In this document: piece by piece, positions 1 to 64,000 of the stretch
Position numbering within the stretch: the stretch's first letter is position 1
Layout of the letters: every line of letters starts with the position of its first letter
Notes under the pieces: model-generated
Databases searched by the model: none
The model's input: only the letters and a program-made list of their open reading frames with translations
Told to the model about the DNA's origin: nothing
Source: Deltaproteobacteria bacterium
Lineage (GTDB): Bacteria > Desulfobacterota > Desulfuromonadia > Desulfuromonadales > BM103
DNA: 64,000 nucleotides
Direction: 5' to 3'
Assembly (NCBI GenBank): GCA_024279915.1
Contig: JAJRRB010000001.1
Coordinates: 1-64,000, forward strand
Translations under genes and position numbers: made by a program

Positions 1-71
1 CGCCCCAGCTCATCGATCACGGTGCGGCGAATTTTCTGCAAGGTTCGGTTGTCGACGGCCATGTCGTTCAT
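1..71 (-). CDS. 5' end of an unidentified gene, runs off the window
   Basis: An open frame starts with ATG at 71 on the minus strand and stays open to base 1, giving about 23 residues that begin M-N-D-M-A-V-D-N-R. A good ribosome binding site (AAAGGA, five bases before the ATG) supports a real start. It lies about 290 bases downstream of the NtrC-type regulator on the same strand. Too little protein is visible to name a family. Confidence 0.5.
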   Translation of the reverse strand, partial: MNDMAVDNRTLQKIRRTVIDELG

Positions 72-362
72 CAGCGTCCTTTGCCCAGTCTGGTTAAAAT
101 CCGGCCCTTTGTTTGCAGAACCTTTGTGGTATGGAATTGCTTAATGCTATTTTCTCTAAAACGATGTTGTAGCAATCAACATGCCAGACCAATGAGTTTA
201 CATATACTGCTGTTTTTAATGGTTTTTTGGCACAAGCCTATAGAGGCAGAGAGAACCGAAGGGTATAACCCTGGTTATGGCAAAAGAGGTACGATTGGAC
301 AATAACTAGCGAGGAATGGGAAGTAAATGACGAAGAGGTTCTAGTTATAATTATAACCGAGG
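72..362. other. intergenic region with AT-rich palindromes
   Basis: No convincing gene. It contains ATAACC-ct-GGTTAT (269-282), a perfect 14-base palindrome GTTATAATTATAAC (344-357), and GGGTATA (259) mirrored by TATACCC (364) about 100 bases away. These could be regulator sites for the gene at 71, or part of a terminator for the regulator operon. No clear sigma54 -24/-12 element was found. Confidence 0.4.
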
Positions 363-1790
363 CTATACCCCTTTATCGTCAGTTTGGCGGCGTTGCTTAA
401 GACGTTTACTCAAAGCGGGCTGTGAGATCCCCAACAGACGGGCGGCCAAGGACTGATTATCCGCTGCACGGCCCAAGGCTGCGTCGACCAATAGTTCCGT
501 GGAAGCACTTATGGTCGGCAGTTCACACATTGCAATAAAAGGATTGTCCGCTACTGGCACCAGTTGCTCGCGAGATTCTCCGATTCGCTCAATAAAGGGA
601 GACATCGAAAGGACTCCACCACTGTGCCGACTGACTGCATCATGCACCATCATCTTTAACTCACGTAAATTGCCAGGGAAACTGTAGCTATTGAGAAGTG
701 CTGCCAATTCGCGCGGTGGGGTCGGAACTGGTTTGCCGAGTTCTTCCGCCGACGTTTCAAGAAAATATTCAAGCAGCAGAGGAAGATCCTCACGACGCTC
801 TCTTAATGGCGGAAGTCTAACCATGTGAGTATTCAGGCGATAATAAAGATCTTTGCGAAAGGCACCCTGCGTGACAGCCTCGTTCAGGTTTTTGTGGGTA
901 GCGCAGATTATCCGCGCACGCAATTGACTGGGGGTATCACTGCCAAGGCGGTAATATTCTCCTTCCTGCAACAGGCGTAGTAGCTTGACCTGACTTGCAA
1001 GGGATAGATCACCAATTTCATCGAGAAAGAGGGTACCTCCAGCGGCTTGTTCTATCAAACCGCTGCGCGATCTCTCCGCACCGGTAAAAGCGCCTTTTTG
1101 ATGGCCAAAGAGGGTATCAGTAAAAGCATTGTCATCAAGGCCAGCAACATTGACACTGACGAGCGAACCCTCATTGTTTTCAAGCTGGTGAATGCCATGA
1201 GCAATCTGTTCTTTACCAACACCGCTCTCACCCAGAATTAGAATGGGGTGACGAGAACCAGCGATTGACTCAAGGTAGGAAAAGACCGCTTGCATCTTTG
1301 GATTACGCGTCACAATCTTGTCAAAAATTTCAGGATGCTCAAGTTCACACTTCAACATGTGGCGACTGAGCTGTCGGTTTTCACGCTGCAGTTCAACCAT
1401 CCGTACTGCTCGATGCACCCCGCCAATGAGACGGTCCTCTTAGACAGTCTTGACAAAATAATCGAAGGCCCCCTTGCGCATACAACCCACGGCCACTTCT
1501 AGTTGATTTATCCCTGAGAGAATAATCACTGAGATCTCCGGGTATTCTCGATTGACCCTCTCCAGGAGTTCTTCCCCACCGATGTGCGGCATATTCAAGT
1601 CCAGCAACAACACGCCAACATCGTATTGCTCCAGTAAGCCCATAACATCGCTGCTTACACTCGTCTGCAGCAGGTTAGTAAAGCCTCCGGGGCCTTCAAG
1701 TGTCATTCCCAAACTGCGCAACCAAGAAGGCTCATCATCAACGATGAGGATCGAAAATTTTGGGTATTTATCAACGTTCACGCGTTTCAT
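363..1790 (-). pseudogene. NtrC-family sigma54 response regulator, interrupted by one in-frame TAA
   Basis: Receiver domain, AAA+ domain and Fis-type helix-turn-helix in one frame, split by TAA at 1440-1442. The receiver part (start ATG 1790, or GTG 1781, which sits nine bases after GGAGG) has the acidic pair V-D-D-E, phospho-acceptor L-L-D-L-N-M-P and the conserved Lys in F-V-K-T-V just before the stop. After the stop the frame continues E-D-R-L-I-G-G-V-H-R-A-V, the usual linker, then Walker A GESGVGKE, the sigma54-contact loop GAFTGA and a C-terminal helix-turn-helix. Downstream translation could restart at GTG 1418 but no good ribosome site precedes it. The start overlaps the end of the sensor kinase, so the pair forms one operon. 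What is seen is one stop and no frameshift; whether this is a pseudogene, a true split or a sequencing error cannot be told here. Confidence 0.85.
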
Positions 1791-3531
1791 CCTCCGTTGG
1801 CAGCAGTAAGCTGACGCAAGTCCCTTCACCCGGCACTGAATCAAATTTGAGTTGGCCACTATGCTCCATCACAATTCCCTCCGAGATCGAAAGACCTAGC
1901 CCCGTTCCACCTGTATCACGATTGGTCGTAAAGAAGGGGTCGGTCAGCTTCTGCAGATGCTCACTGACGATGCCACAACCTTGGTCCTTGACTTCAAGCA
2001 GCAAGTTTCCGTCCTCAGTCAGTGCCGTGCGTAATTCTATTGATTGCTCGCGATCAACAAGAGCCTGACAGGCATTCAGCAGCAGGTTAACCACAACCTG
2101 CTCAATCCGCTGAGAATTTCCTCGAAATTTCGGCAGACCACTAGCCAAATCTGCCTGAAAATGATTGGTAGCCTTCTTCAACGAAGTATCGACTAGACGT
2201 CGTGCGGTATCAGCGACCAGACTCAAGTCGACAGATTCGCTTAATTCGGCGTTACCTTGGCGGGTGAAGTCCTTCAGGTCCTCCACGATTCTCTTGATTC
2301 GCTCGGCACCCTGCTGCATTTCATCGAGCATCTGTGGAATTTCGTTGCTCATGCGCGAAAAGCTGAACCAGCCGAGCTTAAAATCTCCATTTTGCTGGAA
2401 GTGCTTCTGTAGTATTGGAGATACATCATTCCAGGCTTTTTTGAGAAGCGGCAGGTTCAGCAGAATCAAGCCATTGGGGTTGTTGATTTCGTGGGCAACC
2501 CCAGAGGTCAGAATTCCAAGAGAAGAGAGTTTATCCGCCTGGATCAGCTGCTGTTGGTGAACCTCCAATTCGTACAGGGCCTGCTCTTTCTTGATCACCT
2601 CCAACTCCAGAGCCTCGGTGCGTAACGCAACTTGACGCCCTAAGGTGCGCGACCAGAAGACTGTCATTGCCAGAACGAGGAGTAACGGCAATACAACTAT
2701 GGCACCAATCCTGACAATCTTCTCAGTCGAAATACCCGGCTGAGGCAGCACGCCAAGCCACTTATCGTAGATTTGACGAAAGCGACCTGACTTTTTCAGC
2801 AACATCAGCCCTTCGTTGAAACGGGCCAACAGCTCCGTATTGCCTTTCCTGACCGCGTAACCGTAATCTTGAGCCACCAGAGGCTTGGCAATAGGGACGA
2901 TATTGTTCAATCCGGTTTTCTGGACCAGATACTCTCCCGGCAGTTTAGCGACCAGAGCCGCGTCATACTGCTCTTCAGAAAGTTTCCTCAGAGCGTCTTC
3001 AAGTGTCTGTACCGGATGCAGTCTGGCATGCAAATCAGAGTGTTGCAGCATAAAATCATGCATAACCGCACCGCGCATGACTATCACATCCTTGCCCTTT
3101 AGATCATTTAAGGAGTCAATCGACGACCCTTTACGGATCCAGATTGATTGATGCACCTTAGCGTGTGGGATGGAATAATCAACCTCCTTAGTCCGTTCGC
3201 TGGTCCAGGCCATTCCCTGTAGAACATCAATCTCTCCCAAACTCAACCCTTGGCGCATACGCCCCCAGGGACCAAGCCTGATCTCTACATCCATCCCCAT
3301 GACATCGGCAACCGCGCGGGTTAATTCTACGTTGAAACCTGCAGACTGGCCGTCATCGTTGATAAACTCATAAGGGGGATAATTGTGGTCACCACCGACG
3401 ATAATCGGAGCATCGAAATCATCTGGTTCCTCAGCAGTGACCACGGAGACGGTCGCAAGCAAGAATAACAATACCAATAGCCACTGTGGGGTATGTTTGA
3501 CTAAGCTAAGTTGCAAAAGGACCTCTCGCAT
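1771..3531 (-). CDS. hybrid periplasmic-binding sensor histidine kinase
   Basis: About 586 residues. Signal/TM segment near residues 15-33, then a family 3 solute-binding (PBP-fold) domain to about residue 265, a TM helix near 275-295, a coiled linker, a dimerisation/phosphoacceptor domain with G-V-A-H-E-I-N-N-P-N-G, and an ATP-binding domain with D-Q-G-C-G-I and G-G-T-G-L-G-L-S. It probably senses a small polar ligand in the periplasm and phosphorylates the overlapping NtrC-type regulator. The ATG at 3531 has no clear ribosome site; TTG at 3516, five bases after GAGAGG, may be the true start. The cognate regulator is broken by a stop, so the pathway may be inactive or altered. Confidence 0.85.
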   Translation of the reverse strand: MREVLLQLSLVKHTPQWLLVLLFLLATVSVVTAEEPDDFDAPIIVGGDHNYPPYEFINDDGQSAGFNVELTRAVADVMGMDVEIRLGPWGRMRQGLSLGEIDVLQGMAWTSERTKEVDYSIPHAKVHQSIWIRKGSSIDSLNDLKGKDVIVMRGAVMHDFMLQHSDLHARLHPVQTLEDALRKLSEEQYDAALVAKLPGEYLVQKTGLNNIVPIAKPLVAQDYGYAVRKGNTELLARFNEGLMLLKKSGRFRQIYDKWLGVLPQPGISTEKIVRIGAIVVLPLLLVLAMTVFWSRTLGRQVALRTEALELEVIKKEQALYELEVHQQQLIQADKLSSLGILTSGVAHEINNPNGLILLNLPLLKKAWNDVSPILQKHFQQNGDFKLGWFSFSRMSNEIPQMLDEMQQGAERIKRIVEDLKDFTRQGNAELSESVDLSLVADTARRLVDTSLKKATNHFQADLASGLPKFRGNSQRIEQVVVNLLLNACQALVDREQSIELRTALTEDGNLLLEVKDQGCGIVSEHLQKLTDPFFTTNRDTGGTGLGLSISEGIVMEHSGQLKFDSVPGEGTCVSLLLPTEDETRER

Positions 3532-4043
3532 TTAGAGCTGGCTTGCGAGCCTGAGACTATACATAACAAAGACACCGGCCACTTAAAAAACCAATAATAT
3601 CTCGAAGCTACATCTTTCCAATGAGACGGTCAAGCGTTGGACCTAAACAATGAGCCAAAGGTCAATCGTCAGGATCTTTACGCCCGCCGCTGACAATAAT
3701 CAAGGACCTTCTGCGAATCCTGGTACTTGAGAAAACTATGGTATTGGCTGCTCTTTATTTTCTATGAACCGATATGCCCAAAAACCCTTCAATTCTTCTC
3801 CTGCGCTTGAGACAGAAACAGCGGCCCTCAGAAGGTTACCGTTTCATCAGCAGCCCTTGATGTAGCCCGACCACACAAAGTACGCTACCAGCCAGTTTAT
3901 TGATTGTCCGACAGGCTGCTAGAAGTGTCTATATCGTTTTTAGCAGAGGACTCATACTTTATTGGCCCTCTGCGAGGGACAACATCCGGCGATTTTCACA
4001 TTTTAAAGATTGAAAGTCGGACAAACGGCTAGCCGGTTTTTTG
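3532..4043. other. intergenic region with dispersed repeat copy
   Basis: About 500 bases without a convincing gene between divergently transcribed operons. It holds one copy of a repeat also present near 44.8 kb (separate entry). A 10-base palindrome CGGCTAGCCG followed by six T (4026-4042) lies just upstream of the GntR promoter. Confidence 0.5.
3892..3922 (+). repeat. dispersed intergenic repeat, copy 1
   Basis: The segment CCAGTTTATTGATTGTCCGA plus the following CAGGCTGCTAG is nearly identical, in reverse orientation, to the left end of the element at 44791-44963, and its right part matches that element's right end. It looks like an end fragment of a REP/MITE-type family. Confidence 0.7.
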
Positions 4044-4079
4044 TTGACTTTTATTTTTAACCCCACATAATGTCGACAT
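4044..4079 (+). promoter_or_regulatory. promoter and candidate operator of the GntR operon
   Basis: TTGACT (4044-4049), 16-base spacer, CATAAT (4066-4071). A perfect palindrome ATGTCGACAT (4070-4079) overlaps the -10 end and probable transcription start, followed by a partial repeat TTCGACAGTTGACA. The position fits autoregulation by the GntR protein that starts at 4116; binding is an inference. Confidence 0.6.
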
Positions 4080-4115
4080 TCGACAGTTGACATTTACTCT
4101 GGGCAGGGAAACATT

Positions 4116-4760
4116 ATGGCAATAGAACGTTCCACCTACAAAGATCACGTCATAAAACACATTTACAACGGACTGCAGGAAAACCGATTCAGGGCTGGCG
4201 AAAAGATTCTCGAAAGTCATCTGGCCAAAGATCTTGGCATCAGCCGTGCCCCAATTCGTGAGGCCATGGCCGATATGGTCAGTGCCGGTCTGTTAGAATA
4301 TCGGCCTCAGGTTGGCAATTTTGTCGCTGCCCTTTCGGCAAAAGAGATTATCGACAGCTATGTTGCCCGCGGTGTACTTGAAGGTTTTGCTATTTCCCAA
4401 GGAATCAACAACTTTTCAAATAAAGATCTTCTCCGGCTTGAAGAGATGGCACACCAGATGGAACAATTCGCGCGACAGGACCAACGCAAAGCGCTTATCG
4501 ATATTGGCCAGGAGTTCCACGAAGAGCTGTTCCGTCACTGTACTAATTCTCAGGTCGTTCTCTTTACCAAACAGCTCAGCCTCAAATTGCACCTCCTCTT
4601 CTACAAACACTGGGCTAATGTTTATACACCCGAAGAGATTCGTGACAGACATCTGGAAATCATCGCAATGATCCGCAAAAAAGACCCTGTTAAACTCGAA
4701 CAGCTGATTCGCCAGCATTACATCGACACCGGCCATAAGATTGTTGAACAAGAAAACTAA
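4116..4760 (+). CDS. GntR-family (FCD-type) transcriptional regulator
   Basis: 214 residues: an N-terminal winged helix-turn-helix (about 10-75, with L-G-I-S-R-A-P-I-R-E-A, the GntR recognition helix) and a helical C-terminal ligand-binding domain of the FadR/FCD type (about 85-205, with conserved H-E-x-L-F-R-H and H-x-x-I metal-ligand-type histidines). ATG at 4116 follows AGGGAA. It is 24 bases upstream of the aminomutase and likely controls it in response to an organic acid or amino acid. Ligand unknown. Confidence 0.85.
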   Translation: MAIERSTYKDHVIKHIYNGLQENRFRAGEKILESHLAKDLGISRAPIREAMADMVSAGLLEYRPQVGNFVAALSAKEIIDSYVARGVLEGFAISQGINNFSNKDLLRLEEMAHQMEQFARQDQRKALIDIGQEFHEELFRHCTNSQVVLFTKQLSLKLHLLFYKHWANVYTPEEIRDRHLEIIAMIRKKDPVKLEQLIRQHYIDTGHKIVEQEN

Positions 4761-4784
4761 ACAACGATAAAAGTGAGGACACAC

Positions 4785-5861
4785 ATGAAAACAGAGTGGC
4801 AGCAACAGATGCGAGACTACGTGGATACGATTGAGAAACTTGAAACATACATCAATCTATCTGACTCGGAACGCAAGGCCCTGGAAACACTTCAGACCAC
4901 TTGGGGAACAACGCCTTATTTTGCTTCGCTGATGGATCGCGACGACCCGAACTGTCCAATCCGCAAACAAGTCATCCCCTCGATGCATGAGACGGAAAAC
5001 CGCTTCGGCATGAAGGACTACCTGATCTGGAAAGAGAATCGGGCGACCGATGAGATCCGGCCGGACTGTATCGCGCGGCAGTACAAAGACCGCGTTGCGT
5101 TCACAGTCACTCAAGTTTGCGGAATCTACTGCCGACACTGCTTTCGCAAGGAGTTGGTGGTCGATAAGGATCTGAAACTGAGTTTCGATGTTGATGAAGG
5201 GCTGAAGTGGATTGCCGAACACCCGGAAGTTCGTGACATTTTGATTACCGGCGGTGACCCCTTTCTCCTCAGCGACGAACAACTGGATTATCTGGTCAGC
5301 AAGCTACGTGAAATTCCACATATCCAAATGATCCGTTTCGGATCACGGCTACCCGTCGTATTGCCGCAAAGAATCACTCCGGGGCTTCTCAAGGTTCTCG
5401 GTGGCTACCACCGGGTACCAATCTGGCTTAACACCCAGGTTAATCATCCGAAAGAAATCACGGAGCAAACCGCCAAAGCGGTTTACGACCTGCTCAGCAG
5501 TGGAGTCAATGTCGGCAACCAGGCGGTTCTGCTGAAAGGCATCAATGATGATGTCGAAACCTTCCGTGAACTCCATCTAAAACTGTTGCGCGTGCGCATT
5601 CGCCCGTACTACGTCTTCTACTGCGAACCAGCGCCTGGTATGGATCATTTCCGCCCCCGCGTCGAAAAGGGCGCCGAGCTGATCCGAGATGCCCTGCGAG
5701 GTCACACCACCGGGCTCGCTCAACCGATGTACGTGATTGCTACCAACATTGGCAAAATCCCCCTGATGCCGGATTACTATATCCAGGACTCAACAGACAC
5801 CGAATACACCTTGCGTAACCACTTGGGGCAGGAAACTACAATTCCAAACGTTCCGGAATAG
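4785..5861 (+). CDS. KamA-family radical SAM 2,3-aminomutase
   Basis: 358 residues; ATG 4785 follows GAGGA by six bases, so the upstream GTG at 4773 is not needed. The radical-SAM cluster motif is C-G-I-Y-C-R-H-C-F-R-K (CxxxCxxC), followed by the KamA-type segment D-I-L-I-T-G-G-D-P and a PLP-binding lysine in the C-terminal third. Family members move an amino group from the alpha to the beta carbon of lysine or glutamate. The two Asp residues that anchor the lysine side chain in clostridial lysine 2,3-aminomutase (from memory Asp293 and Asp330) appear here as Glu in Y-C-E-P-A-P-G and as A-T-N in V-I-A-T-N-I-G, so substrate is uncertain. No AblB acetyltransferase follows; a glutamine-synthetase-like gene does. 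Confidence 0.8.
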   Translation: MKTEWQQQMRDYVDTIEKLETYINLSDSERKALETLQTTWGTTPYFASLMDRDDPNCPIRKQVIPSMHETENRFGMKDYLIWKENRATDEIRPDCIARQYKDRVAFTVTQVCGIYCRHCFRKELVVDKDLKLSFDVDEGLKWIAEHPEVRDILITGGDPFLLSDEQLDYLVSKLREIPHIQMIRFGSRLPVVLPQRITPGLLKVLGGYHRVPIWLNTQVNHPKEITEQTAKAVYDLLSSGVNVGNQAVLLKGINDDVETFRELHLKLLRVRIRPYYVFYCEPAPGMDHFRPRVEKGAELIRDALRGHTTGLAQPMYVIATNIGKIPLMPDYYIQDSTDTEYTLRNHLGQETTIPNVPE

Positions 5862-5874
5862 TTGCTCGTTCATT

Positions 5875-5909
5875 TATGCCCCCTGGCAAAGTCGGGGGCA
5901 TAATTTTAT
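5875..5909 (+). terminator. terminator between aminomutase and glutamine synthetase genes
   Basis: Perfect 9-bp stem TATGCCCCC / GGGGGCATA (5875-5883, 5894-5902) with a 10-base loop, followed by ATTTTATT. It probably ends or attenuates the aminomutase transcript, so the next gene may have its own promoter. Confidence 0.75.
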
Positions 5910-5952
5910 TAAAACTTTTAACATAACGGTAATCAGGACAAAGGAGATGACC

Positions 5953-7299
5953 ATGTCAGAGCTTGCCTTGGAGCAGGACCGACGAACATCAGACAGTAAT
6001 GTGAGTATCACTGAGCAACTGAAGGGCATTGAATCGGTGAAAATATTTTTTACCGACCTCAATGGTCGCCTGAAAAACCTGGATGTCAATCCAGCTCTTA
6101 TTTTAGATATCATCAAGCATGGCGTCGGCATCGACGGCAGCTCAATCCCCGGGTTGGCGACTGTTGACAATTCCGATCGAATCATGTTCCCGGTCCTGGA
6201 AAGCCTGAGAATCCTGGAGTTCCCAAAACGTCGGGTGGCCTTTTTTGTCGGCAAACTCTACGCGCAATCGGGCGAACGTTCCGATTGCGACCCGAGAGCT
6301 GTGCTCGAAACGGTTCTGGAGAGAGCTGAAAAAGAGTTCGGTGTTCGTTTCCTTGTCGGTCCTGAGCATGAATTCTTTCTGCTTAAGGGCGATGAATTCA
6401 ACGACGACATTCACACGGACCGGGACGGTTATTTCGGCAGTTCCCCAGGCAACGAAGGCGAACTGGTCCGGCAAAGAATAGTTGATCTACTGGGGAAATG
6501 CGGTATCAATTACGAGAAAACCCACCACGAGGTCACACCTTCGCAACATGAAATCAACCTGGAGCCTGGCAACCCTCTCGAAGTGGCCGACCGCACCCTG
6601 CTCTTCACTCATGTCACCAAAGAAATTGCGGCAGAGTTCGGCATGCATGCGACCTTCATGTCCAAACCTTTCGACAACATGAATCGCAATGCCTTTCACA
6701 TCCACACCTCGATGACGGATCTGGATGGCAACAATCTCTTTTACGATAGCAATGCGGAACATCACCTCAGCACAAAGATGCGTCATTTTATCGGCGGTAT
6801 CCTCAAGTATGCCCGCGAATCATCAATCATCATGGCCTCCACACTGAACTCCTACAAGGCCTACATCATGGATCGCGAGGCACCGATCATCCGTGGCTGG
6901 GGCCTGAAAAACCGTAGCTCGATGGTACGGATTCCTCACGCCATCAACCCCAAGGGAACCCGACTTGAGTTACGCTGCCCCGATGCTACGGGCAACGTCT
7001 ATCTGCAACTGGCTACCTTGATCGCAATGGGCTTGAAAGGCCTTGAAGAGGAGCTTGATTGCGGCAGCCCCGACTCTGGCAGCACATATCAGAAAACCAG
7101 CCACAAACGGATCTATGACAAACGCTTCATCCCCAAAGATATTTTCGAAGCTCTCATGGAAGCCGAGAAAAGTGACTTCCTCAAAGAGCTGCTGGGAGCC
7201 CCGATTTTCAATAACTACCTCAGTCTCAAAACGGCCGACTGGGAAGAGCACCGCACTCATGTTACGCCACTGGAACATCGCAAATACCTTTCTATATAA
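5953..7299 (+). CDS. glnA: glutamine synthetase family protein (type I)
   Basis: 448 residues; ATG 5953 is six bases after AAGGAG, which favours it over ATG 5947. N-terminal beta-Grasp domain (K-I-F-F-T-D-L-N-G-R), then the catalytic domain with V-G-P-E-H-E-F-F and E-V-T-P-S-Q-H-E-I-N metal ligands, H-I-H-T-S-M, and substrate/phosphate arginines in R-I-P-H-A and R-L-E-L-R-C-P-D. All motifs look intact, so it should ligate ammonia to a glutamate-like acid. It is shorter than classic proteobacterial enzymes (about 470) and resembles the alpha-type. Its place after a GntR/aminomutase pair raises the possibility that it makes beta-glutamine or another beta-amino acid amide; ordinary glutamine synthesis is the default. 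Confidence 0.8.
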   Translation: MSELALEQDRRTSDSNVSITEQLKGIESVKIFFTDLNGRLKNLDVNPALILDIIKHGVGIDGSSIPGLATVDNSDRIMFPVLESLRILEFPKRRVAFFVGKLYAQSGERSDCDPRAVLETVLERAEKEFGVRFLVGPEHEFFLLKGDEFNDDIHTDRDGYFGSSPGNEGELVRQRIVDLLGKCGINYEKTHHEVTPSQHEINLEPGNPLEVADRTLLFTHVTKEIAAEFGMHATFMSKPFDNMNRNAFHIHTSMTDLDGNNLFYDSNAEHHLSTKMRHFIGGILKYARESSIIMASTLNSYKAYIMDREAPIIRGWGLKNRSSMVRIPHAINPKGTRLELRCPDATGNVYLQLATLIAMGLKGLEEELDCGSPDSGSTYQKTSHKRIYDKRFIPKDIFEALMEAEKSDFLKELLGAPIFNNYLSLKTADWEEHRTHVTPLEHRKYLSI

Positions 7300-7320
7300 G
7301 CGAAAATAGCTATAGCGCAT

Positions 7321-7356
7321 AAACAGACCCCGCATCTTCTGATGCGGGGTCTGTTT
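7321..7356. terminator. bidirectional terminator
   Basis: Perfect 16-bp stem AAACAGACCCCGCATC / GATGCGGGGTCTGTTT with loop TTCT. It sits between the convergent glutamine synthetase and UspA genes and can serve both. Confidence 0.9.
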
Positions 7357-7411
7357 GTAGTTTCAACACTTCATGTAATATCAACACGCCTGTTAACAGT
7401 AGAGGCTTCTT

Positions 7412-7900
7412 TCAATCCCCCAAAGGAACAACCAAGACTGGCCTTAAAGTCTTGCGCAACACCTTTTCGGCAACACTGCCAAGGAAAGCATAACGCAGCG
7501 CCCCCTTGCCGTGTGTCCCCATAACGATCAACTCCGCAGAGAGGCGGTCTGCTTCCGTAAGAACACCGGCCACGGGATTGCCATAACCAACAGTGATTGA
7601 GGCCACTCTAGCCAGTTCCTCCGGATAATCAGCCAATTCTTCAGCCGCAAAGCGGTCAAGCTTTACACGAATTTGCTCACGCAGCTCCTTCTCGTGATCA
7701 AACTCGATGCCGGCAAGTTTCTCTTCGCCAATAACGCTCGACACGTAACTGATGACGGATGCATCCATTTCCTGCATCATATGCAAAATATGAATTTGCG
7801 CATCGTACGCTTTAGCCAGAGAAATCGCATGGCGAAATGCGTGTGCAGCATTTTCAGTCAAATCGGTTGCATAAAGGATGGTGCTGTATGTTGGAATCAT
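7412..7900 (-). CDS. universal stress protein, UspA family
   Basis: 162 residues, single Usp domain. N-terminal I-L-Y-A-T-D-L-T, and C-terminal nucleotide-binding motif G-T-H-G-K-G-A-L-R-Y-A-F-L-G-S (G-2x-G-9x-G-S), so it is an ATP-binding type. A central insertion (about residues 50-85) is highly charged. It stands alone and convergent to the glutamine synthetase gene. Role in stress survival is known for the family only. Confidence 0.9.
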   Translation of the reverse strand: MIPTYSTILYATDLTENAAHAFRHAISLAKAYDAQIHILHMMQEMDASVISYVSSVIGEEKLAGIEFDHEKELREQIRVKLDRFAAEELADYPEELARVASITVGYGNPVAGVLTEADRLSAELIVMGTHGKGALRYAFLGSVAEKVLRKTLRPVLVVPLGD

Positions 7901-8194
7901 AAGTACACCTCAGCTCTGGGTTGCGGGGGTGGCTGATCCACCCGTACGTAGTTAAGTAACTGTCGCCACATGTCGCTTGGCTGAAAAGCTTCAAATAACC
8001 AACGTAATTAGGTAGATAGAAACAAACAGCTGTCAGTATAACAGCGTTTATCAGAGTGGCAACAAAGAACAAACTGGGTTGTTTACAGTTGGATCGCCGA
8101 ACCAAGACTTTTCGGTAGGACAAACTCTTGGCATGGTCATTGAAACATCCTCTTTACAATGAGGGGGGCTATCGAGATAGGGAGGACAGCTAAG

Positions 8195-8377
8195 ATGCTG
8201 AAATTACTGAGACCTTTATGGCCGGGGAAATGTGACAAGTGCACACGCCACACGCTTGTGAGGGCACGTTACATGTACGAGACACAAAAATCGCTACAAG
8301 TATGTGTCAGCTGTGTGCCAGCCGATGGTGATGATATGACTCACGAAAGCAGCAAGCTGGTTATGGCCGGATATTAG
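8195..8377 (+). CDS. small zinc-ribbon protein
   Basis: 60 residues from ATG 8195, preceded by GGGAGG about ten bases upstream. Two knuckles, K-C-D-K-C and V-C-V-S-C, 24 residues apart, suggest one bound zinc. No family recognised. It is divergent from the UspA gene. Confidence 0.55.
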   Translation: MLKLLRPLWPGKCDKCTRHTLVRARYMYETQKSLQVCVSCVPADGDDMTHESSKLVMAGY

Positions 8378-8443
8378 TTCAACAGGTCAGGCTACCGTTG
8401 AGAATCACTCGTTGATTAGGCGGTCGGCCTGCTGCGAGGCTCC

Positions 8444-8602
8444 ATGTTTGAAGCAATTATACTACTTGTTTTACTTGGCCTGGTTCTTTGGTTCATACTG
8501 GCAGAAGAACAGGCAACCTCGGCGCAGAGGACCTACTTTATTGACCTATCGGCGGAGCTGAAACCGTCGGCCCAAAAAGCATGTAAAAGACGCCATTCAT
8601 AA
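8444..8602 (+). CDS. small single-pass membrane protein
   Basis: 52 residues from ATG 8444 (GAGG five bases upstream). Residues 3-20 form one very hydrophobic helix, followed by a polar, basic tail ending C-K-R-R-H-S. No family recognised. It lies between the zinc-ribbon gene and the convergent LOG-family gene. Confidence 0.45.
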   Translation: MFEAIILLVLLGLVLWFILAEEQATSAQRTYFIDLSAELKPSAQKACKRRHS

Positions 8603-8638
8603 CAACCAACTTTCTTGTCTGCTTTACTCCTGTAATCT

Positions 8639-9667
8639 TCAAAAAGAGTTAAGCCTGCGCAAAAACGCCTTGAGCAGGCCATAGTTACGTCGGTTGAATT
8701 GAAACACCAGACGCGGCAGATCCATGAGATCTGGCTGATCCCCTTCTTCCGGTAGTGCGCTGGTCAACTCAAGGCGACTACCCGGCTCAAGAATTTCGTT
8801 GAATTCATCTTCAAGGGTTATCAGGTTCTCTGCACTTAACGGCTTGTTGAGACGAATAACAAAGGTTGATCCCACCCACCGACTGGAATGATAGATACGA
8901 TAGAAATCGTGGATAACCTGAGCTGCTTCAAAAGGATCGCGGGTGATGGTGAAGAGACTGAAATCTTCTCCTGAAATCAGACCACGCTTAAGCAGGACCT
9001 CCTTCATAAAATCTAACCAGGGCTCCCAGTAGCTGCCATCATCATCGTCGACCAGAACCAGTGGAATCGGCGGATTCTTACCAGTCTGCACCAGGGTCAA
9101 GGTTTCCATTGCCTCGTCCATGGTACCAAAACCACCAGGAAAGAGGACTACAGCGTCTGCCTCTTTGAGAAAAGCCACCTTGCGCGTGAAAAAATACTGG
9201 TAGGTAATGGAATGTCCACTGTTTTCCATGACCGGGTTGGTTCCCTGTTCAAAGGGAAGACGGATATTAACAGCAAAGGAGTTTTCTGCTCCGGCGCCCT
9301 CATTACCCGCCTGCATGATGCCGGGACCACCACCGGTAATCACCATATAACCGAGTCGCACCAATTGACGGGAAAAGGTCACGCATTTCTGATAGATCGC
9401 TTCATCCGGAGATGTACGGGCTGAACCGAAGATGGTCACCTTCTTGCGCTCACGATAAGTGCCGAAGACTTTACTGGTGTAGCGCATCTCCTTCATAGTC
9501 GTACGCAACATCTTCAGGTCAGCGAGATAATCGTTTTCCTGACCAGTCTTCAAAGCACTGATAACCATCTCCCGGATGATTTCCGGGTGGTGCACATCGG
9601 CCATCGATAGAATTTCGTCGACTAGGTCATCCAGGGGGCCATTGGTTTTTTTAAAACTGATGTCCAT
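8639..9667 (-). CDS. LOG-family Rossmann-fold protein (TIGR00730-like)
   Basis: 342 residues from ATG 9667, seven bases after AAGGA; the longer upstream reading has no ribosome site. Contains T-I-F-G-S-A, V-I-T-G-G-G-P-G-I-M-Q-A-G-N-E-G-A and the hallmark F-P-G-G-F-G-T-M-D-E (PGGxGTxxE). Family members release cytokinin-type bases from nucleoside monophosphates or act as nucleotide 5'-monophosphate nucleosidases. The extended N-terminal helical region and C-terminal extension (about residues 285-342) match the long bacterial subgroup, where the physiological substrate is unclear. Confidence 0.8.
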   Translation of the reverse strand: MDISFKKTNGPLDDLVDEILSMADVHHPEIIREMVISALKTGQENDYLADLKMLRTTMKEMRYTSKVFGTYRERKKVTIFGSARTSPDEAIYQKCVTFSRQLVRLGYMVITGGGPGIMQAGNEGAGAENSFAVNIRLPFEQGTNPVMENSGHSITYQYFFTRKVAFLKEADAVVLFPGGFGTMDEAMETLTLVQTGKNPPIPLVLVDDDDGSYWEPWLDFMKEVLLKRGLISGEDFSLFTITRDPFEAAQVIHDFYRIYHSSRWVGSTFVIRLNKPLSAENLITLEDEFNEILEPGSRLELTSALPEEGDQPDLMDLPRLVFQFNRRNYGLLKAFLRRLNSF

Positions 9668-9755
9668 AGCAAAATCCTTCTCAGGCTTACACAGGTTAAA
9701 CGCTCGTTCTAGCACGTTCTCAGATGAGCTGAGTAATTGACCGTCGCCGATGCGT

Positions 9756-9917
9756 TTCAATGCGATCCATAGACCACGCGGAGTGGCAGCAGGATATCGA
9801 GAGCAGCAATACGTTGATATTCGTTACGCAGTAGGTTATCCAGAGTTCGTAGATGCGGTTAATCCTTTGCAGGATTTCCGGCCAATCTGGTGTATTGGTT
9901 TCAGACTGTTCGGTCAT
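9756..9917 (-). pseudogene. possible small gene with a frameshift
   Basis: ATG 9917 opens a frame that reads M-T-E-Q-S-E-T-N and on to R-I-N-R-I-Y-E-L. At about 9841-9846 the original frame turns implausible, while the next frame continues L-D-N-L-L-R-N-E-Y-Q-R-I-A-A-L-D-I-L-L-P-L and stops at 9756. One lost base would join them into about 53 residues. It lies between rnpB and the LOG gene. No family known; could be chance. Confidence 0.3.
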
Positions 9918-9924
9918 AAACTCA

Positions 9925-9959
9925 GAAAACAACGGCACCCGGAGATCAGCCCAGGTGCC
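9925..9959 (-). terminator. terminator of RNase P RNA
   Basis: On the minus strand GGCACC-t-GG, eight-base loop, CC-g-GGTGCC, then GTTGTTTT. It follows the RNase P RNA 3' end by about 30 bases. Confidence 0.75.
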
Positions 9960-9991
9960 ATCATTATAGATCCGTAGATAAAGTGGGAAAT

Positions 9992-10384
9992 GTGGTTGGA
10001 GAGAACCGTAAGCCGGGTTCTGTTCCGCAAAGCAGTTACCTGCGATGCGGCGACGATCATTCCTCTAGGGCCGTTGTTGCCAACGGACTCAAGCAGCCTG
10101 ACCCGGGAGTTTCGGACGGGCCGTCCTCAGACACTCCCCTATTTGGCCTTGCTCCGGATGGGGTTTACCTAACTGCCGACGTCACCGCCGGCACTGGTGA
10201 GCTCTTACCTCACCCTTTCACCCTTACCCGCTTTCGCCGAAGCGCAAACGGGCGGTCTTCTCTCTGTGGCACTTTCCCTGGGGTCGCCCCCGGTCCCCGT
10301 TAAGGACCATCCAGCCCTGTGGAGCCCGGACTTTCCTCCCGTCCAAGTTCATGGACCGGCGATCGCCTGGTTGTCTCCAACCAC
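9992..10384 (-). ncRNA. rnpB: RNase P RNA, bacterial class A
   Basis: About 393 nt. On the minus strand the conserved 5' block GAGGAAAGTCCGGGCTCC and the 3' block ACAGAACCCGGCTTA are both present, and the ends pair as P1: GTGGTTGGAGA with TCTCCAACCAC. It is the catalytic RNA that trims tRNA 5' leaders. It sits just downstream of the coiled-coil zinc-ribbon gene on the same strand. Confidence 0.95.
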
Positions 10385-10406
10385 GTTAGATTATCAGAAC
10401 CGAAGA

Positions 10407-11117
10407 TCAGTCCGGTGCGGTCACAAAAAGCAAACGGCTGCAATGTGGACAGGACTGAATCTCGTCGAGAACAAAGAGGCTGTTGAACATCTGCGGTGGC
10501 AGATGCATATGACAACCGAGGCAAGCTCCGCCGCGAGCCTCGACGATGGCTAAACCGGCACGCCGAGACATCAGGAGTTCGTAACGCTTGCGCAGGCTTT
10601 TCGGCAACTCTTCCAACAAGCCACCACGTTGACGTTCCATCACAGCAAGCTTCTTATTCACGGCAACCATAGAAGCATCGACCTCGGCACAGCGAGCGTC
10701 AGCCTGCTCTCCGTTCGTCGTCAACTCACCATCTTTTTCTTCCTTGTCGGCGTTGAGAGACGACAGGATTTCATCCTTGGCATCGATGTTTGTCTGCAGA
10801 TCTTTGAAAAGCTTCTTGGCGGTATCGACTTCCTTGAGTACCGCAACGTATTCTTTTTGCGTTTTGATTTGGGGAAGTCGACCCTCTGAGCGTTCAACAT
10901 TTTCCTGCTCCAGAGCCTTGGCGCTGACCAATTCGGCTTGTTCGTCTTTCAGCACACTGATCTCACCAGCCAGGCTATCAACCATCTGCTGAAGACGATC
11001 AAGTTCAGCCTTAAGAACCTGCTGCTCATCGAGACCTGCCTGCCGTTCGGTTTCAACAACGTTCTTCTCTGTATCCATTTCCTGCAAATCTCGCAGTAAC
11101 TGCAACTGCTTCTGCAC
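10407..11117 (-). CDS. coiled-coil protein with C4 zinc ribbon
   Basis: 236 residues from GTG 11117, eight bases after GGAGG. Residues 5-170 are almost continuous heptad coiled coil; the end has C-L-G-C-H and S-C-P-H-C, a C4 zinc ribbon of the type often annotated zf-RING_7. Commonly found next to the Nif3 gene and RNase P RNA, as here. Exact role unknown; nucleic-acid or ribosome-related function is often suggested. Confidence 0.8.
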   Translation of the reverse strand: MQKQLQLLRDLQEMDTEKNVVETERQAGLDEQQVLKAELDRLQQMVDSLAGEISVLKDEQAELVSAKALEQENVERSEGRLPQIKTQKEYVAVLKEVDTAKKLFKDLQTNIDAKDEILSSLNADKEEKDGELTTNGEQADARCAEVDASMVAVNKKLAVMERQRGGLLEELPKSLRKRYELLMSRRAGLAIVEARGGACLGCHMHLPPQMFNSLFVLDEIQSCPHCSRLLFVTAPD

Positions 11118-11177
11118 GATAAATGCCTCCCTTATCAACGATCTTTTTTTGTATCAACTGCCTGGGCAGTCGAGCTT

Positions 11178-12302
11178 CTAGTATAACCGGAAAGGATCCA
11201 CTGCTCCGGTATAGGCTTCGAAAACAATATCCCAATGATGTTGCCGGGCAGCCTCACGCAACGAGGCTGTTACCTGCTCAATCATCAATTGTTCAGTGGC
11301 AAAATGTCCGGCATCTATGAGTGCAATACCAAGTTCCTCTGCCAGACGTGCATCATGATACTTAACATCACCAGTGACCAGAACATCAGCACCCTGACGA
11401 TGAGCCGTTTGCAGCAGAGTGACACCACTACCACCGCAAAGGGCAACCTTATGAATGGCACGGTCCCCAGCCCCAATCAGGCGGAGATGGTCACAACCGA
11501 GAGCACTCTTGACTCTGGCAGCAAAGGCATCCAGCGTCGTCGCTTGCTGTAAACGACCGATTCGTCCCAAACCGGCACCCGGCACCTGATTCTGGAGTGG
11601 TATAAGATCGTAGGCAACTTCTTCGTAGGGATGGGCCTTGTGCATTTTTTCCAGGACACGGGCCAACTTGCGCTTGGCAATAATCGTCTCAAGACGAACT
11701 TCTTCGAGCTGTTCTCTTTGACCGACCACACCGATGAATGGGGTGGTGCCTTGACCAGGCCGGAAAGTCCCTTCGCCACGACTGCGGAAAGAGCATTCGT
11801 CGTAATGACCAATCTGTCCGGCGCCTGCCGAGAAGAGCGCTTCAGCAACACTTTGCTCATGCTCGGTGGGAACGAACACAACCAATTTGAGGTAGTCGCC
11901 AACAACTGGCTGCAAGGGAACGTTCTGTTGCACACCAAGCCGCTCAGCCAACCAACTATTAAGACCATCGACGGCACAATCCAGATTAGTGTGGGCGCTG
12001 ATGATTGCCACACCATCACACGCCGCTGTCCAGAGTACCTTTCCAACGGCATCCTCCGGTGTCAGACGTTTGATTGGATGGAAAATTAGTGGATGATGGG
12101 TAACCAAAGCCTGGGCATCAGCATCCCGTGCCGCCTGGACTGCAGCAAGACCGGGATCGAGAGCGACCAGAACTCGCTCCAGCGGGGCGTTGGGATCACC
12201 GACCTGTAGTCCGACATTATCCCAATCTGCGGCCAGCTCTGGAGCGTAAAGCTTATGAACCAGGCCGACTAAATCTTGTATGCGTTGCTTCTGCTTTGCC
12301 AT
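11178..12302 (-). CDS. Nif3-like dinuclear metal centre protein
   Basis: 374 residues from ATG 12302 with AGAGGA just upstream. N- and C-terminal Nif3 halves carry V-T-H-H-P-L-I-F, S-A-H-T-N-L-D and D-A-G-H-F-A-T-E-Q, the metal ligands, with a YqfO-type insertion of about 100 residues between them (K-M-H-K-A-H-P-Y-E-E). Family members form toroidal hexamers and are linked to GTP cyclohydrolase-like activity, but function is unsettled. Same strand and probably same operon as the zinc-ribbon gene (60 bases apart). Confidence 0.85.
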   Translation of the reverse strand: MAKQKQRIQDLVGLVHKLYAPELAADWDNVGLQVGDPNAPLERVLVALDPGLAAVQAARDADAQALVTHHPLIFHPIKRLTPEDAVGKVLWTAACDGVAIISAHTNLDCAVDGLNSWLAERLGVQQNVPLQPVVGDYLKLVVFVPTEHEQSVAEALFSAGAGQIGHYDECSFRSRGEGTFRPGQGTTPFIGVVGQREQLEEVRLETIIAKRKLARVLEKMHKAHPYEEVAYDLIPLQNQVPGAGLGRIGRLQQATTLDAFAARVKSALGCDHLRLIGAGDRAIHKVALCGGSGVTLLQTAHRQGADVLVTGDVKYHDARLAEELGIALIDAGHFATEQLMIEQVTASLREAARQHHWDIVFEAYTGAVDPFRLY

Positions 12303-12380
12303 TATCCTCTGTCTGTTTTGCCAGGTTTTTCTCTCTATCTTTGTCAAGGGAACCGACCTGTTTTACCAGACCCCTGATGT

Positions 12381-12418
12381 AAAAAGAGTGCAGCCTGGTT
12401 TTCGGCTGCACTCTCTTT
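12381..12418 (-). terminator. terminator downstream of tRNA(CAT)
   Basis: Stem GAGTGCAGCC / GGCTGCACTC (12386-12395, 12404-12413) with flanking T run on the minus strand (AAAAA on plus). It separates the sigma factor/tRNA unit from the Nif3 gene. Confidence 0.85.
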
Positions 12419-12471
12419 AACTTTGAAGATCTATGTGAACCAATACATTTCAATCATGGCTTTCTGGCGGG

Positions 12472-12547
12472 TGGTGGGCCCACCAGGGTTCGAACCTGGG
12501 ACCGACCGGTTATGAGCCGGTGGCTCTTCCAACTGAGCTATGGGCCC
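12472..12547 (-). tRNA. tRNA with CAT anticodon (elongator Met or Ile2)
   Basis: 76 nt with encoded CCA. Acceptor GGGCCCA/TGGGCCC, D arm AGCTC, anticodon stem ACCGG/CCGGT with loop CTCATAA (anticodon at 12512-12514), T arm CCAGG/CCTGG with TTCGAAC. Not an initiator (normal G1-C72 pair). It may be elongator Met, or Ile2 if C34 is changed to lysidine; sequence alone does not decide. Next to rpoD as in Geobacter relatives. Confidence 0.95.
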
Positions 12548-12691
12548 GCTAAAGTTCAAAGTAAAAGTGTATGTTGCGCTATCTTTTCTGTCAATCACTT
12601 TCCAGTGCCTGACCTCTTTCCGGGGCAAAATCACAACAAGTGAGTTTCCATCCGGAACAACTTAAGTTAGTACCCGTTTCTGATTTGAAAA

Positions 12692-14455
12692 TTAGTTATT
12701 ACTGTTGGTTTCCATAAAGCTCTTCAACCGTTTGGCTCGACTCGGATGGCGCAATTTACGTAACGCCTTGGCTTCAATCTGGCGGATACGCTCGCGGGTA
12801 ACGGCAAAGTCCTGACCGACCTCTTCGAGGGTGTGGTCTGATTTTTCACCAATACCGAAACGCATGCGCAGGACCCGCTCTTCACGAGGCGTCAAGGTTG
12901 CCAGCACCTTGGCCGTCTGATCGGACAAGTTGCCCTTGATGACAGCTTCAAGTGGCGAGACAGCCCCTTTATCTTCAATGAAATCACCCAATGAGGAATC
13001 TTCCTCTTCGCCAATCGGTGTTTCCAGACTGATCGGTTCCTTGGCAATTTTCAAAACCCGACGCACCTTTTCGAGCGGCAGCTCCATACGCTCGGCAATT
13101 TCTTCGGGAACCGGCTCACGCCCGATCTCCTGGACCAGCTGGCGGCTTGTACGGATCAGCTTGTTGATCGTTTCGATCATGTGCACCGGAATACGGATGG
13201 TGCGGGCCTGATCGGCAATCGCGCGGGTAATGGCCTGACGAATCCACCAGGTCGCGTAGGTGGAGAATTTATAGCCACGCTGATATTCAAATTTATCAAC
13301 GGCCTTCATAAGGCCGATATTACCTTCTTGAATCAGATCGAGAAACTGCAGACCGCGGTTAGTGTATTTTTTGGCAATGGAAACCACCAGACGCAGGTTG
13401 GCTTCAACCAGCTCGGTCTTGGCTTGCTTGGCACGCCACTCGCCCTTATTCACAGCCTTCAGAGACTCAAGCAACTCTTCGGGAGCAAAACCGGATTCCT
13501 CTTCAACCCGGATGAATTTTCGATCGGTACTCTTCAAACGCTTCTCGACAACCAACAGGGTATCCATTGGACGATCGAGTTCTTCGGCTACAGCGCGAGC
13601 ATCTTTTTCGCTCTTGCGCATCCGTCGTAACATTTTGCTGATCTCTGCATAAGGGCGACCAAGAGCCTCTTCGCAGGCCTTAACCTCTTGTTTGGCCTTT
13701 TTTACCTGCCGGGCCAACTCTTTGAGACGATCAACGATCTTGGCGATCTGGTAATCTTTGAGACGGACCTGATTCATCAGGTCGCCCATTTCCACCGTGA
13801 GCGTTTCCATCTCTTTATCAAGGGGCTTGCGTGCGGTCTTGGTGGCATCAGCGGCTTCATCACGCAGAGCCATAAAACGCTCGTAACGAATTTTTAGTTC
13901 GTCGATCAGGCCGACGACCCGCTCACGTTGCTTCTCTTCCGCTTCTGCGCCCTCTTCCTCATCATAGTCCTTGGTAATCTCGGCAACACTGATCTGGCCC
14001 TTATGGTGCCGTTCACCAAGATTGACAACTTCCATGAAAGCAATCGGAGTCTTGACGATCACCCGCGCAACCAGAGCTTCACCCTCTTCAATCCGCTTGG
14101 CGATTTCGACCTCGCCCTCGCGGGTCAGTAGAGAGACCTGGCCCATCTCACGCAGATACATGCGCACCGGATCACTGGTCCGACCCATGACATCTGTGTC
14201 AAATTCCGGTTCTTCCTCGCTATCATCACTACTGGAGGATTCGGCCTGTTTTTCCTTGGTCGCTGTAGCTTTCTGCTCCGAGTCAACCACCTCAATATCC
14301 ATTTCTCTGAACATGCTCATGACATCGTCAATCTGTTCAGAAGAAACCATATCGGCAGGAAGGATATCGTTCACCTCTTCATAGGTGAGAAAACCTTTCT
14401 CCTTGCCGAGGTCGATCAACTGTTGGACTTCTTCGATACTGGTCTTTTTAGCCAT
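12692..14455 (-). CDS. rpoD: RNA polymerase primary sigma factor, sigma70
   Basis: 587 residues. Region 1.1 at the N-terminus, region 1.2 ([10 protein letters not shown]), an acidic/basic non-conserved region, region 2 with the RpoD box ([15 protein letters not shown] and [10 protein letters not shown]), region 3 (I-R-I-P-V-H-M) and region 4.2 helix-turn-helix ([18 protein letters not shown]). It directs most transcription. Downstream of dnaG in the usual macromolecular-synthesis arrangement. Confidence 0.98.
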
Positions 14456-14541
14456 CTATGTTCCCCTCAAGGATCCCTGTGCAAATCAAGGACAAGCATT
14501 TTTTAGACAAGCTTTGCATTATATGGACAGGCCTCTATTTT

Positions 14542-16329
14542 TCAAAGCTTTTTTTTGAGTTTCTGGTTGATTTCTATCCGCTCTCGCAAATATTGCATCA
14601 AAGCGGCTTCGTCGTTACTGTTCCGTGCTTCCTCTTCAAGTCGACCGACCTCTTTCAAGCGCTGCTTCAAGAGATATTTGCTGACGGCCAGACGGCAATC
14701 AGTGAGGATCTTTTCGGGGTTGTCAGCCCACTGCTGGTCTTCCTGAAACTTCAGGCTGGCCAGAAGCGACTGTTGGGCTTCATCGAGCGAAGCATCAAAC
14801 AGATCTTCTGGCAACTGGCCGTCTTCATTCTCACAACCAAGCAGATAGTCAGCCAGTCCACGGAAAAGATCATCAAGAAAAAGCCCCTCGGTTCCCTCTT
14901 CACGGACACGACAGCGCTGTTGATCATCAATCAACATCAAGCGTAACAGGTATTTCTGGGTTTGTCCTGTCTCGGTCAAAGGTCGTCGTGCCGAGAGAGA
15001 TTGAGCTACGGGACGGCGCGGTGAAGCTTGAACAAGACTGCCGCCACTTACTTTCGACTTCAACAGTTCGACATCAAGGTTGGTCAATTCCGCCAGTCGC
15101 TGCAGGTAAAGACTACGCTCCAGATCCCCTGGCAATCGCCGAATCCGCTCGAGAGCCTGTTCAGCAGCGCGCGCGCGCCCTTCAACGCTCTGGTCATTGA
15201 TACGCAACTGATCCTCAATAAAGACTTCCAGAACCGGACGAGCAGCATCCAGACAATTGCGAAAGCCATCTTCGCCTTCAGCCTTGATGAGTGAATCTGG
15301 ATCCTCTCCAACAGGCATGGCGACCACGCTAACGGCCAGACCGACTGGCAACAGTGCATCCATGGCGCGAACAGTCGCCTTGCGCCCGGCAGTATCCGCA
15401 TCGAAAACCAACAGGATCTTGTCAGCATAGCGTTTGAGTAGTCGGGCGTGGTCTGCGGTCAAGGCGGTACCGCAGGTGGCCACCGTTCCGGAGAAACCGG
15501 CCCGATGCAGAGCCAGTACATCGAAATAGCCTTCAACAACCAGCGCTTCGCCACTGTGACGCATGGCATCACGCGCCTGGTAAAGACCATAAAGAGTCTG
15601 ACCCTTGTGATATACCGCCGTCTCCGGGGAATTGATATATTTGGGCAGGCTGTCATCGAGAACGCGCCCGCCGAAAGCCACCATTTGGCCTTGTAAATCG
15701 TGAATCGGAAAAAGCAGGCGATTACGACACAAGTCATAATGCCCCCGGTCCTGCTTACCGGGACGGACCAGCCCCGCCTTCTGCACATCACCACTGGAAA
15801 AGTTTTTATCAGCCAGATGTTTTGCCAGAGTCTCCCAACCTTCTGGTGCAAAACCAAGCTTAAAGGCGCGCACAGTTTCTCCCTCATAACCCCGTTGCCG
15901 CAGGTAGCGACGACCAAGCACACCAGCTTCATCCTCCAATAGCAGTTGATGATAGAAGCCCCCGGCAACTTCATTGATGCGCATTATCCGTTCCCGCTCT
16001 TCGCGACGACGGATTTCATCGGGGGAAACCGCTTCTTCTTCAACCTCAACACCGACTTTTTCGCCAAGCCGCCTCACTGCATCAGGAAAGCTCATACCCT
16101 CCATACGCATCAGGAAAGAAAAAACATTGCCACCTACCCCACAACCGAAACAGTGAAAAATCTGTCGTGCAGAGTTAACGTTAAACGAGGGGGTTTTTTC
16201 CTGATGGAAAGGACAAAGACCCTGATGATTTACACCGGAATGCTTGAGAGGAAGATAGCTGGAAACGACCTCGACAATATCTGTACGGTTACGGATCTCG
16301 TCAATTTTTTCTTCTGCGATACGTCCCAT
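14542..16329 (-). CDS. dnaG: DNA primase
   Basis: 595 residues. N-terminal zinc-binding domain C-P-F-H-Q-E-K-T-P-S-F and C-F-G-C-G, RNA polymerase/TOPRIM core with V-E-G-Y-F-D-V-L-A-L-H and V-F-D-A-D-T-A-G, and a C-terminal helicase-interaction domain. Makes RNA primers at the replication fork. Its start overlaps the stop of mutS2 by one base, so the two are translationally linked. Confidence 0.98.
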   Translation of the reverse strand: MGRIAEEKIDEIRNRTDIVEVVSSYLPLKHSGVNHQGLCPFHQEKTPSFNVNSARQIFHCFGCGVGGNVFSFLMRMEGMSFPDAVRRLGEKVGVEVEEEAVSPDEIRRREERERIMRINEVAGGFYHQLLLEDEAGVLGRRYLRQRGYEGETVRAFKLGFAPEGWETLAKHLADKNFSSGDVQKAGLVRPGKQDRGHYDLCRNRLLFPIHDLQGQMVAFGGRVLDDSLPKYINSPETAVYHKGQTLYGLYQARDAMRHSGEALVVEGYFDVLALHRAGFSGTVATCGTALTADHARLLKRYADKILLVFDADTAGRKATVRAMDALLPVGLAVSVVAMPVGEDPDSLIKAEGEDGFRNCLDAARPVLEVFIEDQLRINDQSVEGRARAAEQALERIRRLPGDLERSLYLQRLAELTNLDVELLKSKVSGGSLVQASPRRPVAQSLSARRPLTETGQTQKYLLRLMLIDDQQRCRVREEGTEGLFLDDLFRGLADYLLGCENEDGQLPEDLFDASLDEAQQSLLASLKFQEDQQWADNPEKILTDCRLAVSKYLLKQRLKEVGRLEEEARNSNDEAALMQYLRERIEINQKLKKKL

Positions 16330-18722
16330 CAGTGTCGTAACTCCACAAGTGTCACGTTATCACCACCATGCTCTGCTCCAGCAGCCTGAAAAGCAGAGAC
16401 CTCTCCGCGCTCGGAAAGAAACTCACGCACGGCTTTACGCAGGATCCCCTGCCCTGCACCGTGCACAATCTCAAGACTCTGCTCACCATGGAGTAATGCC
16501 TCATCAAGGAACCGACCAAGCATGCCTTGAGCATCATCTACCCGCTTACCAACCAGGACCAAACGCGGTTGAAAAGCCTTGCGTTCAACACTGTCACGAA
16601 TCCGTGGGGCTTGTTTCTGCTGTTTGACATAACGACGTGGCTGACACTGGCGCAGCGTCGAGCGGGTTTGGCGCAACTTCTTGCCGCCAGCCAGAAGTTC
16701 AATGCGCTCACCATCGACGCGAGTGACTTCAGCTTCAATCCCCAGCACCGGCACGTAAAGCAGCTCCCTTACGACAATCTCTTCCGGGATCTGCTCCGGT
16801 CCCTTTGGCAACGGCTCGGGCAAGGTTTCGCGTAGCGTTCTAACGGCACTGGTCAATACGGCCCGCTGTTTAGGCTGAACCGTCCCTGCCGGGACTTGAC
16901 GAAAGAGTTCCTGCAGTTTCCGTTCAGCAACATCGAGCATCTGTCTGCCCTGCTGCCGCGCCTCATCGAGAATCGTCTGACGCCTGGTCTCCAACTTTTC
17001 AGTTTCACGGAGAATGCGCCGCTGCTCTTCTTCCGCAGCAGAACGCAATCGCTGAGTTGCCCGCAGCTCGTCATCCAGAGTTGCGCGCAAGGTCTGCAAC
17101 CGCTCAATGATCGCCACGCCCTCGCGTTCGCCCTGTCCCAGGTAGCCTTTAGCAGCAATCAAAACTTCTTCAGGTATGTTGAGTCGCCGGGCAATCGTGA
17201 ACGCATGGCTGGCACCGGGGATACCGTAATGTAACCGATAAGTCGGCTGCAGAGTTTCCGTATCAAATTCTACCGCAGCATTTTCGACCTGATCTTCGAG
17301 TTGCGCATAGCCTTTGACAACATGCAGGTGCGTCGTCGCCATAATCCGTGCACCAGCATCACGCAGACTGTCTACTGCAGCCAGAGCCAATGCCGAGCCC
17401 TCACCAGGATCGGTTCCGGTACCCAACTCGTCCATCAATACCAGCGTTTCGTGATCGGCCCGTTCCAGGATATTGCGTAAACGCAGCAGATGCCCGGAAA
17501 AGGTGGAAAGGCTCTGTTCGATGCTCTGTTCATCACCGATATCCGCCGTCACCGGAGCGAACGGGAAAAGTCGACTTCCCGGCGCACACGGAATCGGTAG
17601 GCCAGCACGCACCATCAGCACCAGCAGTCCGGCCGTCTTCAGTGTTACGGTTTTGCCGCCTGTGTTCGGACCGCTGATAATCAGGGTATGACACTCTTCT
17701 GGCAGACGCAGATCAATCGGCACCACCTCTGGAGCATCTGCTTTGCTCTTTTTTGCCACGACCAGTAAAGGATGACGGGCATCACGCAGGGCAAGCGATG
17801 GCTCAGTTGCCAGCTCAGTAACCATACCATTCAGGTCGACGGTCAGACGTGCGATTGCCTGGCGCACATCAAGCCTGGCCAGAACGGCCTGATTGTCAGC
17901 CAGCGGCTGCCGTTCTTTACGGACGTCAGCAGTCAATCGTGCCAGGATTCGTTCTTCTTCACGCTTAATCTGATGCACCAGCGTCTGCGCACGGTTATTA
18001 CTTTCAAGGGTAACTGCCGGCTCGACATAAAGGGTCTGACCGCTGGCGGAAACGTCATGGACAAAACCTTTCAGGCGACCACTGTGATCGGCACGCACCG
18101 GCACGACGTAACGACCGTTGCGATCCGTGATCAGCGATTCCTGAAAAATTCCCTGAAGTTTTTCGTCCTGCAACAACCGGTCGAGCTGGCGTTTGACCCG
18201 GTTGCGTTCATTTTTGAGATTGTTGCGCAGATCGGCCAGTTCGAAGGACGCCGAATCAAGGATTTCCGCACGCGGACCGATACTGCGGCGAATCTCTGCA
18301 GACAGTTCCGGCAGTGCGATCAACTGCTGTGCAAAGGGTTGTAGTGAGGGACAAACGTCACTGTTCAATAGCTGTTGTCGACAGACCGCCGCGGCCTCTA
18401 AGGCCGCCTGTACATTACGGAGCACTTCGGGGTCCAGCCTGAGACCTTCGGTCTGCAAGCGAGTAAGATGTGGCAACAGGTCAATGCCGGAGCTAAGCGG
18501 TAGCGGTCCACTCTTCTGCAGTAGTTGCCCGGCCTCCGCGGCTTCTCGAAGAGCCTCCTCAATCATGCTGCGTTCGTAAAGGGGCGTTAGCGCCGCCGCC
18601 AGGGCACGACCGTAAGGTGTCTGGGCCTTGGCGATAACCAGATCGACAACTTTGGCAAACTCAAGTTGAACCAGACTGTCCGCTGTTGTTTGGTGTGAAG
18701 GAACCAGATTCTCTACCATCAT
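16329..18722 (-). CDS. mutS2: MutS2 endonuclease / ribosome-rescue ATPase
   Basis: 797 residues. MutS-type core and clamp helices, Walker A G-P-N-T-G-G-K-T, Walker B L-V-M-D-E-L-G-T-G-T-D-P, long coiled coil (about 515-640) and a C-terminal Smr domain (L-D-E-A-L-L-H-G, V-H-G-A-G-Q-G-I-L-R). It lacks the mismatch-recognition domain of MutS1. Linked to suppression of recombination and to splitting of collided ribosomes in other bacteria. Overlaps cvpA upstream by four bases. Confidence 0.95.
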   Translation of the reverse strand: MMVENLVPSHQTTADSLVQLEFAKVVDLVIAKAQTPYGRALAAALTPLYERSMIEEALREAAEAGQLLQKSGPLPLSSGIDLLPHLTRLQTEGLRLDPEVLRNVQAALEAAAVCRQQLLNSDVCPSLQPFAQQLIALPELSAEIRRSIGPRAEILDSASFELADLRNNLKNERNRVKRQLDRLLQDEKLQGIFQESLITDRNGRYVVPVRADHSGRLKGFVHDVSASGQTLYVEPAVTLESNNRAQTLVHQIKREEERILARLTADVRKERQPLADNQAVLARLDVRQAIARLTVDLNGMVTELATEPSLALRDARHPLLVVAKKSKADAPEVVPIDLRLPEECHTLIISGPNTGGKTVTLKTAGLLVLMVRAGLPIPCAPGSRLFPFAPVTADIGDEQSIEQSLSTFSGHLLRLRNILERADHETLVLMDELGTGTDPGEGSALALAAVDSLRDAGARIMATTHLHVVKGYAQLEDQVENAAVEFDTETLQPTYRLHYGIPGASHAFTIARRLNIPEEVLIAAKGYLGQGEREGVAIIERLQTLRATLDDELRATQRLRSAAEEEQRRILRETEKLETRRQTILDEARQQGRQMLDVAERKLQELFRQVPAGTVQPKQRAVLTSAVRTLRETLPEPLPKGPEQIPEEIVVRELLYVPVLGIEAEVTRVDGERIELLAGGKKLRQTRSTLRQCQPRRYVKQQKQAPRIRDSVERKAFQPRLVLVGKRVDDAQGMLGRFLDEALLHGEQSLEIVHGAGQGILRKAVREFLSERGEVSAFQAAGAEHGGDNVTLVELRH

Positions 18723-19201
18723 TTCAGAACACGCTGGCTCCCCTCCAGAACCGCTTCACCCAAATCAACAAAAGGTGGAGCCAGGTAGGCTGTTTTCATC
18801 ATCTTGTCCATCCCCCATGGCAAAGGCTGCAAAGAGAGGGCAAAGACCACCACCGCCAGCAGCAGGACACCTTGAAACAGGCCAAAGAGTCCACCGATCA
18901 AACGATTGAAGCCCCCCAGGAAAAGCAGCTTGATAAAACGTGACAAAAGGAAGCCGAGTACCAGAAAAAAAGTCATGGTGGCCAGAAAAAGCACTGTAAA
19001 GGTGATAGCTACGGCAATCTGGGTGGGCAGATCAACCTGCTTCAGGAGAGCATCTGCCAGGGGTCCATGGTAGCGGAACGCCAGAAACGCGCCGATAAAA
19101 AAGCCTGCCAAAGAGCAGACTTCCTTGAGCAGGCCGCGTAGCAACCCCTTCAGCAAAAAGCCGCAGAGGATGACAATGATGGCAATATCGATGCCGTTCA
19201 T
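18719..19201 (-). CDS. cvpA: CvpA family membrane protein
   Basis: 160 residues with four hydrophobic helices, starting M-N-G-I-D-I-A-I-I-V, and the family G-F-x-x-G-A-F-L pattern. Inner-membrane protein; colicin V production in E. coli, wider role in envelope homeostasis. In operon with yqeY and mutS2. Confidence 0.85.
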   Translation of the reverse strand: MNGIDIAIIVILCGFLLKGLLRGLLKEVCSLAGFFIGAFLAFRYHGPLADALLKQVDLPTQIAVAITFTVLFLATMTFFLVLGFLLSRFIKLLFLGGFNRLIGGLFGLFQGVLLLAVVVFALSLQPLPWGMDKMMKTAYLAPPFVDLGEAVLEGSQRVLK

Positions 19202-19223
19202 GATTGAATCAGCTCCTTTTCAC

Positions 19224-19667
19224 CTATCCCATCAGTTGTTTGCGAACCAGAGTGCTGACCAACTTGCCATCGGCACGACCGGTCGTTTGAGGAGTAATCA
19301 GCTTCATGACCGCCCCCATCTCTTTCATGGAACTGGCACCACTCTCAGCAATCGCCTTGGCCACCAATTCCGCTACTTCAGTTTCGCTTAGCTGGGCGGG
19401 CAGGAACTCTTGTAAGATCACCACCTCAAGCTCCTCTTTCTCTGCCAGCTCCGGGCGGGTGTCCCGATAAGCTTCGGCCGCTTCACGCCGCTGTTTGACC
19501 AAAGTGGAAAGGATTTTGATTGCCGCTGTTTCGTCAAGTTCCTGGCGTGCATCGATTTCGGCATTCTTTAAAGCGGTGCGGGCCATGCGAATTGTGGTAA
19601 GGCGCAGTTTGTCCTTGGCCTTCATTGCCACTTTCATCGCGTCGAGCAATTGATCCTGAATACTCAT
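19224..19667 (-). CDS. GatB/YqeY domain protein
   Basis: 147 residues, all YqeY domain: L-K-N-A-E-I-D-A-R-Q-E-L at the front and the C-terminal G-A-V-M-K-L-I-T-P-Q-T-T-G-R-A-D-G-K motif that resembles the tRNA-binding tail of GatB. Probably binds tRNA or affects amidotransferase reactions; function not settled. Often upstream of dnaG/rpoD. Confidence 0.9.
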   Translation of the reverse strand: MSIQDQLLDAMKVAMKAKDKLRLTTIRMARTALKNAEIDARQELDETAAIKILSTLVKQRREAAEAYRDTRPELAEKEELEVVILQEFLPAQLSETEVAELVAKAIAESGASSMKEMGAVMKLITPQTTGRADGKLVSTLVRKQLMG

Positions 19668-19730
19668 ATTTATGCAATCTCCTCAAAATTAACTTTTAAG
19701 TTTCTATACAACCCATAAAGAAGGGTTAAT

Positions 19731-19830
19731 GCAGAGTCGCAAAGCACGCAAAGGGAGCGCTTATATTCCTTGTGAAAGATAATTGAATCGTGTTCATGAC
19801 TCTTTGCGTCTTAGCGCCTTTGCGTTAAAA
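19731..19830. repeat. imperfect inverted repeat with CTTTGCG blocks
   Basis: GAGTCGCAAAGCACGCAAAG near 19734 faces CTTTGCGTCTTAGCGCCTTT near 19803. Such CTTTGCG-rich elements occur in many intergenic regions of this group. It lies between hisE and yqeY and could fold in the transcript. Confidence 0.5.
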
Positions 19831-19879
19831 AAGGTTTAAACCCTCTTTAAACTGAAGCTTCAATCTGTCTACTTTCGTG

Positions 19880-20212
19880 TCAGCTGGTTCGGCTGGCTTT
19901 CTCTTCCAGGCCAGAGGTGCCAAATCGACGCTCCAATTCGGCGTAAATACGTTCTGGCGGCAGATCGTAATAACTGAGCAGCACCAGAGTATGAAACCAA
20001 AGATCTGCCACCTCGCTGACCACTTCGTCGACCTTGCCGCCCTTACCGGCGATAGCGACTTCCGTAGCCTCTTCGCCAACCTTGCCGAGGATTTTATCGA
20101 GGCCCTTGGCATAGAGTGAGGCAACGTAAGATTTTTCCGAAGCATTCTGCTTTCGCTCCTGAATGACCTTATAGACTGCGTCCAGAATTTCCTGTTGAGC
20201 TTTTTCTGCCAC
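19880..20212 (-). CDS. hisE: phosphoribosyl-ATP pyrophosphatase
   Basis: 110 residues; MazG-like fold with K-V-G-E-E-A-T-E-V and [10 protein letters not shown] metal ligands. Second step of histidine synthesis, hydrolysing phosphoribosyl-ATP. Last gene of the his cluster, stand-alone rather than fused to hisI, which is not in this window. Confidence 0.95.
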
Positions 20213-20232
20213 GAATTACTCCTTAATCCAGG

Positions 20233-21030
20233 CTACGAGGGACTGTCCCCGTTCGGGGACAGTCCCTGGCGAGCAGGAACGTTGTGTTTGCGTAGGTATT
20301 CCTTGCATTCACCGATCGTGTATTCACGAAAATGAAAGATACTCGCCGCCAGAGCCGCACTCGCACCACCTTCGACCAAGCCTTCGCGAATATGCTCGAG
20401 GTTACCAACACCGCCGGAGGCGATTACCGGAATTGTGACCCGGTCGCTGACCGCGCGGGTCAGGGGAATATCATAGCCGTCTTTGGTGCCATCACAGTCC
20501 ATCGAGGTCAAGAGGATTTCACCCGCACCATAATCTGCCATTTGCTTGGCCCATTCGAGGACATCGATACCGGTCGGGTTCCGGCCACCGTGGGTATAGA
20601 CCTCCCATTTCTGCGGATCACTGTCAGGTATTCTGCGCGCATCAATAGCAACCACGATACATTGGGAACCGAAACGCTCAGCCGCCTCGCGAACGAACTC
20701 GGGTCGATGAACGGCAGCTGTATTGATCGAGACCTTATCGGCACCGGCATTGAGCAGGTTACGAATATCGGCAATCTCGCGCACACCGCCACCAACCGTG
20801 AGTGGCATGAAAACCCGTTCAGCAGTCCTTGCCACCACATCGAGGATGATGCCACGCTTGTCACTTGAGGCCGTGATATCGAGAAATGTCAATTCGTCGG
20901 CACCCTGGGCGCAGTAGGCCTCGGCTGCCTCGACCGGATCACCGGCATCGCGCAGTTCGAGGAACCGCACGCCTTTGACCACACGGCCGTCTTTAACGTC
21001 TAAACATGGAATGATTCTTTTTGTCAGCAT
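20233..21030 (-). CDS. hisF: imidazole glycerol phosphate synthase, cyclase subunit
   Basis: 265 residues, TIM barrel; catalytic Asp residues in [10 protein letters not shown] and [11 protein letters not shown], phosphate sites G-G-G-V-R and A-S-G-G-V-G. Works with HisH. The last dozen residues ([11 protein letters not shown]) are encoded by a palindromic repeat that has replaced the normal C-terminus. Confidence 0.95.
20239..20266. repeat. palindromic repeat inside the hisF 3' end
   Basis: Perfect 12-bp stem GGGACTGTCCCC / GGGGACAGTCCC with loop GTTC. This palindrome resembles REP-like units seen in related genomes. Here it is translated as the HisF tail and sits just before hisE, so it may affect mRNA stability between the two genes. 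Confidence 0.7.
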
Positions 21031-21052
21031 GGTTTACCAATCAATCGAGTGA

Positions 21053-21778
21053 TTATTTTTTCGTTAGAGCGACGGCTTCACGTAGATTCAACGCGCCGTC
21101 GTAAATCGCCTTGCCGGTGATGACCCCTTCAATACCGGAGGCTTCGATCTGCAACAGGTTGCGGATATCATCCAGGCTCGATACGCCCCCGGAAGCAATC
21201 ACCGGGATAGAGATGGCTTCGGCCAGAGCAGCGGTTGCTTCAAGGTTCGGACCTTGCATCATGCCGTCACGGGCAATATCAGTATAGATGATTGCGGTCA
21301 CGCCAAAAGCCTCCATCTCGCGGGCCAGATCAATCGCCTTCTTCTCAGTCACCTCAGCCCAACCACGCACTGCTACTAAGCCATTCTTGGCGTCGATGCC
21401 AACCACGATCTGACCGGGAAACCTCCGGCAGGCCTCTGCAACCAGTTCCGGGTTTTCCTTGGCGACAGTGCCGAGAATGACACGGCTGATGCCAAGCTTC
21501 AGATACGCTTCGATTGTCTCCAGATCACGGATACCGCCACCAAGTTCGGTGGGAATATCAACGGCAGCCACAATCGCCTCAATCGCTTCGCGATTCTTCG
21601 GCACACCAGCAAAGGCTCCGTCCAGGTCAACCAGGTGCAGGAACTCGCCCCCTTCGTCCTGCCAGTGGCGAGCCATCGCGGCCGGATCATCAGAGTAGAC
21701 AGTATCCTTCTCCATCAGACCCTGCTCCAAACGAACGCATTGGCCATCTTTTAGATCAATTGCGGGTAGAACGATCAT
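21053..21778 (-). CDS. hisA: phosphoribosylformimino-AICAR ribotide isomerase
   Basis: 241 residues, TIM barrel related to HisF. Starts [11 protein letters not shown] (catalytic Asp), with second Asp in Y-T-D-I-A-R-D-G-M and phosphate sites L-G-G-G-I-R and A-S-G-G-V-S. Fourth step of histidine synthesis. 22 bases from hisF, 28 from hisH. Confidence 0.97.
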
Positions 21779-21806
21779 GTAAATCTTCCTGTATGTTTAT
21801 GAAATT

Positions 21807-22430
21807 TTAAAGTTTTCCAAATTTGTCAAAAATATTCAGGCCAATGGTCTGACTCTTTTCCGGATGGAACTGGGTTGCCATAAGATTGTTACGCCAGACA
21901 GAAGCACAAAATTCGATCTCACCGTAACGACAAGTCGCAGCGACATCAGCAGGGTTATCAGCCGAGCAATAGTAGGAATGGACAAAATAGACGTAACTAC
22001 CATCTTCTGTGCCCTCGAAGATCGGTGATGGCTTCTGGATCTGAATATTGTTCCAGCCCATATGCGGAACTTTAAGCCGCTCACCACCTTCAGTCATATC
22101 GGTAGGAAAGTGAATGACCTTCCCCGGCACCAGTCCCAAGCCCTGATGACGACCGAACTCTTCGCTTTCGTCAAAAAGCATCTGCATGCCGACACAGATG
22201 CCGAGCAGCGGTTTGCCAGATTCGACATGCCGTAGTAACGGTTCGACAAAACCACCGGCACGCAGGTTGTTGATGCAATCGCGGAAAGCACCGACTCCGG
22301 GCAGGACGATCTTGTCTGTATGCAGAAGATCCTCTGGATTACTGCTGACCCTGGCGGCATGACCAAGCTTTTCAAAAGCTTTCTCGACGCTGCGCAGGTT
22401 ACCCATTTCATAATCAATGATCGTGATCAT
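21807..22430 (-). CDS. hisH: imidazole glycerol phosphate synthase, glutaminase subunit
   Basis: 207 residues, class I glutamine amidotransferase. Nucleophile in L-G-I-C-V-G-M-Q, His-Glu pair in T-Q-F-H-P-E-K-S. Feeds ammonia to HisF. Nine bases from hisB. Confidence 0.97.
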   Translation of the reverse strand: MITIIDYEMGNLRSVEKAFEKLGHAARVSSNPEDLLHTDKIVLPGVGAFRDCINNLRAGGFVEPLLRHVESGKPLLGICVGMQMLFDESEEFGRHQGLGLVPGKVIHFPTDMTEGGERLKVPHMGWNNIQIQKPSPIFEGTEDGSYVYFVHSYYCSADNPADVAATCRYGEIEFCASVWRNNLMATQFHPEKSQTIGLNIFDKFGKL

Positions 22431-22439
22431 TTATCGTTC

Positions 22440-23030
22440 CTACTCAAGGGTTCCCTTTGAAGAGAGGACACCTTCGACTCTGGGATCAAGCTGAGTCGCT
22501 TCGTCCAGTGCGCGAGCAAAAGCTTTGAACACAGCTTCGACGATGTGATGCAGATTATCGCCGTAAGCCAGGTTGACATGCACGTTGGCACCGGAGCGGT
22601 TGCAGAACGCAGTAAAGAATTCTTCGACCAATTCGAGTTCAAAATTGCCCACTTGCGCTTTCGGCAGAGGGACATTGAAGACCAGAAATGGCCGTCCGGA
22701 AAAATCAAGGATCACGGCGGCCAGAGCTTCATGCATCGGCATGGTTCCACGCCCATAGCGGCGCACTCCGACCTTGTCGCCAAGCGCCTTCTTGAACGCT
22801 TCACCGAGGCAAATGCCAACATCTTCAACCGTATGATGGGCGTCTATTTCCAGGTCGCCCTTGGCACTGATCTGCAGATCAAAGAAGCCATGACGAGCGA
22901 TCTGGGTCAGCATGTGATCGAAAAAAGGCACTCCAGATTCGATCTGGTGCTCACCACGACCATCCAGGCCGAGAATCACGTTGATGCTGGTCTCTTTGGT
23001 GCTGCGATCAATTGTGGCAGTTCGTGCCAT
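22440..23030 (-). CDS. hisB: imidazoleglycerol-phosphate dehydratase
   Basis: 196 residues from ATG 23030, five bases after GGGGAGG. Metal-binding motifs D-A-H-H-T-V-E-D and [11 protein letters not shown]. Single-function enzyme without the phosphatase domain of enterobacterial HisB. No hisC aminotransferase lies between it and hisD as in some relatives. Confidence 0.97.
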
Positions 23031-23065
23031 ACCATCCTCCCCGAGAATCAATTTTGCATTCAAAA

Positions 23066-24361
23066 TTAGTCTTTACGCAATCTGATTGATACCGATTTTG
23101 CGTGAGCTTCCAGACCTTCAAGCTCGGCAATTTTAATAATATCTGCTCCCAACCGATTCAAACCTTCTGCACTGAACGAGATCAGGCTCGATTGCTTGAC
23201 AAAATCCTCGGTCCCAAGCGGCGAGAAGAAACGTGCAGTACCACCGGTCGGCAAGGTGTGATTCGGCCCGGCCAGGTAGTCACCGGCCGCTTCAGGGGTA
23301 TTATGGCCAAGAAAGACCGCACCGGCGTGGCGGATTTGCGGCAACAGCTTAAAAGGCTCTGCGACTGCGAGTTCCAAATGCTCTGGAGCTATCTGGTTAC
23401 TGAATGCTGCTGCCTCGTTAAGATCGCGGGCAAGAATGATCGCACCGAAGTTATCAATTGACTGACGGGCGATTGCGGCGCGCGATAACTGCTCAAGCTG
23501 GGTCTCCAACTCCTTGGCGACCTGCTGGGCAAAGGTTTCATCGGTGGTAATAAGCAACGAGGCGGCCAGTTCATCGTGCTCGGCCTGCGAGAGCAGGTCA
23601 GCAGCAATATGGGCCGGGTTGCCACTGCCGTCATTGATCACCAGGATTTCGCTGGGCCCGGCGATCATGTCGATATCGACCGTCCCGAAGACCAGACGCT
23701 TGGCCGTGGCCACGTAAATATTACCTGGACCGGTAATCTTATCGACCTTGGGCACTGTTTCTGTACCATAAGCAAGAGCCGCCACGGCCTGGGCACCGCC
23801 AAGCTTGAAAATTCGATCCACCCCGGCAATATGGGCTGCAGCCAGGACATACGGGTTAACCACACCGTCCGGCATCGGCACCACCATGATGATTTCGCCA
23901 ACGCCAGCAACCTTGGCCGGTATTGCATTCATCAGCACCGACGATGGGTACGCAGCTTTACCACCCGGCACATAGATACCAACCCGATCGAGAGGCGTGA
24001 TCATTTGGCCTAACTGGATGCCTGGCTCGTCATCAGAGAGCCAGGTTTCTTCCTTCTGTTTAGCGTGAAAAGCGGCAATCCGGTCTGCAGCTAGCTGCAG
24101 AGTAGCCATTGTCTCACTATCGACTGTAGCAAGGGCCTGGTCTATCTCAACGGTAGAAACTTCGAGGCTGTCAGCTGTCAGTTTGAGACGATCAAAGCGC
24201 TCTGTGTAATCACAAAGCGCTGCGTCGCCGCGTTCACGGACATCGGCCAGAATCCCCTGAACGGTCTCAAGGACTCCAGCGGGGGTCGTCTCGCCGCGCT
24301 CACTCATCTCGCGGAAGGCCTCAGCAAAGCCGGCATCTGAAAAGCGCAGAAACCGAATCAT
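23066..24361 (-). CDS. hisD: histidinol dehydrogenase
   Basis: 431 residues. NAD and zinc-site features: [25 protein letters not shown], and N-H-T-L-P-T-G. Oxidises histidinol to histidine. Four-residue overlap region with neighbours is absent; 25 bases separate it from hisG. Confidence 0.97.
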
Positions 24362-24386
24362 AATTTATTCCTCCAGAGTTCCGGAC

Positions 24387-25049
24387 TCAATCGGAAATCC
24401 GTGGTCCGTCTTCAATCACCTTTTCCAGATCCTCGATCAACCGGGAAATGCGTCGATGCTTGGTCTTGAGGCTGGCGCGATTAACAATCAGACGGCTGGT
24501 CACCTCAGCGATCGTTTCTACTTCAACCAGGCCATTCTCACGCATGGTGCCGCCGGTTGAAACCAGGTCGACGATTCGTTCAGCCAGCCCGACTAGCGGC
24601 GCAAGTTCAATCGACCCATAGAGCTTGATGACTTCGACTTGAATGCCCTTAGCGGCAAAAAACTTTTCTGTCACATTGGGGTATTTGCTGGCAACCCGGA
24701 TATTCGACCAACCAGCGGGGTCATCATCCTGACGCAGCTCTTTCGGCTCGGCAACCACCATGCGGCAGTAACCAAACTGCAAGTCGAGCGGCTCATACAG
24801 ATCTTTGTCCTGCTCCAGCAGAGTATCTTTACCAACCACGCCGATATCAGCACAACCATGCTCGACATAAGTCGGCACATCCTGAGAACGCACAGCCATG
24901 AAACGCAACTTGTCTTCGTGGTTCACAAAGACCAGTTTGCGACCGGGATTATCCATCTCCGGGCAGGTAATACCAATCTTGGCAAACAACTCCATGGAGT
25001 CTTGCATAATACGCCCTTTTGGAAGGGCAAAAGTCAGGTAATCATTCAT
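24387..25049 (-). CDS. hisG: ATP phosphoribosyltransferase, short form
   Basis: 220 residues from ATG 25049; upstream reading lacks a ribosome site. Catalytic core with A-L-P-K-G-R, G-V-V-G-K-D and the PRPP loop V-D-L-V-S-T-G-G-T-M. Lacks the C-terminal regulatory domain of long forms, so it should need HisZ, which is not in this window. First histidine-pathway step and first his gene here. Confidence 0.95.
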   Translation of the reverse strand: MNDYLTFALPKGRIMQDSMELFAKIGITCPEMDNPGRKLVFVNHEDKLRFMAVRSQDVPTYVEHGCADIGVVGKDTLLEQDKDLYEPLDLQFGYCRMVVAEPKELRQDDDPAGWSNIRVASKYPNVTEKFFAAKGIQVEVIKLYGSIELAPLVGLAERIVDLVSTGGTMRENGLVEVETIAEVTSRLIVNRASLKTKHRRISRLIEDLEKVIEDGPRISD

Positions 25050-25138
25050 AGTATTTTCCCGAAGCTGATGGCTGGAAGCTGAGGGTTCGCTCAGCAACTT
25101 AGCAGTGTAACCACTCCCCAGCCCTCAGTCACTGTTTT

Positions 25139-26392
25139 TTATGCTGGAACACGCTCGATATCAGCACCCAGACTGCGGAATTTCTCTTCCAGCTTTTCGT
25201 AGCCTCGATCAAGATGATAGATGCGGCTGATCTCGGTGGTACTGTCAGCGGCCAGTCCGGCAAGCACCAGGCAGGCGCTGGCCCGCAGGTCCGTCGCCAT
25301 CACCGGTGCGCCGTGTAGAGCAGAGACACCATTGACTGCAGCCGTATGACCTTCTATGGAGATATCGGCGCCCATCCGTTGCAGTTCGCTCACATGCATG
25401 AAACGGTTTTCAAAAACCGCTTCGGTAATCATGCTGGTGCCGTTGCCCAAGGTCATCATCGCCATGAACTGGGCCTGCATATCGGTGGGAAAGCCTGGAT
25501 GCGGTTGAGTCTTTATATTCACCGACTGGATCTCTTCCGGGCCTTCGACCCAGAGAGTTTCCGGAGTCGAAGCAACCGTCGCACCAGCTTCCTCAAGCTT
25601 ACTGAGCAACGCCTCCATATGTTCGGCACAACCACCTTTGACACCAACCCGACCACCGGTCATGGCAGCAGCGACCAGAAAAGTGCCTGCCTCGATACGA
25701 TCCGGCATGACCTGGTAATCCATCGGGGTCAGATCGTCAACACCTTCAATTGTGATGGTATCGGTACCAGCGCCCTCAATGAATGCACCCATGCCTTGTA
25801 AGGCCTTGGCAAGATCAATGATTTCCGGCTCCCGCGCAGCATTTTCGAGGATCGTTGTCCCCCTGGCAAGCGTCGCGGCCATCAGCAAATTTTCGGTGCC
25901 ACCAACAGTCGGGATATCAAAGTGAATCCGGGCACCTTCTAAACGTCTGGCACTGGCTTCGACATAACCATTCTCAAGATGAATATCCGCACCCATGGCT
26001 TCAAGCCCTTTAAGATGCAAATTAATCGGCCGGGCACCGATCGTACAACCACCAGGCAAACTGACCCTGGCTTTGCCGTAGCGAGCCAGCAGCGGACCGA
26101 GCACCAACACCGAAGCGCGCATGGTACGCACCAAATCGTAAGGAGCTTCCATGCTATTGATCTGCTCGGTGGTCACCTTCAGGGTGCCATTGCTGCTGTC
26201 GACCTCAGCGCCAAGCTCTGCAAGCAGTCGCTCAGCGGTGGTAATATCGCGCAGACGCGGAAGATTGCCCAATCGGTGCGGCCCGGGAGAGAGCAACATT
26301 GCAAACAACAACGGTAAGGCCGCATTCTTGGCGCCACTGACCGCAACTTCGCCTGCCAGTCGCTTGCCACCATTTATAATCAATTTATCCAA
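25139..26392 (-). CDS. murA: UDP-N-acetylglucosamine 1-carboxyvinyltransferase
   Basis: 417 residues. Enolpyruvyl transferase fold; active-site Cys in [10 protein letters not shown], the fosfomycin target. K-N-A-A-L-P at the N-terminus binds substrate. First committed step of peptidoglycan synthesis. Confidence 0.97.
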
Positions 26393-26420
26393 AGTTTCTT
26401 ACCTTTTACATTTTACAGCG

Positions 26421-27272
26421 TTATAGATTTGTTCTTCCCATAATAACCCGTGGGATTCCAGAATAGTCATCACGATGCTTGATCTCGGTGAGACCAGCAG
26501 CCTGGAACAGGGTCTCGACATCTGCCGCTTGATCGATACCGACCTCAACCAGCAGCCAGCCACCCGGGACAAGGACTTTTCCAGCCTGAGCAGCAAGCCG
26601 GCGATAGGCGGTTAAGCCATCATCGCCACCATCGAGGGCCAGACGTGGCTCATGATCACGCACCTCCGGCATCAATTGCGCCAGATCCCCGGTTGGAATA
26701 TAGGGAGGGTTACTGACAACCATTTCGAAAGGACCCGGCGGCAAATCAGCAAGATCGCCCATCAGACAAGTCATCCGATCAGCCACACCATTACGCTCGG
26801 CATTGGCTTGAGCCACTTCGAGCGCCTGCTCACTGCAATCAAGAGCCGTTACTAGAATCTCCGTCTTTTCATGGGCCAGAGCGATCGCAATAGCACCACT
26901 ACCAGTACCGACATCGAGAACACGGGCAGATCCTTCGATCCGGGTCAAGGCTTCTTCGACCAGAACTTCCGTATCCGCTCGCGGCACCAGAACCGCCGGG
27001 CTGACATTAAAAGGTAGTGACCAGAATTCTGTCTCACCGAGAATGTACTGAACAGGTTCCCGTTGAGCACGCCTTTGCACCTGATCGCGAAAAGCAGCCA
27101 ACTCGGCGGCATCAAGTGGCCGCTCAAAATTGACATAAAGGCCAACGCGGTCCATGCCAAGGGTTGCAGCCAGCAACAGTTCGGCTTCCAGACGCGCAGA
27201 GTCAATCTGCTTGCCAGCAAAATAATCAGCAGTCCATTGCAGGATTTTGAGGACCGTCCAGCGCTCGTTCAA
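26421..27272 (-). CDS. prmC: release factor glutamine methyltransferase
   Basis: About 283 residues from TTG 27272, five bases after GGGGA; TTG 27290 is an alternative. N-terminal helical domain, SAM motif L-D-V-G-T-G-S-G-A-I-A, catalytic N-P-P-Y. Methylates the GGQ glutamine of release factors; directly downstream of prfA. Confidence 0.95.
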   Translation of the reverse strand: MNERWTVLKILQWTADYFAGKQIDSARLEAELLLAATLGMDRVGLYVNFERPLDAAELAAFRDQVQRRAQREPVQYILGETEFWSLPFNVSPAVLVPRADTEVLVEEALTRIEGSARVLDVGTGSGAIAIALAHEKTEILVTALDCSEQALEVAQANAERNGVADRMTCLMGDLADLPPGPFEMVVSNPPYIPTGDLAQLMPEVRDHEPRLALDGGDDGLTAYRRLAAQAGKVLVPGGWLLVEVGIDQAADVETLFQAAGLTEIKHRDDYSGIPRVIMGRTNL

Positions 27273-27309
27273 GTGAGTCCCCTGTGCCAACAGTTATCTT
27301 GTCCCACCA

Positions 27310-28377
27310 TCAGCTATCATGCCCCGCCATCAGTTCAGCCTGGCCATGCGTGATCAAAGTATCAATCACTTCATCCAGGTCACCCTGCATAATGGCTTCG
27401 AGTTTATAAAGGGTCAAACCGACGCGGTGATCGGTGCAGCGTCCCTGGGGGAAATTATAGGTACGAATACGTTCGGAGCGATCGCCACTGCCAACCTGGC
27501 TTTTGCGATCAGCCGCCATCTTAGCATTCTGCTCAGCCTGCATGGCATCAAGAATTCGCGACTGTAGAACCTTCATCGCCCGGGCCTTGTTCTTATGTTG
27601 TGATTGTTCGTCCTGACAGGCAACCACGACGCCGGTCGGAATGTGGGTAATCCGTACCGCCGATTCGGTCTTATTACCGTGCTGGCCACCGGCACCAGAC
27701 GCCCGGTAGAGGTCAATGCGCAGATCGCTCGGATCAATATCGACCTCAACATCATCGGCTTCTGGCATCACTGCAACCGTACAGGCAGAGGTGTGAATAC
27801 GTCCCTGAGCCTCGGTGTCCGGCACCCGCTGCACACGATGAACGCCGCTTTCATATTTGAAGCGGGAAAAGACCCCTTTGCCACTGATCAGAGCAATGAC
27901 CTCCTTGTAGCCACCGGCTTCGGATTCAGCCGTGTTGAGGACTTCAACTTTCCACCCTTGGCGGTCAGAGTAGCGACAGTACATGCGAAACAGGTCACCA
28001 GCAAAAAGAGCCGCCTCATCACCCCCTGTTCCGGCGCGAACTTCGAGAATAATATTTCTCTGGTCGTTCGGATCTTTGGGAAGCAACATAAGCTTCAGCT
28101 GTTCCTCAAGCGCAGTCTGTTCGGTTTCCAATTCGGCGACTTCGGCACTCGCCATCTCACGAACCTCTGCATCAGAATCTTTAAGAAGTTCCTGACTACC
28201 AGCGATTTCGTCTCTGATACGGCAAAACCGCTCATAACCAGTGACGACATCGGTCAGAGCGGAATGCTCTTTGGTCAAATTGCGATAACGCGCCTGATCT
28301 TTGATCACGTTGGGATCAGAAAGTAAACCTTCGACCTCACGGAACCGGTCAGCGACTTGTTCAAGTTTATTCAGCAT
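27310..28377 (-). CDS. prfA: peptide chain release factor 1
   Basis: 355 residues. Recognises UAA and UAG. Anticodon-like tripeptide P-D-T ([10 protein letters not shown]), and the catalytic loop [11 protein letters not shown]. In the members I recall, this loop reads GGQHVN; the Gly in place of Val is confirmed in the bases (CAC GGT AAT near 27679). Otherwise full length and well conserved. Of interest because four genes in this window contain internal UAA or UAG codons. Confidence 0.97.
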
Positions 28378-28443
28378 GGGAATCTATCAGTATTTTTGAA
28401 GTTGAATCTGCCTGCATCAATGTGCGGCGGACTCGGGGTTGAA

Positions 28444-29130
28444 TTACAGTTGCGAATATTCTTCTCGTACTTCTTTGATTGCACCGCAGGTCATAGTCCC
28501 CTCGGGGCAGGGCCCGCTCAGACAGCTAGGACCAGCCTCGGCAAAGAGCAAGGGAGAAGCCTGGCGAACCAAGCGAAGCATTGCTTTGGCCATGTCCTGA
28601 ATTTCCCATTGGGCGCGCCGACAACAGCGCAACGTAAAAAAGTGATGCAACTCACGGGCATTCATGGTCATCACCAGTTTGGTTGAAGCCGCATTGGGCA
28701 GTACAAAGCGAGCGTCTTCTGCAGGAACTCCCGCGGCCATCAGGTCACGATACAGCTCATGGGTCTTTTGCATATGCACATCAAGACGCTCCAGCAGTGG
28801 CTGATGCTCACGTATGCTTTCGGGAATGATCGCCTCGAAAGGCTGGTCATGAGCAACGTAACGCTGGCTTTGCTGCGAAAACGAGGCAAGCCGGTGGCGC
28901 ACAAGTTGATGGGAGCAGGCTCGGCTGATCCCCTCGATGCCAAAAGTGAAGGAAGCGTGTTCGAGCACCGAATAGTGGCCGAGCTCGAGAATCTTCTGCA
29001 ACAGTTTGGCGGCCTGATCTGGCGCCTGTTCAAGTAACTGCTCGATTGAAGAATCAGAATAGCAAAGCCGCGCTGCGGCTGCCACAATCTGTTCCGGATT
29101 GGGAGTGTTCGTGAGAAGTTGGACAAGCAT
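28444..29130 (-). CDS. thyX: flavin-dependent thymidylate synthase
   Basis: 228 residues from ATG 29130, whose N-terminus (M-L-V-Q-L-L-T-N-T-P) matches the family start; TTG 29145 is the alternative. ThyX motif R-H-R-L-A-S-F-S-Q-Q-S-Q-R-Y. Converts dUMP to dTMP with FAD and methylenetetrahydrofolate. No thyA in the window. Confidence 0.96.
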   Translation of the reverse strand: MLVQLLTNTPNPEQIVAAAARLCYSDSSIEQLLEQAPDQAAKLLQKILELGHYSVLEHASFTFGIEGISRACSHQLVRHRLASFSQQSQRYVAHDQPFEAIIPESIREHQPLLERLDVHMQKTHELYRDLMAAGVPAEDARFVLPNAASTKLVMTMNARELHHFFTLRCCRRAQWEIQDMAKAMLRLVRQASPLLFAEAGPSCLSGPCPEGTMTCGAIKEVREEYSQL

Positions 29131-29263
29131 GGCCTTCGTTTCCAAATGCGACCGCTCCGTCCGGGGAGCCGGGCCGTGTCCCGGAACGGGACGCGGAGAA
29201 TATTGTTCTGATGCTTATGAGTTAGAGAACATCTCAGCCGGGGAACCCGACATCAAAAATAAA

Positions 29264-29287
29264 GGGACGGCCCAGCAGGGCCGCCCC
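29264..29287 (-). terminator. terminator of rpmE
   Basis: On the minus strand GGG-gc-GGCCC, loop TGCT, GGGCC-gt-CCC, then TTTATTTTTG. Separates rpmE from thyX. Confidence 0.85.
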
Positions 29288-29295
29288 CTAGAACT

Positions 29296-29502
29296 CTAGT
29301 CTTTCTTTTCGTACCGCTTGCGGAAACGTTCGATCCGACCAGCAGTATCCATCAGCTTCTGCTTGCCGGTATAGAAAGGGTGGCATTGAGAACAAATCTC
29401 TGTAGTAATATCGCCACCTTTGGTAGATTTTGTTTCAAAAGTGGACCCACAGTGACACTTAACTGTGGAAGCCTCGTACTTGGGGTGAATACCTTCTTTC
29501 AT
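29296..29502 (-). CDS. rpmE: ribosomal protein L31, zinc-binding type
   Basis: 68 residues. Four zinc-ligand Cys in C-H-C-G and C-S-Q-C, with H-P-F-Y-T-G-K and a basic tail R-F-R-K-R-Y. ATG preceded by AGGAG. Between rho and thyX, as usual. Confidence 0.97.
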
Positions 29503-29621
29503 TGTTTAACTCCTGTTGACCTGGCTTGGTACAGGTCGCGGATTTAGTGAATTCTAGGGCTTAAAAGAGTGACTTGATACCACTATTTAAAAGCAATTGC
29601 AACCTTTTCCGGTGCAATCGT

Positions 29622-30866
29622 TTATCGATTCATACTGTCGAGGAATTCCTGGTTGGTCTTCACATCACCGAGTTTATCCAGCATGAATTCCATACCGTCG
29701 ACCACGTTCATCGATGAGAGTACTTTACGTAACAACCAGATGCGTTTCAGACTCTTTTCCTCGACCAGAAGATCTTCGCGACGGGTACCGGACTTATTGA
29801 TGTCAATGGCCGGATAAGTCCGTTTGTCAACCAGACGACGATCGAGAATTAATTCCATGTTGCCGGTGCCTTTAAACTCCTCAAAGATGACTTCGTCCAT
29901 CTTACTGCCGGTATCGATCAGAGCAGTTGCAATAATCGTCAGACTGCCTCCCTCTTCGATGTTACGGGCAGCACCGAAAAAGCGCTTCGGCTTGTGTAAA
30001 GCATTGGAATCAACACCACCGGAAAGAATCTTACCGGAAGGCGGCACTACGGTATTGTAAGCGCGGGCCAGGCGGGTAATAGAGTCGAGCAGAATAACCA
30101 CATCACGCTTGTGCTCCACCAGTCGTCTGGCCTTCTCGATAACCATCTCGGCGACCTGGACGTGGCGGGTGGCTGGCTCATCGAAGGTCGAAGAGATAAC
30201 CTCACCCTGAACTGTGCGCTGCATGTCGGTCACTTCTTCGGGACGTTCGTCGATCAGCAACACAATCAGGTAGGCTTCTGGATGATTGGCAGAGATTGAG
30301 TTGGCAATATTCTGCAACAGGACTGTCTTGCCGGTTCTTGGTGGAGCGACAATCAGGGCGCGCTGTCCCTTGCCGACCGGCGAGACCAGATCGATGACGC
30401 GCGTCGACATGTTGTCTGGAGTTTCCAGAGTCAGACGCTGATCAGGATAAAGAGGTGTCAGGTTATCAAAAACGGTCTTCTCACGGGCGACAGACGGATT
30501 TTCAAAGTTGACTTCGGCAACCTTGAGCAGGGCGAAGTAACGTTCACCTTCTTTCGGCGGTCGAATCTGACCGGAAACCGTATCACCGGTGCGCAGGCTG
30601 AAGCGCCGAATCTGCGAAGGTGAGATGTAGATGTCATCCGGACCGGGCAGATAGTTGGCATCAGGAGCACGTAGGAAACCAAAACCATCGGGGAGGACCT
30701 CAAGAACCCCTTCGCCAAAAATAGCTCCATTTTTAGCGGAGGTCGTATTCAGAATAGCGAAGATCAGATCTTGCTTGCGCAGAGCTGATGACCCTTCGAC
30801 GCCGAGTTCTTTGGCAATAGTCAAAAGATCGGTAATTTTCTTTTCTTTCAGTTCCTTCAGGTTCAT
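29622..30866 (-). CDS. rho: transcription termination factor Rho
   Basis: 414 residues. N-terminal helix bundle, cold-shock-like RNA-binding domain ([15 protein letters not shown]), P-loop A-P-P-R-T-G-K-T, Walker [15 protein letters not shown], and R-loop [14 protein letters not shown] five bases before the start. Confidence 0.98.
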
Positions 30867-31254
30867 CTGTTCTCCTTAAATCTGCATGTATCAAGATTAG
30901 TACACCCGCATAACGACAAAATTCTGCCGCAATTGCTGCATACCTGGTTGGTTGTGAATATTGAGGTCTTTTTCTCCGAGTTTTCGCGGTCCGAAATGAT
31001 TTGGATGTTTTGGAAGGTTAACTTTGCAGAGCAAAAACTCCGTATTGCCCCACGCGTTTATTTTGTCGAGAGTGTCTTAAGGTCGAGGTCAGTCCGTGCT
31101 TTGATTGGATATATTTAGAAAGGAAAAATTATCTATTAAGGATACAGGTGCTGTACCACTCACTTTAGTTAATAAGAACTGTTTACCGGCTTTTTAGCTG
31201 TCTGTCAATGGGCTTTCGTACTTTTTTTAAGATCAGGCAACAAAAAGTTTTAGA
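30867..31254. other. intergenic region upstream of rho
   Basis: About 390 bases between rho and gluQ. AT-rich in places; one plus-strand open frame (30933-31118) has atypical composition and no good ribosome site. Probably holds the rho promoter and leader; I see no RNA gene. Confidence 0.4.
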
Positions 31255-32175
31255 TCACAGGGGAAGATCAGTCACCATTAATCCCTCGGCAGCAACCGGG
31301 ATTTTCCTTTGATCAAAGTTTTGGATAGCCCATGCCAGGAGTTCTTTTGGTGGAGCCCCCTGCAGGCTGCCCGGCACTGTTTGACCAAGAAAACGCAAGG
31401 ACCGAGCAATCAATTCTGCAGCATTATGATCATAATCAAGTTGGACGGGACCATGGCGTTTGCTGATTTTCTTACCCTCTTCTTCCATAGCCAAAGGCAG
31501 ATGGACATATTCGGGGACAGGATTGCCAAGGCAGGCATGTAGGAAAATCTGCCGAGGTGTAGACGAAAGCAGATCGGCACCACGAACAACCTGGTTGATA
31601 CCTGCGGCCTCATCATCGACGACCACCGCCAGTTGGTAAGCAAAGAGACCATCTGCCCGGCGCAGGACAAAATCACCGACAGCTTCTGACAAGATTTGCT
31701 GAAGAGGACCAAAAACGCCATCAGAAAAACAGACCTGTTCTTTGTTCACTTCGATGCGCAACGCACGCGGCTTGCGTCCGGGTCGCAGGCCGGTTCGACA
31801 GGTACCAGGATAGATGGGACCATTTTCGCCAGGATGCGGGGCGCTTAAAAGGATCTCCTTACGCGAGCAGGCGCAATCAAAAACCAGCCCCCTTTGCCGA
31901 AGTTTCTCTACAGCCTCAGCATACGCTTCAGTACGCTGACTCTGCCAGACGACTTCACCATCCCAATGCAATTCCAGATTATCCAGAGCTGACAGGATCT
32001 CATCTGCAGCACCCGGCACTACTCGCGGGGGATCCAGGTCTTCCATGCGCAACAACCACTTGCCCCCGTTCCGTCGCGCCAGGCAATAGCTGCCAACTGC
32101 GGCGATTAACGATCCGAAATGCAGAGGACCAGTAGGGCTTGGTGCAAAACGTCCAACAACCTGTTCAGTAGACAT
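31255..32175 (-). CDS. gluQ: glutamyl-Q tRNA(Asp) synthetase
   Basis: 306 residues. HIGH-like P-T-G-P-L-H-F-G-S, KMSKS-like K-K-I-S-K-R-H, and Cys ligands in C-A-C-S. Resembles the GluRS catalytic core without the anticodon domain, so it should glutamylate queuosine at position 34 of tRNA(Asp). Confidence 0.92.
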   Translation of the reverse strand: MSTEQVVGRFAPSPTGPLHFGSLIAAVGSYCLARRNGGKWLLRMEDLDPPRVVPGAADEILSALDNLELHWDGEVVWQSQRTEAYAEAVEKLRQRGLVFDCACSRKEILLSAPHPGENGPIYPGTCRTGLRPGRKPRALRIEVNKEQVCFSDGVFGPLQQILSEAVGDFVLRRADGLFAYQLAVVVDDEAAGINQVVRGADLLSSTPRQIFLHACLGNPVPEYVHLPLAMEEEGKKISKRHGPVQLDYDHNAAELIARSLRFLGQTVPGSLQGAPPKELLAWAIQNFDQRKIPVAAEGLMVTDLPL

Positions 32176-32362
32176 TTGAATAAAGGTTCCTTTTATTAAA
32201 CTGATTCAGTGCATGAATATAATGCCTTTATTAAAAAGGAACTGTCAATCGACCAGAGGCAGGATTAAAGAGGAACAGATAGATGATAAATGATTGACAT
32301 CGCCGCTCAAGACATTTATTTTATTACAAATCTTGTCAAGTATGTCGTTAAAGGAACTTACC

Positions 32363-32806
32363 TTGATTATTACCCGTGCCACAGAATATGCCATCCGCGC
32401 AATTCTTCATATGTCCCGCCAACCGGCCGGGGAAATCATCTATAAAAAAGACATCTGCAAAGATCAGGATATCACGCCAGCGTTCCTGACTAAGATACTC
32501 CAGCCATTGATCAAAGATGGCATCGTCGGCTCCCAGCGTGGGGTTGGTGGCGGCTTTTTCCTGGTGAAAGAGCCCGCAGAAATAACCCTGCTCGACATTG
32601 TAAAGTCTCAGGAAGGCCCAGTTTATCTCAACCAGTGCCTTATTGAAGATGATCCTTGTGATCGTCAATTTTTCTGTCCGTTACACGGTGCCTGGGCAAA
32701 GATTCGTGAAGAATTCATGGCCACTTTATCACGCTACGATTTTGCCAGCCTGGTCGCCGAGCAGAAAAAACTCCCGCCCCAGTGCAGCGAAAACTCCAAC
32801 AAATAA
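32363..32806 (+). CDS. Rrf2-family regulator with cysteine triad
   Basis: 147 residues from TTG 32363, seven bases after AAGGA; the family begins L/M-I-I-T-R-A-T-E-Y-A, as here. Winged helix-turn-helix (A-F-L-T-K-I-L-Q-P-L), wing G-V-G-G-G-F-F-L, then C-x6-C-x5-C (Q-C-L-I-E-D-D-P-C-D-R-Q-F-F-C), typical of iron-sulfur-binding members such as IscR and RsrR. It lies about 290 bases upstream of the haem cytochrome, so it may tune that system to redox or NO, an inference from position. Confidence 0.85.
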   Translation: MIITRATEYAIRAILHMSRQPAGEIIYKKDICKDQDITPAFLTKILQPLIKDGIVGSQRGVGGGFFLVKEPAEITLLDIVKSQEGPVYLNQCLIEDDPCDRQFFCPLHGAWAKIREEFMATLSRYDFASLVAEQKKLPPQCSENSNK

Positions 32807-33097
32807 TAGCGATCAGAGACAAAAACGCTGGGAACCAGGAGGGGAAAACTCCAGGATTAAAGGCGAAATTGCGTCCAGCGTCCAGAAAGAACCGGAGGAA
32901 TTCACTCTTTCTCTTGAGAAGGACTTCAGACAACACATCATAACAATTCGCAACCGTCTCAATTTAAATCGTAAAATTCTTGATGTTAGATGGCAAAATA
33001 CTCATAATAGAGCTGTTTGTGTTGATATTATCTGGGGACTTTCCACTTTAATAATATTTTGCAATCTGGGTTCGCCGTAGATATCTGGAGGTATGCC

Positions 33098-34078
33098 TTG
33101 CAATATCGAATTCCTCTGTTCCTTGTCCTGACAGGCATACTTGGTGCTGCCTGTACCGACCTTTCCACATTACGTTCATCACAACCGATAGCACCTGTCA
33201 GGAGTTACGAAACCCTTCTGGTCGGCAATCTCGATGCCAATTACATCGGTGATGAGAACTGTCTGACAAGCTGTCACACTCACGACAAGGTTGCTGCGGA
33301 TTTCAAACATTCTATCCACGGCGACCAGATCTCGGAAGATACGGGCCTGCCACTGGTCAATTGCGAATCGTGCCATGGCCCGGGCAGCATAGCCGTAGAA
33401 CATGCCGCTGAAAAGAAAACCTGCGACTTCAAAACCCTATTACCTCTCGCCGAGTTTCCGGCCCAGGCCCAATCAATGCTTTGTCTGAAGTGCCACTCGG
33501 CGGCCTCCACTCCGAATCTGAGCAGTTGGAACTCAAGCGTACACGCACTGAACGATGTAAGCTGCTTTGACTGCCACAAACTGCACAAAGGGCCGCAGCA
33601 AAAAGTTAGCCGTCATGAGCAGGAAGAGCTCTGCACTGGCTGCCACACGCAGACTAAAATGGAGTTTGCCCAGTTTTCCCATCATCCGGTTCCGGAACAC
33701 AAGATGGCCTGTACCGACTGCCATGATCCACATAGCTCGACCAACCGTAACAACCTCAAGGGCGTCACAAGCAAAGCCCTCTGCACCCGCTGCCATATGG
33801 AGTATCAAGGGCCGTTTGTCTACGAACATGCCGATGTCACCGAAGAGTGTACCAACTGCCATAGTCCCCACGGTTCACCAAACGAACCGCTGCTGGAAGT
33901 ATCCCAGCCCTTCCTCTGCATGCAGTGCCATGCCAGCCACCACGGGGAAGGAACCGCGTCGTTAAGTTCGCCAGCCATGAAGCAGGCGTTTTACACCAGA
34001 TGCACCGACTGCCATTCATCGATCCATGGAACCGACATTCCATCCTCCCATGGGCGTGGAACATTTATTGCCAGATAG
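33098..34078 (+). CDS. DmsE/MtrA-like multihaem c-type cytochrome
   Basis: 326 residues from TTG 33098, six bases after GGAGG; M-Q-Y-R-I-P-L-F then a hydrophobic segment ending G-A-A-C suggests a lipoprotein or exported protein. Nine CXXCH motifs (C-E-S-C-H, C-L-K-C-H, C-F-D-C-H, C-T-G-C-H, C-T-D-C-H twice, C-T-R-C-H, C-T-N-C-H, C-M-Q-C-H) plus one CXXXCH (D-E-N-C-L-T-S-C-H) at the front, so ten haems are possible if the atypical site is filled. Resembles periplasmic electron carriers that insert into MtrB-type barrels. The barrel gene follows 65 bases downstream; no outer-surface MtrC-type cytochrome is in the window. Confidence 0.85.
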   Translation: MQYRIPLFLVLTGILGAACTDLSTLRSSQPIAPVRSYETLLVGNLDANYIGDENCLTSCHTHDKVAADFKHSIHGDQISEDTGLPLVNCESCHGPGSIAVEHAAEKKTCDFKTLLPLAEFPAQAQSMLCLKCHSAASTPNLSSWNSSVHALNDVSCFDCHKLHKGPQQKVSRHEQEELCTGCHTQTKMEFAQFSHHPVPEHKMACTDCHDPHSSTNRNNLKGVTSKALCTRCHMEYQGPFVYEHADVTEECTNCHSPHGSPNEPLLEVSQPFLCMQCHASHHGEGTASLSSPAMKQAFYTRCTDCHSSIHGTDIPSSHGRGTFIAR

Positions 34079-34143
34079 TTTTGTCATCTACTTAGCTTAT
34101 AAGGTTTTATCCTGACGGTACGGAAACACAGGAGATGATTGTG

Positions 34144-36204
34144 ATGGTCCAAAAAAGCTTGCACTATGGGGTTCTGATATTTGTCATGGTGATGCTGACT
34201 CCAGGCTTCGGTCTGGCTGACCTTGGTGACAAATCTCAACTGGAGGACGACAGAAGAGTTCTGGACTTATCTACCGGCTACCGTTGGGTCAGCACTGACG
34301 ATAATCCCAATAGAGCTGCTGAATACAGCGACCTTGACGACAGCCAAACCTTCAGTCTGATCTACCTGCAGGACTTCGGCGACCAGAAATTCTCTCTAAT
34401 CGGGGAGTTCATTACTGACAACGACTATTTTGTCGAAGGAAACTTCGACTATAAGGCTCTCATCCGACTGAATGCCAGATCGGAGAGGCTATATCATAAT
34501 CTCGACCATATTCCTTACCTGGATCACCCTGAAGCGCGGCAAGCGGCCCCTCCGGATGTGTCCTATGAAGACCATAACCCGGGCGCTGATTACAACCGCA
34601 GAATCACCATCAATGAAGTCAAGCTACGCGGCAAGCTGCCCACCTACCCGGCGCACATCAACCTCTCCTACTGGCGCATGGAGAAAAAAGGTAAAGAGCA
34701 GCTTCGTTTTGTCGATGAGAATTGTGCTGGTGCCTGTCACATGCAAAGTAATTCCCGAAAGGTTGACCGGGCTACAGAAGAGTTCACCGTCGGTTTTGAC
34801 GCACATCTGGGCCCCGTTGACATCGCCTTTCTGCAAACCTTGCGCGAATTCCGGGAGAATGAGAATCCACCTGCCAATGATTTTAACCACCTCGACAAGC
34901 TGGGTCGACCTGCAGGTGAATACATCCATGACGAAGCCCCTGATTCCAAGCTCTCAGAATCAACTTTCACGATCAACCTGCCCCCTTCGGGCGGTTTTGT
35001 CTCATCGGCCAGCTACACGATTGGCAAACGTGAGAACCAATCGAATCTAGCGAATGGTCACCGCAAAGACCCCGAGACCGATTATCAGAAACTGGCGGCC
35101 GACGCCACCTACACGCCGGGAGAGAACTGGACGATTAATTTCCGTTACAGAATGCTTGACCTCGACAACGATAGTCCATCTTCACTCACGTCAAATGAGC
35201 TTGCCTTCAATAATTTCGGCAACCCGATATCAGTCCGCCAGAGTATCGATATCGATCGCAATAATTATGCGGCGTTCGTCTCCTATCGCCCTTCGCATCG
35301 CCTGACATTAAAGGGCGAGTTCGAATACGAAGATACCGAAAGAAACCATACCGGTGTCGGCCAGCACAGTTCGCTTGCTGACCCTCCCGTTTCAAATCCA
35401 TACTGGGCCGTCCCGGATGACGAGACGATCAGCCGGTTCCGATTGACATTCTTCTCACGGTTACTGGAGAAGTCAGCTCTCAAACTGAGCGGCTGGTACG
35501 AATACACAAAGATTGACAACCCGGCCTACGGCACCAGTTTAAGTGAGAGCAACGAATTCTTTTTCAATGCGAGCTACAGGCCTTCAGCACTTTGGGGAGC
35601 GACTGGCAGCATCGATGTCCTGCGCGGTGAGAATGATGACCATACTGCAATCCAGTTTGACAACGGTCCAGTCCCTTATGACCTTGACCGTGATGAGGAT
35701 CGCGAGAATCTGGCCCTCGGTTTCTGGCTTATCCCGAATGACATCTTCTCTGCCGATTTCAATTACGGTTGGCTACACTCCAAGATCGACCAGGACGTCC
35801 TCTTTGGTAGCGAGCCAGCCAACTTCACCATTCTGGATGATAATGCAGAATTTGAACAACGGGTCCACACCCTCTCTGCCGGTATCAACCTGCGTATTAT
35901 GGAAAGGCTGAACTGGCGCCTGGAGGGGTATCATATTCGCTCTCATGCAGAGTTCTCCCCGGATTTCGATTCAAGAGACCTTGACTATGACGGCAACATT
36001 CTGCCTGCCAGCCCTGATGGGTTGCAGGACATCAGTGAAGTAGACATCCGCCAGAACGGTTTTAAAACCCGTGTCCGTTGGCAACTTTCCGACATATTGA
36101 CTGCTGGAGTCGAATACACTTTTGACGATTACGATGACCGCAACTCCAATGCATTTGATGGCTCAGTGCAAACGTTCCTCACCAATCTCACCGGGGTTTT
36201 CTGA
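34144..36204 (+). CDS. MtrB/PioB-like outer membrane beta-barrel protein
   Basis: 686 residues from ATG 34144 (nine bases after AGGAG). Signal peptide ending at about L-A-D, alternating polar/aromatic strands throughout, C-terminal Phe typical of outer-membrane barrels. It should sheath the preceding cytochrome and let electrons cross the outer membrane. Unusually, D-E-N-C-A-G-A-C-H (Cys197, Cys201, His202 counted from the 34135 start) is a CXXXCH haem-type motif, matching the D-E-N-C-x3-C-H of the cytochrome. Shewanella MtrB has a CXXC near its N-terminus instead. Confidence 0.65.
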   Translation: MVQKSLHYGVLIFVMVMLTPGFGLADLGDKSQLEDDRRVLDLSTGYRWVSTDDNPNRAAEYSDLDDSQTFSLIYLQDFGDQKFSLIGEFITDNDYFVEGNFDYKALIRLNARSERLYHNLDHIPYLDHPEARQAAPPDVSYEDHNPGADYNRRITINEVKLRGKLPTYPAHINLSYWRMEKKGKEQLRFVDENCAGACHMQSNSRKVDRATEEFTVGFDAHLGPVDIAFLQTLREFRENENPPANDFNHLDKLGRPAGEYIHDEAPDSKLSESTFTINLPPSGGFVSSASYTIGKRENQSNLANGHRKDPETDYQKLAADATYTPGENWTINFRYRMLDLDNDSPSSLTSNELAFNNFGNPISVRQSIDIDRNNYAAFVSYRPSHRLTLKGEFEYEDTERNHTGVGQHSSLADPPVSNPYWAVPDDETISRFRLTFFSRLLEKSALKLSGWYEYTKIDNPAYGTSLSESNEFFFNASYRPSALWGATGSIDVLRGENDDHTAIQFDNGPVPYDLDRDEDRENLALGFWLIPNDIFSADFNYGWLHSKIDQDVLFGSEPANFTILDDNAEFEQRVHTLSAGINLRIMERLNWRLEGYHIRSHAEFSPDFDSRDLDYDGNILPASPDGLQDISEVDIRQNGFKTRVRWQLSDILTAGVEYTFDDYDDRNSNAFDGSVQTFLTNLTGVF

Positions 36205-36298
36205 TCGACGCGGTTCTACTGGAAACGCTAGCGCAACGCATGTAGTATATTGAAAGTGTTTACGTTCGCTATCATCACACTCTATCTTGGATAATCAT

Positions 36299-38662
36299 AT
36301 GCTAAGCATGAAGTTACGTGGAAAACTCGTTCTTGTCCTGCTGCTGGTTGCAGTCGTCCCCTTGCTGGTCAGCCTGATTTTCCTTTCCAACTTTACCAAA
36401 GACCAGATCCGCAGCAGCATGGTGCAGTTCGCTGAGAAATCGAGCAATTTTGTTGAACGCAGCACAGCCAACAGCCAGCAGGAGTTGTCAAACTATCTAC
36501 AACTTCTGAGCAGCTCTTCGGATATGGTCAATGCCCTTTACTATGCATCTTTGACTCAGGATATTGAGCAGTTACATGCGTTAGTCGACACAGTCCATAA
36601 TCAGTACGATATGGATATTCTGGAAGTGCTTGGCGCCGATGGTACATCGGTTTTAAGAGTTAATGCCGAATAATTGACTTTACCCGAAGAACCGGAAATC
36701 GACCATCCTCTTCTCATTGCTGCGCGGCAAACAGGAGAGACTCAGGCTGCCCTTTCAAGTTACCTTGGACAGTTGACAATTCTCGTTGCCACTCCGGTAA
36801 GGCTTCAGGAAAAAATCGTTGGCTTTCTGGTTGGAGCCTACCTGCTGGATGACGACTTTGCCCGCCGCGTCAAAGAGATGGGAGGTGTTGAAGTTGCTTT
36901 TCTGGGGGAGCAGGGTGTCGTTGGAGCTTCGCATCCCGATTTCCAAGGCATAAATCTGACTAAGCATACAAATGAAATTCTGCTCGGTGACAAACCATAT
37001 TTACCGATCATACGCGATCTGTCCGGCACTAATTTTAAACTCGCAATAGCGCAAGATCTCAATAGCGCGTTAGAGGCACAACAATCGTTACGCAACTTAA
37101 TGATCATTCTGATCGGAGTTGTCATCGCAATTGTTCTAGCTGCGGCCTTGCTTTTCTCTCGTGCACTCACCCGACCCTTACTTGAAGTTGTCAGCAACCT
37201 CAAGGAGATTTCGCAAGGAGAAGCAGACCTCACCAAGGCCCTGACAATCAGTAGTAACGATGAAGTTGGTGAACTGGCGGGGAATTTCAACAGCTTCGTA
37301 GCACGTTTACGCGAGATGGTCCTGCGCATCCGGGCTGCAGCTGGCGACATCGTTACGGCCACGGATAAAATTCGTCGTACTTCTAAGGATGTTAATGATG
37401 GCACAGCCAAACAGGCGGAGGCTCTGGAAGACTCCTTCCAGGCAATCCAGGGGATCGATGAATCAACAATCGAGGTCGGCAACAGCATCAGTGCTCTGCT
37501 TGAAGCCGTCGAGATTTCATCATCAGCAACATTGGAGTTGGGAGCCACCATCGAGGAGATTGTTTCCCAGGTTGATCGGCTCTTCAGCACAATAGAAGAA
37601 GTCTCCAGTTCAATCACTGAAATGTCTGCATCCAGTCAGCAAGTTGCCGACAACCTGGATAACCTCTCCGCATCTACAGAAGTCACAGCATCATCTATTA
37701 CCGAGATGGATGCCTCGATCAAGGAAGTTGAAGAAACTGCACAGCACACCAACGAACTTTCCGAGCAAGCTAACCGCGACGCCGAAATTGGCAAGGCCAC
37801 CGTGGCTGAAACGATTGCCGGTATCCAAGCTATCCGCGAGTCAGTCGAAGATGCCAGTCGAACCATCGAAGATTTGGGCAAGCAGTCTGGTGAAATTGGC
37901 ACCATTTTGACGGTTATTGATGACGTTGCCGATCAGACCCGCCTGCTCTCGCTGAATGCATCGATCATCGCTGCGCAAGCCGGAGAGCACGGTAAAGGCT
38001 TCGCGGTGGTGGCCGATGAAATCCGTGAACTGGCTGAACGTACGGCCACGTCAACCCAGGAGATATCGTTTATCATCAGGCGCCTACAGTCAGGAACCGT
38101 AGAGGCAGTCAAGGCGATGCAGATTGGCAGCGAGCGAGTTCGCGAGGAAGCAGAGCGTTCAAAAGTCGCTGAAGAAGCCCTGGAGAAGATTACCGAAAGC
38201 TCTCAGCGCTCATCCGAGCAGGTTAAGAGCATCGTGCGGGCCACTCAGGAGCAGTCACGCGGTAGCCGGCAGATCACCGAAGCAGTCAACCAGGTTGCCA
38301 ACATGCTGCAACAGATATCATCCGCCGTGAAACAGCAGTCAGATGGGATTCAACAGCAGGCACGGGCTGCTGAGGCGATGAAGGACATTTCATCTCAGGT
38401 CAAGCTCAGCACTGGCGAACAGGCCAAGGGCAGCCATCAAATTAGTGCGAGTATGGAAAACATCCGTAACATGATGCAGCAAATTGATCAGGCCTCTAAG
38501 GATCAGTCCACACGCAGTCAACAGGTGGTTGAAGCTGTTTCTGCTGTCCGCAAGATTGCTGAGAGTAATGCTGCACGTACTGCCGAACTAGACAAGGTCG
38601 TTGACAGCCTGGCTGAACAAGCCGAGGTTCTGGAGAGAGAGATCGGCTCTTTCAAGTCCTGA
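36299..38662 (+). pseudogene. methyl-accepting chemotaxis protein, interrupted by one in-frame TAA
   Basis: One open frame of about 788 codons but for TAA at 36671-36673 (G-T-S-V-L-R-V-N-A-E then stop, then L-T-L-P-E-E-P). Before the stop: TM helix 1 (about residues 10-30) and the start of a periplasmic sensor domain. After: rest of the sensor ([13 protein letters not shown]), TM helix 2, HAMP domain, and a long signalling domain with the hairpin [14 protein letters not shown]. Split in the middle of the sensor, the second part lacks its first membrane anchor. Start could be ATG 36299 or 36308. Follows the barrel gene by about 95 bases. Confidence 0.85.
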
Positions 38663-38711
38663 CGAGAGCTGAATCCGTTAGGCAAATGGCAGACTCAGGA
38701 TCGCAAACAGT

Positions 38712-38740
38712 TTGACAATACAGACGGTTTTCGTTAGAGT
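38712..38740 (+). promoter_or_regulatory. promoter of the metX riboswitch leader
   Basis: TTGACA (38712-38717), 17-base spacer, TAGAGT (38735-38740), ending about 20 bases upstream of the riboswitch P1 stem. Confidence 0.65.
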
Positions 38741-38761
38741 TTCGTCAACATAGCAACACAG

Positions 38762-38963
38762 TCTTTATCAAGAGTGGTGGAGGGACCGGCCCTTTGAAGC
38801 CACAGCAACCGATTCACTGAAGCGATAGCAACGGTGGATGCCAGGTGCTAAATCCAACTCACTGGCAAGAAACGCCAGCGGGGAAGATGAGGACGGAGCC
38901 CGCGATACCAATTTTTCATGTATCTGCTGGCCCCTTCTCATTTTTCGGGAAGGGGCTTTTTTT
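38762..38963 (+). ncRNA. SAM-I (S-box) riboswitch with terminator
   Basis: P1 TCTTTATC / GATGAGGA (38762-38769, 38886-38893). Core blocks AAGAGTGGTGGAGGGA, GCCACAGCAACC and GGTGCTAAATCC match S-box consensus. It is followed by terminator stem GCCCCTTC / GAAGGGGC (38930-38937, 38949-38956) and a T run. High SAM should fold P1 and the terminator and shut off metX. Confidence 0.93.
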
Positions 38964-38987
38964 GTTTTTACGGAAGCTGGCCATAAA

Positions 38988-40103
38988 ATGAGCGAACTTG
39001 ACATCGTCAAAACTGAACATGTTGACTTCAATGTCGAGCTACGGCTGGAAAGCGGCCGCTTGCTCGGTCCATTGACAATCGCCTATGAAACCTATGGTGA
39101 GCTGAACGGTGACAAGAGCAATGCCATCCTGGTCGCCCATGCCTGGACCGGTGATGCCCACGCTGCTGGACGTCACAACTCCGAGGATCGCAAACCAGGC
39201 TGGTGGGACGACATGATCGGCCCAGGCAAGGTGCTCGACACTGACCGCTATTTTGTCATCTGCTCAAACGTTATCGGCTCCTGCTTCGGATCAACGGGAC
39301 CTGCCAGCAACAATCCCAGAACCGGCAAGCCCTACAACCTGCAGTTTCCGGTAATCATGGTTCGTGACATGGTGCGTGCCCAACAGCTACTCATTGACCA
39401 CTTGAAGATTGATCAACTGCTCACCGTCATCGGTGGCAGCATGGGAGCCATGCAGGCGCTGGAATGGGGCATCCATTACCCGGAACGCGTCCGCTCGATC
39501 ATCCCGATTGCCGGCACCGGACGGCCTTCTCCTATGGCCATTGCGCTGAATGCCCTTGCTCGTCAGGCTATCTACAACGACCCGATGTGGCGCAAGGGCA
39601 ATTACCGTCCAGAGCACCCACCCGCGGATGGCCTGGCCCTGGCTCGTGCTGTCGGCCATATCTCGTTCCTCTCCGACCCATCCATGAACCTCAAGTTCGG
39701 TCGCAGGTTCTCTGCCCGGGACGGTCAATATGATTTCTTCGGACAGTTCGAGATCGAAAGATACCTGTCTTATAACGGCCGCAGTTTCGTCGACCGTTTT
39801 GATACCAACAGTTTCCTCTATCTCGCTAAATCCTTAGACCTCTACGACGTGGCCTGGGGGTTTGATGAACTGGAAGAAGCTCTGAGCAATCTGAACTGCC
39901 AATCTCTCTGGTTTGCTTTTACTTCAGACTGGCTCTATCCACCCTACCAGACGGAAGAGTTGATTAATGAGTTGCACAAGCAGGGGAAACCGGCGGAGTA
40001 TCATCTGATCGATTCAGATTATGGTCATGATTCGTTCCTGGTGGAACCGGAGAAGTTTACGCCGAAGATTGTGGAGTTTCTTGATCGGTTATCTGGACGT
40101 TAA
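38988..40103 (+). CDS. metX: homoserine O-acetyltransferase
   Basis: 371 residues from ATG 38988, 25 bases after the terminator; the upstream frame overlaps the riboswitch and is not coding. Alpha/beta hydrolase fold, nucleophile in G-G-S-M-G-A-M, Asp in D-W-L-Y-P-P, His in D-Y-G-H-D-S-F. Activates homoserine for methionine synthesis. Confidence 0.95.
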
Positions 40104-40130
40104 GTTTTTAAACCACAATTAGTGAAAACA

Positions 40131-40163
40131 ACGGGCAGCAGATTGTGAATCTGCTGCCCATTG
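40131..40163. terminator. terminator between metX and a small minus-strand gene
   Basis: 12-bp stem GGGCAGCAGATT / AATCTGCTGCCC with GTG loop, flanked by A-rich and T-rich tracts. It can end transcripts from both sides. Confidence 0.8.
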
Positions 40164-40183
40164 AAAACAGCTACACTCTACTT

Positions 40184-40357
40184 CTATTCATCCCCATCAA
40201 ACAACCCCATCTGGTCAAACCGATGTTTCTCAACCTTAAAAGGCAGGGGAAAATACCGCGGACATTCTAAAAGCAGATTAGCCGCCGGTTGCTTGCAATT
40301 ACGCAAACACTGGAGGCAAAGAGGATTCACTGTTTTAGCATCAGGTGATGACTTCAT
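40184..40357 (-). CDS. small cysteine-rich protein
   Basis: 57 residues from ATG 40357. Cys spacing C-x2-C-x3-C-x10-C (residues 14, 17, 21, 32) suggests a zinc or iron-sulfur site. No family name known. It is downstream of selU on the same strand, and ends just before the shared terminator. Ribosome site weak. Confidence 0.6.
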   Translation of the reverse strand: MKSSPDAKTVNPLCLQCLRNCKQPAANLLLECPRYFPLPFKVEKHRFDQMGLFDGDE

Positions 40358-40427
40358 AGCGCTGTCCGTTCAGTCAAATATTCTGCAACCATTCTATCAG
40401 TCTGCGACATCCTCAGTAAAGTACTCA

Positions 40428-41480
40428 CTACGTGGATGCTGACTTGCCCAACACTTCAGCAACTGCAGATTCGATACGCTCCATCACTGTCTCTTCTGGT
40501 TGCAAATCAACTTCAACACGCCTTTCCGGCAGAGTGTGCCTATAAAGCGGATCGTAGTAATTCACCATCAGCTCACTGACCAGCTCAGACCAGTTGCCTT
40601 CTTCAAGCAACTGCAGATAACGATTCATCGTCTCTTTGCCGAGTTTCTCTTTGAGAGCACGGATCGGGCGAATAAACTCGTCCTTGAGTTTTTCGACCGC
40701 AGGATAATCAGCGAGGATATTTCTGACCCTTGCTTCTAAAGAAGCATTCAGCCAGATCGATGTCTCGATTTGTAATGTCTGGTAAACCCTGGCTGGCAGA
40801 GCCACCCGACCAATATGCCGGCTCTCGCCTTCTGCCAGGATATAGCCATCGCAGGGGATCTTGCGTAGCTCATCCCAGAGCAGAGAATCGAACATTTTCT
40901 GGTTCGGTTGCGGCGGCAAACCAAGGTTGCCGAAGGCGCTACCACGGTGGTTGGCCAATCCTTCCAGGTCGACAACAGGATAACCCTGTTCCGCCAGGCG
41001 ATGCAGATAATGGGTCTTACCCACACCGGTCAGGCCACGAAAAACCAGCAACTTAGCCCACTTGCCGTGTTCAAAATAATCCAGCACATGACGGCGGAAA
41101 GCTTTATGGCCTCCAGACAACTGCCGTGCCGGAGTGCCAGCGAGCTCAAGAAACTGAGTCAAAGCAAGACTACGCATGCCACCACGCCAGCAGAAGATGA
41201 CGACCGGCTGGGATGTTCCAGCCTGCAACCTGGCAATCGTCTCAATCATGGCGGGGATTTTAGGGGCGACAATCTCAACACCACGTTGTCGCGCCTGCCG
41301 CTTGCCAACCTGCTTGTAAAGTGTGCCCACCTCGGCCCGTTCAGTATTGTCGAGGATCGGCACATTGATCGCACCGGGAATGGTCGCCTCGGCAAATTCA
41401 TCCGGACTACGGGCATCAACCAGCAGTGCACCCTTATCACGAAGTGCCAGGGCTTGTTCCAAAGTAATTGTTGTAGACAT
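40428..41480 (-). CDS. selU: tRNA 2-selenouridine synthase
   Basis: 350 residues from ATG 41480; longer upstream frame is not needed. N-terminal rhodanese domain with active Cys in F-C-W-R-G-G-M-R-S, C-terminal P-loop domain G-L-T-G-V-G-K-T. Converts 2-thiouridine to 2-selenouridine (via a geranylated intermediate) at the wobble base of some tRNAs, using selenophosphate. selD is not in the window. Confidence 0.95.
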   Translation of the reverse strand: MSTTITLEQALALRDKGALLVDARSPDEFAEATIPGAINVPILDNTERAEVGTLYKQVGKRQARQRGVEIVAPKIPAMIETIARLQAGTSQPVVIFCWRGGMRSLALTQFLELAGTPARQLSGGHKAFRRHVLDYFEHGKWAKLLVFRGLTGVGKTHYLHRLAEQGYPVVDLEGLANHRGSAFGNLGLPPQPNQKMFDSLLWDELRKIPCDGYILAEGESRHIGRVALPARVYQTLQIETSIWLNASLEARVRNILADYPAVEKLKDEFIRPIRALKEKLGKETMNRYLQLLEEGNWSELVSELMVNYYDPLYRHTLPERRVEVDLQPEETVMERIESAVAEVLGKSAST

Positions 41481-41616
41481 AAGTAAACTCTCTCTGATGA
41501 GAAAGGTTATACTCCAAAAGGAGTCAACCAGCAAGCAGGAGAGCATGGGCCAGAAGAAAAAGACGAAAGAAAAGGTTGACAACCCCGCAGGCATCCGATA
41601 GTTTGTCGCCTCTTGT

Positions 41617-41693
<77 letters not shown>

Positions 41694-41795
41694 ATAATAT
41701 CAGGGACTTGCATTAACTTGCAGGTCCCTTTTTGTTTACACTGTACCCTTTTGTGTACCTTGGGACCCGATAAACATGGTAAAAGGAGTGCTATC

Positions 41796-42926
41796 ATGGC
41801 CTGTCTCAAGAAACGCGGAAAAACCTACTACGCACAGTACAACCTTGGTGGTCAGCAAAAACGTGTGAGCCTTCACACCTCTTCTTTGCAGATCGCTAAA
41901 GAGAAAATCAGACAGATTGAATCTGCGATTGCAAGAGGCACAGACATTCCGTTACCAACACGGACCCCTGTATCCCAAGTCGTCAAGGCTTACGTCCAAT
42001 ACCTCAATGCAGTTAAAACTCCCCGCAACGTTCAACGTGATATCCATTACCTCAGAAGCACCTTTGGCCCGATCTGCACAGAGTTAGAACTAAAGAATGC
42101 AAAGATCAGCCAGAAGGGCATCAAGCGTCCCAGTAAAGAATATGTGGCTCCGATAGAAGTGAACTTCTTTGAACAGATCACAACTGCTGACATTGCAGGA
42201 TTTATTTCTGCCAAAGTTCGCAGCAAGGATCTGTCTCCAAAGACAGCAAACCGTTACCGGGAAATCCTGACCCGTTTATACAATTGGGCCATGGAGCAAC
42301 ACGGCATAAGAACCCCTGACAACAGAAACCCCGCTGCCAAGGTTGAGCGTTACAAAGAGAAAGCGCCCAACATCCGGTTTCTAAGCATGGAGCAAGTCAA
42401 AGAACAGCTTGAAGTTCTCTCTGACACTCCACAGCTTCAAACTATGGTGGCGGTCTACATCTATGCCGGGATAAGAAGAGAAGAGGCCTTGTGGCTTACT
42501 CTCGATGATATTGACTTAAAAGCTGGCCCCAATGGCATGATCCGTATTCGGCCCAAGACAATTGATGATGAATACTGGGAACCAAAGACAAAAGTGAACA
42601 GGGTTGTGCCGATCAGCAAAGCCCTTAGGGGCTACCTTGATCAATACAAAAGAGCCGAGTCCGAGTCGGCTTGGTTTTTCCTCACACCTAAAGGTTCAAG
42701 GTGGGATGGGAATAATTTTTCTAAAGCGTTGTCAAAAGTGAATAAGGCTAAAGACATTCTTTGGACTTGTTTGGATTATCGACACACCTTTGGAAGCCAA
42801 CTGGCGATGAAGGGTGAAAGTCTTTACAAGATTTCAACCTTGATGGGAAACTCTCCTGAAATATGCCGCAAGCATTACGCAGCCATATTGCCTGAGTTAT
42901 TAGCTGACACGGTTGAATTTACCTGA
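41796..42926 (+). CDS. tyrosine site-specific integrase
   Basis: 376 residues from ATG 41796 (AAGGAG seven bases before). N-terminal SAM-like arm-binding segment, catalytic domain with Arg in G-I-R-R-E-E-A-L, Lys in T-K-V-N-R-V-V-P, Arg in L-D-Y-R-H-T-F, and Tyr in R-K-H-Y-A. The His three residues before the second Arg is Leu and G-H-S is G-N-S, so activity is uncertain or of a variant class. It lies right after the initiator tRNA, a common integration target. No element cargo or matching right attachment site is visible. Confidence 0.85.
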   Translation: MACLKKRGKTYYAQYNLGGQQKRVSLHTSSLQIAKEKIRQIESAIARGTDIPLPTRTPVSQVVKAYVQYLNAVKTPRNVQRDIHYLRSTFGPICTELELKNAKISQKGIKRPSKEYVAPIEVNFFEQITTADIAGFISAKVRSKDLSPKTANRYREILTRLYNWAMEQHGIRTPDNRNPAAKVERYKEKAPNIRFLSMEQVKEQLEVLSDTPQLQTMVAVYIYAGIRREEALWLTLDDIDLKAGPNGMIRIRPKTIDDEYWEPKTKVNRVVPISKALRGYLDQYKRAESESAWFFLTPKGSRWDGNNFSKALSKVNKAKDILWTCLDYRHTFGSQLAMKGESLYKISTLMGNSPEICRKHYAAILPELLADTVEFT

Positions 42927-43009
42927 GCCGTTCGAGTCCAGCTAGGGGAGCCATGCTTGACTCGAACTACGGGTTTACTTTCCCCATATGTCACGACTCA
43001 CAGTAAAAC

Positions 43010-43042
43010 AAAGCCCCAACCTGTTTTCAAGGTTGGGGCTTT
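43010..43042. terminator. terminator downstream of integrase
   Basis: 12-bp stem AAAGCCCCAACC / GGTTGGGGCTTT with a nine-base loop; T and A tracts on both sides. Confidence 0.85.
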
Positions 43043-43143
43043 CCTATAATTCCTATCGCAACTGTTTTTTACATCACCTAGGGATATTCAGTAACCGATA
43101 AATGAATCTCCTACAGTTTTATAGACTCTCCCTGACCAGTCAC

Positions 43144-43175
43144 AAAAAAGCCACCCGCAGTAGTGCGGATGGCTT
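43144..43175 (-). terminator. terminator downstream of resB
   Basis: Stem AAGCCA-c-CCGCA / TGCGG-a-TGGCTT, loop GTAG; the AAAAAA on its left gives a U run on the minus strand, so it should end resB transcripts. Confidence 0.75.
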
Positions 43176-43465
43176 GGCATTAATAGATCATATCCCCAAA
43201 AATTCCTATTCACCAAGCAACTGACACACTTGGCAATATACGCCGATCATTCTCAAACGTTAAAAATCGGAGTGTCCTAGATGTTGTTCCAGAGACTAAT
43301 GAAAGTCAAAATCTGTTGATCTGAGTGATTCCTGGAAACCTTGCCACTGACACACAACAAAAAACATCATTTAGCCGGATATTTTCAACGTGCCCCTTCA
43401 TCAACACAGAACGCAAACAGAGCGAAGAGTAAAAGGTTTACTGAATATTGGAGAGACTCGGACTG

Positions 43466-44722
43466 CTACTGAGGATTGATTTTACTACCATCCCCTCCAT
43501 CCACACGTTTTAAAATTGCAACCAACGCCGCCAACTTCACTTTGCCGACATCACCGCGAAAGCCCGCAAGAGAAATCAACCGGAACCCGTTTGTCGTCGG
43601 CACAATCCCCACAGCATAAAATCTAACAAAGAAAACCAGCAGAATAGCCAGGGTCAAAATGATACTCCCCAACCAGACCAACGGCTCGCCGGGGTCTTTA
43701 GAGAGCTGAAAGCCACAGGTCCAGAAGCCTGATTCATCACGACTATAGGCTGTCTGATAAATTGCTACACCACGATGAACAAGAGGCGTGTTGACCTCGA
43801 TAATCCCCTGGCGTACGACTTCGTCATTCTCCAGACTCGAAACTTCTGCGTGTAACTGGTTGAGAAGTGGATCACGAAAAGCGGTCGGTTTGATCTCAAC
43901 ACCTGGATCGATACTGTTTGGATACGTTCTTTCGCCACTCAAGCTATGATACTCGCCGATCAGGGCACCCTCACGAACAATACCAAGCACCAGATGCTGC
44001 TCTTCGGGGAAAAATCGCAGCACCTACACACTCAAATCAGGAGAGAGAGCCACGGTTTCTCCTTCACGGGTAGTGAATTCCTGCAGCTGCTCACGAGTCT
44101 CCTTATTGTAAGTGGCAAAGCGCAGATCGATTGGATAATATTGCGGCTCAAAATGATCAAGGCGAAAGGTGAAGCCCAGTGGACTATCAGCTTCGATATC
44201 CCAGTCGAAATATTTATCACTCTGATGGGTCACATAGAGATTCATGGTGCCGACAAAGCCGAGTTGGGCGGCCAGAGCCCCAATCATGATAGCCAGAATT
44301 GACAGGTGCAGAATCGGCAAAGCCCAACGTCCGACCAGGCCACGTCGGGCGAGAACCCGGTCTCCCGAAAGGGTGATGCGATAGCCCAGATTCTGCAGAC
44401 GTGAAGAGAGCTTGTCAACGTCATCACAAGCCAGATCGTGATCTGATTTTTGAGATGCTGGCTCACTGCTTTCCAACAAGCTAAGCAGGCGCTTCTTTTC
44501 GCCAAAAACCCGCACGAAGGTACGCCAGGTACAGGCGGCCAGATTCAAAGCTAAAAGGCCAAGCAAAAGGCGGAACCAGAGAGACTGGTAATAGAGCTCA
44601 AAACGCTGTATCGTGCCTTGTTCGACAGGCCAGATGGTACCAAAAACAGCAACAACTGAGAGCCCCAGCAATAGGGTCAAGGTCAGCTTTACAGAGCTGA
44701 AAAAATCTAGAACAGGTTTCAT
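43466..44722 (-). pseudogene. resB: ResB-type cytochrome c biogenesis protein, interrupted by one in-frame TAG
   Basis: 419 codons, open from ATG 44722 but for TAG at 44024-44026 (A-L-S-P-D-L-S-V, stop, V-L-R-F-F-P-E-E). Before the stop: three TM helices (about 10-30, 50-70, 135-160) with T-I-W-P-V-E-Q-G and the start of the large periplasmic loop. After: rest of the loop (E-V-N-T-P-L-V-H-R-G, Y-Q-T-A-Y) and a last TM helix. Family alignment at that point usually has an acidic residue (e.g. V-E-V-L-R-F), so GAG to TAG is one possible origin. ResB works with CcsA/ResC to attach haem to c-type cytochromes; ccsA is not nearby. Confidence 0.85.
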
Positions 44723-44790
44723 AAGTCAATCTACTTTCTATAGGATGGCGGCATACTATCATTACTTTTAGATCAACAGCAATAACAGGT

Positions 44791-44963
44791 TGCTAACAGC
44801 CTGTCGGACAATCAATAAACTGGCTGCAAATTCGTCTGTTTGGTCCATATCTCAGCTCCTTTTCGACCAATAGCTACGGCTATTAAGCTCTCAAATTAGC
44901 CAAAGTCTGGCCTCAAACATTCAAATTTTCGCTTCAGTCCTGATTGTCCGACAGGCTGCTAAT
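44791..44963. repeat. MITE-like element with inverted ends
   Basis: Ends are CTAACAGCCTGTCGGACAAT (left) and, inverted, ATTGTCCGACAGGCTGCTAA (right), bounding about 170 bases. Part of the left end repeats at 3892-3922. A short frame inside, on the minus strand, has AAGGAG before an ATG, as if the element carries a start of a lost coding sequence. No transposase. Confidence 0.7.
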
Positions 44964-44986
44964 ACTAAATACTGGAGAACAACATT

Positions 44987-45373
44987 ATGATGGAAATCAC
45001 TTTTCCCGCTGGCGTTAAGGTCAATGCACAATACAAAGGTTTTGAGATCGCCACAGATCAACCGGAAAGAAACGGCGGCGAAAACACGGCGCCCGCTCCC
45101 TTCGATTTTTTCCTCGCTTCTCTCGGTACCTGTGCCGGTTTTTTCGCTTTACGCTTCTGTCAACAGCGCGACCTGTCGACCGATGGCCTGCGCCTGCAAT
45201 TAACGACTGAACATAACTCTGAGACCAAGCGGCTTGATCGGGTGGAGATCACCATGCAATTGCCGAAGGCCTTTCCAAAAAGATACCGCAAGGCTATCAT
45301 TCGTGCCACCGACCAGTGTGCGGTCAAAAAAGCCCTGCTTGATCCGCCGACGATTGAGCTCATCACTCTTTAG
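44987..45373 (+). CDS. OsmC/YhfA-family protein
   Basis: 128 residues. Peroxiredoxin-like fold with E-N-T-A-P-A-P, L-G-T-C-A-G and a second Cys (D-Q-C-A-V-K) in typical spacing. OsmC members reduce organic hydroperoxides. ATG preceded by GGAGAA nine bases upstream. Overlaps the convergent DUF4911 gene by four bases. Confidence 0.88.
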   Translation: MMEITFPAGVKVNAQYKGFEIATDQPERNGGENTAPAPFDFFLASLGTCAGFFALRFCQQRDLSTDGLRLQLTTEHNSETKRLDRVEITMQLPKAFPKRYRKAIIRATDQCAVKKALLDPPTIELITL

Positions 45374-45615
45374 AGGGGTGGAATAATTTCAGGGGCAGCA
45401 ACTTCCTGTAAGCCAACTTCTCCGGCAAGCGCCTCAAGCAACGGCTCGACATCGCGAACCCGGCTTGGTGGGTAGGCAATCTCGACCACGGCAATCTGGT
45501 TATCCAGAGTCCGCGCGAAAGCCAGGCCATCATAACTCTCCAGGATAAAGCGTAAGTGACCGATTTCGGCACGCGGCAGCTGGAAGTAGCGCTTGTTGAA
45601 AGTTTCTGTGGTCAT
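45370..45615 (-). CDS. DUF4911-like protein
   Basis: 81 residues, mixed alpha/beta, with I-L-E-S-Y-D-G-L-A-F and V-V-E-I-A-Y-P-P. Small protein found in Desulfuromonadales, function unknown. Follows nudC on the same strand by 13 bases. Confidence 0.65.
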   Translation of the reverse strand: MTTETFNKRYFQLPRAEIGHLRFILESYDGLAFARTLDNQIAVVEIAYPPSRVRDVEPLLEALAGEVGLQEVAAPEIIPPL

Positions 45616-45628
45616 GTCTCTACCTTCA

Positions 45629-46486
45629 TCAGGTCAATGTCAGGGCTTTATCAAGGATATAGCGAGCGATACTACGTTTGGGCGGCAATTCAGGCAGGGC
45701 ATCAACGGGGAACCAACGCGCATCGGCTAACTCTGTCGTATCAACCTGAATTTCCCCCTCGACATAATCGGCGACAAAACCAACCATCACCTGGCTCGGG
45801 AAAGGCCAACACTGGCTACCGACATAACGGACGTTGTTGGCAATAATACCTGTCTCCTCGGCAACTTCACGCATAGCCGTCTCTTCCAGAGATTCAGCAA
45901 ATTCCTGAAAACCAGCCACCAGGCTGTACCGCTTGGGTGCCCAGTTCGGCTTACGCGTCAGCAGCACTTCTCCTGGTCGAGTGACCAGAACAATAGCACA
46001 AGGGTGGATGGTGGGAAAAACATGCTCGCCGCAGGAACCGCAGCTCCGTCCCCATTCGCTGGCCTGCCAGTTGGTCGGCTGACCACAGTAACCACAGAAA
46101 CGACTACGTTCCTGCCAATGCAAAATCATGCGTCCCATCCCGCCTATTGAAAGCAGGTCGATAGGCAACCGTGGGTTTTCATCGAGCAGTTCACATATCT
46201 CTAAGTTTTCAGGGAGACCTGTTGCGTCATCCATATCAATCAAGTAACAGGGCTGGCCCTTCCAGCGACCAAGATAGAGTGCCGATTCATCGGACCAATC
46301 CTCAAATGGCAAGACGAAATTGCCCTGTGATTGTACCGTCAGCATTCTGGTGCCATGCAGCAAGACCCCGTATCCCGGACCACCCGGGTTGTCACCAGGC
46401 CCCTGCAGGAGAAGCTGTCCGTCGAGGCAGGCCCGGTTAAAGGGCAGGTGCATTGGTGAAGCGTAATGGGCAGGCAGACTGGTCAC
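45629..46486 (-). CDS. nudC: NAD+ diphosphatase
   Basis: 285 residues. Zinc ribbon C-G-Y-C-G / C-G-S-C-G, Nudix box G-F-Q-E-F-A-E-S-L-E-E-T with R-E-V-A-E-E-T-G, and S-Q-C-W-P-F-P-S (family S-Q-P-W-P-F-P). Cleaves NADH and decaps NAD-capped RNA. Overlaps the next NUDIX gene by four bases. Confidence 0.92.
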   Translation of the reverse strand: MTSLPAHYASPMHLPFNRACLDGQLLLQGPGDNPGGPGYGVLLHGTRMLTVQSQGNFVLPFEDWSDESALYLGRWKGQPCYLIDMDDATGLPENLEICELLDENPRLPIDLLSIGGMGRMILHWQERSRFCGYCGQPTNWQASEWGRSCGSCGEHVFPTIHPCAIVLVTRPGEVLLTRKPNWAPKRYSLVAGFQEFAESLEETAMREVAEETGIIANNVRYVGSQCWPFPSQVMVGFVADYVEGEIQVDTTELADARWFPVDALPELPPKRSIARYILDKALTLT

Positions 46487-47019
46487 TGATCATTCTCCGC
46501 ACAGAGTTTTTGATAAAGCAATAGCGACAACTGTGTTTTGCCGTCGAGGATTTCACCATTCTCAACTTTTCCCACCGCCTCGGCAAGAGTCATAGGGCAA
46601 AGATCAATGATCTCATCAGGCTCCAGCTTCTGTTCCGTAACGCTGAGCTCATGCCCCTGAAATAGATGGATATATTCATCACAGAAACCAGCCGTACTCC
46701 AGAAACCGCCAAGCGGTAGAATTTGCGCAGCGGAATAACCGACCTCTTCCATCAATTCACGACCGGCACAGTCTTGTGCGGACTCTCCAGGTTCAAGGCG
46801 TCCCGCTGGGATTTCATAGATCATCTCACCGATCGCTGGACGAAACTGACTGATCAACAGGACTCGACCATCCGACAACACTGGCAGGATAGCAGCACCA
46901 CCCGGATGACGGATAATTTCGAAACTCGACTGCCTGCCATCTGGCATCTGGTGTTTTTCCACTGCAACATCCAGGACACGCCCGGCAAAGACAGTTTCTC
47001 GCGATATAATTTTCGACAT
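46483..47019 (-). CDS. NUDIX hydrolase, ADP-ribose pyrophosphatase type
   Basis: 178 residues. Nudix box G-R-L-E-P-G-E-S then R-E-L-M-E-E-V-G, with the upstream P-A-G-R typical of ADP-ribose hydrolases. Likely clears ADP-ribose; with nudC it forms an NAD-turnover pair. ATG has AGGAG seven bases upstream. Confidence 0.88.
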   Translation of the reverse strand: MSKIISRETVFAGRVLDVAVEKHQMPDGRQSSFEIIRHPGGAAILPVLSDGRVLLISQFRPAIGEMIYEIPAGRLEPGESAQDCAGRELMEEVGYSAAQILPLGGFWSTAGFCDEYIHLFQGHELSVTEQKLEPDEIIDLCPMTLAEAVGKVENGEILDGKTQLSLLLYQKLCAENDQ

Positions 47020-47064
47020 AAAAACTCCTCACAGAGAGGCAAAAGCGGGTAGAATGAAAGAGTG

Positions 47065-47709
47065 ATGCAGAATCATGAAACAAAAGCAGAGGGACGCCTA
47101 CTTGCTGTTGGCGATATCCATGGCTGTCTGGACCAACTTGACGCACTGATGATTCAGGTCGCACCAACACTTGGAGATCAGGTCATCTTCCTCGGTGATT
47201 ACGTCGATCGTGGCCCTGCCAGTTTCGGCGTGATCGATTACCTGATTGAATTTGGCAAATCCTTGCCAGCAACGGTTTTTTTGCGTGGCAACCATGATCA
47301 GATGTTTACCGATTATCTCGATGGTCATGATGCAACAATTTTTCTCATGAATGGCGGGACAAAAACCTTGCACAGCTACCAGAGCAACGGAGAGTGGCCA
47401 ATCCCATCATCTCACCGGTTTTTCCTTGAAGCACTCCTCGATAGTTACGAAAAGGAAGATTACATTTTCGTTCACGCTGGCCTGCGCCCCGGTATCCCCC
47501 TGGCCGAGCAGGACATCAGCGATCTGCTCTGGATACGTCGTGAGTTTGTCACCTCGGACTACGATTGGGGGAAAGCCGTGGTCTATGGTCACACACCGCT
47601 TGCGGAGCCCCTCTTGACCGCGAGCCGAATAGGACTGGATACCGGCTGTGTCTACGGCCGCCAGCTAACCTGTTGCGACGTTCGCACCAGACAGATATGG
47701 CAAGTCTGA
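47065..47709 (+). CDS. PPP-family serine/threonine protein phosphatase
   Basis: 214 residues. Metal motifs G-D-I-H-G, G-D-Y-V-D-R-G, R-G-N-H-D and H-A-G-L-R-P-G. Bacterial PPP-type phosphatase similar to PrpA/ApaH; substrate unknown. Divergent from the NUDIX gene with only about 45 bases between. Confidence 0.88.
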   Translation: MQNHETKAEGRLLAVGDIHGCLDQLDALMIQVAPTLGDQVIFLGDYVDRGPASFGVIDYLIEFGKSLPATVFLRGNHDQMFTDYLDGHDATIFLMNGGTKTLHSYQSNGEWPIPSSHRFFLEALLDSYEKEDYIFVHAGLRPGIPLAEQDISDLLWIRREFVTSDYDWGKAVVYGHTPLAEPLLTASRIGLDTGCVYGRQLTCCDVRTRQIWQV

Positions 47710-47714
47710 GTTGA

Positions 47715-48935
47715 TTACACAGACTTATCGTTCCGCCAGCGGCGTAACATATCTCCGGGCTGCGTTCCTGCTGGCAGGGCCATGCGCACAACAGCGTTCG
47801 GCTGAACAGTTGTAATAGTCTCCCCTTTTCCCTTGACTGCTTCACCAAAGACGAATTTCCCTTGACGCATGGCCGGCCCGATGATTTCCAGGCGTTCTCC
47901 ACTCTTACAACGGTTACGCCCTCCCACCAGCCAGTCGCCGTCCGGTGCTTCCCCTTGAACGATACCGACAAAATCACAATCGCGAAGATAGTCACTATTC
48001 TCAGCAGTAACAAAGGCATGGTCCTGCTCAAAGAAGAACCCGGTGCCATAAGGACGATGACTGACCGCTCCAAGCTCTCTATGCCATTGCGGATCGACCT
48101 GGTAATTGTCTGGATCATCACGCCAGGCGTCAAGCGCCGCCCTATAAACTCTGGTCACGGCAGCCACATAGTAGAGACTCTTCATGCGGCCCTCGATCTT
48201 CAAGCTATCGACGCCGGCGTTGATCAAGTCCGGCAGATGGCCGAGCAGACAGAGATCACGACTATTAAAAATATAGGTTCCCCGTTCATCCTCCTCAATC
48301 GGCATATACTCCCCCGGTCGCATCTCCTCCTGCAGTGAATACTTCCAGCGGCAAGGCTGACTACAGGTGCCATGATTGGCGCTGCGTCCGGAAAGACCGG
48401 CTGACAGCAGACAACGGCCGGAATAGGCCATACACATGGCTCCATGAACGAACACCTCCAGCTCCAGCGTTACAGACCCACGGATCGCAGCAATCTCCTG
48501 CAAGCTCAGTTCACGAGCCAGATTCAGTCGTTTGACGCCCTGGTCCTGCCAAAAATGCGCAGTAAGACCACTCGTAGTGTTAGCCTGAGTTGAAAGATGT
48601 ATCTCTCTATCTGGATCAACCTGACGCACCAGGTGGAGCATGCCGGGGTCCGCCACTATGTAGGCATCCACTGGAATCGACAGCAACGATTCCAATAGTT
48701 CTCGAGCCGCAGTTTCCTCACCGGGACGGAGGAAGGCGTTTAAGGTCAGGTAAAGACGTTTCTCCAGAGAGTGCGTAATTTCACAGGCACGCAACAACTC
48801 CTTGACAGTCAAATTCCCTGCCAGAGCTCGCAAACTAAACCGCTCAACGCCACAATAAACAGCATCGGCCCCGTAAAGCAGGGCTGTTTCTAGTTTTTCC
48901 AGGTTTCCGGCCGGAGCCAGGAGTTCAGGAACCAT
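47715..48935 (-). CDS. U32 peptidase-family protein, TrhP-like
   Basis: 406 residues; ATG seven bases after GGAGG. N-terminal TIM-like half (E-L-L-A-P-A-G-N-L-E-K-L, G-A-D-A-V-Y-C-G), then the U32 signature with F-V-H-G-A-M-C-M-A-Y-S-G-R-C and C-S-Q-P-C-R-W-K-Y, iron-sulfur ligands. Such proteins hydroxylate tRNA or rRNA in other bacteria rather than acting as peptidases. Confidence 0.88.
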   Translation of the reverse strand: MVPELLAPAGNLEKLETALLYGADAVYCGVERFSLRALAGNLTVKELLRACEITHSLEKRLYLTLNAFLRPGEETAARELLESLLSIPVDAYIVADPGMLHLVRQVDPDREIHLSTQANTTSGLTAHFWQDQGVKRLNLARELSLQEIAAIRGSVTLELEVFVHGAMCMAYSGRCLLSAGLSGRSANHGTCSQPCRWKYSLQEEMRPGEYMPIEEDERGTYIFNSRDLCLLGHLPDLINAGVDSLKIEGRMKSLYYVAAVTRVYRAALDAWRDDPDNYQVDPQWHRELGAVSHRPYGTGFFFEQDHAFVTAENSDYLRDCDFVGIVQGEAPDGDWLVGGRNRCKSGERLEIIGPAMRQGKFVFGEAVKGKGETITTVQPNAVVRMALPAGTQPGDMLRRWRNDKSV

Positions 48936-49055
48936 TAAGGAACCTCCAGAGCATTAATCGCACTTTTCATATAGAAAACGAAACATCGCCGCTCATTCTA
49001 TCACATCAGGCATATTTCATGCAGAGCAAGATTGACATGCTGACTGCCATGATGC

Positions 49056-49082
49056 TTGACAAGGCTTGAAAAAGACTATAAT
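49056..49082 (+). promoter_or_regulatory. promoter of the CpoB-like gene
   Basis: TTGACA (49056-49061) and TATAAT (49077-49082), both consensus, with a 15-base spacer, shorter than the usual 17. Confidence 0.6.
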
Positions 49083-49122
49083 TTTTAGGGAATTTCAATT
49101 CTAACAGCAGCCAATAAATAAC

Positions 49123-49806
49123 ATGACAACCCTTATTTGCAGAATTCTGACAGTTGCAATGTTCATCGGGCTACTGAGCGCGTGTACGCCGCCGCCAACA
49201 GTACCGGTCTCCAACAACCTGACGCTTGAAATGCGTCGGTTACACTCATCGTTGAACAAACAGGGGCAGACTGTCCAGAAGCTCTCCCTGCAGGTAGCAG
49301 AACTGGAAACTCGTCTGCAGCATCAGAGTGATGAGATTGAACAGCTCCGTAAAGCACCACAAACAACGCAAGGGGGATATCTACCAGCTCGGACAGTACA
49401 GCCTGATGGGGCTGCGACAACTCTGGCCCAGGGCGAGGGGTCCCCTACCGAGGTTTACCTGCAAGCTTTTGGCGATTATGCCTCAGGCCGCTATCAGGCA
49501 GCCATTCACGGTTTCGAAACCTTTCTGCAGCGTTTTCCCAACAACAGCTACGCCAGCAACGCACAATTCTGGTTGGGTGACTGTTACTTTAACCAACAAC
49601 AGTATCCTTTGGCGATCCAGGAGTTTGAGCTTGTCCTCAATGACTACCCGAGCGCAGCTAAAAGCCCGGACGCCCTTTTAAAGATTGCCATGGCACAGTT
49701 GCAGTTGGGGGCGACAGATGAAGCTCTCCAGGCGATTAACTCACTCAATCAACGTTATCCGAAAAGCACAGCAACTCAAAAGGCCCAGGAACTGGCAATA
49801 CCCTAA
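49123..49806 (+). CDS. CpoB/YbgF-like periplasmic lipoprotein
   Basis: 227 residues. Lipobox L-L-S-A-C, coiled coil at about 25-70, then tetratricopeptide repeats (Q-A-F-G-D-Y-A-S-G-R-Y-Q-A-A, W-L-G-D-C-Y). Coordinates peptidoglycan synthesis with outer-membrane constriction in other bacteria. Away from tol-pal here, in front of a LysM gene. Confidence 0.85.
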   Translation: MTTLICRILTVAMFIGLLSACTPPPTVPVSNNLTLEMRRLHSSLNKQGQTVQKLSLQVAELETRLQHQSDEIEQLRKAPQTTQGGYLPARTVQPDGAATTLAQGEGSPTEVYLQAFGDYASGRYQAAIHGFETFLQRFPNNSYASNAQFWLGDCYFNQQQYPLAIQEFELVLNDYPSAAKSPDALLKIAMAQLQLGATDEALQAINSLNQRYPKSTATQKAQELAIP

Positions 49807-49830
49807 ACAGGTTGCCACCAAGGGGGAGAC

Positions 49831-50862
49831 ATGAATCTCAAACGCACTATTCTGACATTTTGTTTTTTACTCATGATCTGGCCAAGCGTCACCTTCGCCA
49901 AAGAAGAGCCGATCATCTACACGGTCGTGCAAGGCGATACCTTGTGGGATATCTCTCAGCGCTTCATCAAAGATCCTTACTACTGGCCTAACCTGTGGTC
50001 AAACAATCCAGCCATCGGCAACCCCCACCTGATCTATCCGGGTCAGAAGCTACGCATCTTCGACGGCCGCATTGAAATCATTCCGATCGGTGGCGAAAGT
50101 GGCGATGGAAACGTTGGCGATGTTGGTGCGGCAGTCATGACCCCAGAGGAACTTCTGCTCATTCCGACCTTTGGAGGAGCCCAGAGCTTTATCAGCACCA
50201 CAGAGGTGGATACGCTTGGCACTCTGGTTGATTCTGTGGACAATCGCACTCTGGTCGCAACCGGCGACGTCGTCTTTCTCGCAATGTATGACCTCGCCGC
50301 TGTCAAGCCTGGTGATGTTTTCGAACTGATCACCATGGGTCCAAAAGTCATTCACCCGGCGGCTAAAAAAACCTTCGGCTATCAGTTTGCTGATCCGATC
50401 GGCTTTCGGACTATCCAACTCGGTACTGTGGAAATTACTGAAGTGACCGAGAATGTCGCAGTGGCAACCATTAAGAATGCTTTACGCGAGATCAAGCGCG
50501 GTTCAAAGGTTCGCCCTTACCGCCGTCTGCCCGACCGCATCCCTCGCATTTTTGCTAGCGAAGTTCTGGAAGGCTATATCGTCTCGGATGACATCGGCAA
50601 ACTGGCCATGGGCCAATGGGAAATTATTCTTATTGACATCGGCGAAGAAAGTGGCTTGCTGGTTGGCCATGAGCTGGATCTCTACCGCAAGCGCCAGGTC
50701 ACCGACGCAGCCGACAAAAAGAAGGTGTTGATTTTGCCCGAGATCGATCTGGGTGATGCCATCGTCCTTGAAGTCCGTCAAGGCTATGCCGAAGCGCTGA
50801 TCACCCGCACCAGCAATCTGCCAATTTTCCGGGGCGATCAGGTCAAGACCACGCTTAAGTAG
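49831..50862 (+). CDS. LysM-domain periplasmic protein
   Basis: 343 residues. Signal peptide (cut after about T-F-A), LysM at about 30-75 (Y-T-V-V-Q-G-D-T-L-W-D-I-S, W-S-N-N-P, L-I-Y-P-G-Q-K-L), then two unrecognised beta domains. Should bind peptidoglycan. Start follows GGGGGAG. The same neighbourhood (LysM, dprA, smg, topA) recurs in relatives. Confidence 0.85.
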   Translation: MNLKRTILTFCFLLMIWPSVTFAKEEPIIYTVVQGDTLWDISQRFIKDPYYWPNLWSNNPAIGNPHLIYPGQKLRIFDGRIEIIPIGGESGDGNVGDVGAAVMTPEELLLIPTFGGAQSFISTTEVDTLGTLVDSVDNRTLVATGDVVFLAMYDLAAVKPGDVFELITMGPKVIHPAAKKTFGYQFADPIGFRTIQLGTVEITEVTENVAVATIKNALREIKRGSKVRPYRRLPDRIPRIFASEVLEGYIVSDDIGKLAMGQWEIILIDIGEESGLLVGHELDLYRKRQVTDAADKKKVLILPEIDLGDAIVLEVRQGYAEALITRTSNLPIFRGDQVKTTLK

Positions 50863-50906
50863 AGTTCAAACGGGAGCTTCTCCCGGAGTTTAGTAGACCG
50901 TTTCAG

Positions 50907-50936
50907 GATGGGCTGGACTGCCAGCCCATCTTTTTT
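50907..50936 (+). terminator. terminator after the LysM gene
   Basis: Stem GATGGGCTGG / CCAGCCCATC, loop ACTG, then TTTTTT. It ends 36 bases before the dprA start, so dprA needs its own promoter or readthrough. Confidence 0.9.
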
Positions 50937-50971
50937 ATTGCATTGATGTCATATTCTTATGGAGGGATCCG

Positions 50972-52066
50972 ATGGATCACCAGCTACCCTGGCTGCGTCT
51001 GTAGCTCACGCCAAACCTTGGCCGAGTCGGCCTGATGTCTCTGATCAAACACTTTGAAACCCCTGAGAATGCTCTTGATGCCGCCAGCAGAGGCTGGCCA
51101 AAGCTAGCGGGGCTACGTCATGGCCTGGCCAGACTAGTCCCAGAATCGGCCGACCCCACAGTACAGAAGGCCTGTCGATGTCTGCATAAAATGGACGGCT
51201 GGATATGCACCTTCTGGGATTCTGATTACCCGCAATCACTCCGCCAGATTCCAGATCCTCCCGCCCTGCTGTACGGCTGTGGCACTTTACCGGAAGAACC
51301 GGCTCTTGCTATCGTTGGCACCCGCCATCCCACCACCGTCGGCAGGATCTTTACGGAACAGCTGGCAGAACAGATCGCGGCGACGGGTACAGTTGTTATC
51401 AGCGGCCTTGCCCGCGGCATTGATGCCGCAGCACATCGCGGTGTACTGAATGCCGGCGGCAAAACCGTAGCTGTCCTCGGTTGCGGCATTGACCGAGTGT
51501 ATCCACGAGAGAACGCCAGGCTTTATCGGCAGATCATTGAACAAGGCGCGCTACTTTCCGAATACGCCCCCGGTACCGAACCTTTGCCTGGACACTTCCC
51601 TGGACGAAATCGGATTATCAGTGGCTTGAGCAAAGGCACTCTGGTGGTTGAAGCGTCCCGTAACAGTGGTTCTCTGATTACCGCCGAGTTTGCCCTCGAG
51701 CAGGGGCGAGAAGTGCTGGCTGTGCCCGGTGGCATTGACCGAGAAACCAGCTATGGACCAAACCTTCTGATTAAACAGGGCGCGCACCCGATCACGGAAG
51801 CTTCTGATATTCTGGAGATTCTAGGCATGGGAAAACATGTCAGAAAAAGACAAGTTCCCTCTGAATCCGCGGATCTAAACCTTCCCGAACCCGCCAACTC
51901 GGTTCTCGCCAAACTCGACCTAAACCCCCGTCACAGCGATGAACTTGCCGATGAAAGTGGGTTGACACCTATGGAGCTTTCCGCTATTTTACTGCAGCTA
52001 GAGCTTCAGGGTTACGCTGAGAGGCTACCAGGTGGACGCTATATTCGTGGTCGCCAGGCGTACTAA
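50972..52066 (+). pseudogene. dprA: DprA DNA-processing protein, interrupted by one in-frame TAG
   Basis: ATG 50972 has an excellent ribosome site (GGAGGG, six bases away). Codon 11 is TAG (51002-51004), with L-P-W-L-R-L before and L-T-P-N-L-G-R-V-G-L after, which together are the conserved first helix of the N-terminal HhH/SAM-like domain. The rest is complete: Rossmann-like fold with A-I-V-G-T-R-H-P-T, S-G-L-A-R-G-I-D, V-L-G-C-G-I-D, F-P-G-R-N-R-I-I-S-G and a C-terminal winged domain. A restart at ATG 51035 lacks a ribosome site and would lose part of that domain. DprA loads RecA on incoming DNA during transformation. Confidence 0.88.
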
Positions 52067-52092
52067 CTTACTAAAAGAACAACGGAGACCGC

Positions 52093-52566
52093 TTGAGAGA
52101 ACGGGTCCTGGCGATTGTAAGTTTCATCGCCCAATATTTTCTCGATGATCGCGACATGGTGACAGAAACCGATCTTGTCGAAGAGTTACTGTCCGTCGGC
52201 TTCGAATCAGAAGAGATTGACGCCGCATTCGTCTGGATGGAGAGTCAGGCCCTCTGTGCCCCGGCTGGCAGTGAGACATCATTGAACGCACCACCTCTGA
52301 GCCACAGGGTCTTCACCCTGGAAGAAAACCGGGCGCTTTCTTCAGAAGCACGCGGCTTTTTAAGCCGGCTACGAACCATGGGTATCCTGGATAATGAACT
52401 CCAGGAAGAGGTCATTGAAAAAGCCCTCTTGATGTCAGATGACGAGGTCTCTTTAAAAGAGATCAAAACCATTACGGTCCTCGCCATGTTTGCTAACTCA
52501 CAAAACGAATGGCGCCGCGAATTCGACTGTTTGCTCGAAGACGACTGGCAACGATTACTGAACTGA
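52093..52566 (+). CDS. smg: Smg/DUF494 family protein
   Basis: 157 residues from TTG 52093, GGAGAC eight bases upstream. N-terminal R-E-R-V-L-A-I-V-S-F-I-A and helical body of the Smg family. Usually next to dprA and topA, as here. Function unknown. Confidence 0.85.
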   Translation: MRERVLAIVSFIAQYFLDDRDMVTETDLVEELLSVGFESEEIDAAFVWMESQALCAPAGSETSLNAPPLSHRVFTLEENRALSSEARGFLSRLRTMGILDNELQEEVIEKALLMSDDEVSLKEIKTITVLAMFANSQNEWRREFDCLLEDDWQRLLN

Positions 52567-52575
52567 CAAGCTACG

Positions 52576-52602
52576 GGCTGCGGGACATCCTGCAGCCTTT
52601 TT
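52576..52602 (+). terminator. terminator after smg
   Basis: GGCTGC-gGG-acat-CCt-GCAGCC then TTTTT. Confidence 0.75.
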
Positions 52603-52632
52603 CATTTTCCAGGCAAAGACTGAATAAATATT

Positions 52633-55008
52633 ATGGCAAAATCTCTGGTTATCGTTGAATCCCCCGCTAAGGCCAAAACCATCGAGAAATTTCTCGGCAA
52701 GGGCTACAAGGTCTTGGCTTCCTACGGTCATGTACGCGCCCTCCCCAGCAAGCAGGGCTCAGTGGACACCGAAAACGGCTTCGTGCCAAATTATCAGGTG
52801 ATGCCAGAGAGTCAGAAGCACATTGACCTTCTGAAGAAAGAAGTGGCCAAGAGCGATGAACTGATTCTGGCAACTGACCTCGACCGCGAAGGTGAAGCGA
52901 TCGCCTGGCATCTGCTTGAGGCTCTTAATATTGACGAGAACGGTGACCACCCACTGGTCAAGCGAGTCACCTTTCATGAAATCACCAAACCGGCTATCGA
53001 CGCCGCGATGGCCAGCCCACGTCGCATCGACCGTGGTCTGGTTGACGCCCAACAGGCTCGCTCCATTCTCGATTATCTGGTCGGCTTCAACCTCTCCCCT
53101 TTTCTCTGGAAGAAGATCCGCTACGGCCTCTCCGCCGGCCGCGTCCAGTCAGTTGCCCTGCGTCTGATCTGCGAGCGCGAAGGTGAGATCGAAGCCTTTG
53201 AACCCCGGGAGTACTGGTCGATTGAAGCCCTGCTGGCGAATGCTGCAGGAGCAGGCTTCGGCGCAAAGCTGCACAGTCTGGACGGCAAGAAGCTCGACAA
53301 ATTCGCCATCAGCGACCAGTCCGCAGCCGAGGTCATCATGGCTGACCTGCAGCAGGCAGAATTTCGGGTCGCCAATGTCGAGAAGAAGGAGCGTAAGCGC
53401 AACCCGGCGGCGCCCTTCACCACCAGCACCCTGCAGCAGGAGGCTAACCGCAAGCTCGGCTTCTCGGCGCGCAAGACCATGTCTACCGCCCAGAAGCTCT
53501 ACGAAGGGATCGATATCGGCGATGGCAGCCAAGGTCTGATAACCTACATGCGTACCGACTCGGTCGCCTTGTCAGCGCAAGCCACCAGCGAGGCCCGCGA
53601 GGTCATCTGCCAGCTGTACGGCAAAGACTACGCCCTCAATAAGCCGCGCACCTTCAAAAACAAGAGCAAGCACGCTCAGGAAGCCCATGAGGCGGTCCGA
53701 CCCACCTCGATCGCCCACACGCCTGAGAAGATCAAGAAATACCTTACGACCGACCAGTTCCGTCTCTACCAGTTGATCTGGAAGCGCACCGTTGCCTCGC
53801 AGATGACGCAAGCAATCTTTGACGCAACCAGCGTCGACATCTCCGCCGGCGAGCGCTATAGCTTCCGCGCTGCTGGCCAGACGATCCGCTTCCCCGGCTT
53901 TATGACCCTCTACATCGAAGGCACCGACAACGGTGACGACGATGAGAAGGAAGGATTACTGCCGCCGCTCGACAAAGATGAGACCTTAAAGCGTGAGGAG
54001 TTGACTCCTGAGCAGCACTTCACTCAACCGCCACCCCGCTTCACTGAAGCGAGCCTGGTCAAAACCCTTGAAGAATACGGCATTGGTCGACCCTCCACCT
54101 ATGCCAGCATCATGAACACCCTGGTGACCCGAAAATACGTCAGACTGGAAAAACGCGCTTTCTACCCGGAAGATGTAGGCCGAGTGGTTTCCAAGTTGTT
54201 AACCGAGCACTTCAGTCGCTACGTCGACTACGACTTCACCGCTGCCCTGGAAGAGGACCTTGACGCCATTTCTCGTGGCGAAAAAGACTGGACACCGTTG
54301 GTTGAGCAGTTTTGGGGCCCGTTCATCGCCCTGATCAATCAAAAGGAAAAGGAAGTCAGCAAGGCAGACCTGACCACAGAGAAGACCGACAAGATCTGTC
54401 CGGAGTGCAGCAAGGAGTTGGTGATCAAGCTGGGCCGTTCTGGCCGGTTCATGGCCTGTTCCGGGTTCCCCGACTGCCGCCATACCGAACCACTGACAAG
54501 CTACGGGCAACCCGCTGAAGAACCAGTGATGTCGGATGAGAAGTGCGACAAGTGCGGCGCCGGCATGCTGATCAAGACCGGCCGCTACGGAAAGTTCTAC
54601 GCTTGCAGCGCCTATCCGAAGTGTAAGAACATCCAGCCGCTGGAAAAGCCTAAATCCCTCGACATCGCCTGCCCACAGTGCAAGGAAGGCGAGATGATGG
54701 AGAAGAAGAGCCGTTACGGTAAGATCTTTTACTCCTGCAACCGCTACCCGAAATGCAAATACGCCCTCTGGAACCCACCGAAGCAGGAAGCCTGTCCGAA
54801 GTGCTCCTGGCCGCTGACCGAGATCAAGACCACCAAGCGTTGGGGTACGGTACAGAGATGCCCACAAGAAGAGTGCGACTGGGAAAAGGAATTGATCGCA
54901 CCAGAGAAGAAAGCTCCGGCCAAAAAGGCTGTGACCAAAAAGAAACCGGTGAAAAAAACTGCCGTAAAGAAACCGGCGGCCAAGAAAGCCACCTCAAAGA
55001 AGGCCTGA
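52633..55008 (+). CDS. topA: DNA topoisomerase I
   Basis: 791 residues. TOPRIM domain (V-E-S-P-A-K-A-K-T-I, D-L-D-R-E-G-E-A), catalytic Tyr in L-I-T-Y-M-R-T-D-S, then four C4 zinc ribbons in a row (C-P-E-C, C-D-K-C, C-P-Q-C, C-P-K-C, each with a second Cys pair) and a lysine/alanine-rich tail of about 30 residues. Relaxes negative supercoils. The basic tail is longer than in E. coli. Confidence 0.97.
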   Translation: MAKSLVIVESPAKAKTIEKFLGKGYKVLASYGHVRALPSKQGSVDTENGFVPNYQVMPESQKHIDLLKKEVAKSDELILATDLDREGEAIAWHLLEALNIDENGDHPLVKRVTFHEITKPAIDAAMASPRRIDRGLVDAQQARSILDYLVGFNLSPFLWKKIRYGLSAGRVQSVALRLICEREGEIEAFEPREYWSIEALLANAAGAGFGAKLHSLDGKKLDKFAISDQSAAEVIMADLQQAEFRVANVEKKERKRNPAAPFTTSTLQQEANRKLGFSARKTMSTAQKLYEGIDIGDGSQGLITYMRTDSVALSAQATSEAREVICQLYGKDYALNKPRTFKNKSKHAQEAHEAVRPTSIAHTPEKIKKYLTTDQFRLYQLIWKRTVASQMTQAIFDATSVDISAGERYSFRAAGQTIRFPGFMTLYIEGTDNGDDDEKEGLLPPLDKDETLKREELTPEQHFTQPPPRFTEASLVKTLEEYGIGRPSTYASIMNTLVTRKYVRLEKRAFYPEDVGRVVSKLLTEHFSRYVDYDFTAALEEDLDAISRGEKDWTPLVEQFWGPFIALINQKEKEVSKADLTTEKTDKICPECSKELVIKLGRSGRFMACSGFPDCRHTEPLTSYGQPAEEPVMSDEKCDKCGAGMLIKTGRYGKFYACSAYPKCKNIQPLEKPKSLDIACPQCKEGEMMEKKSRYGKIFYSCNRYPKCKYALWNPPKQEACPKCSWPLTEIKTTKRWGTVQRCPQEECDWEKELIAPEKKAPAKKAVTKKKPVKKTAVKKPAAKKATSKKA

Positions 55009-55038
55009 GTGCCGACTTGAAATCGTTATGGAAAGATC

Positions 55039-55062
55039 GGCCGGGCAAACGCCCGGCCTTTT
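55039..55062 (+). terminator. terminator after topA
   Basis: Stem GGCCGGGC / GCCCGGCC, loop AAAC, then TTTT. Confidence 0.9.
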
Positions 55063-55115
55063 CTGTCCTTTACTCTGCAAACCCAAAACAGCGAACCTGA
55101 CTTCGGTTAACTATT

Positions 55116-56429
55116 ATGCCCCCTATTACTATCATCGGTGCCGGCCTCGCCGGCTGTGAAGCCGCCTGGCAAATTGCCCAACAGGGTATCCCGGTCGAAC
55201 TTTTTGAGATGCGTCCTCAGCGCATGACACCTGCCCACCAGAGCGACCGTCTTGGCGAACTGGTCTGTTCCAACAGCCTGCGCGGCACCGGCATGCATAA
55301 CGCGGTCGGCCTGTTGAAGGAAGAGCTACGCCGTTGCAACAGCCTGCTTATCACCACAGCAGATGCTCATGCCGTTCCAGCTGGAGGAGCTTTGGCTGTT
55401 GATAGAGAAGGTTTTGCCGAGCAGCTGACCAGAGTCATAGAAGAACACCCACTCATCACCCTGCATCGTCAGGAAATCACCGAAATCCCTGATGACTGCC
55501 TGGTCATCATTGCCAGTGGTCCACTGACCTCTGACGCCCTGGCTGAAAAGATTGTCGCATTGACCGGTCAGAGTCATCTCTACTTTTACGATGCTATTGC
55601 ACCGATCATTGAGGCGGATTCAATCGATCGCGAACAAGTCTACGCAGCATCACGCTACGATCGGGGTGGTGCGGACTATCTCCACTGTCCTTTTAACAAG
55701 GAGCAGTACCTCGCTTTTGTCGAGGCCCTCTGCAAGGGCGACAAGGTCGTACCTCACGATTTCGAAAAAGTCGTGCATTTTGAAGGCTGCATGCCGATTG
55801 AAGTGCTTGCTGAACGCGGTGAGATGACTTTGGCCTTCGGCCCGATGAAACCGGTCGGCCTGCGTGACCCGCGGACCGGTCACGATCCATTTGCCGTCAT
55901 TCAGTTGCGCCAGGACGACAAGCACGCCAGCCTTTACAATCTGGTCGGCTTTCAGACCAAGCTCACATATCCGGAACAGGAATGCGTCTTCCGTACGATT
56001 CCGGGGCTGGAGAAAGCTAAATTTGCACGCCTCGGCAGTATGCATCGCAACACCTTCATCAATTCGCCAGCATGTCTAACCGAAAGGCTGCAGCTTAAAT
56101 CATCACCGAACATCTTCTTTGCCGGGCAGATTACCGGCGTCGAGGGCTATGTCGAATCTGCCGCCAGCGGCTTTCTGGCCGGTCTCTCTGCCGCGGCCTA
56201 TCATCAGGAGAAGAGTTTCCAGACACCACCACTGACGACTGCTCTGGGTGCCTTGCTCAACTACCCTGTCACGGCCTCATCTGAAAATTTCCAGCCGATG
56301 AATATCACTTACGGCCTTTTCCCAGATCTTGAAAAACGCATCCGTAAACGCCGGGACCGGCGCCAGGCTCTTGCGGATCGCGCCCTGGCGGATCTCGATA
56401 AGTGGCGTACCGACCTGGGGATTGCCTGA
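55116..56429 (+). CDS. trmFO: tRNA m5U54 methyltransferase, folate-dependent
   Basis: 437 residues. FAD site [13 protein letters not shown], family E-M-R-P and catalytic Cys in L-V-C-S-N-S-L-R, C-terminal G-Q-I-T-G-V-E-G-Y. Methylates U54 of the tRNA T loop with methylenetetrahydrofolate. Downstream of topA as in many Gram-positives and Desulfuromonadales. Confidence 0.97.
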
Positions 56430-56521
56430 AAACTGAATACCTGCTAGCATTAGAATTTAATAGTTAAGAGCATCATTCAAGCACTGAGATAGTGACTCAG
56501 CGATTCCACAGAGAGGGGCAA

Positions 56522-58570
56522 ATGGTGGCATTAACAGGCACATCCATCAAACTGGTCGACCCACGTGACCTGCTTGAAATGTTACGCCCTCACCCGCTTA
56601 CCGTACCTTTCAGTTTGTCCCTCTATTCTGAGCAACATGGCCGTAAGGGCCTGATGGACGCTATCCTGACGGTCTGTTCTCCTCTGGAAGATGAAAATTG
56701 TTGTACTCCAGAGTGTTATAATGGCTGGGAAGAAAAAGTTTCCCAGGCTCTGCTGACCAACCAACCAGTGGTCCATTCCTGTACGCAAGGGTTCCTCTGC
56801 TTCATAATCCCTCTGCCAGAGAATATAAACTTGCCTGATTGCCTGATTGGCGGCGGGGTCTTTGAACGTAAAGTAATGACCAATCGTACCGTAGAGGCGG
56901 CCGAAAGTTCAGCAAGTGACGCTGTGACAATCGAGTCGACACAGCACCCTCAGATGATCAGCATATCGGAAGCGGAAACAATCGCTGAAGAAGTTTTCCG
57001 GGCGCTACCGCGTCTGCTCGACCAGCAAGTCCATACTCTCAGCCTGACCCGCACCACGCAACGGCTTGAAGCAGTTCAGAAACTGGCACGAGATCTTGCC
57101 GACTGTGAAGAGAGCGAGCAAGCAGTCACTGTCGTAAGTGAAGCATTGGTGGTGCTGTTTAATCTGCCCAAGGTTCTGATTGTCTTGCAGAAACCAGGGC
57201 AATCGATGACGATCCATTCGACTCTAGGTCTTGACCCAGAAGTTTTTAAGCTTGACCAAAAACGTCTGGCTGATCATTTCACTCGATGTTCCGGTCATCC
57301 AGAAGTTCTGCCAGGAGAGGAGCTATCAGCCATCCTCCCCGGCCTGGAGACCCGCACGGCCTACCTCTTCCCTTTAAGGGAGAATGATAGACAGCTTGGA
57401 GCGATAGTCATTCTGGACGTTGACCTGCACAGTCGCGATCAGGCTCTGATTGAATTACTGGTCAATCGCCTGGCAACGCGACTGGAGAGCCTGAAAACTA
57501 AGGAAGGACATCGTCTGGAACGACAATTCTCCTCGCGACTGGTTTCCATGATCGGTTCCCTTGCCCTGGTCGACAACCGTCAGGAGCTCTACCGGCAGAT
57601 TCTTGAAATGTCCTCTGAGCTACTAACCGCAACCAGTGGTTCACTCATGCTACTCAATGAAACGGACGGCACGTTAAGAATAGAAGCCGCCAAAGGTATG
57701 ACATCCTCACTGGCAAAGACCATGTCGGTTCCCTTTGGTGAAGGCATCGCAGGCCGGGTTGCCAAAAGTGGTTTTCCTATGCTGGTCAACGATATTGAGC
57801 GCGACAAGCGAGTTGCCACCAAAAATCGGCCGCGTTTTAAAACCAAATCGTTCCTCAGTCTGCCTCTCGAAGTCGAGGATCGTCTGATTGGCGTTCTCAA
57901 CTCGGCCGACAAAAAGAATGGCGGCAACTTCACCGAAGCTGATCTCAATCTGATCCAGTCCTTCACCAATCATGCAGTGTTGATGATTGACCGAGCTGCG
58001 ACTCTGGAAAAGGCGGGCATGTTCGAAAAGCTCGCAATCACAGATCCATTAACAGGGCTATACAATCGACGATTTCTGGAAAATCGTCTACAAGAGGAAT
58101 TCAGCCGCGGCGAACGTCAGCAACAGAATTTCTGTATCATCCTGGCCGATCTGGACAGCTTTAAGATTTATAACGACATCTGTGGACACCTCGCCGGAGA
58201 TAACGCCTTGCGCAAAACAGCCGACCTGATGCGTCGTTCGGCACGCGAGATGGATGTTGTCACTCGTTACGGTGGCGAGGAATTCTGCCTGATCCTGCCA
58301 GGCACCAGTAAAAAAGAGTCACTCTTTGTCGGCGAGCGTATTCGTCGTGCTATCGAGGCCGAAAGTTTTCCTGGCGAAAGCCATCTACCCCTCGGTCGCC
58401 TGACCATCAGCATCGGTGTCGCAACCTTCCCCGCCGATGGCGTCACCGCGAATGAACTGATCCATGCCGCCGACCTTGCCCTTTATAGCGCCAAGGGTCA
58501 GGGCCGCAACCGTCTGGTCCTTTACGAACCCTCGATGGAAGGTCAGGCCCTCCTCTCACATCAAGATTAA
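56522..58570 (+). CDS. PocR/GAF/GGDEF diguanylate cyclase
   Basis: About 682 residues from ATG 56522, with GAGAGGGG upstream; 56492 is the longer choice. N-terminal PocR-like domain with C-S-P-L-E-D-E-N-C-C and H-S-C-T-Q-G-F-L-C, two GAF domains (about 205-330 and 345-500), GGDEF catalytic domain (L-T-G-L-Y-N-R-R, G-G-E-E-F) with the inhibitory RxxD site (R-E-M-D, five residues upstream of GGEEF). Makes cyclic di-GMP in response to metabolite and redox cues; the cysteines may bind a ligand or metal. Confidence 0.9.
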   Translation: MVALTGTSIKLVDPRDLLEMLRPHPLTVPFSLSLYSEQHGRKGLMDAILTVCSPLEDENCCTPECYNGWEEKVSQALLTNQPVVHSCTQGFLCFIIPLPENINLPDCLIGGGVFERKVMTNRTVEAAESSASDAVTIESTQHPQMISISEAETIAEEVFRALPRLLDQQVHTLSLTRTTQRLEAVQKLARDLADCEESEQAVTVVSEALVVLFNLPKVLIVLQKPGQSMTIHSTLGLDPEVFKLDQKRLADHFTRCSGHPEVLPGEELSAILPGLETRTAYLFPLRENDRQLGAIVILDVDLHSRDQALIELLVNRLATRLESLKTKEGHRLERQFSSRLVSMIGSLALVDNRQELYRQILEMSSELLTATSGSLMLLNETDGTLRIEAAKGMTSSLAKTMSVPFGEGIAGRVAKSGFPMLVNDIERDKRVATKNRPRFKTKSFLSLPLEVEDRLIGVLNSADKKNGGNFTEADLNLIQSFTNHAVLMIDRAATLEKAGMFEKLAITDPLTGLYNRRFLENRLQEEFSRGERQQQNFCIILADLDSFKIYNDICGHLAGDNALRKTADLMRRSAREMDVVTRYGGEEFCLILPGTSKKESLFVGERIRRAIEAESFPGESHLPLGRLTISIGVATFPADGVTANELIHAADLALYSAKGQGRNRLVLYEPSMEGQALLSHQD

Positions 58571-58573
58571 CCC

Positions 58574-58603
58574 TAGGAGGCTGTCGGACTTGACAGTCTC
58601 CTA
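58574..58603 (+). terminator. hairpin after the GGDEF gene
   Basis: TAGGAG-g-CTGTC / GACAG-t-CTCCTA, loop GGACTT. The GTCCGAC-like loop part resembles the dispersed repeat, but the stem differs. No long T run, so it may be an attenuator or repeat. Confidence 0.55.
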
Positions 58604-58620
58604 ACTATCGGAAACCTGAC

Positions 58621-59223
58621 ATGTCACACAAATCTCTAGATATCGTCCTCGCTTCGGCATCCCCTCGTCGGCGCGAGCTTCTCGCCCAGGTTGGCATCAA
58701 CTTTCAGGTTGTTCCAAGTCATGCCGCTGAAATCGTGCTTGCGGACGAAACGCCGGAAGCACATGTGATACGTCTCAGTTGCGACAAAGCCATGGAGGTC
58801 GCCAACCGGCCAGAGCAGGCTGGACGCTGGTTTATCGGCAGCGATACAATCGTGCTCCGCGACGATGTCATTCTCGGAAAACCGGCTGATGCGATGGAAG
58901 CCACAGCGATGCTTACCAGCCTTTCCGGGCGCAGCCACTGCGTCATCTCCGGCTACGCACTTTACGACCGAAAGAACAACCGCACTCTCAGTGCCGCCGT
59001 CACCACCAGAGTCTTTTTCAAGGATTTGACAAGCCGGGAAATCGAAGGTTACATTGCCACGGGAGAACCCTTTGACAAGGCAGGCTCCTACGCCATTCAG
59101 GGTATCGGTTGTTTCATGATACCCAAAATTGAGGGTAGCTATAGCAATGTTGTCGGCTTACCACTTTGCGAAGTAATTTCTGCCCTCGAAGAGTTGGGCG
59201 CTATCAAACTTTTTGGAAACTGA
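58621..59223 (+). CDS. maf: Maf nucleotide pyrophosphatase
   Basis: 200 residues. A-S-A-S-P-R-R-R-E-L-L at the front, and W-F-I-G-S-D-T-I-V and Y-A-I-Q-G-I-G in the core. Hydrolyses non-canonical nucleotides (dTTP/UTP-type) and arrests division when overexpressed in other species. Ends immediately before yggS. Confidence 0.93.
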   Translation: MSHKSLDIVLASASPRRRELLAQVGINFQVVPSHAAEIVLADETPEAHVIRLSCDKAMEVANRPEQAGRWFIGSDTIVLRDDVILGKPADAMEATAMLTSLSGRSHCVISGYALYDRKNNRTLSAAVTTRVFFKDLTSREIEGYIATGEPFDKAGSYAIQGIGCFMIPKIEGSYSNVVGLPLCEVISALEELGAIKLFGN

Positions 59224-59910
59224 ATGAATATCTCTACAAACATCACCCGGATTCGGGAACGCATTGCTGCCATATGTCAAAGCTGTGGTCGTAATCCCGA
59301 CGAAGTCCGTCTGGTTGCTGTCTCCAAGAAAAAACCAGCCTCAGACATTGAAGCCGCGATTGCCGCCGGGCAAACACTTCTTGGTGAAAGCTATGTGCAG
59401 GAATGTGTTGCCAAGATAGATGAGGTCAAAGCCACCGCCGAATGGCACTTCATCGGTGCACTGCAAAGTAACAAGGTCAAGTATCTGCGTGGCAAGGTTG
59501 CCATGATCCATTCCGTCGACCGCCTCTCACTTGCCAAGGAAATTGACCGCCAATGGGGTAAGGATGACTCCTGCGTCGACATTCTGATCCAGATCAACCT
59601 TGGCGAAGAAGAAAGTAAATCGGGAACCACGGCCAACGACCTGATCGCTCTGGTCAACCAGGTTGCCCTGTTGCAACATGTCCGTATCAAGGGGCTGATG
59701 GCCCTGCCTCCCTGGGAAACTGACCCCGAGGCAGTGCGTCCATATTTCCAGCAACTACGGGAACTGGCCAGGCAGATTGACAAACGAAACCTGCCGAACG
59801 TCACCATGCAGGAGCTCTCCATGGGTATGAGCCACGATTATGAAGTGGCCATCGAAGAAGGCTCCACCATGGTACGCGTTGGGACGGCAATTTTTGGTGC
59901 AAGATTATAG
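59224..59910 (+). CDS. yggS: YggS/PLPBP PLP homeostasis protein
   Basis: 228 residues. PLP lysine in V-A-V-S-K-K-K-P, fold type III barrel, C-terminal S-M-G-M-S-H-D-Y and R-V-G-T-A-I-F-G-A-R. Buffers pyridoxal phosphate; not an enzyme. Start ATG touches the maf stop. Confidence 0.93.
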   Translation: MNISTNITRIRERIAAICQSCGRNPDEVRLVAVSKKKPASDIEAAIAAGQTLLGESYVQECVAKIDEVKATAEWHFIGALQSNKVKYLRGKVAMIHSVDRLSLAKEIDRQWGKDDSCVDILIQINLGEEESKSGTTANDLIALVNQVALLQHVRIKGLMALPPWETDPEAVRPYFQQLRELARQIDKRNLPNVTMQELSMGMSHDYEVAIEEGSTMVRVGTAIFGARL

Positions 59911-59938
59911 CTGATTTTTCTTCTCTCACGGTTTTCTT

Positions 59939-60580
59939 ATGTCTATTGACGTTTTTCTCTTCGATCTCGACGGCACCCTGGTCGATTCAATCCCCGACCT
60001 GACCAGAGCCATTAACCTGCTCCGGGAAGAGCTTGACCTCTCTGCTGTAACCAGCAACGAGGTTCGCACCTACGTGGGTGATGGTGTCGGTCTGTTGCTG
60101 CAACGGGCTCTGCCAGACGAACACGTGAGCCCGACCCGCCGCAAGCGCTTCATGGAGATCTACACCGAGCATCTGACTGATGAGACTGTAATTTACCCGG
60201 GTATTCTGGAGTTTCTTGATATACACCGCGACAAACCGATGGCGGTTGTCACCAATAAACCTCAGCATCTTGCCGATATCATCGTCAATCGCCTTGGTAT
60301 GGCACCGTTCTTTCGCCACGTCATTGGCGCCGAACTTGCTCTACAAAGGAAACCGCACCCGGACATGGTTCTTCACGCCTTAAACCTGCTTGACTGTGTG
60401 CCCGAACGCACCGTTTTACTCGGCGATCATCACGTCGATCTACGCGCGGCCCACGCCGCCAACGTCAAATCCTGTTTCTGCGCCTGGGGGCTTGGCCACG
60501 ACGATGGCCTGCAAGCTGATTTTCAGGCCGTAACACCCGCTGAGTTACCAAACCTCTTCCCCAAGACAAATCAGCCTTGA
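59939..60580 (+). CDS. gph: phosphoglycolate phosphatase
   Basis: 213 residues, HAD superfamily. D-L-D-G-T-L-V-D-S, V-T-N-K-P and G-D-H-H-V-D. Removes phosphoglycolate formed by DNA repair or oxygenation. Its stop overlaps the TTG start of the next gene. Confidence 0.88.
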   Translation: MSIDVFLFDLDGTLVDSIPDLTRAINLLREELDLSAVTSNEVRTYVGDGVGLLLQRALPDEHVSPTRRKRFMEIYTEHLTDETVIYPGILEFLDIHRDKPMAVVTNKPQHLADIIVNRLGMAPFFRHVIGAELALQRKPHPDMVLHALNLLDCVPERTVLLGDHHVDLRAAHAANVKSCFCAWGLGHDDGLQADFQAVTPAELPNLFPKTNQP

Positions 60581-61890
60581 ATAATGTTCGACTGACCCAG
60601 AAGGACGTTGCTCTCTTTTTCTTTCCGTTGCTACTCAACGTTCAGTTGATGAGTGTGTCCCACTCGATCATCAACGCCGGACTGGCCCGTCTGGACAATG
60701 CCGTGGTGGTTCTGGCTGGCTTTTCTGTGGCCATGGTCCTGCACCTCTTTGTCGCATCGCCATCTTACCAGAACCATACGATTACCATCGCCATGGTGCG
60801 TGGACGCAAATCTCTTATCGGCATGACCCTGTTTGTCTTTCTGATTGCAACCTGGGTCTCCATCCTGCTCGCCCTGCTTGCCTTCAGCCCGGTCGGCACC
60901 TTCGTTCTTGACCACATGCTCGGAGTTTCCCCGGAGGTTGCCAAAGGCGCCCGTGAGTCTCTGGAATTATTGGTGTTCCTTCCCTTCATGACCGGATTTC
61001 GCGGCCTTTTTCAGGGTTTGGTCATACGTGCCCGTCGCACCAGCCTGGTCTCCTTTGCAACAGCAATCCGCATCGCCATGCTCTTTGCCTACCTCTGGCT
61101 GGGACAGCGATGGTTTGCAGGCACCCAGGTTGCCGCTTTTGCACTGCTGGGCTGCGTCGGCACAGAGACTCTGGTTATGGCCTTCTTTGCCTGGCGGATC
61201 AAAAGTCCCAAAGGAGATGATGAGGAAAAAAGCTTTACCGAGATTCTGCGTTACGGCCTACCACTAGCATATTCCTCAGGCATGCAGCAGACTGTGCCCT
61301 TACTGATCAATGCCATCATCAGCCGACTACCTGACGGCACTCTGGCACTGGCGGCCTTTGGTGTGGTTCGCGGCTTTCTCTTCCTCCTGGCCGGGCCGAT
61401 GCGCAACATGCAGCAAACCTACCTGACATTAGTTCGCCAGGAAACAGACAGTGCTGTTCTGTCGCGCTTTCTTGTCAAGGTCAGCTTCGGTATGGCCCTG
61501 GTCATGCTGTTAGTCGCCTGGCCACTGAACAGTCCGGTTCTCGGAGCCATTATGGGGCTTGATATGACAATGCGTATTTACATCGCCTGGCCGCTAACAG
61601 CCTGCGCGTTCTTCCCACTCCTTTACGGTTTCAGCAATCTTCTGCGCGGCTGGTTTGCTGGAGCGCATCTCACCACCAGGCTTGGTCGCTCCACCGGTTA
61701 CAAAGCACTTCTGATGGTCGCTCTCTGGCCAGTCATCCTTGCCTTCCCGTTGCCCATACCTGGTATTGCCGTTGCTATTTTCCTATTACTTGCAGCTGAG
61801 CTTTGTGAAGCAGGATACCTTTATCGCCAGCGCAAACAACTACTGAAAAGCCATGGTCTTGTGCCACTCGGAGCGAACAAAGTAAAATAG
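60577..61890 (+). CDS. MOP/ANKH-like membrane transporter
   Basis: 437 residues with about 12 hydrophobic helices. No domain motif, but overall pattern resembles the MOP exporter group, including vertebrate ANKH-like proteins. Start TTG 60577 overlaps gph; ribosome site weak. Substrate unknown; a phosphate- or pyrophosphate-related role is only a guess from the gph neighbour. Confidence 0.65.
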   Translation: MNNVRLTQKDVALFFFPLLLNVQLMSVSHSIINAGLARLDNAVVVLAGFSVAMVLHLFVASPSYQNHTITIAMVRGRKSLIGMTLFVFLIATWVSILLALLAFSPVGTFVLDHMLGVSPEVAKGARESLELLVFLPFMTGFRGLFQGLVIRARRTSLVSFATAIRIAMLFAYLWLGQRWFAGTQVAAFALLGCVGTETLVMAFFAWRIKSPKGDDEEKSFTEILRYGLPLAYSSGMQQTVPLLINAIISRLPDGTLALAAFGVVRGFLFLLAGPMRNMQQTYLTLVRQETDSAVLSRFLVKVSFGMALVMLLVAWPLNSPVLGAIMGLDMTMRIYIAWPLTACAFFPLLYGFSNLLRGWFAGAHLTTRLGRSTGYKALLMVALWPVILAFPLPIPGIAVAIFLLLAAELCEAGYLYRQRKQLLKSHGLVPLGANKVK

Positions 61891-61894
61891 GGGT

Positions 61895-62068
61895 ATGAAT
61901 GTATGTGACCAGAAACATCCCTGTCCCGACTGCCACCATTGCCAGTGGTGTTCGGATGACCGTTGTCGACTCTGTTTGAAGTCTGGGAATGGTTGCCGGA
62001 AGAAACTTTCAATTGCCGAGCAGATTGCCCTTTTCGAACGGCTCAATAAAACCGAGGAGTCCATTTAA
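61895..62068 (+). CDS. small cysteine-rich protein coupled to arsC
   Basis: 57 residues from ATG 61895. Cys-rich first half: C-P-D-C-H-H-C-Q-W-C, D-R-C-R-L-C, then a helical tail. Nine Cys in about 30 residues suggest zinc or Fe-S binding. Stop TAA overlaps the arsC ATG (TAATG), so the two are translated together. Confidence 0.65.
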   Translation: MNVCDQKHPCPDCHHCQWCSDDRCRLCLKSGNGCRKKLSIAEQIALFERLNKTEESI

Positions 62069-62493
62069 TGTTGAAGCGCGTCCTTTTCCTTTGCACCGGC
62101 AATTCCTGTCGCAGCCAGATGGCTGACGGCATCATTAACCATGATTTCGCCGGACAAATCAAAGCCGTTTCTGCCGGGACCGACCCGCACGGGCTCAACC
62201 CCAAAGCCGTTCAGGTCATGGCTGAAATCGGCATTGATATCAGCAACAACTCTTCGGACCATATCAGCCTTTTCGATGGAGAGGATTTTCACTGGGTCAT
62301 CTCTCTCTGCGACGATGCTGACAGCAAGTGCCCCACTGTTTTCGGCGTAACCGTACGGGCGCACTTTCCATTTACAGACCCACCACGTGCAACTGGAACG
62401 ACAGAAGAAATCATGACGGTCTACCGCCAGGTCCGCGCCCAGATCAGATCCCAGCTTGGTGAGTTCTTTCGCCAGCAGCTACAGAGGAACTGA
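62068..62493 (+). CDS. arsC: arsenate reductase, thioredoxin type
   Basis: 141 residues. P-loop F-L-C-T-G-N-S-C-R-S-Q-M and the redox pair C-D-D-A-D-S-K-C-P, matching the Staphylococcus pI258 ArsC class. Reduces arsenate to arsenite using thioredoxin. No arsB, arsR or other ars gene nearby. Confidence 0.93.
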   Translation: MLKRVLFLCTGNSCRSQMADGIINHDFAGQIKAVSAGTDPHGLNPKAVQVMAEIGIDISNNSSDHISLFDGEDFHWVISLCDDADSKCPTVFGVTVRAHFPFTDPPRATGTTEEIMTVYRQVRAQIRSQLGEFFRQQLQRN

Positions 62494-62630
62494 GGAACTG
62501 GTTGCCGAAGACCATAACGATATTGCCCGTTGAAGCTTCACAGCCTGTTTTTACTTGGAAAATCATGTAAAATCTATAAAATGGAAGCGTTATCCCGTTT
62601 CACACTGATAATTTCCCAGGGGGGATTTCT

Positions 62631-64000
62631 GTGCAATCCGAATTGATTATCAAACTGCTGAATGGTGGCGAACGTTATGGTCTCCTGAATCAGGAGTTCG
62701 ACCCGAGCTCCGCTCGCATCGATTTTTTCTGTACTACTGAGCAACGCAGCGAAATACTCGATCTCCAAGAAATCTGTTTCATAAAATTTCTCGGTAAACC
62801 TGATCTGGCCGATTCATTCAGCGAAGATGAATTTTTCGAAGATGTCACCACCCTCACCGGAGATCGGTTTCACCTCCGTTTGAAGAAGAGCGGCAAACGC
62901 GTTCCCGAGGGATTCTTCGGCTACCCAGTCGAAATTGACAGTGATTTCAAGTCAATTTTCTTTACCTCCGCCAGCCTTAAGAAACGCAGTCACGACCAGC
63001 CTCTTGGGGAAGTATTGAGCCAACAGGGGCTGGTGGAAGAATCCGCTATTGATGAGGCGTTGACAGAACAGCAGCTGTTGAGGAGTCGACGGGTTGGAGA
63101 GATTCTTGCCGAAAAGGCGGCAGTGCCTCAGGAGATTGTTGATCAGGCAATTAGCAATGTCACCAGCAATGGACAAAAAAAGAGTAAAGCTCGTGTTGGT
63201 GACATACTCATAGAAGCGAAACTCGTTACCCTTCAGCAGGTTGAAGAAGCACTGAACGAGCAAACATCCGGCAAACGCAAACGGATCGGACTGATTCTCA
63301 TCGAGAAGGGCCTGATTACAGAAGATCAGCTCCTCACAGCATTGGCCCAGAAGTTCGGTTTACAGGTTATCAATCTTGATGAAACCAAGATCAGCCCGGA
63401 AGCTCTCAGACTGATCCCGCGTGAGATGATTGAGCGCATGCAGGTTGTGCCGATTAGTCTGCAAGACACTGAGCTGACTGTTGCGACAGCGACCCCAACC
63501 GACCCGACCATCAGTGAAAACCTGCGTTTTGCTACCAACTGTCAGATCAAACTGGTCTGTGCCCGCTCCACCCAGATTGGTGAAAAGATCGCAATGCTCT
63601 TCGACAAGCACGACAGCGTTGAAGACCTCATCGATGAGTTGGAAGACCTCGACGTGGTGGTTGATGATGAGCCAGAGATCGACAAGATCAACGAGTCGGA
63701 CTCCAAAGTCATCAATCTGGTCAACAAGGTCCTCCTTGATGCCAGTAACAAGGGTATCTCCGACATACACTTCGAACCTGGAATGGGTACACAGCCACTC
63801 AAGATCCGCTATCGCAAAGACGGTATCTGTTACACCGTGCATAAGATCGCGGCGACCTACAAAGCAGCGGTTATCTCACGTCTGAAAATCATTTCCAAGC
63901 TTGATATCGCTGAGCATCGTCGGCCACAATCGGGCAAGATTCTCCTGAAACAAGCTGGCGAACGTATCGAATATCGTATCGAGATCACTCCGACAGTCGG
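62631..64000 (+). CDS. GspE/PilB-family assembly ATPase, 3' part outside the window
   Basis: About 456 residues visible from GTG 62631, with AGGGGGG seven bases upstream. N-terminal unrecognised alpha/beta domain (1-115), then four repeats of a helix-turn-helix unit (L-G-E-V-L-S-Q-Q-G-L-V, V-G-E-I-L-A-E-K-A-A-V, V-G-D-I-L-I-E-A-K-L-V, I-G-L-I-L-I-E-K-G-L-I), the GspE N-terminal domain, and the start of the ATPase (S-D-I-H-F-E-P). The P-loop is beyond the window. Powers type IV pilus or type II secretion pseudopilus assembly. Confidence 0.88.
   Translation, partial: MQSELIIKLLNGGERYGLLNQEFDPSSARIDFFCTTEQRSEILDLQEICFIKFLGKPDLADSFSEDEFFEDVTTLTGDRFHLRLKKSGKRVPEGFFGYPVEIDSDFKSIFFTSASLKKRSHDQPLGEVLSQQGLVEESAIDEALTEQQLLRSRRVGEILAEKAAVPQEIVDQAISNVTSNGQKKSKARVGDILIEAKLVTLQQVEEALNEQTSGKRKRIGLILIEKGLITEDQLLTALAQKFGLQVINLDETKISPEALRLIPREMIERMQVVPISLQDTELTVATATPTDPTISENLRFATNCQIKLVCARSTQIGEKIAMLFDKHDSVEDLIDELEDLDVVVDDEPEIDKINESDSKVINLVNKVLLDASNKGISDIHFEPGMGTQPLKIRYRKDGICYTVHKIAATYKAAVISRLKIISKLDIAEHRRPQSGKILLKQAGERIEYRIEITPTV

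Follow-up and report, generated by a model that had tools for sequence, protein, structure and literature searches.

A haem-type motif in a predicted extracellular loop of an MtrB-type barrel: a putative eleventh haem for a two-gene electron conduit

The window (the whole 64,000-nucleotide stretch of DNA analysed here) encodes an MtrA/MtrB-type conduit, i.e., a decahaem cytochrome and an outer-membrane barrel, in which the barrel appears to carry a covalently bound haem c of its own that would serve as a surface exit haem above haem 10 of the cytochrome. We place the probability of this reading, which is drawn from sequence comparison, at about 0.6. The two genes and the motifs within them are:

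33059 to 34078, + strand: partner cytochrome, MtrA/DmsE-type, decahaem, with nine CX2CH sites and one CX3CH site; start codon uncertain (TIGR03508, 6r2q_A)
33251 to 33277, + strand: DENCLTSCH, the CX3CH haem-1 site of the partner (residues 65-73), aligned with haem 1 of MtrA
34135 to 36204, + strand: outer-membrane beta-barrel of 689 aa, MtrB/PioB-like, an outlying relative of the GSU2204 family (PF11854, NF041027, 6r2q_B profile match)
34714 to 34740, + strand: DENCAGACH, haem-type CX3CH motif (C197, C201 and H202; residues 194-202 of the barrel), read from the sequence

A CXXXCH motif inside the barrel had been proposed in an earlier note on this DNA, and the codons at that position (gat gag aat tgt gct ggt gcc tgt cac) indeed encode DENCAGACH. 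It is the single CXnCH of the protein, lying at residue 197 of 689 and after an N-terminal hydrophobic, signal-like stretch that was judged by eye; C197 and C201 are also its only cysteines. When the sequence minus its first 28 residues was shuffled, a CX2-3CH arose in 37 of 200,000 shuffles. The barrel scored 39.9 bits against Pfam PF11854 (MtrB_PioB; gathering score 23) in two stretches, the best of which spans residues 312-405, and 28.5 bits against TIGR03509, below the cut-off of 240.05. Its top NCBIfam match was NF041027 (E 1.3e-52), with a score of 179.4 bits that is below the curated cut-off of 350. The nearest named records to the window protein were from Desulfuromonadales MAGs, at 87% (locus L002) and 69% (L003).

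The partner cytochrome scored 262 bits against TIGR03508, the DmsE family (cut-off 192.2), and aligned with MtrA (6r2q_A; E 6.4e-46, residues 57-328). In that alignment its CX3CH, which the earlier note had correctly read as DENCLTSCH in the first motif of the protein, coincides with haem site 1 of MtrA. Wherever the comparison found a decahaem gene, its position was immediately 5' of the barrel gene. Just upstream of the conduit in the window is a gene for an Rrf2-type regulator (32294-32806, + strand). The gene after the barrel (36287-38662, + strand) has HAMP and MCPsignal domains and is interrupted by an in-frame TAA at 36671-36673; in L002 and L003 the corresponding stretch is one long ORF of about 800 aa.

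The behaviour of the motif among relatives was examined. NF041027 matched 68 of 297 genomes sampled from the phylum, 30 of them above cut-off, and the window protein matched 124 of 277 genomes of its class. From 131 loci entered, 126 barrels were aligned and 124 were readable at the motif site; outside these 124 stand L188 and L189 (the same loci as L002 and L003), L105 and L109 (which end before the site), L036 (a fragment), and L043 and L058 (barrels missed by the script, each with one CXXCH in its ORF). The motif is not a product of chance: C-Xn-C-H was present in 76 of the 124 barrels (n=2 in 59, n=3 in 16 and n=5 in one). The other 48 were without the two cysteines and the histidine altogether, and a partial C-C-H was found in 0 of 124. 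The search of other MtrB-like proteins suggested by the earlier note recovers C-C-H in these 76 relatives, though the preceding D-E-N varies, and the histidine is kept in every one of them. The unit occupies one aligned place in two divergent clades, A and B, and is retained even in L050, a barrel with 22% identity to the window protein.

In a tree of 91 barrels, built with the motif columns excluded, presence or absence of the motif needed two changes (one at a 45-row clade, the other at L179), as against 11 for the spacing states. The spacing thus drifts, but C, C and H are kept or lost as a set, which is how a c-type haem site behaves and a disulfide does not. Variation in the C-C-H spacing is known from c-type haem sites, and CX3-4CH has been confirmed to bind haem covalently (PMC4245776, citing Stevens 2004). 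By comparison, CXnCH was found in 0 of 14 examined MtrB-type barrels that matched TIGR03509, several of them below that cut-off; the fragments L199 and L203, and second places without a locus, stand outside the 14. The loss of C-C-H as a unit, the c-type-like variation in spacing and the count of 0 of 14 among MtrB-type barrels together give good comparative support to the haem-bearing barrel that the earlier note had proposed.

These observations also bear on two rival explanations. The first is that the cysteines form a disulfide or a non-haem metal site and that haem is absent. A disulfide would be unremarkable in a predicted extracellular loop, but the histidine after the second cysteine is kept in 76 of 76 barrels that have the cysteines and gone with them in 48 of 48; in addition, the cysteine spacing varies between 2, 3 and 5 with C-H always adjacent. 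Neither observation is expected of a disulfide. This explanation is judged to be distinctly unlikely. The second regards the motif as a relic, or as neutral in this clade, with no role in electron transfer whether or not haem is bound. It accommodates the loss of the motif in the 45-row clade and in L179, where the partner was not lost; however, three residues have been kept in 76 barrels, to 22% identity, through repeated changes of spacing, and we give a relic or neutral motif very little credence.

Comparison of the two clades separates the barrel motif from the CX3CH of the cytochrome. In clade A (GSU2204-like), a CX2CH barrel accompanies a partner with ten CX2CH sites in 30 of 31 paired rows, a count restricted to loci with a barrel that phmmer matched to that of the window; the remaining row has one additional pattern match in the partner and a barrel that is cut off. 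Clade B (window-like) comprises 85 rows, in 81 of which the partner has nine CX2CH sites and a first site of CX3CH. These 81 are all of the whole partners in the clade, the other four rows (L091, L105, L109 and L118) being at a contig end and without a whole partner. The barrels in the same 81 rows have CX2CH (19), CX3CH (15), CX5CH (one) or no motif (45), and one is cut off. The motif-less clade makes up 45 of the 82 clade-B rows in the tree and has the same type of cytochrome alongside, so any barrel haem is dispensable there.

Co-variation of the barrel CX3CH with the cytochrome CX3CH was considered and rejected, as the partner has CX3CH in 81 of 81 whole clade-B partners whatever the barrel has. 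PMC4245776 (2014) states that Mtr cytochromes were found without any atypical haem motif; by their sequences, the 81 whole clade-B partners, with CX3CH at haem 1, are a counter-example.

The same counts weigh on the proposal that a single haem domain, shared or duplicated, accounts for both the barrel motif and the first site of the cytochrome. The earlier note had seen the barrel motif as an echo of the cytochrome motif, or as part of a domain shared with it, and D-E-N-C-x3-C-H does occur in both window proteins. However, D-E-N is not conserved in the barrels, where the residues preceding the first cysteine of orthologues include DES, DEQ, DEG, NED and GEN, so the likeness beyond C-C-H looks coincidental. 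The partner CX3CH is present in all 81 whole partners, with any barrel state, and corresponds to haem 1 of MtrA on the periplasmic side, whereas the barrel motif maps to a loop predicted to be on the opposite face. That part of the earlier note is not supported, and a shared or duplicated domain is scarcely credible.

The side of the membrane on which the motif lies was sought by alignment with MtrB. The features concerned are:

34690 to 34782, + strand: motif-bearing loop between strands 7 and 8 (about residues 186-216), predicted extracellular from loop length and the MtrB alignment
34507 to 34509, + strand: His125, candidate distal haem ligand from its association with the motif, in the predicted extracellular loop after strand 5 that adjoins the motif loop
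34495 to 34497, + strand: His121, near-universal and probably structural (conserved in 99% of barrels with the motif and 100% of those without)

A mixed profile of 17 barrels, that of the window included, matched MtrB (6r2q_B) over residues 91-694 with an E-value of 6.7e-89. In the PDB profile search L191 on its own matched MtrB, and no match to MtrB was obtained from clade-B barrels alone, nor from L053 or L051 alone. Between the strand anchors of clade B there are short turns of fixed length (4-5, 3, 6 and 3 residues) and long segments (19-21 residues; 25-71, containing His125; 29-48, containing the motif; and 18-38). The alternation is imperfect in that the anchors of strands 3 and 4 abut, giving a short connection where an extracellular loop is expected. 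Asn122 (in YHNLDH) is aligned on Tyr133, and by manual counting of strands the motif loop falls after strand 7. Strand parity in the MtrB alignment and the loop lengths thus place the motif loop and the His125 loop on the long-loop side, and we infer from this that both are extracellular and that they are neighbours. A structure prediction made from three sequences (the window, L002 and L003) reached a pLDDT of 25.6 and the model was discarded. For a 26-strand barrel enclosing the cytochrome, the evidence is the sequence alignment with 6r2q_B.

The solved MtrAB structure provides a frame for these positions: haem A1 is approximately 20 Å inside the periplasm, the haem chain bridges 80 Å between A1 and A10, and A10 faces MtrC across 8 Å (PMC7198977). 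As haem A1 is periplasmic and A10 is near the outer face, the CX3CH of the partner and the barrel motif are expected to lie at the two opposite ends of the conduit, with any haem carried by the barrel loop close to A10. The length of the motif-bearing loop is also compatible with a different use of a bound haem c, in which the loop may fold into the pore and the haem serves to bridge internally, to plug the lumen or to check barrel folding or assembly; the surface loops of MtrB are described as folding over and narrowing the pore (PMC7198977). We regard such an internal haem as unlikely, with nothing specific speaking against it; the outer side of the loop is a prediction from strand parity and loop length.

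A c-type haem in this loop could have a second ligand from the barrel, and all alignment columns were scanned for residues associated with the motif. The strongest association outside the motif itself was with His125, the second histidine of YHNLDH, which was present in 65 of 76 motif-bearing barrels vs 6 of 48 motif-less ones (33 of 37 vs 6 of 46 within clade B). Most of this contrast stems from one large motif-less clade, and the tie between His125 and the motif was not significant in a tree-aware independent-pairs test, for which two pairs were available. Eleven barrels have the motif and lack His125 (L044, L047, L050, L055, L056, L059, L064, L065, L110, L180 and L183), and L179 has lost the motif and retained His125. 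The first histidine, His121, is kept with or without the motif and is therefore probably structural. On the distribution among these barrels, His125 is a good candidate for the distal haem ligand.

If the barrel haem is a surface exit haem, as we favour, the conduit might operate as follows. The decahaem cytochrome would lie within the barrel, its haem 1 facing the periplasm and its haem 10 close to the outer surface. Haem would be loaded onto C197 and C201 in the periplasm by the maturation system, and the barrel would then be assembled around the decahaem cytochrome. H202 would be the proximal ligand and His125, from the neighbouring loop, the likely distal one, so that the haem would probably be bis-His. 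The loop haem would add an eleventh redox centre to the conduit, on the outer face above haem 10, and could exchange electrons, in either direction, with an extracellular partner or mineral. In Shewanella the outward electron hand-over is the job of MtrC, and the loop haem could stand in for it.

Matches to cytochrome c maturation proteins were found in the genome for ResB, and a match to the NrfE/CcmF model was below cut-off. The ResB-like cytochrome c biogenesis gene in the window (43466-44722, - strand) is interrupted by an in-frame TAG at 44024-44026, and further ResB-like stretches occur elsewhere in the genome. TIGR03507 (MtrC/OmcA) had no match in the genome of the window among the 4 of 33 candidates that were scored. 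Scores above the TIGR03507 cut-off were obtained in 4 of 35 motif-bearing genomes vs 12 of 46 motif-less ones (p=0.16), counts that come from related genomes with at most four candidates scored in each and in which the 46 are the subset of motif-less genomes with fetched loci; a trade-off between the barrel motif and MtrC was thus not significant.

Several known systems resemble parts of this conduit. One of them is the GSU2204 family (NF041027; partner GSU2203/OmcK), which NCBIfam names 'GSU2204 family CXXCH-containing (seleno)protein' and which is listed among the selenoproteins tabulated in a review (PMC13188914). GSU2204 itself is labelled 'cytochrome c family protein, putative' in PMC4070692, where it is up-regulated, as is GSU2203, with hematite and magnetite. 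This family shares with the window barrel a single CXnCH at the same aligned place and a gene beside a DmsE-family decahaem cytochrome. The window barrel differs in having CX3CH in place of CX2CH, its clade having CX2CH, CX3CH, CX5CH or no motif; in having neither a cysteine nor a selenocysteine codon at a later loop; and in a partner with CX3CH at haem 1, unlike the ten CX2CH sites in 30 of 31 paired clade-A rows. MtrB/PioB/DmsF proteins (PF11854, TIGR03509; 6r2q_B) have a homologous barrel and an MtrA-type partner but, in contrast to the window barrel, no CXnCH in the 14 examined.

Haem on an outer-membrane porin has precedents elsewhere. Cyc2 (PMC8406198) has one c-type haem motif on an outer-membrane porin, and has been haem-stained and redox-titrated. 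Its haem is in an N-terminal cytochrome domain, predicted periplasmic, on a 16-strand porin, whereas in the window the motif is in a loop of an MtrB-type barrel that is accompanied by a decahaem cytochrome; the hallmark given for Cyc2 in that source, an N-terminal CXXCH after AXPXFAR[Q/K][T/Y], is not present in the window barrel. GM18_3465 of Geobacter sp. M18 is predicted to be porin-like, with haem motifs in long loops exposed to solvent (PMC4245776). It has ten motifs and is associated with a Pcc cluster, whereas the window barrel has one motif that is conserved through a large family. The same bacterial group includes Desulfuromonas acetexigens, whose mtrAB pair (TRO83921/TRO83920) is expressed with an electrode as acceptor (PMC12133095); the available portion of that paper makes no mention of haem on the MtrB.

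The motif in the sister family is therefore known to annotators, and haem-bearing porins have been proposed (GM18_3465) and demonstrated (Cyc2). For this reason the suggestion in the earlier note of a new design for electron transfer stands only in part, being preceded by the NCBIfam family name, GM18_3465 and Cyc2. In the portion of the open-access literature covered, no paper was found on a haem site of the MtrB-type barrel of this family, on its outside location or on its CX3CH form. PMC7198977 describes MtrB as an insulating sheath. If a haem is indeed conserved on that sheath, it would explain how a two-gene conduit hands over electrons to the outside, and the assembly of the outer-membrane barrel would have to accommodate a loop already loaded with haem.

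The later loop of the sister clade was also examined for selenocysteine. The stop codon could be read in 38 rows, of which 37 belong to clade A and the other is L050. In 28 of them (L037, L038, L054-L072, L154, L155, L157-L159, L161 and L162) an in-frame TGA directly follows the conserved G of this loop (G-U-[AG]) and the frame runs on beyond it; the ten rows without TGA are L034, L043-L050 and L073. Most GSU2204-type barrels would thus appear, from their reading frames, to carry both the haem motif and selenocysteine, and in this sister family the two would share one barrel. In the window barrel the reading frame is open through the later loop and the selenocysteine codon is absent.

A broader and more tentative proposal, whose probability we put slightly short of even, is as follows. 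The conduits would form a widespread two-gene class in which a loop-borne eleventh haem c replaces an extracellular cytochrome or docks one; the GSU2204 clade would pair this haem with selenocysteine on the same barrel, and the sheath would be a redox-active surface and not an insulator.

The genome of the window also holds a TGA-containing paralogue, on contig C55 at 70832-71482 (G000; L036), which reads ...MCVGWYHG-TGA-AGEIQSQYGS.... At the end of contig C92 there is the start of a barrel with CXXCH, together with a partner that has ten CX2CH sites; this barrel start and the C55 paralogue may be parts of one gene that a contig break has separated. Among the clade-A rows with CX2CH and no TGA, L044, L045, L047 and L049 adjoin further genes with 7 to 15 haem motifs. 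The distant clade-B barrel L050 (G244:C14) has a second, N-terminal CX2CH (CTQCH) in addition to its loop motif (CTTNCH), and may carry two haems.
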